Shown here piece by piece: positions 1 through 38,610 of a DNA stretch of 38,610 nt; the first letter of the stretch is position 1, and the number at the start of each line of letters is the position of its first letter. The stretch is from Acidobacteriota bacterium. Lineage in GTDB: Bacteria > Acidobacteriota > Terriglobia > Acidiferrales > UBA7541. The notes under the pieces are model-generated. The model was not told where the DNA came from, ran no database searches, and was given only the letters and a program-made list of their open reading frames with translations. Position numbers and translations under genes: made by a program. Location of the stretch: the NCBI GenBank assembly GCA_003224145.1, contig QHYN01000215.1, positions 1-38,610 of the forward strand, read 5' to 3'.

Positions 1-54
<54 letters not shown>

Positions 55-192
55 GCGGGACCACCGGATCACTAGACCCGACTTTCGTCCCTGCTCGACT
101 TGTAAGTCTCACAGTCAAACCGGCTTCTGCTCTTGCACTCCACAGCGGGTTTCCAATCCGCTTGAGCCGATCTTTGGGCGCCTCCGTTACTG

Positions 193-225
<33 letters not shown>

Positions 226-385
226 TCTGGCCGTGTCTCCCCGCCCGTCTCGGGCGGTAGGTTAGAGCGACAGAACAATCAGGGCAGTATTTCACTGTTG
301 CCTCCCCTCCAGCCGAAACCAGAGGTTCACAGGCTCCTGCCTATGCTACGCAGACTATTCCGTTACTCATGACCAGAGTGCAGTT

Positions 386-418
<33 letters not shown>

Positions 419-485
419 CATCCGGCGTCTTCACCGGAACCACAAATTCGCCGAGCCGTTCGCCAAGACAGTCGCTCTATCATTC

Positions 486-529
<44 letters not shown>

Positions 530-1166
530 CGGTTTCTCCTACTCTGTTTCCAGAGAAGCCGGACTTTCTCTTTCGCTGCCTGTGTTCATTACTGAAGCTA
601 TCTCCCGTATTTCTTCAATGCCTTCCGTCTTCAAGTGTTTTCCCTGATTCATCAGGTGCAGAATCTTTCGGAACCTCGCGAAGTCGACCCGCTTCTTCGA
701 TTTCAGCGGATGCTTTTCGAAGAAGGGAACAATCCTTTCAGTGAGGTGATTCAGCCCCCGGACTCGGTAGGCCATTCGATCGCCGTGATTTTGTCTCACT
801 ACTCCGCAACCGAAGAATTTCTTCAGCGCGTGAAGCAGTTGAACATCACGTCGGTGCTGAACGACTGTGAATTCGGGGAGCACTTGGTATTGGCAAGACA
901 TTTCTGGGTGCGGGTTAATGCCAACGTAGAAGCAACCTTCTCCGTCAACAAAACCTACCACCCATTGGGCTTGTAGCTTCTCAGGATGCGACTGAACGTC
1001 AAGTCTCTGAGGGTTCTCCATTACTTTTTCTCCTGGAGTCTTCCCTGCGGATTGTCCCCATGTCAGCCGGCTTTTGACTGCCGCGTGTTAGCGCGGCGAG
1101 TACCGGACTGCTGTGCGAGGAGTTTCCCGCATATGGTTCAGTTTTACTAAGGCTGCGCGATCGTTA
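530..1166 (-). ncRNA. Group I self-splicing intron in 23S rRNA, insertion site L1931
   Basis: 637-nt insertion exactly between the equivalents of E. coli U1931 and A1932. P1: the 5' exon end CTAAGGT pairs fully with the intron guide GCCTTAG (1147-1153), giving the U.G wobble typical of the splice site. The last intron base is G (530), the expected omega-G. Core pairings seen on the minus strand: P3 ACTGAAC (1136-1142) with GTTCAGT (991-997); P4 TGCGG (1127-1131) with CCGCA (1046-1050); P7 GACTT (1001-1005) with AAGTC (562-566); P9 hairpin CTCTG-GAAA-CAGAG (542-555) with a GNRA loop. The segment around 995-1010 reads as a canonical R element (CAGAGACTTGACG). L1931 is a known insertion site of bacterial and organellar group I introns. 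Pairings were found by eye and no covariance model was run. Confidence 0.93.
539..1021 (-). CDS. LAGLIDADG homing endonuclease encoded in the 23S intron
   Basis: 160 residues. A single LAGLIDADG-type motif, WVVGFVDGEGCF, spans residues 20-31, with E28 as the likely catalytic acid. The C-terminal half carries the family pattern of a PFFEKHPL segment, then K-K-x-D-F and a final EGIEEIREIASVMN. One motif and about 160 residues fit the homodimeric LAGLIDADG_1 class, which cleaves the intronless allele and drives homing into 23S genes. An AGGAG lies 8 nt before the ATG. Codons 4-12 overlap the P7 5' strand and the P3 3' strand of the ribozyme, and the last ~12 codons cover the P7 3' strand and P9; the stop follows P9 directly. 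Translation therefore competes with ribozyme folding. The target site is probably the L1931 region, as for other endonucleases of this locus; that is inference. Confidence 0.93.
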   Translation of the reverse strand: MENPQRLDVQSHPEKLQAQWVVGFVDGEGCFYVGINPHPEMSCQYQVLPEFTVVQHRRDVQLLHALKKFFGCGVVRQNHGDRMAYRVRGLNHLTERIVPFFEKHPLKSKKRVDFARFRKILHLMNQGKHLKTEGIEEIREIASVMNTGSERESPASLETE

Positions 1167-1211
<45 letters not shown>

Positions 1212-2019
1212 GTTCAAGCCTTCGCACCTTGCGGCGCTAAGCCCTTGCTTTAACCTTCCGGCACCGGGCAGGTGTCACCCCCTATACGTCGTATTCGACT
1301 TTGCAGAGAGTTGTGTTTTTGTTAAACAGTTGCAGAGCGCATTTCACTGCGACCGCTTCGGGCTATCAACCCTACAGCGGTGCCCCTTCTCCCGAAGTTA
1401 CGGGGCTAATGTGCCTAGTTCCTGAGCGAGCGTTCTCTCGAGCGCCTGTGGATATTCACCTTGTCTACCTGTGTCGGTTTGTGGTACGGGCACCTGGTGG
1501 ACTCCTTAGAGGTTTTTCCTGGCAGCGTGAAATTGGAAACTTTGCGGTCGTACGACCTCGCGTCCAGCCTCACCGTTGAATGACCCCGGGGATTTTCCTC
1601 CGGAATCCGGCTTGCACTGTCCGATCGGGATATCCATCACCCGACTTCCCTATCCTTCTGCGTCACCCCATCGTGTTAACGTCACCAGGCGGGACAGGAA
1701 TGTTGACCTGTTGTCCATCAGCTACGCCTTTCGGCCTCACCTTAGGACCCGCCTAACCCTGAGCGGATTAACCTTCCTCAGGAAACCTTAGACTTTCGGC
1801 GACACGAGTTCTCATCGTGTTTATCGCTACTTATGCCGGCAGGGTCTCTTGTGTAGTGTTCAGCAGTCCTCTCGGTCTGCCTTCAGACTCCACGCAATGC
1901 TCCCCTACCAAAGTGCGCTGCTTGCGCAACGCACATTTCGCAGCTTCGGTCGTATGCTTGAGCCCCGTTGGATTGTTGGTGCATATCCGCTTGACCAGTG
2001 AGCTGTTACGCTTTCTTTA

Positions 2020-2055
<36 letters not shown>

Positions 2056-3081
2056 CGAGCGAATACACTTCCTTTCCCACTTAGCATACAGTTAGGGACC
2101 TTAGCTGGCGATCTGGGCTGTTTCCCTTTTGACCACGAAGCTTATCCCTCGTAGTCTCACTCCCGTGCAGTTGTCCACGGCATTCGTAGTTTGATTGGAT
2201 TCGGTAACCTGAGTTGGTCCCTAGTCCATTCAGTGCTCTACCACCGTGGCAATTCACACAAGGCTGTCCCTAAAGACATTTCGGGGAGAACGAGCTATCA
2301 CGGAATTTGATTAGCCTTTCACCCCTACCCTCAGCTCATCCGAGCGATTTTCAACTCACACCGGTTCGGCCCTCCAGCCGCGGTTAAGCGGCCTTCAGCC
2401 TGGCCAAGGGTAGATCATCCCGCTTCGCGTCTAATACCACGTACTTGCGCCCTATTCGGACTCGCTTTCGCTACGGCTCGCTTGCGCTTAACCTCGCACG
2501 TGACATTAACTAGCCGGCTCATTAAGCAAGAGGCACGCCGTCAGGCTTTTACGGACCGAAGTCCGTACATGGCCCTCCGACTGCTTGTAGGCATACGGTT
2601 TCAGGTTCTATTTCACTCCCCTCGCAGGGGTGCTTTTCGCCTTTCCCTCACGGTACTGGTTCACTATCGGTCGCCAGAGAGTATTTAGCCTTGGAGAGTG
2701 GTCTCCCCAGCTTCCCACCGGATTACACGTGTCCGGTGGTACTCAGGATCCCGCTTCGAGTCCGATCAGTTTTCGGTTACAGGGCTCTCACCTTCTGTGG
2801 CCCCGCTTTCCAGCGGGTTCACCTAACCGTCGGATTGGTAACTCTACTCACGCGGTCCTACAACCCCCCGGTATAAATACCGGGGTTTGGGCTGTTCCGA
2901 TTTCGCTCGCCGCTACTTTCGGAATCTCTGTGATTTATTTTCCTCCAGGTACTGAGATGGTTCACTTCCCTGGGTTGGCTCATACCCGCCTATGTATTCA
3001 GCGGGCTGTAACGAGAGTTCATCTCGCCGGGTTTCCCCATTCGGACATCCTCGGATCAAAGCCTGCTTGCGGCTCCCCGAA

Positions 3082-3116
<35 letters not shown>

Positions 3117-3466
3117 TGGCGCCAAGGCATCCACCGTACGCCCTTAGTAGCTTAATCATAAAACTTACTCAATCCGTCTTCGCATCTCTGCTTTTACGTC
3201 TTGACTCACCTGGCTCCATACATCCTCGCCTCAGCAGTCCGCTAACCCGGGCATGGGTATCGCGGAACGTCCGGTCACCCGGTTAAGGATGACTAAGAAA
3301 ACTGAGGCAGGCTTTCGTTTCCAGGACCCTCAAACAATTGAATAAGCCGCCTTTTCTTCCACAGTTATGCTCAATCTCGAGCAAACTTGTAATAACCCAC
3401 ACCTTCATTCCCCCGTACGGACCGTAATCCGCACAGAGTTATCGGCGTGGGCTTGCCAGCCTTTCT

Positions 3467-3521
3467 GTTGTCAAAGAACCTTTATTCCGATTCCATCGGA
3501 ATGTTCCGGTTGCACCGGAAC
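3467..3521 (-). promoter_or_regulatory. rrn boxA-like antitermination site with two tandem hairpins in the 23S leader
   Basis: On the minus strand GGTTCTTTGACAAC (3467-3480) matches the rRNA boxA pattern (TGYTCTTTRACA-like). Directly upstream lie two adjacent perfect 8-bp hairpins with 3-nt loops: stem ATTCCGAT (3484-3502) and stem GTTCCGGT (3503-3521). A boxB-like hairpin followed by boxA is the classical arrangement for NusB/NusE-dependent rRNA antitermination. In ordinary rrn operons such a site sits in the 16S-23S spacer. Confidence 0.7.
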
Positions 3522-3621
3522 GTGTCTGGCGGGACTTACCCGACCGCTTTGCGCGATCTCGCCTTCCAGCTCTGCCTCAGCCTTTGCTGAGCTTGTCTCC
3601 CAAAAGTCTTCCAACTTCTGG

Positions 3622-3673
3622 AAAATAAAAAACCCGGCGTCGAGCGCCGGGCTAAACCGCCACACCGTGGCGG
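3622..3673 (-). terminator. Terminator-like hairpin pair with U-tract inside the 23S leader
   Basis: Read on the minus strand there is a 7-bp hairpin CCGCCAC/GTGGCGG (3657-3673), then a 7-bp GC-only hairpin CCCGGCG/CGCCGGG (3633-3651), followed at once by TTTTTTATTTT (3622-3632). This is a textbook intrinsic terminator. It lies downstream of the rRNA promoter and upstream of the 23S gene, so it either ends a ~210-nt leader RNA or is overridden by antitermination. It is too far from the receptor stop (about 350 nt, with a promoter between) to be assigned to that gene with certainty. Confidence 0.65.
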
Positions 3674-3706
3674 TTCTGCGCGTTGCTCGACTTCTTTCTA
3701 CCCTGT

Positions 3707-3720
3707 GCTCGTAAAGAACC
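3707..3720 (-). promoter_or_regulatory. Second boxA-like site, upstream in the 23S leader
   Basis: Minus-strand GGTTCTTTACGAGC resembles the boxA at 3467-3480 in its GGTTCTTT core. It lies between the promoter and the terminator-like hairpin, where a boxA that promotes read-through would be expected. In a linked rrn operon one boxA precedes 16S and one precedes 23S; here both are present 230 nt apart with no 16S between. Confidence 0.5.
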
Positions 3721-3839
3721 TCACTATAGGATCTACTTCTTGCCTTCACTTGATCTTGCGCTGGGAAGACTTCTTCGACCCGACTGTGATGCCCCTGAAC
3801 AGCCCTAGGCTCCCCACAGAGCCCTCCGGACCATCTGTA

Positions 3840-3867
3840 ACTATACCAGCTTTTCCGCTTTCGTCAA
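3840..3867 (-). promoter_or_regulatory. rRNA-type sigma-70 promoter for the 23S gene
   Basis: Minus strand: -35 TTGACG (3862-3867), 16-bp spacer, -10 TATAGT (3840-3845) with an extended -10 TG (TGGTATAGT). An A/T-rich tract at 3877-3893, centred about 20 bp upstream of the -35, resembles an UP element. No competing promoter was found between here and the 23S 5' end, so this probably drives the whole leader and 23S. Confidence 0.7.
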
Positions 3868-4019
3868 GCCCCCCGCAACAATTATTTTTCCTCACCCCTG
3901 TGCTTTCCTGCGCAAATCCATCCGGCCACGCTTAACGGGCGTAGCGACAACACTTGGCACCCTAGAAGCCGATAGATGTGCCCTCTCCGGTGCCAAAACA
4001 GCCCTCAAATGCGCCTGCT

Positions 4020-7000
4020 CTAGAATTCAAAACGCACACTGAGCTGAATCCAGCGGCTGCCGTTCGTGCGGTTCGCTGGAACAAACTGCGACGAGATTAC
4101 CCCAAAGTTCTTCAACCCGCTGGCCAGCGACAGGCTGCCATTGCACACGCCGCCGTTGCCGTTGGTCGCCCCGGGGTCGCAAAAAATGGGATGGTTGAAG
4201 AGGTTGAAGAAGTCCGCGCTGAAGATCGCATGGATCCGCTCGGTAATCGCCGTATTCTTTCCAAACGACGTGTCCAGGTTCCAGTGGCCAAGACCGCGGA
4301 GAGGCCGCGAGCGGCCCGCCCGGCCATCGCTAGCCAGGAGCACCGGCCGGAAATCCTGAGAGACCGCAAACGGGTCGGAAAACAGATTTAAACCGGAGCC
4401 AGGCGTCGGACAGGCTGGCGGATTCGGACAAGGAGGATTCGGATTACTGTTGGTGCCGACGTCGTTGGAACCTGTTACGCCAGTGTGCACTCCGTCGTGG
4501 AAGCTGCCAGGATCAACCGTTGGAACTTTGCCGGAGCTGAACCCCAGCGCAAGCGTGCCGCCCCACACCTGCGAACCTTCCGTGGCCGTGAGCGGCTGCC
4601 CGCTTATCGCCGTGAAGATGCCGGAGTTGAACCAGCCCTCCACCACGCGCTTCACAAACGGGTGCGAGCTCTTGAACGGGAGGTCGTAAACCCATTTCCC
4701 GTTGAAGATGTGGCGGAAATCGAATCCCGAAGGACCGTATTCGGCATTCAGGTCAAAGCTGTTCGGCATCAGGTTGGCGGCGTTTTGAATGGCGCCAATC
4801 TGGTCCAGGGAGTGCGAGAACGTGTAATTCCCCGTGAACGTAAGGCCCTTGGAAGTGCGCTTGGTCAAGCTGACCAAAAGGGCATGGTAAGTCGCTTCCC
4901 CCGTACTGGAGCGGAAAAAAATGCCCTGCGCGAGGTAGTTATTAAAGGTCGGTAGTCCCGCCAGCAAGCGTCTTTGGTCGATGGTGCGGAACACGCTGCT
5001 CACGTTGCCGTTGACAAAATTGCTCCCCGCAGCAGCAGCAAGCGAGAGCGTGCCACCGGGAGATTCGTTCTCAAACCACGGTTGGGTCTGGAACGCAGGA
5101 TTGGGGCTTCCGTTGCTCAGGAACGGACCAACACCAGCACGAAGCTGTGTTGCAACGGCGTCGAAGGCCTGAGCAAAGGTCTGTCCGGAAGCCGTGTCTT
5201 TGAAGTTGATGGGTGACTGGCCGAGGCTCATGCTTTGGGGCAATTTGCGGCCGAGGCGGCCGGAATAGGCGACCTCGAGAAGCATGTTGCCGGGGAACTC
5301 GCGTTGGACACTGAGGTCCACGGCGTAGTTGCGTCCAACCTTTATGTTCGGATCATCTTGGAAGGAAAACACTTCAGGAAAGTTAATATTCCCATTCTTG
5401 GGATTAAACGTTACCTGGGGAACAACGGGATTCGACTGCGCGGGGACCACGGGGACTGGCATGCTGCCGTCCTGGCCGACGCGGAAATCCCCGAGCGCCG
5501 GATTGGTGCTGCCCGGAGTGCATCCGGTGCCGCCGGCGCCGGTGCTATTGCACGCCGGGGCTGCGAGGTTGAGAGTCTGCGCGAAGCCCACCCCCAGCGC
5601 GGGGATGATCACGCTTTGCACGGTATTTTGGCGATCGTAGATGATACCGAAGCCCGTGCGAATGACCGTCTTGCCCGCGCCAAAGAGCGAGCCTCTCAGT
5701 CCAGAGTGGTAGGACGGCGTCCAAGCAAGAGCCACCCGTGGTGCGATATCTCCGTAATCCACATTGAAAACCCCGCGGTGCGCGGAATTAATAGGCACGA
5801 ACCCAAACGTCGGGTTAAAGATCTGGCCACTGTCTGCCGCTACTTTTCTCTCCTTGAGAAACTCCAGCGCGGTAATCGGTTTGCCGGTGCCTGCGTCGAT
5901 CTGGATCGTCTGGCGGCCAAGCCGCTCGACGGGAGCGGTTTGCCACCCGTAACTCACTCCAAGCGTCAAGGTGAAAGTGGGCCTTAAGTGCCAGACATCC
6001 TGGAAGTACATTTCCGGCGCCCAGAGCTTGGTATCGGATTGCAACTGAGAACCGAACGGCAACGGATTGAAACTGCCATCACGAACGGCAAGGACGGAGA
6101 TGCTGTCAATCAGTCCGAGAGTGCCGGCGTAGAGACGATCCCATTGCAGTTGGTCCGTCGTGCGAATGCAGAACGTCGTCACGGCCGGAGCCCCAGTCGT
6201 GGGGTTGGCTGGAGCGCATGTTGGGGGGCGATCAACCGAAGGAATGGTGATATTGGCGCTACCATCTGCATCCAAACTGGCCACGAGAGCACCCAGCGCG
6301 CCGATCACTTTGTCGTCGCGCAAGTGCAGCGTGGGCAGGAAATGGATCGCGGTTCCGAATTCCCATATGTGCTTTCCTCGGCTCCAGATAAAGTCTGCGT
6401 TCCACTGGAAGTTGCGATTGTCGTTCGACTGTTTCCGGGCAACCTGCGTTCCGACATCGATCGGCTCGTCGAGCAAGCTGTGGGTTCCGCCAGCCGCGCC
6501 GATGTCCAGCGCGATTGGTCCGGCCGAACTGTCCGTTCCGGTGAGGTTTTCTTGCGCTGCCACAGCGTTTGGGCGCTCCGGGGCAGTGGCATCGCGGTCA
6601 CGCACCCAACCGAAACGGAAGGAAGCATTAAGGTGCGTAGTAAGCTCGCCATCGAGTCCAGCCACTAACATATTTTGCCGAATGGGGAGCTGCCGGACGG
6701 TGCTGGGCTTGCCGTTGATGATATCCAACTGCAGCGCGCTGATTTGCTTCTGGCGGAAATAGCGGTAAGAAACATTGGCACGCCACCGGGCCGCCAGATT
6801 CTGGTCGAGCCTCAGGTCGTAGAAATCGTTGGTGAGGGGTGTGCCAACGTTCGTGGTAAACCCCGTGGTGTTCAGGCCGTCGACACCCGATACGGAATTG
6901 TCGTTTCCCGGCGGCAGGAGTTTCCACAACGCCAGGATTGTGGGGCTCAGTCCCAGCCCGCGAGGGTCGCAGCCCGCCGTGCCGCAGGCCATCGAGGTGG

Positions 7001-8060
7001 CCAGATTGTACGGTTGCACCGTTCCTGAGCCGGTGCAGTTCCCCTTTGGGTCGAACTGCCCCGAAGAGCAATCCGTGAACTGCAAAATTCCCTGCAAAAG
7101 AGGGCCCGTCGGAACGATGCGTGACTGCTGGCTATTATTTGGAAAGCGCCGGCCTTCGTAATTCGCGAAGAAATAGGTCTTCTTATGCCACGGAAACGGC
7201 AGCGGGCCGCCGGCGCGAGCGCCAAAGCGATTGTCCTTCAGTTCGGGCTTCGGCAATTTCAAGCGATTATTGTCCCAGCTATTGGCGTTCAGGTTGTCGT
7301 TCTGGTGATACCAATACACCGAGCCATGGTATTGATCGGTACCGGCGCGGCTAATCAAAGAGACCTGACCGCCAGCGCCGCGGCCGAACTCCGCGTCGGG
7401 ATTTGCAATGCCAACCCGGAACTCCTCCACGCTGTCGATGGGTAGAAATGCATAGGTGCCTAACCCACCCACCGAATTGTTCGTCACATCGATCCCGTCC
7501 AGCGTGAAGCTGCTTTGATCGCTTCGCGCTCCAGTAATTTCCCCGGTGGGTGTGGCGCCGGGCTGCAGTGTCAGCAGCTCATTGACCTGTCGCGTCAACG
7601 CCGGGAAACGCTCGATCTCTGCGGCGGGAAGAACGTTGCCTACCATGGCATCTGTGGTTTGCAGCTCGACTCCTGCGCCCGCCGCCACTTCCACCACTTG
7701 GGAGACCTCACCGAGCTCCATCCTGACGTCAACCGTGTAGCTCTTCGCAACTTCAACAGTGAGGTCTGCGAAAGTTACCGTGCGGAAGCCTTTCATCGTA
7801 GCCGTGAGCTTGTACACGCCAGGAATCACTGTGGGAAAAGTGTATTGTCCATTCGAGGCGGAAATCTGCTCGTAGGTTTGGGTCACGTTGAGGTTTTGCA
7901 GCACGAGCTTAGCGCCCGCGACGGCGGCTTGTTGCGGGTCCGAGACCGTGCCCACAACCGCGCCTGTGGTGGCAGATTGGGCGCCCAAACGGCCAGGGCA
8001 CATCAGCAACGAAACAATGAAAATGAACAGGACCGAGCTAAGGGCTTTCCGCACTCTCAT
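4020..8060 (-). CDS. TonB-dependent receptor with N-terminal carboxypeptidase-regulatory-like domain (Oar type)
   Basis: 1,346 residues, outer membrane. A signal peptide covers residues 1-27 (hydrophobic stretch, then GRLGAQ). Residues ~30-115 form a carboxypeptidase-regulatory-like beta-sandwich (GAVVGTVSDPQQAAVAGA). A plug-like region follows at ~125-240 (SSFTLDGIDVTNNS; FGRGAGGQVSLISRAGT), then a large beta-barrel with repeated aromatic strands, ending in VRFEF as outer-membrane barrels often do. Proteins of this architecture are abundant in Acidobacteriota and are thought to import oligomeric substrates; the substrate here cannot be told. The start is set by GGAGG 5 nt before the ATG and by the signal peptide. 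It appears monocistronic, with its own strong promoter upstream. The long plus-strand ORFs across this gene are shadows. Confidence 0.93.
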   Translation of the reverse strand: MRVRKALSSVLFIFIVSLLMCPGRLGAQSATTGAVVGTVSDPQQAAVAGAKLVLQNLNVTQTYEQISASNGQYTFPTVIPGVYKLTATMKGFRTVTFADLTVEVAKSYTVDVRMELGEVSQVVEVAAGAGVELQTTDAMVGNVLPAAEIERFPALTRQVNELLTLQPGATPTGEITGARSDQSSFTLDGIDVTNNSVGGLGTYAFLPIDSVEEFRVGIANPDAEFGRGAGGQVSLISRAGTDQYHGSVYWYHQNDNLNANSWDNNRLKLPKPELKDNRFGARAGGPLPFPWHKKTYFFANYEGRRFPNNSQQSRIVPTGPLLQGILQFTDCSSGQFDPKGNCTGSGTVQPYNLATSMACGTAGCDPRGLGLSPTILALWKLLPPGNDNSVSGVDGLNTTGFTTNVGTPLTNDFYDLRLDQNLAARWRANVSYRYFRQKQISALQLDIINGKPSTVRQLPIRQNMLVAGLDGELTTHLNASFRFGWVRDRDATAPERPNAVAAQENLTGTDSSAGPIALDIGAAGGTHSLLDEPIDVGTQVARKQSNDNRNFQWNADFIWSRGKHIWEFGTAIHFLPTLHLRDDKVIGALGALVASLDADGSANITIPSVDRPPTCAPANPTTGAPAVTTFCIRTTDQLQWDRLYAGTLGLIDSISVLAVRDGSFNPLPFGSQLQSDTKLWAPEMYFQDVWHLRPTFTLTLGVSYGWQTAPVERLGRQTIQIDAGTGKPITALEFLKERKVAADSGQIFNPTFGFVPINSAHRGVFNVDYGDIAPRVALAWTPSYHSGLRGSLFGAGKTVIRTGFGIIYDRQNTVQSVIIPALGVGFAQTLNLAAPACNSTGAGGTGCTPGSTNPALGDFRVGQDGSMPVPVVPAQSNPVVPQVTFNPKNGNINFPEVFSFQDDPNIKVGRNYAVDLSVQREFPGNMLLEVAYSGRLGRKLPQSMSLGQSPINFKDTASGQTFAQAFDAVATQLRAGVGPFLSNGSPNPAFQTQPWFENESPGGTLSLAAAAGSNFVNGNVSSVFRTIDQRRLLAGLPTFNNYLAQGIFFRSSTGEATYHALLVSLTKRTSKGLTFTGNYTFSHSLDQIGAIQNAANLMPNSFDLNAEYGPSGFDFRHIFNGKWVYDLPFKSSHPFVKRVVEGWFNSGIFTAISGQPLTATEGSQVWGGTLALGFSSGKVPTVDPGSFHDGVHTGVTGSNDVGTNSNPNPPCPNPPACPTPGSGLNLFSDPFAVSQDFRPVLLASDGRAGRSRPLRGLGHWNLDTSFGKNTAITERIHAIFSADFFNLFNHPIFCDPGATNGNGGVCNGSLSLASGLKNFGVISSQFVPANRTNGSRWIQLSVRFEF

Positions 8061-8217
8061 GGTTCCCTCCTGATTAAGGGCGGTCTTCTTTTGCGGTGGC
8101 TATGGCCCGAAACACCCGCGGCGTTCGTTCACTCCCTAACAGACACACACAATTCGCGAGTAGGCAATTTCGAGGAAGAATGACCCGCCGACCGTCAAAG
8201 ACCACCCCTTGCGGCAC

Positions 8218-8246
8218 CCTATACTCAAGAAAGGATATGATGTCAA
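8218..8246 (-). promoter_or_regulatory. Strong sigma-70 promoter of the TonB receptor gene
   Basis: Minus strand: -35 TTGACA (8241-8246), 17-bp spacer, -10 TATAGG (8218-8223). The leader to the ATG at 8060 is about 150 nt. Confidence 0.75.
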
Positions 8247-8258
8247 GTACCGGATGCA

Positions 8259-8280
8259 AATCTTTAGATAATCTTTAGAT
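8259..8280 (-). repeat. Two perfect tandem 11-bp direct repeats upstream of the -35
   Basis: AATCTTTAGAT occurs twice head to tail (8259-8269 and 8270-8280; ATCTAAAGATT on the transcribed strand), 12 bp upstream of the receptor -35. Direct repeats with 11-bp spacing are the binding geometry of OmpR/PhoB-type winged-helix activators. The regulator is unknown. Confidence 0.7.
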
Positions 8281-8442
8281 CGGGCTGTCGGCCGCGCCCT
8301 ATCACTTCGCCCTGCCGACAAAGACCGAAGATCCGCCGCCTTCCCAACACCTCATTCCCTTTTGGCAAGACGCCTTTCTTCGCCCTCGCCAGAAGCCCAG
8401 ACTGCGCTACTATCGTGTACGTCGTTAGCAGCAAACAAAGAA

Positions 8443-8859
8443 ATGAAACGCAGCGCACTCCTGGTCACGATCGTGCCGTTGTTCGCTATCGCTTATCTCG
8501 TCTACGAGTTCGCGCATCCGCCATGGACGCCCCTGCGCCTCACCGGGCTGATCCTCATGACCCCGGCCCTCATCCTTTTGACTGTCGCGCGCATCCAGCT
8601 TGGCAATTCTTTCTCGTTGACGCCGCAGGCAAATCAACTGGTTACCCACGGCATCTATTCGCGCATTCGCAATCCCATCTATGTATTCGGCACCATCGTT
8701 TTCACGGGACTCTTTCTTTTCCTCGAACGCCCGTATCTGCTCTTGCTTCTCGTGCCGGTGCTCATCCTCCAAATCAGCCGTGCCCGCGCCGAGGCCCGCC
8801 TCCTCGAGGAACATTTCGGTGAACAATACCGCCAATACAAAGCCTCTACCTGGTTCTAG
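8443..8859 (+). CDS. Isoprenylcysteine carboxyl methyltransferase / PEMT-like membrane methyltransferase
   Basis: 138 residues when started at the ATG at 8443; the in-frame upstream extension lacks protein-like sequence. Several hydrophobic segments (residues ~5-25, 32-50, 72-110). The C-terminal half carries the family signature: SRIRNPIYV, the usual R-x-P-x-Y type motif, then EARLLEEHFGEQYRQY, the usual E-x-x-L-x-x-x-F-G-x-x-Y-x-x-Y. Family members transfer a methyl group from S-adenosylmethionine to lipid or prenyl-thiol acceptors at the membrane. The acceptor in bacteria of this type is not established, so the function stays at family level. No operon partner is visible. Confidence 0.85.
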   Translation: MKRSALLVTIVPLFAIAYLVYEFAHPPWTPLRLTGLILMTPALILLTVARIQLGNSFSLTPQANQLVTHGIYSRIRNPIYVFGTIVFTGLFLFLERPYLLLLLVPVLILQISRARAEARLLEEHFGEQYRQYKASTWF

Positions 8860-8945
8860 TGCAAGGTGCGCTTCGATAAGAACCAAGTCTAGGAACGAAC
8901 TCGACTCACCTTATGTGAGCGGCAGCTTCTAATGCAAATGTATCA

Positions 8946-8974
8946 TTGACACCTTGCGCATGGCTGACTATAGT
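8946..8974 (+). promoter_or_regulatory. Sigma-70 promoter
   Basis: TTGACA (8946-8951), 17-bp spacer, TATAGT (8969-8974), about 75 nt ahead of the ATG at 9053. Near-consensus, and correctly placed for the small secreted protein gene. Confidence 0.75.
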
Positions 8975-9052
8975 CCGCGCAAAGTCATCGAGCACCAGGC
9001 AGCAGCTTTCTGAGAAACATTCCATGAAGCGAATGGTAAGGAGACAGAGGGA

Positions 9053-9436
9053 ATGAATTACACGAAAAAGCCCCTGGCCGCAGCATTCGTTACCGCTGTT
9101 CTCGTTTTGGCAGGCGTGTTGTTTGCCCAGCAAAAGACCGTCACCGTAGAAGGTTACGTTCTCGACTCCGCGTGTGCCTTCACGAAAAACCTGGAGAAGC
9201 CCGTCAGCCGCGACTGCGCGCTCGCCTGCGCCAAAGAGGGCTCGCAGCTCGTCATCCTGACCAAAGACGGCACCATCTATTGGCCCATCGATAGCGCAAC
9301 ACCCGCCAAAGGGCAGAATGCGCGCTTGCTGGAATTCGCCGGAAACCGCGTGACCGCCACAGGCAAACTCTACGACCGCGGCGGCTCGCATGCTCTCGTC
9401 ATCGAAAGCATCCACGCCACCGCCGCAAAGAATTAG
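9053..9436 (+). CDS. Small secreted protein of unknown function with conserved-looking cysteines
   Basis: 127 residues. A signal peptide with a hydrophobic core covers residues ~8-25 (AQQ cleavage region). The mature part begins with a beta-rich segment (TVTVEGYVLDSACAF), has cysteines C41, C55 and C59, and ends with LLEFAGNRVTATGKLYDRGGSHALVIESI, which looks like a small OB- or barrel-type fold. I recall similar short exported proteins from Acidobacteriota but no assigned function. A near-consensus promoter precedes it; the plausible ribosome site is GGAGACAGAGGGA. Presumably periplasmic. Confidence 0.8.
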   Translation: MNYTKKPLAAAFVTAVLVLAGVLFAQQKTVTVEGYVLDSACAFTKNLEKPVSRDCALACAKEGSQLVILTKDGTIYWPIDSATPAKGQNARLLEFAGNRVTATGKLYDRGGSHALVIESIHATAAKN

Positions 9437-9697
9437 TTTTACTGCTGGGCATGCCGCCGGGTGCTCCGCCCTTGTTGTTTTTGCAAGAGCGAGCCTTTAG
9501 CCATGATTTGTGCTATTCTATCCACTGCGAAAACTGAATTGCCTGAATTCCCTGTCGAGTACGGTTTGCATTCCTCCCTCCTGTGACTTCAGCCGATTCA
9601 TGTGAACTGTTTGCGGGCTAGGGTACCGGCATCGTAACGGGTTCTCTCACCAGCGACCTTTGGAAAGGCATTTTCGGCAAGCAATCGGAGAAAGAGC
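9437..9697 (+). promoter_or_regulatory. Intergenic leader of the RNA-binding protein gene
   Basis: 261 bp without a gene. It holds a candidate extended -10 (TGCTATTCT, near 9511-9519) without a clear -35, leaving a possible ~170-nt 5' leader before the RRM gene. Long leaders are common for cold-induced RNA-binding proteins, but no specific structure was established. Confidence 0.3.
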
Positions 9698-10084
9698 ATG
9701 AAGAGTATTTTTGTTGGAAATATGAACTTTCAGACCACGGAGAGCGATCTGCGCGCGCTCTTCGCCCCCTTCGGGCAAGTCACGCGCGTGCACATGGCCA
9801 TGGACCGGGAAACCGGACGGGCTCGCGGCTTTGCGTTTGTGGAAATGCCCAATGACGAAGAAGCCGCCAAAGCCATTGCCGGACTGGACGGCAAGGAAGC
9901 TGGCGGGCGCAATCTCAAGGTCAACGAAGCGCGGCCCAGGGGCGAAGGCGGGCCGTCTCGCGGGCCGAAAAGTCTCGGCAAGGGCGGCGGCTTTAACAAG
10001 GGTGGCAAAGGGGGCGGCCGCGACCGCTTCTCGAACGAAGATTATCGCGAATCGGCGCGCCAGCCGCGCGAACCCCGCTGGTAA
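9698..10084 (+). CDS. RRM-domain RNA-binding protein with Gly/Lys/Arg-rich tail
   Basis: 128 residues. One RNA recognition motif covers residues 1-80: RNP2 IFVGNM at 4-9 and RNP1 RGFAFVEM at 43-50, with the aromatic residues that stack on RNA. The tail (81-128) is low complexity and rich in G, K and R, with GGG runs and repeated GKGGG. It resembles the small glycine-rich RRM proteins of cyanobacteria and other bacteria, which bind single-stranded RNA and are often cold-regulated. GGAG 7 nt before the ATG sets the start. It is followed 24 nt later by a 56-residue basic protein gene in the same direction, probably co-transcribed. Confidence 0.93.
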   Translation: MKSIFVGNMNFQTTESDLRALFAPFGQVTRVHMAMDRETGRARGFAFVEMPNDEEAAKAIAGLDGKEAGGRNLKVNEARPRGEGGPSRGPKSLGKGGGFNKGGKGGGRDRFSNEDYRESARQPREPRW

Positions 10085-10108
10085 CCCCACGGGTAAGGAG
10101 GAACCACG

Positions 10109-10279
10109 ATGCCCACGACATTCCAAAAGCGCCAGAAAGAATTGAAACGCTTGGAAAAAAGCAAAATGAAAGAAGCCAAGCGCGCGCAACGCAAGCTGGA
10201 AAGGGCCGCGCAGAAAGAGGCCGGCCAGAGCGGCCCGCAAATCGATACCACGCCGCCGGAACAACCGCCCCAGAACTGA
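10109..10279 (+). CDS. 56-residue highly basic small protein downstream of the RRM gene
   Basis: A strong ribosome site, AAGGAGG, lies 7 nt before the ATG. The product is 56 residues. Residues 5-37 are an almost pure charged helix (FQKRQKELKRLEKSKMKEAKRA, shown here in part), rich in K, R, E and Q, followed by a Pro-rich tail TPPEQPPQN. No cysteine, no membrane segment, no signal peptide. The 24-nt gap to the RRM gene and the strong ribosome site argue for a real co-expressed gene. A role in RNA or ribosome binding together with the RRM protein is inference only. Confidence 0.75.
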   Translation: MPTTFQKRQKELKRLEKSKMKEAKRAQRKLERAAQKEAGQSGPQIDTTPPEQPPQN

Positions 10280-10422
10280 GCCGTCATTCCTGGGTGCGCA
10301 TCCTTTGTAACTTGTGATGGGCCGCTTGCTCGCGCTCTCAAGCTGACTTTCGTTTCCCCCTCATCCACCGCATCGGTGTTTTGTGTCCGCGCGACGCACG
10401 CTGAGCACGCACGAAAAGTTGC

Positions 10423-11636
10423 CTAGCCGTGTGGGTCGTACACTACGCCAGCAAACAGGTCCGCCCCGCTTCTTGCGTCTCTCAACAGCACTGCAAACGG
10501 GCGGTCAAACACCAGGGTTTTCTTTTTCGGAATCCCCCCGGCGAGCGCTGGCCAGAGCCATCATCACCGCGCTCGCGGCTGCGGCCACTGTCCCTTCTTC
10601 ATCCACTTCCAGGCGCGTCTTGTGGATCACTTCGCCGATAAAGAACAGCGGCGACCCTAGCGGCGTAAAATCCGCCCCCGGGTATTGAAACGCAATGCCC
10701 ATCCCCATCCGCGTCAACGGCGCCTTGAGCTGGCTCGTGAAATCGATCGTGAAGCGCGGCATGCTTAGATCGAGTTCAACCGGCTCTTGCTCGACGAACA
10801 AATCCGCCAAACTCTCTTCCGTCAGAATCTCTTCCGGGCCAACGCCCTTTGTCGGCAGCAGCATATACAGCTCGATCGCAGAGCCTTCGTATCCGAGTAC
10901 TGCCGCTTCAAATCTCTTTCCGAACCGGTACGCACCTTGCAAATCGCCTTGCCGCATCATGGGCACTAGTTTTTCGCCGCCATTCGCCAGGTGAAACGGC
11001 TTCGGTTGCGTCGCTTCCTTCTTGAACGGATCGCAAAATTTGCCCTTGAAATAGACGGCATTCGTGATCACGGCGGCCAAATTTGCTGTGGCCTCGGGCG
11101 TCACAATATGAGGAATTTTGCCCCTGGTTTTCTCCGCGACCCATTGATTGATGGCCAGTGCCGCGGAAGGCTCGTTGAGGTCCACCGCGCGCACTGCCGC
11201 ATCGTAAACTTCCTGGCATACACGCGCAAACTCCGGCGCAATCGTTGCCCTGACGTCTACCCACAAACCATTGGCAATCGTCAGTTCCGCGCCGCTGCTC
11301 GCCCGCAACTTTTTCATCAGCACTACTGCGGATTCATTCACCTCTTCCTGACTCGCATCTGCGGGCAAGGTCAGCGCCCGCCGCATCGCTGCTTTGGTTT
11401 CTCCGCCCGCACCCGTTTCTGTCATCGCCAACGCAAGAAAATACGCTCAGGGGGGAAAGGAAAACGTTTTGCTTGGGTGTTTGAGAAACTTCCTGTTGCA
11501 GCAGCGTCAGCCCAAATGTGTGAAGAGACTGCGCCGCGCCATCTGCCGCCGAGATCCAGGAGTCCACTACTGGCTCTCGGGCCTGTGGCGCGAGTTGTCG
11601 AGCGTTCCTTTGCCGAAGTCTGGCCCAGAAAGACAT
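10423..11636 (-). pseudogene. Serpin (serine protease inhibitor), disrupted by two homopolymer frameshifts
   Basis: Read through, this encodes a full-length serpin of about 400 residues. The N-terminal part (start 11636) has HTFGLTLLQQEV and FLSPLSVF. After a one-base excess in an A4 run (11438-11441, plus strand) the frame resumes as LALAMTETGAGGETKAAM, the classical serpin helix. The middle holds NAVYFKGKF and LSMPRFTIDF. The reactive-loop hinge is intact (EEGTVAAAASAV), which predicts an inhibitory serpin. A second one-base excess in a C6 run (10534-10539) truncates the frame; in the shifted frame the canonical end VFDRPFAVLLRD and LFAGVVYDP follows to a stop at 10423. The longest intact frame is 10505-11431 (308 residues). 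Either a decayed gene or two sequencing errors; both sites are homopolymers. Confidence 0.85.
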
Positions 11637-11881
11637 TTTTCACCTCAAGCCTCCTGGACGCGAATCATCATACATCCCATTCGCCGCCGGCGTGATCCTC
11701 CAACTTAGCGGTCATGCATCCGCTCCGATGCTTCTACGGTGCGCGTGCGGAGATTCTTTCTTATTCCAACTTTGAACCGTGAACTTTGAACTTTAGACTG
11801 TCGACTACTGACTCCCTTTTCTGCCTTCCTTTTGCAACTGGTGCAGCCTTCGCCAGCACGTGCTCGGACCCGAATACCGCC
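11637..11881. other. Intergenic stretch without a gene
   Basis: No convincing coding region. It contains a low-complexity patch (11766-11800) with repeated GAACTTTGAACTTT-like heptamers. Similar degenerate text recurs near 13190 and 13780. Confidence 0.4.
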
Positions 11882-11997
11882 GAGGCCGTTGCGCTCTCGC
11901 AAAATCGCGAGCATGATTGCCGAATGGCGATGATCAAAGAGACTCCGAAGAGCTTTAATGACTACGTGGATCGTTTTCCGAAAGAAGCGCAACACCT
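11882..11997 (+). repeat. Imperfect direct repeat, copy 1 (5' part of a DUF1801 gene)
   Basis: About 115 bp, strongly similar to 12658-12772. The shared block starts with GAGGCCGTTGCGCTCTCGCA and runs through the first ~25 codons of the DUF1801 gene. The copies are 776 bp apart (start to start) and bracket the DUF433/DUF5615 pair. Confidence 0.85.
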
Positions 11998-12000
11998 CCT
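11924..12000 (+). pseudogene. Truncated DUF1801 gene fragment
   Basis: Starting at the ATG at 11924 the frame reads MAMIKETPKSFNDYVDRFP, clearly homologous to the intact gene at 12700 (MAMTKEMPKNFDDYVDRFP). Homology is lost after about 25 codons, and the frame runs on without similarity to a stop at 12067. It keeps the 5' end only, and the promoter of the DUF433 gene lies in what follows. It is a remnant of a duplication or insertion event. Confidence 0.75.
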
Positions 12001-12001
12001 T

Positions 12002-12030
12002 TTGCCTTTGCTTTGCAAACGCGCTAGTAT
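12002..12030 (+). promoter_or_regulatory. Promoter of the DUF433 antitoxin gene, probably giving a leaderless mRNA
   Basis: TTGCCT (12002-12007), 17-bp spacer, TAGTAT (12025-12030). The expected start of transcription, 6-7 nt past the -10, coincides with the ATG at 12037. No Shine-Dalgarno sequence precedes that ATG, which fits leaderless translation. Confidence 0.5.
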
Positions 12031-12036
12031 CCCCTC

Positions 12037-12261
12037 ATGCCCGTGGAATGGAAACGCTACATCGTAAGCGAGCCGGAAATCCTGCGCGGCAAGCCGCGCC
12101 TGAAAGGACCACGTATTCCCGTGGGCCTCGTCCTGGGGTATCTGGCCGCTGGCAAATCTGCAGAAGACATCATCGCTGAGCTTCCCGGTCTCACGCGCGA
12201 ACAAATCGCCGCATGCTTGGACTACACCCGCGACCTGGCTGAATTTGAGGCCGTCGTCTGA
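12037..12261 (+). CDS. DUF433 antitoxin
   Basis: 74 residues, the full family length. The DUF433 pattern is clear: IVSEPEILRGKPRLKGPRIPV, then LGYLAAGKSAEDIIAELPGLTREQIAACLDYTRD, a helix-turn-helix-like fold. DUF433 proteins are usually paired with DUF5615 PIN-like toxins and both neutralise the toxin and repress the operon. Here the stop TGA (12259-12261) shares its last A with the toxin start ATG (12261), giving a one-base overlap and translational coupling. The antitoxin is intact while the toxin behind it is frameshifted. Confidence 0.9.
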   Translation: MPVEWKRYIVSEPEILRGKPRLKGPRIPVGLVLGYLAAGKSAEDIIAELPGLTREQIAACLDYTRDLAEFEAVV

Positions 12262-12657
12262 TGGCCTTGCGGTTTCTGGCTGACCACTGCATCTCCAACT
12301 CCATCGTTCAAGCTCTCCGCGACGCGAATCACGAGGTCTTGCGCTTGAAGGATCTCTTGCCGGTGGAGTCTTCTGATGCCATCGTCATCGCCAAGGTTCA
12401 GGAAATCGACGCGATTCTCTTATCTTTTCTTTGAACGGCGACTTTGCCGATATCGTCACCTATCCGCTCAGGAGCCACAAGGGGATTATCGCCTTCAGGT
12501 GCGCAACCATCCGGAAGCCCTTCCTCATCTCATGGCCAGACTCACGACGTACTTGAACGGGCAGCCTGTCAACGAGCATTACCGCGGGAAGTTATTCGTG
12601 GTCGATGGCGGGTGCCTACCCCTGGATCTGTTGAAACCTCTTGGGCGACAGACCCCA
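12261..12657 (+). pseudogene. DUF5615 PIN-like toxin, disrupted by two frameshifts
   Basis: The frame opens with MALRFLADHCISNSIVQALR, typical of DUF5615: an N-terminal acidic D8 and a following helix as in PIN-like nucleases. It reads to a premature TGA in the T-rich stretch 12421-12433. A shift there recovers LNGDFADIVTYPLRSHKGII. A second shift at CC 12492-12493 (one C missing) recovers LQVRNHPEALPHLM and HYRGKLFVVDGG. All parts of a ~120-residue toxin are thus present in three frames. Its last frame continues without a stop into the DUF1801 gene, so the original toxin end has been lost. An inactivated toxin beside a kept antitoxin is the usual decay pattern; base-call error at homopolymers is the alternative. 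Confidence 0.8.
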
Positions 12658-12772
12658 GAGGCCGTTGCGCTCTCGCAAAATCGAAGGCATGATTGCGCAA
12701 TGGCGATGACCAAAGAGATGCCGAAGAATTTTGATGACTACGTGGATCGTTTCCCGAAAGAAGTGCAGCAGT
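12658..12772 (+). repeat. Imperfect direct repeat, copy 2 (5' part of the intact DUF1801 gene)
   Basis: Partner of 11882-11997. It includes a candidate promoter (TTGCGC, 17 bp, CATGAT) ending 7 nt before the ATG at 12700, and the first ~24 codons. Confidence 0.85.
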
Positions 12773-13074
12773 TCTTACAGAAGATGCGCCTGACAATCAA
12801 AAAGGCCGCGCCCCAAGCCAAGGAAACGATTAGCTATGGCATTCCTGCGTTTACCTTAAACGGAATGCTGGTCTGGTTTGCGGCGTTCACAACCCATATA
12901 GGGTTTTACCCCCGCGCTTCGGCGATCGCCGCCTTCAAGAAGGAGTTATCGGGCTACAAAGGAGCCAAGGGGTCGGTACAATTCCCGTTCGACAAGCCGC
13001 TCCCGCTGGCTCTGGTGACCCGCATCGTGAAGTTTCGCGTGAAACAGAATCTAAGCAAGAGCAAGAAAAAGTGA
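12700..13074 (+). CDS. DUF1801 (YdhG-like) family protein
   Basis: 124 residues. Features of DUF1801: FDDYVDRFPKEVQQFLQKMRLTIKKAAPQAKETISYGIPAFTLNG in its first half (quoted in order, abridged: DDYVDRFP, ETISYGIPAF), followed by a beta-rich part with IGFYPRASAI and FPFDKPLPLALVTRIVKFRV. Related proteins in Gram-positives act as small frataxin-like iron or substrate carriers; most members are uncharacterised. The frame is open far upstream through toxin debris, but homology begins at MAM (12700) and the truncated copy at 11924 starts the same way. There is no Shine-Dalgarno, so the mRNA is probably leaderless. Confidence 0.85.
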   Translation: MAMTKEMPKNFDDYVDRFPKEVQQFLQKMRLTIKKAAPQAKETISYGIPAFTLNGMLVWFAAFTTHIGFYPRASAIAAFKKELSGYKGAKGSVQFPFDKPLPLALVTRIVKFRVKQNLSKSKKK

Positions 13075-13090
13075 ATATCCGATGAGGATA

Positions 13091-13125
13091 GTCATCCTGA
13101 GCGAGCGCAGCGAGTCGAAGGATCT
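13091..13125 (+). repeat. Dispersed intergenic repeat (GTCATCCTGAGCG family)
   Basis: GTCATCCTGAGCG, then a short GC-rich palindromic centre (GCGCAGCGAGTCGAAGGATCT). The same kind of unit appears in inverse orientation at 38133-38160. Such units occur in intergenic regions of many high-GC soil bacteria. Function unknown. Confidence 0.6.
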
Positions 13126-13523
13126 CCCCCGTGGAGTTGTCTATCCCTGAGCGGGCCGCCTTTCGATAGCCTCTTCTCCGAAGACCTTACTTTCAACCCC
13201 TAACTCTGAACCTTCAACCTCCTGCTCTTACCCCCGCTTTCGCGCATTTCCACCGCCCCCAGTGAGCTCTACCCCTGTGTTTTCTTTCTCTTACGCACCC
13301 ATTCGAACGGATGTGCCCACTTGCCAAATACTAGTACTATAAATAGAATTGACGAAACATTTAATTCAGGGTACCATCGGTCGTGAATTATCGACTCCAC
13401 TCCCGCCGCCCGGCCCTTTTCACTTCCTCAGTACCGGTGCATCCACCAATCCCTCGCCTGCATACGCGCTCATCAAGTACTTTGCGCTTCGTTTCTTTTC
13501 AATCACTTACGAATTGCAAATTC

Positions 13524-13665
13524 TGTAACTCCTTTGTTTTGAAATTCATACAAAATGCCGGGGGTGTACCCCTCTCTCTTCGTCCTCCAGAGTTCCGTAT
13601 ACTCTTCCAAGTTCCGTATCCCCTAAGTCCTTTGTTTTGCCACTCTTACGAAAACTGCCGGGGTA
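13524..13665 (+). repeat. Imperfect ~40-bp direct repeat pair
   Basis: Copies at 13524-13566 and 13622-13665 share TAA-x-TCCTTTGTTTTG, then TAC-x-AAA, then TGCCGGGG, in the same order and nearly the same spacing. They lie 98 bp apart in a non-coding region. Confidence 0.6.
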
Positions 13666-13815
13666 GGCGTGTTTCTAAAGAAGAATCACGGAAAGAAAAA
13701 CTCTAGGTGCTTCCCATTTTGGAACCGAGCATCCGTTCCGTGGGCCTGCCCGGAGGTGTTGGGTTCTTCCGTTTTCACCTTTCGACTGTCGACGGTCAAC
13801 TTCTTTCTAGTGCCT

Positions 13816-14961
13816 TCACTCCGGAAACGCCTTCGCATCGATCCCCGGCACCAGCTTCAGCGCGTTCTTGTAATACACTTTTTTCAACACCTCGTCCGGC
13901 ACCTGAAACCCGTAAATGCGCCAGAAGGCATGGCGCGGGCGGTAATACTCGAAATACTCGTCGCGTGTTTCCAGCGCGCGAAAATACCATTTGTATTCGT
14001 TCACTTCGTAGATGTCTTTGCCCATCAGTACTCGGTCCTGATACTTCACCAGGAAATCATGCGCGGAATACGGCTGCCGGCCCAGTTCCGCCAGCACCGC
14101 GGCGATGTCCACATAGACATTGGGGAGGCTATCGAACAGTTTCCCCAGCCGCTCCAGATCGTTCCCGTGAAATCCCAAGTGCGCCGCGATGAAATTTGTT
14201 TGCGGATGCTTGGCGAACAAATGATTACGCTCGCTCATCAGCGTTTCAAACGGCGGATACTTTTCCGGCGGCCGCGCGCGCCCGGGAAATTGTTTCAGCT
14301 CGAGCCAGCGCTCGTTGTGGTAGTCCCAGGGATCAAAAAACGCGGAAGGCTCCGCAATGTGAATCAGCACGGGAATTCTCAACTCCGCACATTTGTCCCA
14401 AACCGCATCGAATTCCGGATCATCCACATGCACGCGCTCGCCGTTGGCGTATTTCAAATCCATCCCGAAATTCTTAAAGATCTTCAATCCTTGCGCGCCG
14501 TTTTTGAAATCCTGTTCCAGCCGTTGCGCCGCGCGCTTCCCGTAACCGGGAGTATTCAGATCGTCGTAGCTCAAATTCGCGAACACCACAAAACGGTCCG
14601 GGTAGCGTCCCTTCATCACCGCAACCGTCTGCCGCAATTGCTCTTCCGTTCCGCCGCTCAAATTCACCATCACGCGCAAGTTGATCGTATCCATCTCTTT
14701 CACCAGCCGGTCCACTTCCTGCGCCGTGGGATTCCAGTGATGGCTATGAATGTCGATGAAGGGAAACTTCGCCCGCTCGACTTTGTGTTCCTTGGTGACC
14801 AGCGTGGACTTGGGCTGGTACTCCTCAATGGTCAGCGTCGGCTGATTCTTTTTCGCGCCTTGGCCTTGTTGTGCTTTGCCTGCACGGGCCCACGCGAAAA
14901 GCATGCCGCAAATCGCCGTGGCAACGATCGCAAAGAAAGGAATGCTGCGCCGGAGTCTCAT
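13816..14961 (-). CDS. Secreted amidohydrolase family protein (Amidohydro_2 type TIM-barrel hydrolase)
   Basis: 381 residues. An N-terminal hydrophobic signal or anchor segment (residues ~7-30), then a metal-dependent hydrolase barrel. Residues ~68-75 carry the metal-binding motif DIHSHHW; later strands have VMVNLSGG, VLIHIAEPSAFFDP (His ligand), FIAAHLGFHGND (His ligand) and a late Asp in LMGKDIY. This is the amidohydrolase 2 class (decarboxylases, lactonases and related hydrolases). The substrate cannot be deduced. AAGGA lies 6 nt before the ATG. The gene stands alone between non-coding DNA and a divergent small membrane protein gene. The long plus-strand ORF across it is an antisense shadow. 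Confidence 0.9.
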   Translation of the reverse strand: MRLRRSIPFFAIVATAICGMLFAWARAGKAQQGQGAKKNQPTLTIEEYQPKSTLVTKEHKVERAKFPFIDIHSHHWNPTAQEVDRLVKEMDTINLRVMVNLSGGTEEQLRQTVAVMKGRYPDRFVVFANLSYDDLNTPGYGKRAAQRLEQDFKNGAQGLKIFKNFGMDLKYANGERVHVDDPEFDAVWDKCAELRIPVLIHIAEPSAFFDPWDYHNERWLELKQFPGRARPPEKYPPFETLMSERNHLFAKHPQTNFIAAHLGFHGNDLERLGKLFDSLPNVYVDIAAVLAELGRQPYSAHDFLVKYQDRVLMGKDIYEVNEYKWYFRALETRDEYFEYYRPRHAFWRIYGFQVPDEVLKKVYYKNALKLVPGIDAKAFPE

Positions 14962-15154
14962 GGAGTTCCTTTTGGTCCTGGAGGTAAGACTGATTTTCCC
15001 ACAGGAGGGTTAGCATTCAGCGGACAATCCTCAACGCATGGAGTTCCAGCTTGTTTTCCCCTCCATTTGCCTGGACTTCGGCTGTTTCGCGGTAGAGCAA
15101 CATGCAAGCGTTCGTTTGGGAAGAAAAGTTGGAACGGCACTAGAATCAGGAGTG

Positions 15155-15445
15155 ATGCTACAACGCGGACTATCGCGCAATCTGTTGTTCGGAGGGCTCG
15201 GCCTGTTCGCTGGGTTTCTTGCACTAGCGATCGCGGTGCCCATCGAGCCGCAAGTTCCTGCAGCGCTGGTCGCTCTCTTTTCCCCCGGCTTGAAACTCGC
15301 CGAGCTCATCATGCCGGAGACGCACCGATCGCTCGCGTGGACGTTTGGCTGGTTCTTGCGCATCGCCATCTTGGCCAACGCTGTTTTCTATTACGCGATT
15401 TTCTCGTTCGCGACTTATCTTTTGTTGCGCCGCAGCTCCAGGTAG
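15155..15445 (+). CDS. Small membrane protein of unknown function
   Basis: 96 residues when started at the ATG at 15155, which has AGGAG 4-5 nt upstream; the frame is open further up but without protein-like sequence. Two or three hydrophobic segments (residues ~10-30, 35-50, 64-88) and a basic C-terminus LLLRRSSR suggest an inner-membrane protein with the tail in the cytoplasm. No family recognised. Divergent from the amidohydrolase gene. Confidence 0.6.
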   Translation: MLQRGLSRNLLFGGLGLFAGFLALAIAVPIEPQVPAALVALFSPGLKLAELIMPETHRSLAWTFGWFLRIAILANAVFYYAIFSFATYLLLRRSSR

Positions 15446-15719
15446 CTCTGCATCATTTCCGTCCCATGGTACGCGGGTTGAGGAGAGAAAATCGGACGAG
15501 CGGGAGGCACAGCTCTCCCAAGAGTGCTCCCCGCCCGTCGACCAGTTAACGGGAACAAACGGCCGGAATGCACAATGTCGTGAACAGGACCGCTTGTTCC
15601 GATTAGCCTTGGTCTGTGGAGGTAGTGAAGGCCCGCGCCAAATCGTTTCGCTCTTCAATGCTTGCAGCGCAGGAGACGGCGGGGTAAGCCTCCGCCTCCC
15701 GTACGCTGGTGAGATGCCG

Positions 15720-16613
15720 TTAGCGAGACGCCAAAAACGGGTTTTGGGTTTTGCTGGACTCCACTTCCGCGCGGCAGAAACGCAGGACTTCCACAGTATT
15801 CTGTTGGGACTTCCCTTCATAATCGTCCCAATCCGGCGGAAGAAGATCAATGACATGTCCGAACTCGTGCAGAAGCGCGGCGACCTGCGCGTTCAGGGTT
15901 CCACCAGCATAAGGTCCGACGCGCAACAGGCGTACACCTTGAAAATTCAGCGGTCCGCCGTCTTTGGGACTCTTGAGCACGTTCGCCATGGTGTAAAAGA
16001 ACGCTCCGTTTGCGTTTATTGAGACGGTGGCGTACGGTCCTGCGCCTTGCATAACGCTGGCGACGTACGGGCTGCGAATGAGGTCCATTTCGCCGGGCTC
16101 GTTCGTTTTCCGGACGTATGCTTCACCTTGATGGTCGAGGGAGAAGGTGAGCGTTCGAAAGGTAGTGGCGGGATCGGCATCCTTGCTCTGATACCACTCC
16201 GTGCACGCGTTTTCCGTTTGCAGGATTTCGAGGACTTTCTGGCGTGCTAACAGGATCTTTTGGCCCTGCTTTCCCATGGTATTCAAATCGTCCCGCACAG
16301 AATCTCTCGATGCAGTGCACCCGGCTGTCGTTCGAATCGCTGGATTACATGGAACGAGGGGCAAATCCTTCTCGGGGGAACGATCACAGGTTGCGAATGC
16401 TCCAGCGGCCCTCGACGCATCCGCTGGCGGAGCGACACGTGCTGAATCCGAACTCCTTTCGCAGGGCTTGGAAGCTGATGACAGGCTGCTGAATCGGAAT
16501 GATCCAGCTTCGCGACTCAGAAATTGAGACGTCTGGCAATGTGTGGCTACGCTGCAAAGGCTCGAGACAAAAAGAAGTGTGACGGCCGGAACGCTCCAAG
16601 GAGCGGAGTGCAT
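15720..16613 (-). CDS. Secreted HExxH zincin-like protein of unknown function
   Basis: 297 residues from the ATG at 16613, chosen for its GGGAG ribosome site and for the signal peptide that starts there (hydrophobic core ~9-24, ending near THCQ). The middle is Ser/Ala-rich with scattered cysteines. The C-terminal half holds LLHEFGHVIDLLPPD, with the zinc motif H249-E250-x-x-H253; a downstream acidic residue (E266 or E275) could be the third ligand. This is the core of a metallopeptidase-like fold, but no named family was recognised. Proteolytic activity is inferred from the motif only. Convergent with the upstream small membrane protein. Confidence 0.75.
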   Translation of the reverse strand: MHSAPWSVPAVTLLFVSSLCSVATHCQTSQFLSREAGSFRFSSLSSASKPCERSSDSARVAPPADASRAAGAFATCDRSPEKDLPLVPCNPAIRTTAGCTASRDSVRDDLNTMGKQGQKILLARQKVLEILQTENACTEWYQSKDADPATTFRTLTFSLDHQGEAYVRKTNEPGEMDLIRSPYVASVMQGAGPYATVSINANGAFFYTMANVLKSPKDGGPLNFQGVRLLRVGPYAGGTLNAQVAALLHEFGHVIDLLPPDWDDYEGKSQQNTVEVLRFCRAEVESSKTQNPFLASR

Positions 16614-16997
16614 TTTTTTCTCCCGCCCGGACGGTGAACTCACCACAGACCGCTCCTGGGCGTTCCTTCTGATGGCCGTCAACCGGAGATTGCTCAAGGA
16701 GCGGTTGAACCTCAATCCGGGACTAAAGCAGAAGACGAAACGCGCGAAGCAAAGCCACCTCAAACTTTTCTAGAAGAATTCTCAGTGAGAGATATGGAGC
16801 GCCGGAGCAACAAGCGGCGCTCTCCTGCGGATAAATGTGGGCCGTAACCTTGTTACATTTAGAGAGCGCAATCTGGGCGAATAATGGAGCATCTACGGAC
16901 CGCTGTGGACGGTGAGCGCAGCTTGACAGAGCGCGTGAGAGCACCTAGGCTGCGCAACTTGCGACTAGTGCCTGAGGGTAAGAACAGGGGGCAGCTT

Positions 16998-18788
16998 ATG
17001 AGCCGAACATTACCAAGAATTTCCGACATGGCGTGCTGGAGGGCCGTGTCCGCTCTCCTTCTTGCCACGGCATTGGCACAACTCGTCCCAACAAGCGGAG
17101 CGGCTGCGGAAAAATACGAAGTGACGGTCGAGCGCAATGTCACCGCGAAGATGCGTGATGGCGTGACGCTCCGCGCGGATATCTACCGACCAAAAGCAGA
17201 TGGAAAATTTCCGGTGCTGCTGGTGCGAACGCCGTATGACAAAACGGGAACGATTGGTTTTGCGTTGCGAGCAGCCGCGCGCGGCTACGTGGTGATCGCG
17301 CAAGATGTGCGGGGGCGCTTCACCTCGGAAGGCGACTGGTATCCCTTCAAGCACGAGTCGCAGGATGGATACGACACTGTGGAATGGGCGGCGGCGCTGC
17401 CTTATTCGAACGGAAAGGTGGGGATGTTTGGCGGATCCTACGTTGGGGCGACGCAATACCTGACGGCTATTGCGCATCCCCCCCATTTAGCGGGGATTTG
17501 TCCGACGGTGACAGCGTCGAATTACCACGATGGCTGGACGTATCAGGGAGGGGCATTCGAACAATGGTTCAACGAATCGTGGTCGACCGGGCTGGCGCAA
17601 GACACCATGCGGCGGCGCGTGGAATCGAACAGCAACGGTGTCGCATGGACGAAGATTCTGCCTTTGCGGGCGTATCCCGTGCTGGAGGCGCCCGAAACCG
17701 AGGGGCTGGCGCCGTATTTCACGGATTGGCTTTCGCATCCGAATTATGACGATTACTGGAAACAGTGGTCGATCGAGGACCACTACGCGCAGATCCAAGT
17801 GCCCGTTTACGGAATCGGGGCGTGGTATGACATTTTTCTCGGAGGGACGTTGCGCAACTACATGCGGCTGAAGAAGGAGGCAGGGACCGAAGCCGCGCGA
17901 CGCGGGCAAAGACTGGCGATCACAGTCGGGGGACACGCCGGCGGAGGAAGGAAAATTGGCGCGGTCGACTTTGGGGAAAAACTGCCACAGGATGACGAAG
18001 AAGCGATGCTGCGGTGGTACGACTGGCTGCTCAAGGGTGAAGCAAACGGCGTCGAAAAAGAAAAGCCGGTGAAGATTTTCGTGATGGGAAAAAATGAATG
18101 GCGCGAGGAGGATGATTGGCCCCTAACACGCGCGAAGAGCACGCGCTATTACCTGCACTCAGCGGGCGCGGCGAATGGATTGAACGGCAGCGGCTCGCTC
18201 AGCACGGTTGCGCCCTCGGAAGAAAAGCCTGACCAGTACGTTTACGATCCGAGCGATGCGGTGCCGAGCATTGGCGGGCCTTTGTGCTGCGGAGCTTTAC
18301 CGACGGGCATTGGCCCGGAGGATCAGCGCCCGGCGGAGGCGCGCAGCGACGTTTTGGTTTACACGACACCGGCGTTTGCGAAAGATACGGAACTAACGGG
18401 GCCAGTTTCCCTGGATTTGTACGCGAGCAGCTCGGCCGTGGACACGGATTTCACCGGAAAGCTGGTGGACGTTTGGCCGAATGGGTTCGCGCAAAATCTG
18501 ACGGAAGGAATCCTGCGGCTGCGCTACCGCAATTCACAAGAGAAACCAGAACTAGCCAATCCCGGCGAGACGTATCACATCACCGTAGACCTGTGGGCGA
18601 CGAGCAATGTGTTCCTTGCGGGTCACAAATTGCGGCTGGAAGTGTCCAGCAGCAACTTTCCGCGTTTTGATCGCAACCTGAACACCGGAGAAGAGCAGGC
18701 GCGCGCGACACGGATGATCAAAGCGACCAATGTGACTTATCACGACAAGGCGCATCCCTCCGCGCTGGTTCTTCCGGTCGTGCCCTAG
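16998..18788 (+). CDS. CocE/NonD family hydrolase (X-Pro dipeptidyl-peptidase S15-like), secreted
   Basis: 596 residues from the ATG at 16998; a signal-like hydrophobic segment (residues ~13-35) follows this start, and the upstream in-frame ATG at 16884 would hide it. Alpha/beta-hydrolase core: nucleophile S147 in FGGSYVGATQ (the S15 G-x-S-Y-x-G), D278 in GAWYDIF and H313 in GGHAGGG. A C-terminal jelly-roll (from ~410) has TGPVSLDLYASSSAVDTDFTGKL and HKLRLEVSSSNFPRFDRNLNTG, diagnostic of the PepX_C domain. Family members hydrolyse cocaine-like esters, glutaryl-cephalosporins or X-Pro peptides; the natural substrate is unknown. Exported, probably periplasmic. Confidence 0.93.
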   Translation: MSRTLPRISDMACWRAVSALLLATALAQLVPTSGAAAEKYEVTVERNVTAKMRDGVTLRADIYRPKADGKFPVLLVRTPYDKTGTIGFALRAAARGYVVIAQDVRGRFTSEGDWYPFKHESQDGYDTVEWAAALPYSNGKVGMFGGSYVGATQYLTAIAHPPHLAGICPTVTASNYHDGWTYQGGAFEQWFNESWSTGLAQDTMRRRVESNSNGVAWTKILPLRAYPVLEAPETEGLAPYFTDWLSHPNYDDYWKQWSIEDHYAQIQVPVYGIGAWYDIFLGGTLRNYMRLKKEAGTEAARRGQRLAITVGGHAGGGRKIGAVDFGEKLPQDDEEAMLRWYDWLLKGEANGVEKEKPVKIFVMGKNEWREEDDWPLTRAKSTRYYLHSAGAANGLNGSGSLSTVAPSEEKPDQYVYDPSDAVPSIGGPLCCGALPTGIGPEDQRPAEARSDVLVYTTPAFAKDTELTGPVSLDLYASSSAVDTDFTGKLVDVWPNGFAQNLTEGILRLRYRNSQEKPELANPGETYHITVDLWATSNVFLAGHKLRLEVSSSNFPRFDRNLNTGEEQARATRMIKATNVTYHDKAHPSALVLPVVP

Positions 18789-19148
18789 AACACTAAAAAC
18801 ACCAGCGTTGAACCGATTCTCCCGCGCCGGCCCGGCAGTGCCGCTTTTCGGGTGGTGGCTTAGCTTCCGAATAGCCCGGTGGTCTCAATGGGTCGACGCA
18901 ACACTAGGCCGAAGTCCCCTTGCAGGGGCCTCAATAGCTAAGAGTCGTTCGCGAGCGTCGATTCAAACGGAACACCATCCTGGCCAGGGTCTTATTGAGT
19001 ACAGCCGGACAAAGCGGTTCTCCATGGGGAAGTGCCGTCGGATCACAACTGACTAGATGGTGTTGCGTCGACCGTCTGAGCCGGCACCATCAATCGGGCG
19101 CAACCGCGACAGTGACAAAGCGGATCAGGTCTCCGGTCAGTTGTCATA
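18789..19148. other. 360-bp non-coding stretch with an inverted-repeat element
   Basis: No gene supported. The main structure is the 14-bp inverted repeat pair described separately. A near-palindromic CGTTCGCGAGCG also occurs around 18948. Confidence 0.4.
18891..19073. repeat. 183-bp element bounded by perfect 14-bp inverted repeats
   Basis: GGTCGACGCAACAC at 18891-18904 and its exact reverse complement at 19060-19073. The interior (155 bp) has no ORF. Size and termini resemble a miniature inverted-repeat element, but no target-site duplication is evident, so a large hairpin or operator pair is also possible. Confidence 0.5.
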
Positions 19149-19253
19149 TCAGTCAGTGCCTCGACGAGGGATACCGATACTGCGGACCAGATCCTGAAAC
19201 CTTGGATCGCCTCGCAGCGCGTTAAATCGGGGATCCACCCCGATCCATGGCAT

Positions 19254-21050
19254 TCAAGTCGACCGCTGAAGGAACCCCTGCTCCAGCGATTCAAGGGCTT
19301 TCTCCGTGTCGCCCAACTCCACATAGGCATCCGCGACCAGGAATCGGCAGACATAGCGTTCCTTGGCTTGTTCCAGGGCTTTGCTTAGAAGCTGTTTCGC
19401 CTCATGTTTCTGGCCGACCCGCGCGAGGGCTGCCGCCGTTGTGGTCAGTACCGACGGGCTGTTTGCAAGCCGAATGGCGTTCTCTGCCGCACGGAGCGTC
19501 TCGGCACGTTGCCCCATTTGTGCGTAAGCGAGTGCGAGCATCGCGTGGGGAAGGCCCGCCGCCGGTTCCAGCTCAATGGTTTTCTGGGCTTGCTCCACGG
19601 TCTCCGGCATGCGACCGGAAAAGTAGTAGATCCAAAGCGCTTCGTTACGGCTTTCGAGTGCTAGGGGATCGAAAAGATAGGCTTGCTGTACGCGGGAAAT
19701 TGCTTCATCGAAGTGCCCCAGCGTCGCCAGGTAATTGGCATAGCCCAATTGGGCCTCCGGCAGGCTTGGGTTGATTTCGAAAGCCCGACGATATTCCCGT
19801 TCCGCTGCGGGCCAATCCCAATCGAAAAACAAGCGCACATAACCAAGCCGGACGTGCGCGCTCCCCAGGTTAGGGTCAAGCTCAACGGCTCGCAGCGCCG
19901 CTTCCTTTGCTCTCGGCATCACCTCGGCCGGAGAACTGTAATACGTGACAACCGCTGTGTAGGCTTCGGCGAGAGCCGAGTAGAGGCGGGCGTCTTTTGG
20001 ATCCCTAGCGATAGCTTCTTGAAAATACTGAATCGCCTTATTCTCGCTCTCCCGCGTGCCTTGCCCGAGCTCATGCAGGCCCAGGAGGTATTTGTCGTAG
20101 CTTTCCAGATTGACACGGGAGCTTGCGGAGGAGCTCGTCTCGACCGGCAGCAATTGGATGGAAAGAGAATGTGTAATCTTCTCCGCGATTTCCTTTTGTA
20201 TGTTCAAAACATCCGTAAGAGGCCGCTCATAGGTTTCGGCCCATAGATGAGTCTGTTCTCCAGCCTGGATCAGCTGGGCGGTAACGCGCACGCGCTCTCC
20301 TCCGCGCCGAACGCTCCCCTCCAGTAAATAGCCCACACCCAGTTCTCGGGCAATTTGCGCCGCGGTTTCCCTTGTATCCTTGTACCGCACGGTTGAGGTT
20401 CGCGCGATCACGCCAAGCTTGGCTGGCTGGAGCTGGCCGAGTTGGGCAATCATTTCCTCCGTGAGGCCATCAGCAAAATAATCCTCGTGCACGTCCCCGC
20501 TCAAATTCGCAAAGGGGAGTACGGCCAGCATGACTCTTTGCGGGGAGGGATTCCGCGGCCAGAAATGCGATACCAGAACCGCTGTCACAGCTAGCGTCAC
20601 CAACGAAGTCAGCGGCCACAACCAGAGACTTTTCTTTTGCCCGAGGGGCAGCGGCACCATGGATGGAGCCTGCTCAGAAGTCTGCGGGCCCGCTAGAAGA
20701 GGCGCGGCCGGTTCTGGGTCCTCGTGCACCGCCGCAACGAAGCGATAGCCTCGCTTGGGGATGGTCTCGATATATTTGCGGCCGTCCGCAGTATCACCCA
20801 ACACCTGCCGGAGGTTGAAGATGTGCCGGGCCAGATTGCCTTCCTCAACGAAGACACCGGGCCATACTTTTTCCAGCAACTCTTCTTTTTCGACGATGTG
20901 CCCCGCCCTCTCGACCAGAACGAGGAGGGTTTCCAGGTCCTTTGGCGGGAGTGTGACGGGCTGGCCATCCCGCAGCAAAACTCGCTCCACGGCGTCGAGG
21001 CGGTAGGAGCCGAATCCGTATAAGTGCTTTGATTTCAACCGAACACCCAC
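19254..21050 (-). CDS. CadC-like winged-helix regulator with TolB-like domain and TPR array, C-terminally truncated by TGA
   Basis: 598 residues. An OmpR-type winged helix covers residues ~8-108 (GNLARHIFNLRQVLGD recognition region, IPKRGYRFVAAV wing). A single membrane segment lies at ~141-164, then a TolB/FlgO-like sensor domain ~173-300 (AVLPFANLSGDVHEDYFADGLTEEM), then TPR-type helices to ~590. Membrane-bound one-component regulators of this build are typical of Acidobacteriota. The start is a GTG at 21050, with no strong ribosome site seen. The frame ends ...GFLQRST then TGA; the same frame continues past the stop with MPWIGVDPRFNALRGDPRFQDLVRSIGIP to a second TGA at 19149, which is the usual tail of this family. 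The stop sits where the family has Trp, so TGG to TGA is the likely change. Confidence 0.88.
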   Translation of the reverse strand: MGVRLKSKHLYGFGSYRLDAVERVLLRDGQPVTLPPKDLETLLVLVERAGHIVEKEELLEKVWPGVFVEEGNLARHIFNLRQVLGDTADGRKYIETIPKRGYRFVAAVHEDPEPAAPLLAGPQTSEQAPSMVPLPLGQKKSLWLWPLTSLVTLAVTAVLVSHFWPRNPSPQRVMLAVLPFANLSGDVHEDYFADGLTEEMIAQLGQLQPAKLGVIARTSTVRYKDTRETAAQIARELGVGYLLEGSVRRGGERVRVTAQLIQAGEQTHLWAETYERPLTDVLNIQKEIAEKITHSLSIQLLPVETSSSASSRVNLESYDKYLLGLHELGQGTRESENKAIQYFQEAIARDPKDARLYSALAEAYTAVVTYYSSPAEVMPRAKEAALRAVELDPNLGSAHVRLGYVRLFFDWDWPAAEREYRRAFEINPSLPEAQLGYANYLATLGHFDEAISRVQQAYLFDPLALESRNEALWIYYFSGRMPETVEQAQKTIELEPAAGLPHAMLALAYAQMGQRAETLRAAENAIRLANSPSVLTTTAAALARVGQKHEAKQLLSKALEQAKERYVCRFLVADAYVELGDTEKALESLEQGFLQRST

Positions 21051-21204
21051 ATGAAGAACTTCGCAAGAAATGTTTCAGAACTCCTCAAAGACATTTCATG
21101 CCCGTGGCTGGCAACCTGCGCGAAACACGGGCAGTCCTGGCGTCGCCTTTCAGCCCGGGGGATGCCAGCGATTTTAACGCATCTTGTCTGGAAAAGGAGA
21201 AGGC

Positions 21205-21888
21205 ATGAAAGCATTACCATTGGTTGTGTTGGTCTTGGCTCTGGCGTTTTCGCTGGCTGCGGCACCAGAGGAACCTTCATGGCGGATGAAAGCCGACTAT
21301 GTGGAAGCATGCAGTTGCCATTTGTTTTGCCAATGCTATTTCAGCGACAGCCACGGCCATAAGCATGCCGAACACCCATTTTGCGAGTTCAACATGGCTG
21401 TGACAGTCCGGGAAGGGTATTCAGGAAACGTTGACCTCGCTAATACAAAATATTGGCTGACCGGCGACCTCGGCGACAAGTGGGGAACCGAAAAGAAGGC
21501 AAAGTGGGTGATGGTATCTTTCGATCCGAAGTCCACGCAAGCGCAGCGCGATGCCTTGGCCCCGATCATTCTCAAGACCTACGGTTTGGAGTGGGGCGAG
21601 CTAAAAGTGCAGGAAGCGCCAATAGAAATCCGCCAGTCAGGCGACATTGTTGAGGCCAAGTTGGCGGACGGACAACGAGCGTACATGAAGCTCCAGCGCG
21701 AGCCCGGGATCGACGGGAAAGGCGTTGTGCTCAAGAACGTGAAGTATTTTGAGGCCGTGCAAAACGATGGTTTTCAAATGTATAAATCGATCGAGCACCG
21801 CGCCAATGTGGCGGGACATGAGTTCTCTTATTCGGACCGCAACGCATTCTTAATCACCATCGTCTCGCAAGAGACCAGCGCAAAGTAG
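21205..21888 (+). CDS. DUF1326 domain protein, secreted
   Basis: 227 residues from the ATG at 21205 (AGGAGAAGG directly upstream; the earlier in-frame GTG/ATG-type starts lack a site). Signal peptide residues 1-20. The mature N-terminus has the DUF1326 cysteine cluster ADYVEACSCHLFCQCYF (C36, C38, C42, C44) and HPFC (C60), then a beta-rich body. DUF1326 proteins are uncharacterised and often lie near metal- or redox-related genes. The cysteine and histidine cluster (HGHKHAEHPFC) suggests metal binding; this is inference. Divergent from the regulator at 21050, with 154 bp between. Confidence 0.88.
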   Translation: MKALPLVVLVLALAFSLAAAPEEPSWRMKADYVEACSCHLFCQCYFSDSHGHKHAEHPFCEFNMAVTVREGYSGNVDLANTKYWLTGDLGDKWGTEKKAKWVMVSFDPKSTQAQRDALAPIILKTYGLEWGELKVQEAPIEIRQSGDIVEAKLADGQRAYMKLQREPGIDGKGVVLKNVKYFEAVQNDGFQMYKSIEHRANVAGHEFSYSDRNAFLITIVSQETSAK

Positions 21889-22183
21889 ACTCAAACCAAC
21901 CCCTGTCGCTGCACCGGCAGCGCACGCAAGAACGACAAGAGACGTCGGGTGCAAAGGTGGCATGCGCTCGGAAGAGAGTTCTAGGGGTGGCGCGACCTGC
22001 CAAACCAATTGATTTTTGCCATTTTCATCGCGGCAATTTTTGACCTGCGCAAGCAGCAGCTCATGCCACGTGCATCCTCAGTTCCCGCTGCGGCCGTAGA
22101 GTTCAGGGAGAAAAGGTGGCCAAAAAAAGCGAGTGTCTATGCGGTTCTCAAATGCCGCAGGTGGATCGGCCGGACAGGGTTGA
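21889..22183. other. 295-bp intergenic region without a recognisable gene
   Basis: Lies between convergent genes (DUF1326 and the Cys-rich peptide). An inverted GC-rich repeat, CTGTCGCTGCACCGGCAGCG, near 21903-21922 could act as a weak terminator, but no U-tract follows. Nothing else seen. Confidence 0.35.
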
Positions 22184-22420
22184 TTACCGTGGTGGCAAGC
22201 CGCAGCCCTGGAGGCACTGCAGAGCTGCTGCACGTGCTTTGGCCAGGCATGCCTGATCGCGGTGACAGTCGCTCACCGCATTCTTGTAGGCCACCGCACA
22301 GTTCAAACATTGATTGGGCGGCGGCCCCTGCGCCACAAGCTGTGCCACAAGCAACGCTGCGAACAAAATCAGTGCCACTGGGATAACGAACATTAAAAAT
22401 CGCTTTTTTAGTCTTTCCAT
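22184..22420 (-). CDS. 78-residue exported six-cysteine peptide
   Basis: A basic start (MERLKKRF) and a hydrophobic segment at residues 9-30 form a signal peptide or anchor. The mature part (about 31-78) has six cysteines: C38, C41, C52, C58, C69, C73, within a predicted helical hairpin (NQCLNCAVAYKNAVSDC, then ACLAKARAAALQCLQGC). No family recognised. GAGG lies 9 nt upstream of the ATG, within an inverted GGTCTTAGACC that abuts the start. Last gene of a probable operon with the other Cys-rich peptide and a TlpA-like protein, which suggests a disulfide-bonded or redox-active periplasmic peptide. Confidence 0.7.
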   Translation of the reverse strand: MERLKKRFLMFVIPVALILFAALLVAQLVAQGPPPNQCLNCAVAYKNAVSDCHRDQACLAKARAAALQCLQGCGLPPR

Positions 22421-22502
22421 GGTCTAAGACCTCATTAAACATTGCTAGCATCCATTGTGGACGCTAGGTTAACGACCCCTTGGCTGCATGCGATTAGGAA
22501 GA

Positions 22503-22706
22503 TTAAATGCAAGTCCCCCCGCAACTAGTATTAACGCACTGGGAAGTGGTTCGGTCGAAGTGACATCCTACCTGAGGCAGAAGTTGCCTGTCGCCCGAGC
22601 GGTAACAGGTGCATGTATGTGACCTCCCCAAAACCGTGGCGCTGCTGGCCACAAGGGCTGCCAGCAGCGCCACGAGCAGAAGTACCTTCGATATTCGCCT
22701 TAACAT
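22503..22706 (-). CDS. 67-residue exported six-cysteine peptide
   Basis: MLRRISK, then a hydrophobic signal segment at residues 8-26. The mature part of about 40 residues has six cysteines (C32, C34, C48, C57, C62, C66) in the order C-x-C, C, C, C-x3-x-C. It is unlike the other six-Cys peptide in spacing and looks beta-rich, defensin- or knottin-like in density. GGAAGGGG lies 8 nt before the ATG. It starts 26 nt after the TlpA-like gene stops, in the same direction. No family recognised; an antimicrobial or structural role would be a guess. Confidence 0.7.
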   Translation of the reverse strand: MLRRISKVLLLVALLAALVASSATVLGRSHTCTCYRSGDRQLLPQVGCHFDRTTSQCVNTSCGGTCI

Positions 22707-22732
22707 TTCTTTTTCCCCTTCCTTTTTGTGAT

Positions 22733-23392
22733 CTATGTCTTACTTACAAGCTTTGGCGGACGTTTGGGACAGCTCCGACCCGCACCCGGTTGGGTTGCGC
22801 CAACTTGGCTTCGGAGAGGAGAAGCCGTCTCCTGCCGTTCAAAATAGGCAAACATCGTGTCCCAGCCCGCCTGATCCAGGCGTCCAGCCCACACCTTCTC
22901 CACTCGACCCGCGGCTCCCACCAGCAGAGTATTGGGGACCCGCGCGAGTCCGAGTTGGGAAAAGGTTCTGTAGGGCGGATCAGCCAGGGTATCGGACAGC
23001 CGTATGCCGTGCTTCGTACAGTAGTCTCTGGTGATTTCGACCGGATCACGGCTCACCCAGAGCACGCGGACGCCTTTTTGTTCAAGCGTGCTTGCCAGCT
23101 TCATCCAGCCTTCCTGATTTGCCTGGCAAGCCGGGCAGCCTGGAGAAAAAGTGATGATGAGGAGCTTGGAACCGACCGTAGGAAGGGCCACTGGCTCCAG
23201 GCGGCCATCGAACCCGATCCCCGCAAGCATCCGCAGTTGCGTTCCCGCAGTGATTTGAGGAGCTAAGGCTTCGTTCAGACGCCGGTTCTGCAGGAAAAGG
23301 AGAACGTTCTCGGCCAGCACTCCCAACGCGACAAGCCAGAGAAAGATCTCCATCACCTTGCTGAATCGGCTTTTTGGCTGCGTGCCTGCCAT
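22733..23392 (-). CDS. Membrane-anchored TlpA/redoxin-like thiol-disulfide protein
   Basis: About 219 residues. The start is taken as the ATG at 23392, 8 nt after GGAGG; an ATG at 23398 is the alternative. One N-terminal membrane anchor (residues ~14-34), then a coiled linker and a thioredoxin-fold domain. The active site is FSPGCPACQ (C86-P-A-C89), and a cis-Pro loop LARVPNTLLV lies near residue 150. The wording SP-x-CP-x-C recalls MauD/TlpA-type periplasmic reductases that keep partner cysteines reduced. The tail after ~190 is polar. Gene order places it between a small membrane protein (29-nt gap) and two Cys-rich peptides, which are its natural candidate substrates. Confidence 0.85.
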   Translation of the reverse strand: MAGTQPKSRFSKVMEIFLWLVALGVLAENVLLFLQNRRLNEALAPQITAGTQLRMLAGIGFDGRLEPVALPTVGSKLLIITFSPGCPACQANQEGWMKLASTLEQKGVRVLWVSRDPVEITRDYCTKHGIRLSDTLADPPYRTFSQLGLARVPNTLLVGAAGRVEKVWAGRLDQAGWDTMFAYFERQETASPLRSQVGATQPGAGRSCPKRPPKLVSKT

Positions 23393-23420
23393 CTTCATTT
23401 CCTCCAAAAGCTCACCTGTT

Positions 23421-23756
23421 TCAGGGACTTACAGCGATCTGCGCCGCCCTACCCCCAGATTCAGCCTCCTGCATCAGTTCTTCCCCGATGACAGATGGTG
23501 CCTCAGCCAGAATCGGCGTCTCCGCGGGGATCAGATCCTGATTCTGTTCGGCCGCGCGAACACAAACGACAGGCTGCGGAACTTTGGCAATTCGGACGTT
23601 GGCGTGAGTTTGCGAAGCGAATATCTCCAAGCACAGAAAGACAACGTAGGTGGAGAGCCCAAGTAGCGCAAATCCCGCAAAGAAATAGCCAGCCCCACGA
23701 AGGAGCATCTGTATAAGTTTCAGTGCCGTTTCCGGATCGAGCCCGAAATCTCCCAT
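23421..23756 (-). CDS. Small membrane protein, first gene of the thiol operon
   Basis: 111 residues. One strong membrane segment at residues ~22-47 (AGYFFAGFALLGLSTYVVFL), then a polar, acidic tail with one cysteine and no recognised domain. A GGGTGAG lies just before the ATG. It is followed in the same direction by the TlpA-like gene after 28 nt. No family recognised; presumably an inner-membrane partner of the redox protein. Confidence 0.6.
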   Translation of the reverse strand: MGDFGLDPETALKLIQMLLRGAGYFFAGFALLGLSTYVVFLCLEIFASQTHANVRIAKVPQPVVCVRAAEQNQDLIPAETPILAEAPSVIGEELMQEAESGGRAAQIAVSP

Positions 23757-23956
23757 CGCTCACCCTGTCCTGTCAGGCCTTGTGCCTTGCGATGGCTGGA
23801 GATTCAGGCGGATGCTGGCGGAAGTCAATCGCGCGCGCCTTGTGCCTTTCTCACTTCTACCTATCGGTATAACTGCTTGAGTGGATGGGGCTAATTCGTC
23901 TGTTCTCTGGGTTGGAGGACGGAGCTATACTCACTCTAGTCCTTGCAGGAAGTTTC

Positions 23957-25840
23957 ATGTCCTCCGCAAAACTGCGCTTCCGGGATTACCAGCTTGATCC
24001 TGATGGGTTCGAGCTCTGTCGTGCCGGCCATCGCCTCCGTCTGGAGCGCAAGCCCATGGAGTTGCTGATCCTGCTGGCCGAAAAGCAGGGTCACCTGGTC
24101 AAGCGGGAAGAAATCATCGAGAAGATCTGGGGCAAGGACTTCTTCTTCGATGCGGAGAACGGAATCAATAATGCCGTTCGCAAAATTCGTTCGGCGCTGA
24201 ATGATGACCCCGAACAGCCGCGCTTTGTGAAAACCTCCGTTGGCAAGGGCTACAGGTTCATTGCCCCGGTTGAACGTGTGCTCGAACCCGCTGGCTCACC
24301 CACCCCCGAGCGGGTTGTTATACCCCGAGAGCCGACGGTCTTTCGCTGGAGGCGTGCTTGGGTCCCTGCCCTGGGAGCCACGGCATTCATCGCCGCTGGC
24401 TTTGCCTTCAACATTGCCGGCATCCGCAGTCGGATTCTGCCTCGTGGTGCGCCCCCGATTCATTCGATTGTCGTTCTGCCGCTGGAGAATCTCTCGGGCA
24501 ATCCAGATGAGCAATATTTCGCTGACGGCATGACGGATGAGTTGACCACAGTCCTGGCGAAGATTGGCTCGCTACGCGTCATCTCACGGACTTCGTCTAT
24601 GCAGTACAGGAACAGCCATAAGCCACTGGTGCAGATTGCGAGCGAGTTGAACGTTGAGGCTGTGGTGGAAGGATCGGTAACTCGTTCGTCGGACCGGGTA
24701 CGTATCACGGCGCAGCTCGTTGATGCGCGTACCGATCGGCACCTCTGGGCGGAGACCTATGACAGGGACATGCGGGATATCCTCGCGCTGCAGAGTGACG
24801 TGGCCGGTGCCATTGCCAAGCAGGTCAAGGCCCAGATTACTCCGGCAGAAACGGCGAAGATTGCAGCGGTCACGCACTCCGATCCTGAGGCGTATCAGTT
24901 GTACCTACAGGGCCTCTATTACTGGGATAAGGGCACCGAACAGTCAGCGGCCAACAGCCGGGAGTATTTCCAAAAAGCGATCGAAAAGGATCCTGGCTTT
25001 GCCCGGGCCTGGATTGGACTTGCCTTCGCTTATAACCTCTTGAGTGACTACCGGCATGGCAAAGAAGCAGCCAGAAAAGCATTGTCGCTTGATGACACCA
25101 TTGGTAGAGGGCACGCGGCCTTCGCTTTCGCCACATGGCGTAACGATTGGGATTGGAGTGTTGCTCAACAGGAGTTTAAACGCGCCATTGAGCTGGACCC
25201 GAATGATACCCACGCTCACCACGGCTACGCTGGGTATCTATCCGCCTTACGACGCTTCGATGAAGCCCATTCCGAGATGCAACGGGCTCTGGAACTTGAT
25301 CCCCTCGCCGTTTTAGCTAACACCAATCTGGGCTCCATCTATTGGTCGAGTCACGATTTTGACCGGGCAATCCAACAACTGAACAGAGCATTGGAAATAG
25401 ATCCAAGCTTTCCCGATGCACATTGTGACCTCGGCCTGGTTTATGAAAGTTTGGGCAAGTACGAGCAAGCGTTGGTGGAGTTTGAGAAGTACAAAACGCT
25501 TTCGAGGAACGGGAACCTCCTCTTGGCTAAGGCAGCTGTGGCTCATCTCTATGCTGTGCAAGGCCGCCGGGCAGATGCTCTAAGGCTCCTCGAAGAACTG
25601 AAAGCCGCGCGCAAACCTGGAGATATGCTCTCTTACAGTATCGCTTTGGTGTACGTCGGCCTTGGCGACAAGGACCGCGCATTTCAGTGGTTGCGAAACT
25701 CATTCGCCGAACACGACGATGACCTGCTGGATCTCAACGACGATCCCAGAGTGGAACCACTGCACTCCGACCCGCGCTTCCAGGACCTCGTTCGTCGCGT
25801 TGGAATTCCGGTGAATGGGGCAGGTGTCGTCGCGCATTAG
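23957..25840 (+). CDS. CadC-like winged-helix regulator with TolB-like domain and TPR repeats
   Basis: 627 residues from the ATG at 23957, which has AGGAAG 5 nt upstream and begins the usual wHTH N-terminus (KLRFRDYQLDPDGFEL). Winged helix residues ~6-102 (RKPMELLILLAEKQGHLVKREEI, then GKGYRFIAPV). Membrane segment ~135-155. TolB/FlgO-like domain ~170-300 (VLPLENLSGNPDEQYFADGMTDEL). At least six TPR motifs ~310-560 with canonical W-x-x-L-G-x-x-Y spacing, then the family tail DDPRVEPLHSDPRFQDLVRRVGIP. Paralogous to the regulator at 19254-21050, and intact. Together the two bracket the DUF1326/Cys-peptide island. Ligand unknown. Confidence 0.93.
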   Translation: MSSAKLRFRDYQLDPDGFELCRAGHRLRLERKPMELLILLAEKQGHLVKREEIIEKIWGKDFFFDAENGINNAVRKIRSALNDDPEQPRFVKTSVGKGYRFIAPVERVLEPAGSPTPERVVIPREPTVFRWRRAWVPALGATAFIAAGFAFNIAGIRSRILPRGAPPIHSIVVLPLENLSGNPDEQYFADGMTDELTTVLAKIGSLRVISRTSSMQYRNSHKPLVQIASELNVEAVVEGSVTRSSDRVRITAQLVDARTDRHLWAETYDRDMRDILALQSDVAGAIAKQVKAQITPAETAKIAAVTHSDPEAYQLYLQGLYYWDKGTEQSAANSREYFQKAIEKDPGFARAWIGLAFAYNLLSDYRHGKEAARKALSLDDTIGRGHAAFAFATWRNDWDWSVAQQEFKRAIELDPNDTHAHHGYAGYLSALRRFDEAHSEMQRALELDPLAVLANTNLGSIYWSSHDFDRAIQQLNRALEIDPSFPDAHCDLGLVYESLGKYEQALVEFEKYKTLSRNGNLLLAKAAVAHLYAVQGRRADALRLLEELKAARKPGDMLSYSIALVYVGLGDKDRAFQWLRNSFAEHDDDLLDLNDDPRVEPLHSDPRFQDLVRRVGIPVNGAGVVAH

Positions 25841-25890
25841 TTACCCAGGCCTCGCGCCCCAGCCGCGCTGGAGAAAGGAACAACGGGGTC

Positions 25891-26331
25891 ATGAACGAAA
25901 TGCAACCTCCGCCTCCGCGACGAATCGGTCGAAGCATTGGCGCCCTGCTCGCGGGCATGTTCGCAGGCGTCATTCTCTCCCTCGGCACCGACGTCGTGCT
26001 CCATGCCATGGGTGTCTTCCCACCATGGGGTCAATCGATGGTCGGCTACGAAGGGTCCCTCTTGCTTGCAACGGTTTATCGCACCGTGTACGGCGTGGCG
26101 GGCAGCTACCTCGCAGCGCGGCTTGCACCCGACCGCCCTATGCTGCACGCCATGATTCTAGGCATCGCTGCCCTTGTCGTCACCACTGTGGGCGCCATCG
26201 TGACGTGGAACAAAGGACCGGCCTTCGGACCCCACTGGTATCCCCTTGCGCTCATCGTGCTCGCCTTGCCGACCGCCTGGGCGGGCGGCAAACTCCGCTT
26301 GATGCAATTGCGCGCACGCGGTGATGGCTGA
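25891..26331 (+). CDS. Four-helix membrane protein of unknown function
   Basis: 146 residues. Membrane segments at about 15-40, 55-78, 85-108 and 115-135, with the polar N-terminus MNEMQPPPPRR. The HWYPLALIVLALPTAW segment and the G-rich helices suggest a small integral membrane protein; similar ones occur beside Acidobacteriota regulators. GGGG precedes the ATG. It follows the regulator by 50 nt in the same direction and may be co-transcribed. Confidence 0.75.
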   Translation: MNEMQPPPPRRIGRSIGALLAGMFAGVILSLGTDVVLHAMGVFPPWGQSMVGYEGSLLLATVYRTVYGVAGSYLAARLAPDRPMLHAMILGIAALVVTTVGAIVTWNKGPAFGPHWYPLALIVLALPTAWAGGKLRLMQLRARGDG

Positions 26332-26383
26332 TGGGAAAGTCCGCGGGGCGCGGCTGCCAAAAATTTACCGCCACACACTTTCT

Positions 26384-26419
26384 TGTCATCTTGACAGGGC
26401 GGGATTCGCGTTGTTTACT
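26384..26419 (+). promoter_or_regulatory. Promoter of the S9 peptidase gene with an inverted repeat over the -35
   Basis: TTGACA (26391-26396), 17 bp, TTTACT (26414-26419). The palindrome TGTCA-tct-TGACA (26384-26396) covers the -35, the position of a repressor operator. Confidence 0.55.
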
Positions 26420-26442
26420 CGGCGCGCGAGGAGTCCCTACTC

Positions 26443-28503
26443 ATGACACCAAAAGCGCGCATCGCCATCACACTACTGGCCACCATCTGGCCCATTGGCA
26501 CAAGTTCCATTCTGCGAGCTCAGGATGTCTCTCGCAAGCTCACCGCCATGGATGAGTTCCAGATCCAATTGCCCACGGATCCGGAAATCTCTCCCGACGG
26601 CAAGAAAATCGTCTACGTGCGGCGATTCGCCGACGCCGCCACGGACAAGCGCTATTCGAATCTCTGGATCATCAACACCGACGGCTCCGATCACCGCCCA
26701 CTGACCACCGGAAACCGCAGCGACACTTCCCCGCGCTGGTCGCCCGACGGCACTCGCCTCGCCTATCTCTCGGATACGGACGGCAAATCGCAGATTTACA
26801 TCCGCTGGATGGACACGGGCCAGACCGCGCGCACCACCAATCTCGAAAACTCACCGAACGCCATCAACTGGTCGCCCGACGGAAAAATGCTTTCGTTCTC
26901 CGCGCTGGTTCCCAGCAAGGGCCCGCACCTCGCCGATCTGCCCGCTCCGCCCGCGGGCGCAAAGTGGGCTGATCCCCCGGCTGCCTATGACCGTCTGGTT
27001 TATCGATACAACGGTGCCGGTTATCTCAAGCCGGGCTACATGCAGGTGTTCGTCGTCAACGCGGATGGCGGCGCGCCGCGGCAAGTCACCAACGGCAATT
27101 TTCCGAACGGCGGCAACGAGTGGGGAGCCAATCGCGCCGAATGGACTTCCGACGGCAAGTACCTCATTGTTTCCGCCAACCGCCATCCGGAATCCGAACA
27201 TGCGTACATCGACACGGAAATCTATGAATTCAGCGTCGCCGACGGCGCCCTGCGCGCGCTCACCAATCGCAAAGGACCCGACAATGCTCCTGCCGGTTCT
27301 CCCAACGGGAAGTGGATCGCGTACACCGGCTTTGACGACCGCCTCCAGGGCCATCAAACTACGAAGCTTTATTTGATGAACCGCGATGGCACCGGCTCGC
27401 ACTCCCTCTCGGACAAACTCGATCGCGACATTCAGGAACCTCAATGGGCCTTTGACAACAGCGGCGTCTACTTCCGTTACGACGATCAGGGCGACACCAA
27501 GATTGGCTTCTGTTCCACGGACGGAAACTGCAAAAAGACCATGGACCACCTGGCCTCCACCACCAGCGCCTATGGCGGCGGCTCCTTCTCCATTGCCCAC
27601 AACGGCCTCATCGCCATGACCTATGGCCGCACGGACGAGCCCGGCGACATTGCTATCCTCAGCGGCGGCGCAATGAAAGTCCTCACCTCCCTCAACGAGG
27701 AACTGTTGGCGCAGAAGAAGCCCGGCCACGTGGAAGAAATCTCCTATGAGTCGTCCAAAGACAAGCGCAAGATTCACGGTTGGATCGTTCACCCGCCCGA
27801 TTTTGACGCCACCAAAAAATATCCGCTCATTCTGGAGATTCACGGCGGCCCGTTTGCCGACTATGGCGACCGCTTCGACTTTGAAAAGCAGGTCTGGGCT
27901 TCCATGGGCTACGTCGTTCTTTATACGAATCCGCGAGGCAGCACCAGCTATGGCGAAGAATTCGCCAACCTGATCCACCACGCCTATCCCGGAGACGATT
28001 TCGATGACTTGAACAGCGGCGTTGACGCTGTCGTTGCCAAGGGCTACATCGACACCAACAATCTCTTTGTCACCGGCGGCAGCGGAGGAGGCGTTCTCAC
28101 TTGCTGGACCATCGAACACACCGACCGCTTCCGGGCCGCGGCTTCGCTCTATCCGGTCATCAATTGGTACAGCTTTGTCCTCACTTCGGACATCCCCTGG
28201 GTCGCGCAATACTGGTTCCCCGGCAATCCCTGGGATAATACCGACCAGTACATGCAGCGCTCCCTCACCAGTCTCGTCGCCAAAGTGAAAACTCCCACGT
28301 TAGTCATGACCGGCGAGGCTGACTATCGCACGCCCATTTCCGAAGCCGAGCAGTTCTATGAGGCGCTCAAACTCCTGAACGTCGACGCTGTTCTCGTGCG
28401 CGTTCCGGAAGAGCCGCATGGCATCAGCCGCCGCCCGAGCCATCACATCGCCAAAATGCTTTATATTGCGGGGTGGTTTGAGCAGCACAAAGTAAAGGGG
28501 TAG
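26443..28503 (+). CDS. S9 family peptidase (dipeptidyl/acylaminoacyl-peptidase type), secreted
   Basis: 686 residues. Signal peptide residues ~1-27. An N-terminal beta-propeller (~30-400) of WD40-like PD40 repeats, recognisable by SPDGKKIVYV, SPRWSPDGTRLAYL and INWSPDGKMLSF. C-terminal alpha/beta-hydrolase (from ~430): HGGPFADYGDRFDFEKQ oxyanion region, nucleophile S547 in TGGSGGG, D627 in TGEADYRTP, H659 in EEPHGISRRPSHH. This is the serine-peptidase S9C architecture, which releases N-terminal dipeptides or acyl-amino acids. GGAG 9 nt before the ATG. Probably periplasmic peptide scavenging. Confidence 0.95.
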   Translation: MTPKARIAITLLATIWPIGTSSILRAQDVSRKLTAMDEFQIQLPTDPEISPDGKKIVYVRRFADAATDKRYSNLWIINTDGSDHRPLTTGNRSDTSPRWSPDGTRLAYLSDTDGKSQIYIRWMDTGQTARTTNLENSPNAINWSPDGKMLSFSALVPSKGPHLADLPAPPAGAKWADPPAAYDRLVYRYNGAGYLKPGYMQVFVVNADGGAPRQVTNGNFPNGGNEWGANRAEWTSDGKYLIVSANRHPESEHAYIDTEIYEFSVADGALRALTNRKGPDNAPAGSPNGKWIAYTGFDDRLQGHQTTKLYLMNRDGTGSHSLSDKLDRDIQEPQWAFDNSGVYFRYDDQGDTKIGFCSTDGNCKKTMDHLASTTSAYGGGSFSIAHNGLIAMTYGRTDEPGDIAILSGGAMKVLTSLNEELLAQKKPGHVEEISYESSKDKRKIHGWIVHPPDFDATKKYPLILEIHGGPFADYGDRFDFEKQVWASMGYVVLYTNPRGSTSYGEEFANLIHHAYPGDDFDDLNSGVDAVVAKGYIDTNNLFVTGGSGGGVLTCWTIEHTDRFRAAASLYPVINWYSFVLTSDIPWVAQYWFPGNPWDNTDQYMQRSLTSLVAKVKTPTLVMTGEADYRTPISEAEQFYEALKLLNVDAVLVRVPEEPHGISRRPSHHIAKMLYIAGWFEQHKVKG

Positions 28504-28646
28504 TCCGCAGACGCCGGATTGGCGCTCGCGCTAAACTCGCCAGGCTGCTGGCGTTTATGTTGTGTTTATGTTCTTCACGCTAGAAATGACCCCGCTTGGC
28601 AGCGCAAGACGCAGTCAAGACTGCAAAGCCAAAGAGAGAAGAAATC

Positions 28647-29690
28647 ATGCGCAAAACAGTGACTTTCCTTGGGCTCACCAGTTTACTCTTGATTGCGATA
28701 TTCACTTGTGCGAGGACACTCTCGCACGCGGCCGCGCCCGCACCCGGCGCTTCCGGCTACAAGCTCGTCAAGACCATCCCGCTGGGCGGTGAAGGCGGCT
28801 GGGATTACGTCTACGTCGATAGTGCTGCCCGACGCGTTTACATCTCGCGGGGCACTCACACGGTGGTCATGGACGCGGATAGCCACGCTGTCGTTGGCGA
28901 TATTCCCGATACGCAGGGAGTGCACGGCATCGCCATCGCTTCCGACCTCGGCCGCGGATTTACCAGCAACGGTCGCAGCGATAGTGTCACGATCTTCGAC
29001 CTAAAGACTTTGAAACCAATCGGCAGTGTCAAGACCGATGCCAACCCGGACGCCATCGTCTACGAGCCGGTCAGCAAGCGCGTATTCACGTTCAATGGCC
29101 GCGGCAAAAACGCCACGGCCATCAATGCAGCAGATGGAACCGTTGCCGGCACGATTGCTCTAGGCGGGAAACCAGAATTTGCCGCAGTGGACGGCAAGGG
29201 AAGCATCTTCGTGAACAACGAAGATACCTCCGAGCTTCATCACCTCGATGCCCAAAACCTTAAGGAACTCCACCACTGGCCGCTTGCGCCATGCAAGTCG
29301 CCATCGGGCCTTGCGATGGACGTGAAAAACCGCCGCTTGCTCGCTGTTTGTGATGACAAAGTCTCTGTCGTCGTGGATGCGGACACCGGCAAGGTCGTCG
29401 CCACACCGGCAATTGGCAACGGCCCCGATGCCGCCGCGTTCGACCCGGCCACGAACGATTTCTTCGCTTCCTGCGGCGAAGGCGTAATCACCGTGATCCA
29501 CGAGGACGCGCCCGACAAATACACCGTGGTGGAAAACGTCCCCACCAAGCGGAGCGCCCGCACCATGGGGCTCGATCTGAAGACCCATAACATCTTTCTC
29601 CCCGCCGCGGACTTTGATCCACCTGCCCCGGGCGAGCGGCGCGGCAAAATGAAGCCGGATTCGTTCGTGATCTTGGTCGTTTCGAAGTAA
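28647..29690 (+). CDS. Secreted YVTN-type beta-propeller protein
   Basis: 347 residues from the ATG at 28647 (AGAGAAG upstream), which is followed directly by a signal peptide (MRKTVTFLGLTSLLLIAIF). The body is a repeated-blade propeller: DYVYVDSAARRVYIS, AVVGDIPDTQGVHGIAIA, KPIGSVKTDANPDAIVYEP, VAGTIALGGKPEFAAVDG and further units, each a YVTN/NHL-like blade of ~40 residues. Such proteins bind ligands or other proteins in the periplasm; no enzymatic residues are evident. It follows the S9 peptidase by 143 nt in the same direction. Confidence 0.88.
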   Translation: MRKTVTFLGLTSLLLIAIFTCARTLSHAAAPAPGASGYKLVKTIPLGGEGGWDYVYVDSAARRVYISRGTHTVVMDADSHAVVGDIPDTQGVHGIAIASDLGRGFTSNGRSDSVTIFDLKTLKPIGSVKTDANPDAIVYEPVSKRVFTFNGRGKNATAINAADGTVAGTIALGGKPEFAAVDGKGSIFVNNEDTSELHHLDAQNLKELHHWPLAPCKSPSGLAMDVKNRRLLAVCDDKVSVVVDADTGKVVATPAIGNGPDAAAFDPATNDFFASCGEGVITVIHEDAPDKYTVVENVPTKRSARTMGLDLKTHNIFLPAADFDPPAPGERRGKMKPDSFVILVVSK

Positions 29691-29799
29691 GGTTTGGGCC
29701 CGCGTGGCAACGAAAGTCGCCACCCCTTTTTGCGCTGAAACGAATGTTTCATTCGGCTTCACGAGACTTTGCGCAACCAACGCGGCTGCGTCGTCCTGA

Positions 29800-29837
29800 A
29801 ACAAAAAGCGTCCCGGCGAGGGCTGCCCGGAACGCTT
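29800..29837 (-). terminator. Intrinsic terminator of the 29863 gene
   Basis: Minus strand: 11-bp stem AAGCGTTCCGG/CCGGGACGCTT (one G.U), 10-nt loop, then TTTTTGTTTC. It begins ~25 nt after the stop of the minus-strand gene at 29863. Confidence 0.75.
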
Positions 29838-29862
29838 TCCGTTGGGGGGATTGAGGGAACTC

Positions 29863-30435
29863 TTAGTGCACGATGCTGACGTTGTGCGCGGCTGAGGCGA
29901 ACGACATGCCTGTCCCCGCTACTTGGGGAACCCACCACAACTTTCTTATCCACGGATTCTGGCTGACCATCATGCGCTTACCCAGAAAGTCCATAAAGGC
30001 CGGGCTCACCTGCGTCACGGCATAAATTGCATTGGAATTGGCGAACGGGCGCAGGAACGGGTTCGCTTCCTGACCATAGCCGCCGGAGATCGCTCGCCGC
30101 GTCGACCACGCGTCAAAGGCTGCTCCGCCGCTTCCTGCTATCGTCAGCGCATACCACACCTTCCTTTGCCGCGGCGTTTCGCGCGGCCGCGTCACCGCAG
30201 GCTTCACGGGCTGAAACGACGCAGCGCGCAGCGTAGCGGGCTCGACGTCCGGCTTCACTTTGGGTTCCGGCGCAGAAGGCAGGGAGGCCGCGGCTGGGGT
30301 GTCTTTTACTGCTCCACCGGAAGAAACTGCGGGATGGGCTGGCAGCACGGCCGCCGCGTTGGAATCGGCCACTGTTTTCGCCGCGTCGTCCAACTGCGGC
30401 ATGGAGCAAATCAACAGGAGCGTTGCAAAGACCAT
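29863..30435 (-). CDS. Membrane-associated hypothetical protein
   Basis: 190 residues. A short hydrophobic N-terminus (signal-like, residues 1-12), a proline/alanine-rich linker (~40-95), and a C-terminal domain ~100-185 with IAGSGGAAFDAWSTRRAI and GYGQEANPFLRPFANSNAIYAV, then weakly hydrophobic helices. The D-x-W-S-T and E-x-NP-x-x-R-P motifs recur in uncharacterised acidobacterial proteins; they recall DUF5658-like small membrane proteins. GAGGTGG lies just before the ATG and a terminator follows the stop, so it is a stand-alone unit. Confidence 0.75.
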   Translation of the reverse strand: MVFATLLLICSMPQLDDAAKTVADSNAAAVLPAHPAVSSGGAVKDTPAAASLPSAPEPKVKPDVEPATLRAASFQPVKPAVTRPRETPRQRKVWYALTIAGSGGAAFDAWSTRRAISGGYGQEANPFLRPFANSNAIYAVTQVSPAFMDFLGKRMMVSQNPWIRKLWWVPQVAGTGMSFASAAHNVSIVH

Positions 30436-30732
30436 TTGCCACCTCAGTATTGCCAGTGGTCTTGCAAGTCCGTCCCCACTCGCAATACTGGCAATTTACT
30501 GTACGAAAGGTCAGGTGACACTGGTCCTTTGGTCACATTCTGCTTAGTACGTCCCTCTAGTTCCCCGGTTTGCCCTTTCTTCAAACGGCAGTACCAGTCC
30601 ATAAATGTGAAAAATATTTCTGCATATTTGGCCCTCCCGTGCTGCCCCGCCTCGGTAGACACGCCAGAACTCTTGCCGCAAGTCTGCTATAATTCGCCCT
30701 TCGGCTCCGATCGGATCGGAGTCACGCCCACG
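30436..30732. promoter_or_regulatory. Divergent promoter region with an inverted repeat and an extended -10
   Basis: ATTGCCAGT (30449-30457) and ACTGGCAAT (30487-30495) form a perfect 9-bp inverted repeat upstream of the minus-strand gene. For the plus-strand kinase, TGCTATAAT (30685-30693) is an extended -10 without a good -35, ~40 nt before the ATG at 30733. Confidence 0.5.
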
Positions 30733-31425
30733 ATGCCTAGCGACGACTCCTCCGCCGCCAAACGCGCTCGCGTTCCGCAGCGCAGCCCCCAGCCTCCGCG
30801 CTTCATCGTCATCGAAGGCCCCTTGCGCGTCGGAAAAAGCACCCTCGCCCGCATCCTCGCCGAGCGCCTCCACGCCCGCCGCATCTACGATTGCGAAGAC
30901 AACCCCTTTCTCGCCGATTTCTATCAGGCCAAGCCCGGGGCCGCTTTTCGCGCCCAGATGTATTTCCTCCTCGAGCGGCAGAAGCGCCTGCGGGAAGCCT
31001 TGGGCGTGGAAGCTCCCGGCCCTGTCCTCTCCGACTTTCTTCTCGAAAAAGACCGCATCTTTGCCAATCTCAACCTCAACGACCGGGAACTCAAGCTCTA
31101 CGAACGCTACTACGAAGCCTTCACCGCGGATCTTCCCGCCCCCGATCTCGTCATCTACCTGCAAGCCAAGCCCGAAGTCCTGGGCGAACGCATCGCCAAA
31201 AAAGCTTCCCGCGACGAATCGCAAATCTCTCCCGAATACATCGAAGAAGTGGCCCGCGCCTATGAACATTTCTTTTTCCGCTACGCCGCCTGCGATCTCC
31301 TGGTCGTCAACACTTCGGAGATCGACTTCGTCGAGCGCAGCGACGACCTCCAGCAGTTGTTGCGGCGCCTCCAGGATCCCGTCAAGGGCACGCAATACTT
31401 CCTCCCCCTCGGCTCCTCCGAATAG
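30733..31425 (+). CDS. Deoxynucleoside kinase (dGK/dAK/dCK family)
   Basis: 230 residues from the ATG at 30733. The frame is open upstream, but homology and the TATAAT promoter place the start here; a GGAG lies 11 nt before it. P-loop GPLRVGKST at 29-37. The ERQKRLREA and FLLEKDRIFA segments match the dNK family (lid and ribose-contact regions), and DLVIYLQAKPEVLGERIAKK is the conserved strand and arginine-rich lid. The enzyme phosphorylates deoxynucleosides for salvage; the base preference cannot be told. Cytoplasmic. Confidence 0.9.
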   Translation: MPSDDSSAAKRARVPQRSPQPPRFIVIEGPLRVGKSTLARILAERLHARRIYDCEDNPFLADFYQAKPGAAFRAQMYFLLERQKRLREALGVEAPGPVLSDFLLEKDRIFANLNLNDRELKLYERYYEAFTADLPAPDLVIYLQAKPEVLGERIAKKASRDESQISPEYIEEVARAYEHFFFRYAACDLLVVNTSEIDFVERSDDLQQLLRRLQDPVKGTQYFLPLGSSE

Positions 31426-31693
31426 CGCTGGCCATTTTGAGTATGGCGGCCCTGCCGCCGCTTTCCTCTGATTACCGATGCTGTCGCCGCGCAAAACTTG
31501 TACGAGTAAGGCTTAATGCCACAGCCATTCAACGGACCGCGCCGAGACTTAATCGATTTCAATTCACTCGGCAACCAAATTGGTAACGGCTTGTGATTCA
31601 CTGGATCATCGCAACGTCTATGCCTAACCATGCACTGCGCAACAAGAACGGAGTTATTGGTGGGGACAACTCCTGTTTCAGGCCCGCAAGTCG
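31426..31693. other. Intergenic region between convergent genes
   Basis: 268 bp. A small hairpin GGCGG-ccctg-CCGCC (31444-31458) after the kinase stop, followed by GCTTTCCTCT, could be a weak terminator. No gene. Confidence 0.35.
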
Positions 31694-33499
31694 TCACTCA
31701 GGCAGATCGCCCGAGCGAATGAGAACCGACCCATCCACTTCGGTGTCGCCGGCAATGTATTTCCGCTGCACCTCCTGTTCGATGGCCTGGCGGTTCGCTC
31801 GGAACACTTCGACTCTGTCCTTGCCGTCTCCATGGAAGTGAGCGTCCAGGGCTTCTCCGCTGATGACGCACCGCACGACCGCCTCGCCATCTTGCCCGTA
31901 GAAAAGGACAAGGTCACGCCCGAAAACGAGACTCTCCATGGGCGCAGGAAACTTAAGATCGTGACGCTCAAGCCGCCATTGCACGCGGTGGACGATAAAG
32001 GTCGTGAACGGATGAATGTCCATCTCGATGCTGGCGCGGTCCAGCGCGCTCAGATAAGACTTGCGATCCCTGATGCGAATCACCGTCCAGGGATAGCCGC
32101 CCGAAGCCAACATGACGTTCATCAGGAAGCGCGCCATGCGCCCGTTCCCATCAAAGTAAGGATGGACATAACCGAAAAGCCAGTGTCCCAACACCGCGCG
32201 CACCGAAGGCTCGGGTTCCTTTTCCAGAAGGTCGAAGAACGCTGGCATGGCGTCGCGCACCGCTTCCCACCTGGGCGGAACATAGCGCGACCCGCGCAGA
32301 TACACAGGTATGTTCCTGTATCCGGCCAATGACCCCGTTTCGAGCAGGCCGGCTGTGACGGAGGGCTGGAACAATTCGCGATACCAGTCGTTGTGCACGG
32401 CACGCACGAGCGCGGTGGCGTTCTCACCGGCGATCACTTTCTCTACTCCTTTTTTCACCAGCTGGAACGCTTGCCAGTATCCCCGCGCCGCGAGGGCGTC
32501 GCGGTTTCTGCGATCGCCGGGGTCGTGCTCGGGGTCCCAGCCGCCCTGCCGCACTCTCTCAACCAAGGCAGGGTTGACGGAGTAGCCTTCAATGGACAGC
32601 GAGTGGTAGGCATCAGTCCGGTAGATGTCATCGACGAAGCGAAGATACTCTTCCTTGTCCGCCGGAAGTCCCGGCGCTTTGGGGAACGTCGCGAGGACCT
32701 TGCCGCGCATCGAGTCCCAAAGCATCTCGATCCGGCCCACAATCGGAGCGGCGGGACGGCCCAGCTTGGCAAATATATGTATATGCCTGGACTCAAAAGG
32801 ACTGCTCTCGCGCACATCGTATCCGGCGCCCTTCATCGCCCGGAGAATCTCGTCCGCGAGGTCGCCGCGCCCGGTTTGTCGGAAGGCTTTGGCAAGATAA
32901 CCGGCTTTCGCGGAATGGCCGCCGTCCAGGAGAAACCGAAGTACGTCCGAGGCGTCAGCAAGGCTCGCCATCACCACTTGCGTCTCGACGGGATACATCT
33001 GAAAGAATGATTCGGGCACGCGTACCAACGCCGCCGCCGGCGAAAACAGGCGCAATCCGTCCCTCACCGTGAGAGCTGCGGTTGCCGGCATCTCCGCAAC
33101 CTTCAGATCGTAAAGCGTTGTGCCGAACAGAAGACTGATGTCGTTATTCGTCGCTTTCGGACTGTGCACAACCAGCTGATCCGGGATCACCGTTCTCTCG
33201 CCGTGCAAAAAAAGGGACTGCTCCGGCGACAGGTGCCATTGTTCGCCAAAACGTTCGTCGCAGTAGCGTGCGCAGAATTCCCAAAACGACGCATGCCACG
33301 GCGTGCTCTCGCCGGCCTCTGCTTCGGGGCTTGCAGAGATCAGCCAACCCTTCATGACTTCTTGCAGGAAGCCGTTTTCCACCAGGCGCTCGCGGTGAAC
33401 CCGGCTCAGGTCGTCGGAACGGAACACCCGTCGGTTGCCTTCCTGGAGTGCCTCCAGCACCTCGAGCGATTCAGCCAGTTTTTCGTTTGGTGAGGGCAT
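31694..33499 (-). CDS. Large Fic domain protein: AbiEi-like N-terminus, Fic core, DUF1488-like C-terminus
   Basis: 601 residues. Residues ~15-60 resemble the winged helix of AbiEi-type antitoxins (VFRSDDLSRVHRERLVENGFL), followed by ~65-235 with the AbiEi-like body. The Fic core has the active-site motif HPYFDGNGR (446-454), matching H-P-x-x-D/E-G-N-G-R for nucleotidyl transfer (usually AMP) to protein hydroxyls. An inhibitory-helix motif, S300-L-S-I-E304-G305, fits (S/T)xxxE(G/N), so the enzyme should be self-inhibited. Residues ~515-601 look like DUF1488 (DLVLFYGQDGEAVVRC, then EVFRANRQAIEQEVQRKY). The ATG at 33499 follows GGGAGG by 6 nt. It looks like antitoxin-like DNA-binding, toxin-like enzyme and small accessory domain in one chain. 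The upstream repeat array is its likely operator. Confidence 0.88.
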   Translation of the reverse strand: MPSPNEKLAESLEVLEALQEGNRRVFRSDDLSRVHRERLVENGFLQEVMKGWLISASPEAEAGESTPWHASFWEFCARYCDERFGEQWHLSPEQSLFLHGERTVIPDQLVVHSPKATNNDISLLFGTTLYDLKVAEMPATAALTVRDGLRLFSPAAALVRVPESFFQMYPVETQVVMASLADASDVLRFLLDGGHSAKAGYLAKAFRQTGRGDLADEILRAMKGAGYDVRESSPFESRHIHIFAKLGRPAAPIVGRIEMLWDSMRGKVLATFPKAPGLPADKEEYLRFVDDIYRTDAYHSLSIEGYSVNPALVERVRQGGWDPEHDPGDRRNRDALAARGYWQAFQLVKKGVEKVIAGENATALVRAVHNDWYRELFQPSVTAGLLETGSLAGYRNIPVYLRGSRYVPPRWEAVRDAMPAFFDLLEKEPEPSVRAVLGHWLFGYVHPYFDGNGRMARFLMNVMLASGGYPWTVIRIRDRKSYLSALDRASIEMDIHPFTTFIVHRVQWRLERHDLKFPAPMESLVFGRDLVLFYGQDGEAVVRCVISGEALDAHFHGDGKDRVEVFRANRQAIEQEVQRKYIAGDTEVDGSVLIRSGDLPE

Positions 33500-33534
33500 T
33501 GAAAGCCTCCCATCTTTCTTGGGGTTGGGTCATT

Positions 33535-33678
33535 ACAAGTTTATTGTGCTGGGTAAGCACAAGTGTATGATGTTGAGGGTTCACAAGTCAATCGCACCGT
33601 ATGGATACAAGTATATTATGCCGTACAAATACAAGTCAATCATGCCGTGCAAACGCAAGTATATTATGCTTATATGCA
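33535..33678 (-). repeat. Six tandem 24-bp repeats upstream of the Fic gene (promoter/operator array)
   Basis: Six units of exactly 24 bp begin at 33535, 33559, 33583, 33607, 33631 and 33655, each opening (plus strand) with ACAAGT (GCAAGT in the last) and sharing a TAT/AAT-x-ATG-type core. On the minus strand the units alternate promoter-like boxes: TTGACT in unit 5 (33634-33639) and TATACT in unit 4 (33610-33615), 18 bp apart; TTGACT in unit 3 (33586-33591) and TACACT in unit 2 (33562-33567), 18 bp apart. The array ends 36 bp before the Fic ATG. A regulator binding the units would cover both promoters. Confidence 0.88.
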
Positions 33679-33937
33679 GCTAAGCTTTTTGGTTTCAATT
33701 AGTTGAACACAATACTTTCTGTTCCCATCAAATCGATTGTTCAAAAACTGGCTGCAGCACTGCTCCCTGTCTTGTCAACAACTTCCACTCTCCCTGCCGC
33801 TTCCCGGTGCCATCAGCCACCTCCGTACCTCGCGTTCCCAGACACCGGGTCGGGGCGCTTCTCGTGCGCATGCCAATTGACACGCAGGGCGAAGCAGCAT
33901 ACCTTTCGGCACCGATGCGCTCGTGGATCGAGCTTTC

Positions 33938-35341
33938 ATGAAAAACAGGCTTCTGCTGGCGGCAGTCGCCGCGGCGACGGTGGCGATAGCCGCGTCGCTC
34001 TTCGCGGGTGGGCATGTTCTACCGCTCTCGCCGAGCGGTGAGAGCCTCCCGTTCGCCGCGCTTGCCGCCACGCTCCTGCGCTGGCTCGCCATTCTACTCA
34101 TCGCGGCCTATGCCGCTTCCCGGCGCTCGCTGACCGCTTGGATCCTTGTCGGCCTGCTGGCCGGCGCGGAATTCGGCCACGACATGCCTTCCGCCGCCGC
34201 AAAGCTCCAGTTTCTCGGCACCATTTTTCTCCGGCTGATCAAGGTCATCATCGCGCCGCTGCTTTTCGGCACGCTCGTCGTGGGCATCGCGGGTCACGCG
34301 GACCTGAAGAAAGTCGGCCGTCTCGGCATCAAATCGCTCATCTACTTCGAGGTTGTGTCCACGATCGCATTGCTCATCGGTTGGGCAGCCATCAACATCA
34401 GCCGCGCGGGCGAAGGCGTGCGCCTCCCGCCGGCCGCCGCAGCGGAACCGCTCAATGCCGCGCCCCACACCGCCACGCAACTCATCACGGACATCTTCCC
34501 GGAGAATATCGCGAAATCGGTGGCCGAAGGTCAGGTGCTGCAGGTCGTGATTTTCAGCATCCTCTTCGCCATGGCGCTCGTCCTTGTGCCGGAGGCAAAG
34601 CGCCGCCCCATGCTGGCTTTCGCCGAGAGCCTTTCGGAAACCATGTTCAAGTTCACCAACCTGGTCATGTACGCTGCGCCCATCGGCGTTTTTGGCGCCG
34701 TTGCGTACACCGTCGGCCATCTCGGCCTGGGTGTTCTTTTGCCGCTTTTGAAGCTGCTCGCGACCATGTACGTGGCCCTCGTGTTTTTCATCACTTGCGT
34801 TTTGTTTCCCATCGCGTTGCTGGCGCGCGTGCCGGTGAAGCGATTCCTCCGCGCCGTCACCGAGCCGGTCACCATCGCCTTTGCCACTGCCAGTTCCGAA
34901 GCCGCTCTCCCACGCGCCATGGAGCAGATGGAATCCTTTGGCGTGCCCCGCGAGACCGTCGCCTTCGTTCTGCCCACCGGCTACAGCTTCAATCTCGACG
35001 GCTCCAGCCTCTACCAGTCTCTCGCTTTGCTCTTCATCGCGCAGGCCGCCGGCATCCATCTCACGATCGCGCAGCAGGCCATTATGCTGCTCACTCTTCT
35101 GGTGAGCAGCAAAGGCACAGCGGGCGTGGCGCGCGCCTCGCTGGTGATTGTGTTCGCCGCGGCGAGCTCATTCCATCTGCCGAGCGAGCCGCTTTTTCTG
35201 CTTTTCGGGATCGACCAGCTCATGGACATGGGGCGCACGGCCGTCAACGTCCTTGGCAACTGCCTCGCCTGCGTGGTTATCGCGCGCTGGGAAGGCGAAT
35301 TCCCCGCGCGTGCTCACGGTTCGCCGGAAGTCACCGCTTGA
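33938..35341 (+). CDS. Dicarboxylate/amino acid:cation symporter (DAACS family)
   Basis: 467 residues from the ATG at 33938 (an in-frame GTG at 33923 is the alternative). Eight or more membrane segments and the hallmark re-entrant loops: FATASSEAALPRAMEQM (HP1 region), PTGYSFNLDGSSLYQSLALLF (TM7, where most members have NMDGT), SSKGTAGVARAS (HP2), and FGIDQLMDMGRTAVNVLGN (TM8, with D and R/N substrate residues). The family (GltP, DctA, Glt-Ph) couples Na+ or H+ to uptake of glutamate, aspartate or C4-dicarboxylates; the exact substrate is not evident. The long shadow frames on both strands here are coding artefacts of high GC. Confidence 0.92.
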   Translation: MKNRLLLAAVAAATVAIAASLFAGGHVLPLSPSGESLPFAALAATLLRWLAILLIAAYAASRRSLTAWILVGLLAGAEFGHDMPSAAAKLQFLGTIFLRLIKVIIAPLLFGTLVVGIAGHADLKKVGRLGIKSLIYFEVVSTIALLIGWAAINISRAGEGVRLPPAAAAEPLNAAPHTATQLITDIFPENIAKSVAEGQVLQVVIFSILFAMALVLVPEAKRRPMLAFAESLSETMFKFTNLVMYAAPIGVFGAVAYTVGHLGLGVLLPLLKLLATMYVALVFFITCVLFPIALLARVPVKRFLRAVTEPVTIAFATASSEAALPRAMEQMESFGVPRETVAFVLPTGYSFNLDGSSLYQSLALLFIAQAAGIHLTIAQQAIMLLTLLVSSKGTAGVARASLVIVFAAASSFHLPSEPLFLLFGIDQLMDMGRTAVNVLGNCLACVVIARWEGEFPARAHGSPEVTA

Positions 35342-35540
35342 TTTCACCGATCATTCCCTGCTGGCCCGCGGGACAGGCCCCTCCACCACGGTGCCAACTG
35401 CCCTCTTTCGCGCCCTCCGTCCAGTGTTGCGCCGCTTTTGCCGGGCATAAACTGCGATCGTCCTCGAGGGATTGGCGGCTTGCGTGCCCGGGCTTTTTTC
35501 CAAGTTGAGGGATCACGCGGACGGCAAGGAGTGTGTCCTC

Positions 35541-35612
35541 ATGAAATTCTTGTTGTGCATCCTCTTCATCCTCTTACTGATTCTGTCCAGTCCGCTGTCG
35601 GTGCAGGCCTAA
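35541..35612 (+). CDS. 23-residue hydrophobic small ORF (signal-peptide-like)
   Basis: AAGGAG lies 9 nt before the ATG. The peptide MKFLLCILFILLLILSSPLSVQA consists only of a signal-peptide-like hydrophobic stretch and then stops. It is either a membrane micropeptide or the head of a decayed exported protein. No homologue known to me. Confidence 0.4.
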   Translation: MKFLLCILFILLLILSSPLSVQA

Positions 35613-35741
35613 CGACAAGCACGCGCCGCCACACACCATCGTAGCGGTCGACGCCCAGGGCCTCAAGCTGGTTGCGCAAACTTCAAACCTCGAACCTCGG
35701 CTGTTGTATATTGGCCTCCGCACTTCCAGGAGGCATTCCAC

Positions 35742-36890
35742 ATGGAACTTTGGTCACGCCGTAAATTCTTTCGCACTTCGTTGGCGGGCAGCGCCCTCGC
35801 CGGTGCCAATAAACTCTTTGGCCGCACTCCAACGAACGGGGACGACGCGCTTTCCCTCGCGAATCTCGCTCCTCCCGCGCAGGGCAAGCGCCCGCTCATT
35901 ATTTCCAGCGCCAATGGCCTGCACGCCCTCGACAAAGGCATGGACATCCTCAAGAAGGGCGGCGACACACTCGACGCCGTGGTCGCCGCGGTCACGGTCG
36001 TCGAAGATGATCCCAACGACGACTCCGTGGGCTACGGCGGCTTGCCCAACGAAGAAGGCGAAGTCGAACTCGACGCGAGCGTCATGCACGGCCCCACGCA
36101 TCGTGCAGGTTCTGTGGCTTCCGTGCGGCGCATCAAAAATGTTTCGCGCCTGGCGAAAACGGTCATGGAAAACACCAATCACGTGATGCTGGTGGGCGAT
36201 GGCGCTCGCCGCTACGCAGTGGCCGAGGGATTCGAGGAGATGAATCTCCTCACGGAACATTCGAGAAAAATCTGGCTGGCGTGGAAAGCCAAGACTTCCT
36301 TCAATTGGCGGCCGGGAATCGATTCGCCGGAGTGGAAAGAACACATGGCGGCCCTCTTCGATGGCAACGAAGCAGAGATTGCCTACGCCGAGAGCGTCAT
36401 TGCGCATCCCCGCACAGGCACGATTCCTTGCATGGCCGTGGACGCCAAAGGAGACATCTCCGCCACCACCACGACTTCCGGTTTGTCGTGGAAAATTCCC
36501 GGGCGGGTCGGCGATTCGCCCATCATCGGCGCGGGCTGCTGCGTGGACAATGAAGTTGGCGCGGCGGGCTCGACCGGCAAAGGCGAGGAAAACATCAAGA
36601 TTTGTGGCGGGCATACGATCATCGAAATGATGCGCAAGGGGATGTCGCCCGAAGCCGCGTGCCTCGAAGCCTTGGGTCGCATCGCCCACAACTATAAAAA
36701 CGACAAGAAAAAACTCGGCACGTTTCACATCTATTTTTACGCCATCAATAAAGACGGCGCGCACGGCGCGGCTTCGCTGTGGCGAAACGGGTACGAGAAA
36801 AAGCACGCCGTCTATGCGGTGCACGATGGCACGGAAGCCAAGCTCGTCGAATGCACTCCGTATCTCGACGAAACGGGCGGCGACAGCTGA
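35742..36890 (+). CDS. Glycosylasparaginase-like Ntn hydrolase, Tat-exported
   Basis: 382 residues. A twin-arginine signal is present: SRRKFFRTSLAG at residues 5-16, then an Ala/Gly-rich segment. N4-(beta-N-acetylglucosaminyl)-L-asparaginase features: GGDTLDAVVAAVTVVEDDPNDDSVGYGGLPN, in part, and VMHGPTHRAGSVASVRRI in the alpha part. The autoprocessing region reads RTGTIPCMAVD, placing the nucleophile at T227, followed by GRVGDSPIIGAG, a family signature. The residue before the Thr is Gly, where classical glycosylasparaginases have Asp (HDT), as in isoaspartyl-type members. It hydrolyses Asn-linked or isoaspartyl amide bonds outside the cytoplasm. AGGAGG lies 8 nt before the ATG. Confidence 0.92.
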   Translation: MELWSRRKFFRTSLAGSALAGANKLFGRTPTNGDDALSLANLAPPAQGKRPLIISSANGLHALDKGMDILKKGGDTLDAVVAAVTVVEDDPNDDSVGYGGLPNEEGEVELDASVMHGPTHRAGSVASVRRIKNVSRLAKTVMENTNHVMLVGDGARRYAVAEGFEEMNLLTEHSRKIWLAWKAKTSFNWRPGIDSPEWKEHMAALFDGNEAEIAYAESVIAHPRTGTIPCMAVDAKGDISATTTTSGLSWKIPGRVGDSPIIGAGCCVDNEVGAAGSTGKGEENIKICGGHTIIEMMRKGMSPEAACLEALGRIAHNYKNDKKKLGTFHIYFYAINKDGAHGAASLWRNGYEKKHAVYAVHDGTEAKLVECTPYLDETGGDS

Positions 36891-36979
36891 TTCCCGCGCG
36901 CAACGCGAGCCCGCGCCAGCGTCTTACCGACGAGCGAGCTTTTCAGTTTTAGATTCTCATCCGGTATTCTTATCTCCTT

Positions 36980-38110
36980 ATGGACCAAGCTAATGTGCTC
37001 ATCATTGGCGGCGGCGTGGTTGGCTGCGCTACTGCGTATGCACTTTCGCAACATTGGCAGGATGTCTTTTTGGTGGAGCAAAATCCGCGCGTGGGCATGG
37101 CCACCAGCTCGCGCAACAGTGGCGTCATCCATTCGGGAATTTACTACCAGAAAGACTCGCTGAAAGCGCGGCACTGTGTCGCCGGTAACCGCATGATGTA
37201 CGAATTCTGCGAGAAGCATAAAGTTCCCTATCGCCACTGCGGAAAACTCGTCGTAGCCGCCAACGCGCAAGAAGAGGAAGACCTCGCCGCGCTGAAAACA
37301 CGCGGCGAAGACAATGGGGTCGATGGCTTGCGCCTCGTTGACGGTACCGAGATTCGCGCCCGCGAACCGTACATCCGCGGAGTGGCCGCTTTGGATGTGC
37401 CTTCGACGGGTATCGTCTCCGCGGAAGATCTGGTTCGAACGTATGCGCGGCTCGCCACAGAAAAGGGCGCACACGTGGTGACGCGCGCGAAGGTTGTGGC
37501 GCTGGAACCCAAAGGCGAGACCATCCGCGTCCGTTTGCGCATCGGCGATAAAGAAGACGCGCAGGACGAGACCATCGAAGCGCGCTGCGTCATCAACGCC
37601 GCGGGTCTTTACTCTGACGAAATTGCCGCCCTGCTGGGCAACCATTCCTGGAAGATTTATCCGTTGCGCGGGGAATATTGCGAAATTCGCGGCCCGCGCG
37701 CTTACCTGATCAACGCCTTGGTCTACCCGATGCCGCATCATCACGGGCTCAGTCTGGGCGTACATTTCACCAAGACGCTCTGGGGTACGGTGCTTTTAGG
37801 TCCGACCGCAATTTATGTGGAGGGCAAGGAAAATTACGAGCGCGGGCGGCTTGGAATTGCGGATTTTGTCAAGGGCGCAAAAGCAATGTTGCCGGAGGTC
37901 GAGGAGAGCGATTTGCAGCTGGGCTATTCCGGATTGCGGCCGAAGCTCGTGCCGCCGGGCGCCACCGACGCGCACGGCGATTTTGTCATTATGCGCGACC
38001 CCAAAGTGCCGCGGGCGATTCAGTTGGTCGGGATCGAGTCGCCCGGCCTGACCTCCGCGCCCGCGATCGCGGAACACGTATTCCAATTGGTCGGGGAAAT
38101 CCTTAACTGA
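36980..38110 (+). CDS. lhgO: L-2-hydroxyglutarate oxidase-like FAD-dependent oxidoreductase
   Basis: 376 residues. An N-terminal Rossmann motif binds FAD (VLIIGGGVVGCATAYALS, residues 6-23). The family pattern of L-2-hydroxyglutarate oxidase/dehydrogenase follows: SSRNSGVIHSGIYY, GNRMMYEFCEKHKVPYRHCGKLVVA, INAAGLYSDEIA, YPLRGEYCEI and, near the end, GDFVIMRDPKVPRAIQLVGIESPGLTSAPAI. It should oxidise L-2-hydroxyglutarate (or a close 2-hydroxyacid) to 2-oxoglutarate, membrane-associated or soluble. No clear Shine-Dalgarno precedes the ATG at 36980; a TATTCTTATCT lies just before it, suggesting a short or leaderless transcript. The symbol is assigned on family grounds only. Confidence 0.88.
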   Translation: MDQANVLIIGGGVVGCATAYALSQHWQDVFLVEQNPRVGMATSSRNSGVIHSGIYYQKDSLKARHCVAGNRMMYEFCEKHKVPYRHCGKLVVAANAQEEEDLAALKTRGEDNGVDGLRLVDGTEIRAREPYIRGVAALDVPSTGIVSAEDLVRTYARLATEKGAHVVTRAKVVALEPKGETIRVRLRIGDKEDAQDETIEARCVINAAGLYSDEIAALLGNHSWKIYPLRGEYCEIRGPRAYLINALVYPMPHHHGLSLGVHFTKTLWGTVLLGPTAIYVEGKENYERGRLGIADFVKGAKAMLPEVEESDLQLGYSGLRPKLVPPGATDAHGDFVIMRDPKVPRAIQLVGIESPGLTSAPAIAEHVFQLVGEILN

Positions 38111-38132
38111 AGATACTGCGCACAAACCGAAG

Positions 38133-38160
38133 AGAGATTCCTCGCTTCGCTCGGAACGAC
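38133..38160 (-). repeat. Dispersed intergenic repeat (GTCGTTCCGAGCG family)
   Basis: Minus strand GTCGTTCCGAGCGAAGCGAG, then GAATCTCT; the same style of unit as at 13091-13125. It lies in the short gap between lhgO and tyrS. Confidence 0.5.
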
Positions 38161-38182
38161 GAATAGGGTAGATGCAACGAAG

Positions 38183-38610
38183 TTATCCGACTATGATTTG
38201 CACGAATTTCTTTTTTCCTGCGCGCAGAAGAAAATCCGCAGGTTTGCTGAGATCGATATCTTTGCGCGGATCATCGACCGCAACGCCGTCAATTTCGACG
38301 GCTTTCTGTTTTATGAGACGCTCGGCTTCACTCTTCGATGGCGCCAGCTTCAAATCGACAAGCAGCGCTGTCAACTTTTTCGCTGGTCCCTTCGACAATT
38401 TCACGACTGGCGCTTCGGCAGGTGCTTGGCGGTCGCGGAAGACGCGCTGGAAATTCTCAGCGGCTTTGCGTGCTGCCTCTTGGCCGTGAAAGTCGCTGAT
38501 GACTTCCTGCGCAAGGCGCATCTTCGCGTCCATCGGATGCAACTTGCCGCTGGATACTTTCTTTTGCAGTGAGGCAATTTCCTGCGGCGTGCGATCGGTG
38601 AGCAGTTCAT
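38183..38610 (-). CDS. tyrS: Tyrosyl-tRNA synthetase, C-terminal part (5' end outside window)
   Basis: The visible 142 codons encode the end of the class I tyrosyl-tRNA synthetase. ELLTDRTPQEIASLQKKV and HPMDAKMRLAQEVISDFHG form the helical tRNA-anticodon region of the TyrZ-like bacterial type. Then a linker is followed by an S4 RNA-binding domain (LKLAPSKSEAERLIKQKAVEIDGVAV) ending KKKFVQIIVG. The catalytic domain with HIGH and KMSKS lies beyond the right edge. The enzyme charges tRNA-Tyr in the cytoplasm. Internal ATGs near 38540 are not the start; the frame is open to 38610. Confidence 0.93.
   Translation of the reverse strand, partial: ELLTDRTPQEIASLQKKVSSGKLHPMDAKMRLAQEVISDFHGQEAARKAAENFQRVFRDRQAPAEAPVVKLSKGPAKKLTALLVDLKLAPSKSEAERLIKQKAVEIDGVAVDDPRKDIDLSKPADFLLRAGKKKFVQIIVG

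Follow-up and report, generated by a model that had tools for sequence, protein, structure and literature searches.

A gapless array of 24-bp direct repeats as the very probable operator of a Fic gene with an AbiEi-type head

Upstream of a Fic gene in an acidobacterial contig lies an array of six direct 24-bp repeats. As the array recurs with matching sequence changes before the corresponding genes of distant relatives, it is very probably the protein's own switch. We hold it highly likely that the array is the operator of its own gene and is bound by the AbiEi-type head of the encoded protein, resulting in autorepression; there are no binding, footprint or expression data. The array is conserved and, among the genes scanned, is restricted to those which code for the head. 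The core of its unit co-varies with the head, residue 119 foremost, and promoter-like hexamers occur in preferred units. The stretch of DNA that was analysed (38,610 nucleotides, contig QHYN01000215.1) is referred to as the window, and its relevant features are compiled in Table 1.

Table 1. Features of the Fic gene and its upstream repeats (positions in the window).
Feature	Position	Strand	Basis or remark
Operator array, predicted	33526..33669	-	Six gapless 24-bp units, register common to relatives
Units of the array	33646-33669, 33622-33645, 33598-33621, 33574-33597, 33550-33573, 33526-33549	-	
Promoter-like hexamers TTGACT and TATACT, 18 bp apart, within the array	33610..33639	-	Promoter scan; unit order
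Promoter-like hexamers TTGACT and TACACT, 18 bp apart, second pair, proximal to the gene	33562..33591	-	Promoter scan; unit order
Protein with AbiEi-type head, Fic domain and DUF1488, 601 aa	31694..33499	-	Start codon at 33499
Head region (residues 1-235) with AbiEi fold; winged HTH at roughly 4-55 and second domain at roughly 66-224	32795..33499	-	Predicted structure
Codon of Asn119 (co-varies with position 1 of the unit core)	33143..33145	-	
Class-II inhibitory motif SLSIEG, residues 300-305	32585..32602	-	Invariant in 14 and 17 aligned rows
Fic domain (PF02661), residues 367-464, motif HPYFDGNGRMAR	32108..32401	-	Pfam
DUF1488 domain, C-terminus, residues 516-593	31721..31954	-	Pfam; 2gpi Z 11.6

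The array and the Fic gene downstream of it

All six contiguous units on the minus strand match the pattern ATNNACTTG and point in the same direction, and each of the five distances between neighbouring cores is exactly 24 bp. When 235 bases at the gene start were scanned without supervision for periods of 15-40 bp, a period of 24 ranked first with a z of 7.71, a value matched by none of 200 dinucleotide shuffles. Unit pattern, spacing and period scan thus confirm the six phased 24-bp repeats which an earlier note on this DNA had reported. The positions assigned there (33535-33678) denote the same array, but the register is 9 bp off when compared to that of the relatives. In the own genome, the two-unit pattern has 8 matches with up to two mismatches. 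Five of these constitute the array of the Fic gene; a second array was not found, the other three matches being isolated, with two mismatches each. Exact matches to the single-unit pattern occur only inside the array (3), and the 13 units outside of it which have one mismatch represent no clear excess over the 11 obtained with a reversed-pattern control.

The encoded protein carries the class-II inhibitory motif, as defined in the available part of PMC9755527, and a Fic motif with Y in place of F. H446, D450-R454, R457 and residues 300-305 are invariant in alignments of 14 and 17 rows. AMPylation by the protein is inferred. The Fic domain is related to that of SoFic-like class-II Fic proteins with an HTH (PADLOC SoFic, E 1.6e-20 over residues 288-508), which differ from the window protein, as the latter has an AbiEi head. 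Of 96 locus proteins, 85 show the Fic motif. In the remaining 11, the sequence is masked with N (L020, L021), cut by the end of a contig or stretch (L085, L214-L219), or ends after 308 and 331 residues (L191, L198), so that the latter two genes may be broken. DUF1488 is present in only three of the 17 members that were aligned, namely the window protein, L009 and L015, which belong to the close acidobacterial clade.

The nature of the N-terminal head did not emerge from domain models. There is no Pfam or NCBIfam match in the head region of the window protein, none of 17 members matches a Pfam AbiEi model at E<=1, and of two members compared to the PADLOC AbiEi model, one reached an E of 0.028. 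A Foldseek search with a model of the full-length protein gave, among the 50 matches listed, Fic matches (including FICD and a Shewanella Fic protein), DUF1488 matches, and one poor unrelated match. Unlike in that list, the likeness to AbiEi surfaced via VIA and when the head was folded alone (first ~240 residues, alignment of 54 sequences, pLDDT 93.6). The structure search then returned AbiEi (6y8q_A, E 1.0e-5, probability 1.00) and Rv2827c (1zel_A, E 3.9e-4), the next other entry having an E of 0.04. Superposition gave a Z of 9.0 over 176 of 195 residues for 6y8q (rmsd 4.9) and of 10.2 over 221 residues for 1zel (rmsd 5.4), followed by an entry with a Z of 7.2. The head is therefore predicted to have the AbiEi (COG5340) fold, with a winged HTH and a second domain.

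No match to the head was obtained in phage records. Among the plasmid records listed (60 of 79 and 60 of 77), which are annotated as Fic or 'hypothetical protein' or are unannotated, none represents a head-only regulator. The five neighbouring proteins that were scanned match a deoxynucleoside kinase, a symporter, DUF5658 (weakly), an asparaginase and an oxidoreductase; a DUF1814 (AbiEii) toxin gene was not among them.

Phased direct repeats are also characteristic of plasmid iterons, for which repeats of about 20 bp are typical, and the array might accordingly be thought of as replication-type iterons or as a recombination site. We give this practically no credence. The adjacent gene codes for a Fic protein and occurs on chromosomal-type contigs as well as on plasmids. 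No replication initiator or recombinase is among the five neighbouring proteins that were scanned, and the repeats hold the promoter-like hexamers of the Fic gene.

Occurrence of the array at other loci

Further loci with the head were collected by a scan of the collection and by searches in genomes and plasmids, resulting in 63 non-duplicate loci with enough upstream DNA. They originate from several phyla, from plasmids and from viral contigs, and the Fic motif is visible in 60 of them, the other three being masked or cut. Excluded before counting were L011 and L070, whose upstream DNA was too short, L027, which has no head, L100, which has only part of it, and the duplicates L001-L005, L038, L045, L047-L051, L060-L067, L081, L084 and L090. 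The loci are not independent, since 15 of the 63, including the window, are close acidobacterial relatives with at least 86% identity.

The best period is 24 bp at 57 of these loci, 23 bp at five and 36 bp at one. It is significant (shuffle p<=0.01) in 57 cases (52 at 24 bp, 4 at 23 bp and one at 36 bp). Two of these were not accepted, namely L013, where the 23-bp period stems from unrelated repeats, and L106 (36 bp), so that a significant 23-24-bp array with family-type units remains for 55 of the 63 loci. Significance was not reached by L022, L025, L056, L058, L095 and L104. Among loci which were fetched later, 29 of 33 have a significant 24-bp array (28 if L185 is disregarded), all 29 at the minimum p attainable with 200 shuffles. 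In the remaining four, the period is not significant (L194, L198) or differs (38 bp in L218, 23 bp in L219). From this later set, 6 of 39 loci had to be skipped as they were partial or lacked upstream DNA; the pre-named plasmid matches H76 and H95 were left out, H98 taking the place of H95. Orthologues lacking the array, which would have refuted the proposal of the earlier note, were thus looked for. The loci which fall short in the two counts have mostly weaker arrays of the same kind, with L013 as the clear exception. The array can also be found where the head is barely recognisable: in the actinobacterial loci L101 and L102 (E 6.2e-5 and 1.4e-4), 24-bp arrays end at the start codon.

In L013, which is a close relative, the region about 136 bases 5′ of the start (3001) retains only the gene-proximal unit of the array. 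Upstream of this unit are other repeats of ~23 bp, which we infer to be perhaps the end of an insertion sequence. A step of 23 bp instead of 24 bp is found in L057, L077, L079 and L219, with L058, L106 and L218 as candidates; 23 bp is also the length of known AbiEi sites. On an Aminobacter plasmid (L052), two tandem genes of the Fic family (604-1725 and 2001-3539) have the array in between.

Head-less Fic genes do not show the array. Of 75 such genes, 73 could be scanned; 24 bp was the best period in three of them, and no period of 23-25 bp was significant in any. Eight of the 73 have significant repeats, at 20, 22, 31 or 40 bp. For windows from flanks elsewhere, a z of at least 5 was obtained once in 179 cases (27 bp), compared to 55 of the 63 loci with the head, and a best period of 24 bp in 18 of 179, without high scores. 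Equally, no significant array at 23-25 bp precedes any of 15 short AbiEi-type genes from the same phylum. Significant at p<=0.01 were two of these (L225 at 15 bp, L223 at 21 bp), and the one with a best period of 24 bp is L231 (p 0.26). Five of the 15 control genes are below the Pfam cut-off (L232, L233, L238, L240, L241), and five of 20 PF13338 matches had been excluded as long frames. When inverted repeats were searched before 11 AbiEi-type genes, L222 and L240 were found at p 0.02 and nothing for the remainder. The 15-bp direct repeat of L225 (z 6.94), upstream of a gene with an AbiEi_4 domain, is possibly another type of operator for a stand-alone AbiEi-type gene.

The relationship also holds when starting from the DNA. 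The two-unit pattern occurs in 15 of 396 genomes, and in three of these (the own genome, G250 and G023, the last with one mismatched unit) it belongs to a varied array, each time immediately 5′ of a Fic orthologue. The remaining matches are single pairs or simple tandem repeats, and no such gene was found in the surrounding stretches examined. The period-24 signature could also be of use in recognising genes of this kind without reference to the protein.

We considered whether the array might be a neutral tandem duplication or a mobile-element repeat without operator function. In the close acidobacterial clade, unit types alternate with a period of 48 bp, which does suggest duplication. However, the 24-bp phase has been kept across phyla despite divergence of the units, the array adjoins the start codon, and it co-varies with the head (see below), so that an origin without function is scarcely conceivable to us.

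Co-variation between the unit and the head

Units were aligned independently of the protein. They consist of a conserved part, approximately (A/G)CA(T/C)nA(T/A)A, and of a five-base core which varies between lineages. The core ACTTG is found in the window, in several alphaproteobacteria and in an actinobacterium, and GCTTG in six acidobacteria, while ACGTG, CCTAA, CCTAT, GCTAA, GCGAA, GCATA, TAGTG and others occur elsewhere. Except for ACTTG, the cores were assigned by visual inspection of automatic profiles. The automatic count assigns 3-6 units per locus; it has a built-in minimum of three and undercounts (the window was scored as three).

Over 45 loci, operator difference correlates with head difference (0.505) and with Fic difference (0.271). 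The partial correlation is 0.309 for the head given Fic (label permutation p 0.002, ignoring the tree) and 0.033 for Fic given the head. As far as sequence comparison can tell, the unit core thus tracks the head and not the Fic domain. The suggestion of the earlier note that the protein's own head is the ligand of the array gains support from this; binding data are lacking.

For the latter reason, it cannot be dismissed outright that a host regulator other than the Fic protein binds the array, and the rather conserved recognition segment of the winged helix (SRxHRERL), although cores vary, would be compatible with that. We nevertheless regard such a regulator as improbable. The array accompanies the gene into different phyla and onto plasmids, it was not seen before head-less Fic genes, the own genome has no excess of sites elsewhere, and the core tracks the head sequence.

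For core position 1, residue 119 ranks first among 508 positions (partial r 0.58, the next having 0.28). By letter majority it accounts for 79 of 85 loci, a small lead over position 249 (76). In the head model, this residue begins a strand of the second domain. Asn is found with A, and Gln in most cases with T; His accompanies the G in GCTTG, and Lys or Arg mostly occur with G or C. These pairings agree with the contacts between amino acids and bases expected from general knowledge. Among the 85 loci, N or Q at position 119 goes with A·T in 43 cases and with G·C in four, K, R or H with A·T in one case and with G·C in 28, and nine loci have other residues. The rule therefore holds in 71 of 76 loci. 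None of 5000 tree simulations reached this number, the maximum being 65 (base-pair class under a two-state symmetric model, on a quick tree from the Fic part alone).

The rule had been written down before the later loci were fetched and holds for 22 of the 26 that can be scored, or for 20 of 24 without L194 and L198, which have no significant array. This count omits L185 (unit and head same as L055), L204, L205, L207 and L221 (other residues), and L218 and L219 (no 24-bp unit). The four loci that break the rule are L188 and L195 (N with GCGA), L212 (Q with C) and L216 (R with A). The evidence on residue 119 is limited by these failures and because many of the later loci are related to the first set. 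An independent-pairs test over supported branches is based on only three pairs, too few for significance, of which on average 2.6 were concordant and 0.0 opposite. A close pair is L043 (ACTTG, N119) and L083 (GCTTG, H119).

Asn119 together with a GCGA-type core recurs as an exception (L072, L188, L195), and in these loci the contact may be altered by the third base of the core. For core position 4, the strong matches include the Fic residues W440 and G443, a signal which perhaps reflects a clade split; at core positions 4-5, contact residues cannot be separated from a clade split. Residues of the winged helix as the sole explanation of the core were rejected, as co-variation is spread over residues 23-180.

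Promoter-like hexamers and the mode of regulation

The earlier note had proposed that the array itself builds promoters. We recovered both of its hexamer pairs in a promoter scan of the array (2 pairs, compared to a mean of 0.7 in shuffles), and they are promoter-like as judged by their sequence. The order of the units was analysed for 28 loci with an ACTTG core. One of these (L029) was dropped because its chain has fewer than three units, and the close acidobacterial clade accounts for 14 of the other 27. TTGACT is found in the third-last unit of 19 loci and TATACT in the second-last unit of 15, at least one adjacent -35/-10 pair being present in 20 of the 27. Altogether there are 25 adjacent pairs, while shuffling of the unit order within loci gives a mean of 15.7, and 25 was not reached in any of 5000 shuffles. 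This order was encountered in acidobacteria and on two alphaproteobacterial plasmids (L052, L053). In the window, the last unit is located just downstream of the gene-proximal pair and, given the hexamers in the preceding units, should be the region where transcription is expected to start.

We propose that the AbiEi-type head binds the array, the most likely stoichiometry being one monomer for each 24-bp unit. Different parts of the unit would be read by the winged helix and by the second domain. All heads would have the same orientation and follow each other head to tail. Because the -35 and -10 hexamers are part of the gene-proximal units, which also span the expected start region, filling the array would shut the promoter. 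The Fic enzyme, which has its own inhibitory motif, would thus be under negative feedback, and we infer that its level controls its further synthesis as heads close the promoter along the array. The stoichiometry of one monomer per unit, binding and repression are inferences, as is cooperativity, which the earlier note had invoked.

The model is based on AbiEi from Streptococcus agalactiae and on Rv2827c from M. tuberculosis, the latter being the AbiEi-family antitoxin studied in PMC7319586. As far as the accessible parts of the sources go, both are monomers which autorepress via 23-bp sites overlapping the promoter (PMC7319586, PMC3985639). As these monomers bind 23-bp repeats, a unit of 24 bp (or 23 bp) is the expected footprint of one head. 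Repression by AbiEi needs the full-length protein, although the truncated forms were also unstable according to the available text (PMC7319586, PMC3985639). It is most likely that the AbiEi-Fic array works in analogy to AbiEi autoregulation, the head being predicted to have the AbiEi fold, with repression remaining an inference. Both this fold and the known autorepression via 23-bp sites go beyond the reading of the earlier note.

The AbiE type IV toxin-antitoxin system thus resembles the case described here in the fold of the head, in the length of the site (23 bp, compared to 23-24 bp) and in an operator which overlaps the promoter, while autorepression is established for AbiEi and Rv2827c and inferred here, judging from the parts of the publications available (PMC7319586, PMC3985639). 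However, the known AbiEi sites are inverted repeats, either one pair or two gapped pairs in the available portions of these papers, and not direct arrays such as the six gapless repeats of the window, which speaks against the model proposed here (PMC7319586, PMC3985639). The partner in AbiE is a separate DUF1814 toxin gene, whereas the head in the window is fused to a Fic domain. As there is no toxin gene among the neighbours scanned and no inverted operator, this is not an AbiE system. A comparison of the abiE sites of S. agalactiae to the family unit gave no significant match, since 153 and 612 of 2000 shuffles did equally well.

A further argument against this model is that 24 bp correspond to ~2.3 turns of DNA, so that adjacent units face different sides. 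Since each 24-bp step turns the next site by about a quarter turn, a row of bound heads would wind around the DNA. We also considered, as a speculative extension to which we attach low confidence, a head-to-tail AbiEi-Fic filament that would keep the promoter silent and constrain the Fic domains, combined with a transferable residue-119 code and insulated operators. Such a filament would have one protomer per 24 bp and would be unidirectional. The Fic domains would be held in a defined state, either parked or paired, so that the array would set the activity of the enzyme in addition to its expression. According to the code, N or Q at position 119 would go with A·T and K, R or H with G·C, each lineage having its own insulated operator.

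It is also conceivable that the head activates the promoter, or that it activates and represses depending on occupancy, with the distal units serving for activation. Often, one to three further units of the array are located 5′ of the third-last, -35-like one, as would be expected in this case. However, the AbiEi relatives are repressors, according to the accessible parts of PMC7319586 and PMC3985639, and we infer that a bound head should block the polymerase because the hexamers lie within the units. Activation is thus unlikely, and autorepression remains the preferred interpretation.

Self-repression by a Fic protein is known. CccR from Yersinia pseudotuberculosis, in the available part of its description, combines class-II Fic and DNA-binding domains in one polypeptide and represses its own promoter (PMC9755527). 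However, its HTH is C-terminal, and it binds as a dimer to a single 10-bp inverted repeat with a 26-bp spacer (PMC9755527), while the window protein has an N-terminal AbiEi head, a C-terminal DUF1488 and a direct tandem array. Autorepression by AbiEi via inverted repeats is known as well. An AbiEi-Fic fusion, or a comparable direct-repeat operator, was not found in our searches of the open-licence full-text literature of PubMed Central. The fusion joins an AbiEi regulator and a Fic enzyme, which are two toxin-antitoxin themes, in one chain, and a direct, gapless operator with a 24-bp phase is undescribed for AbiEi or Fic in the literature searched. Close to a hundred natural pairs of operator and protein are now available from distant bacteria, with a specific prediction for residue 119. 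This makes DNA reading by AbiEi proteins, with the second domain implicated in it, directly testable.

Two other features of the window may be mentioned. A partial 23S rRNA gene (1-3157, minus strand, Rfam RF02541) contains an ORF for a homing endonuclease of the LAGLIDADG_1 type (539-1021, minus strand, Pfam E 4.3e-24), and this region is probably an intron or insert in the 23S rRNA. In addition, this acidobacterial genome codes for a serpin (10505-11431, minus strand, Pfam E 6.8e-69).
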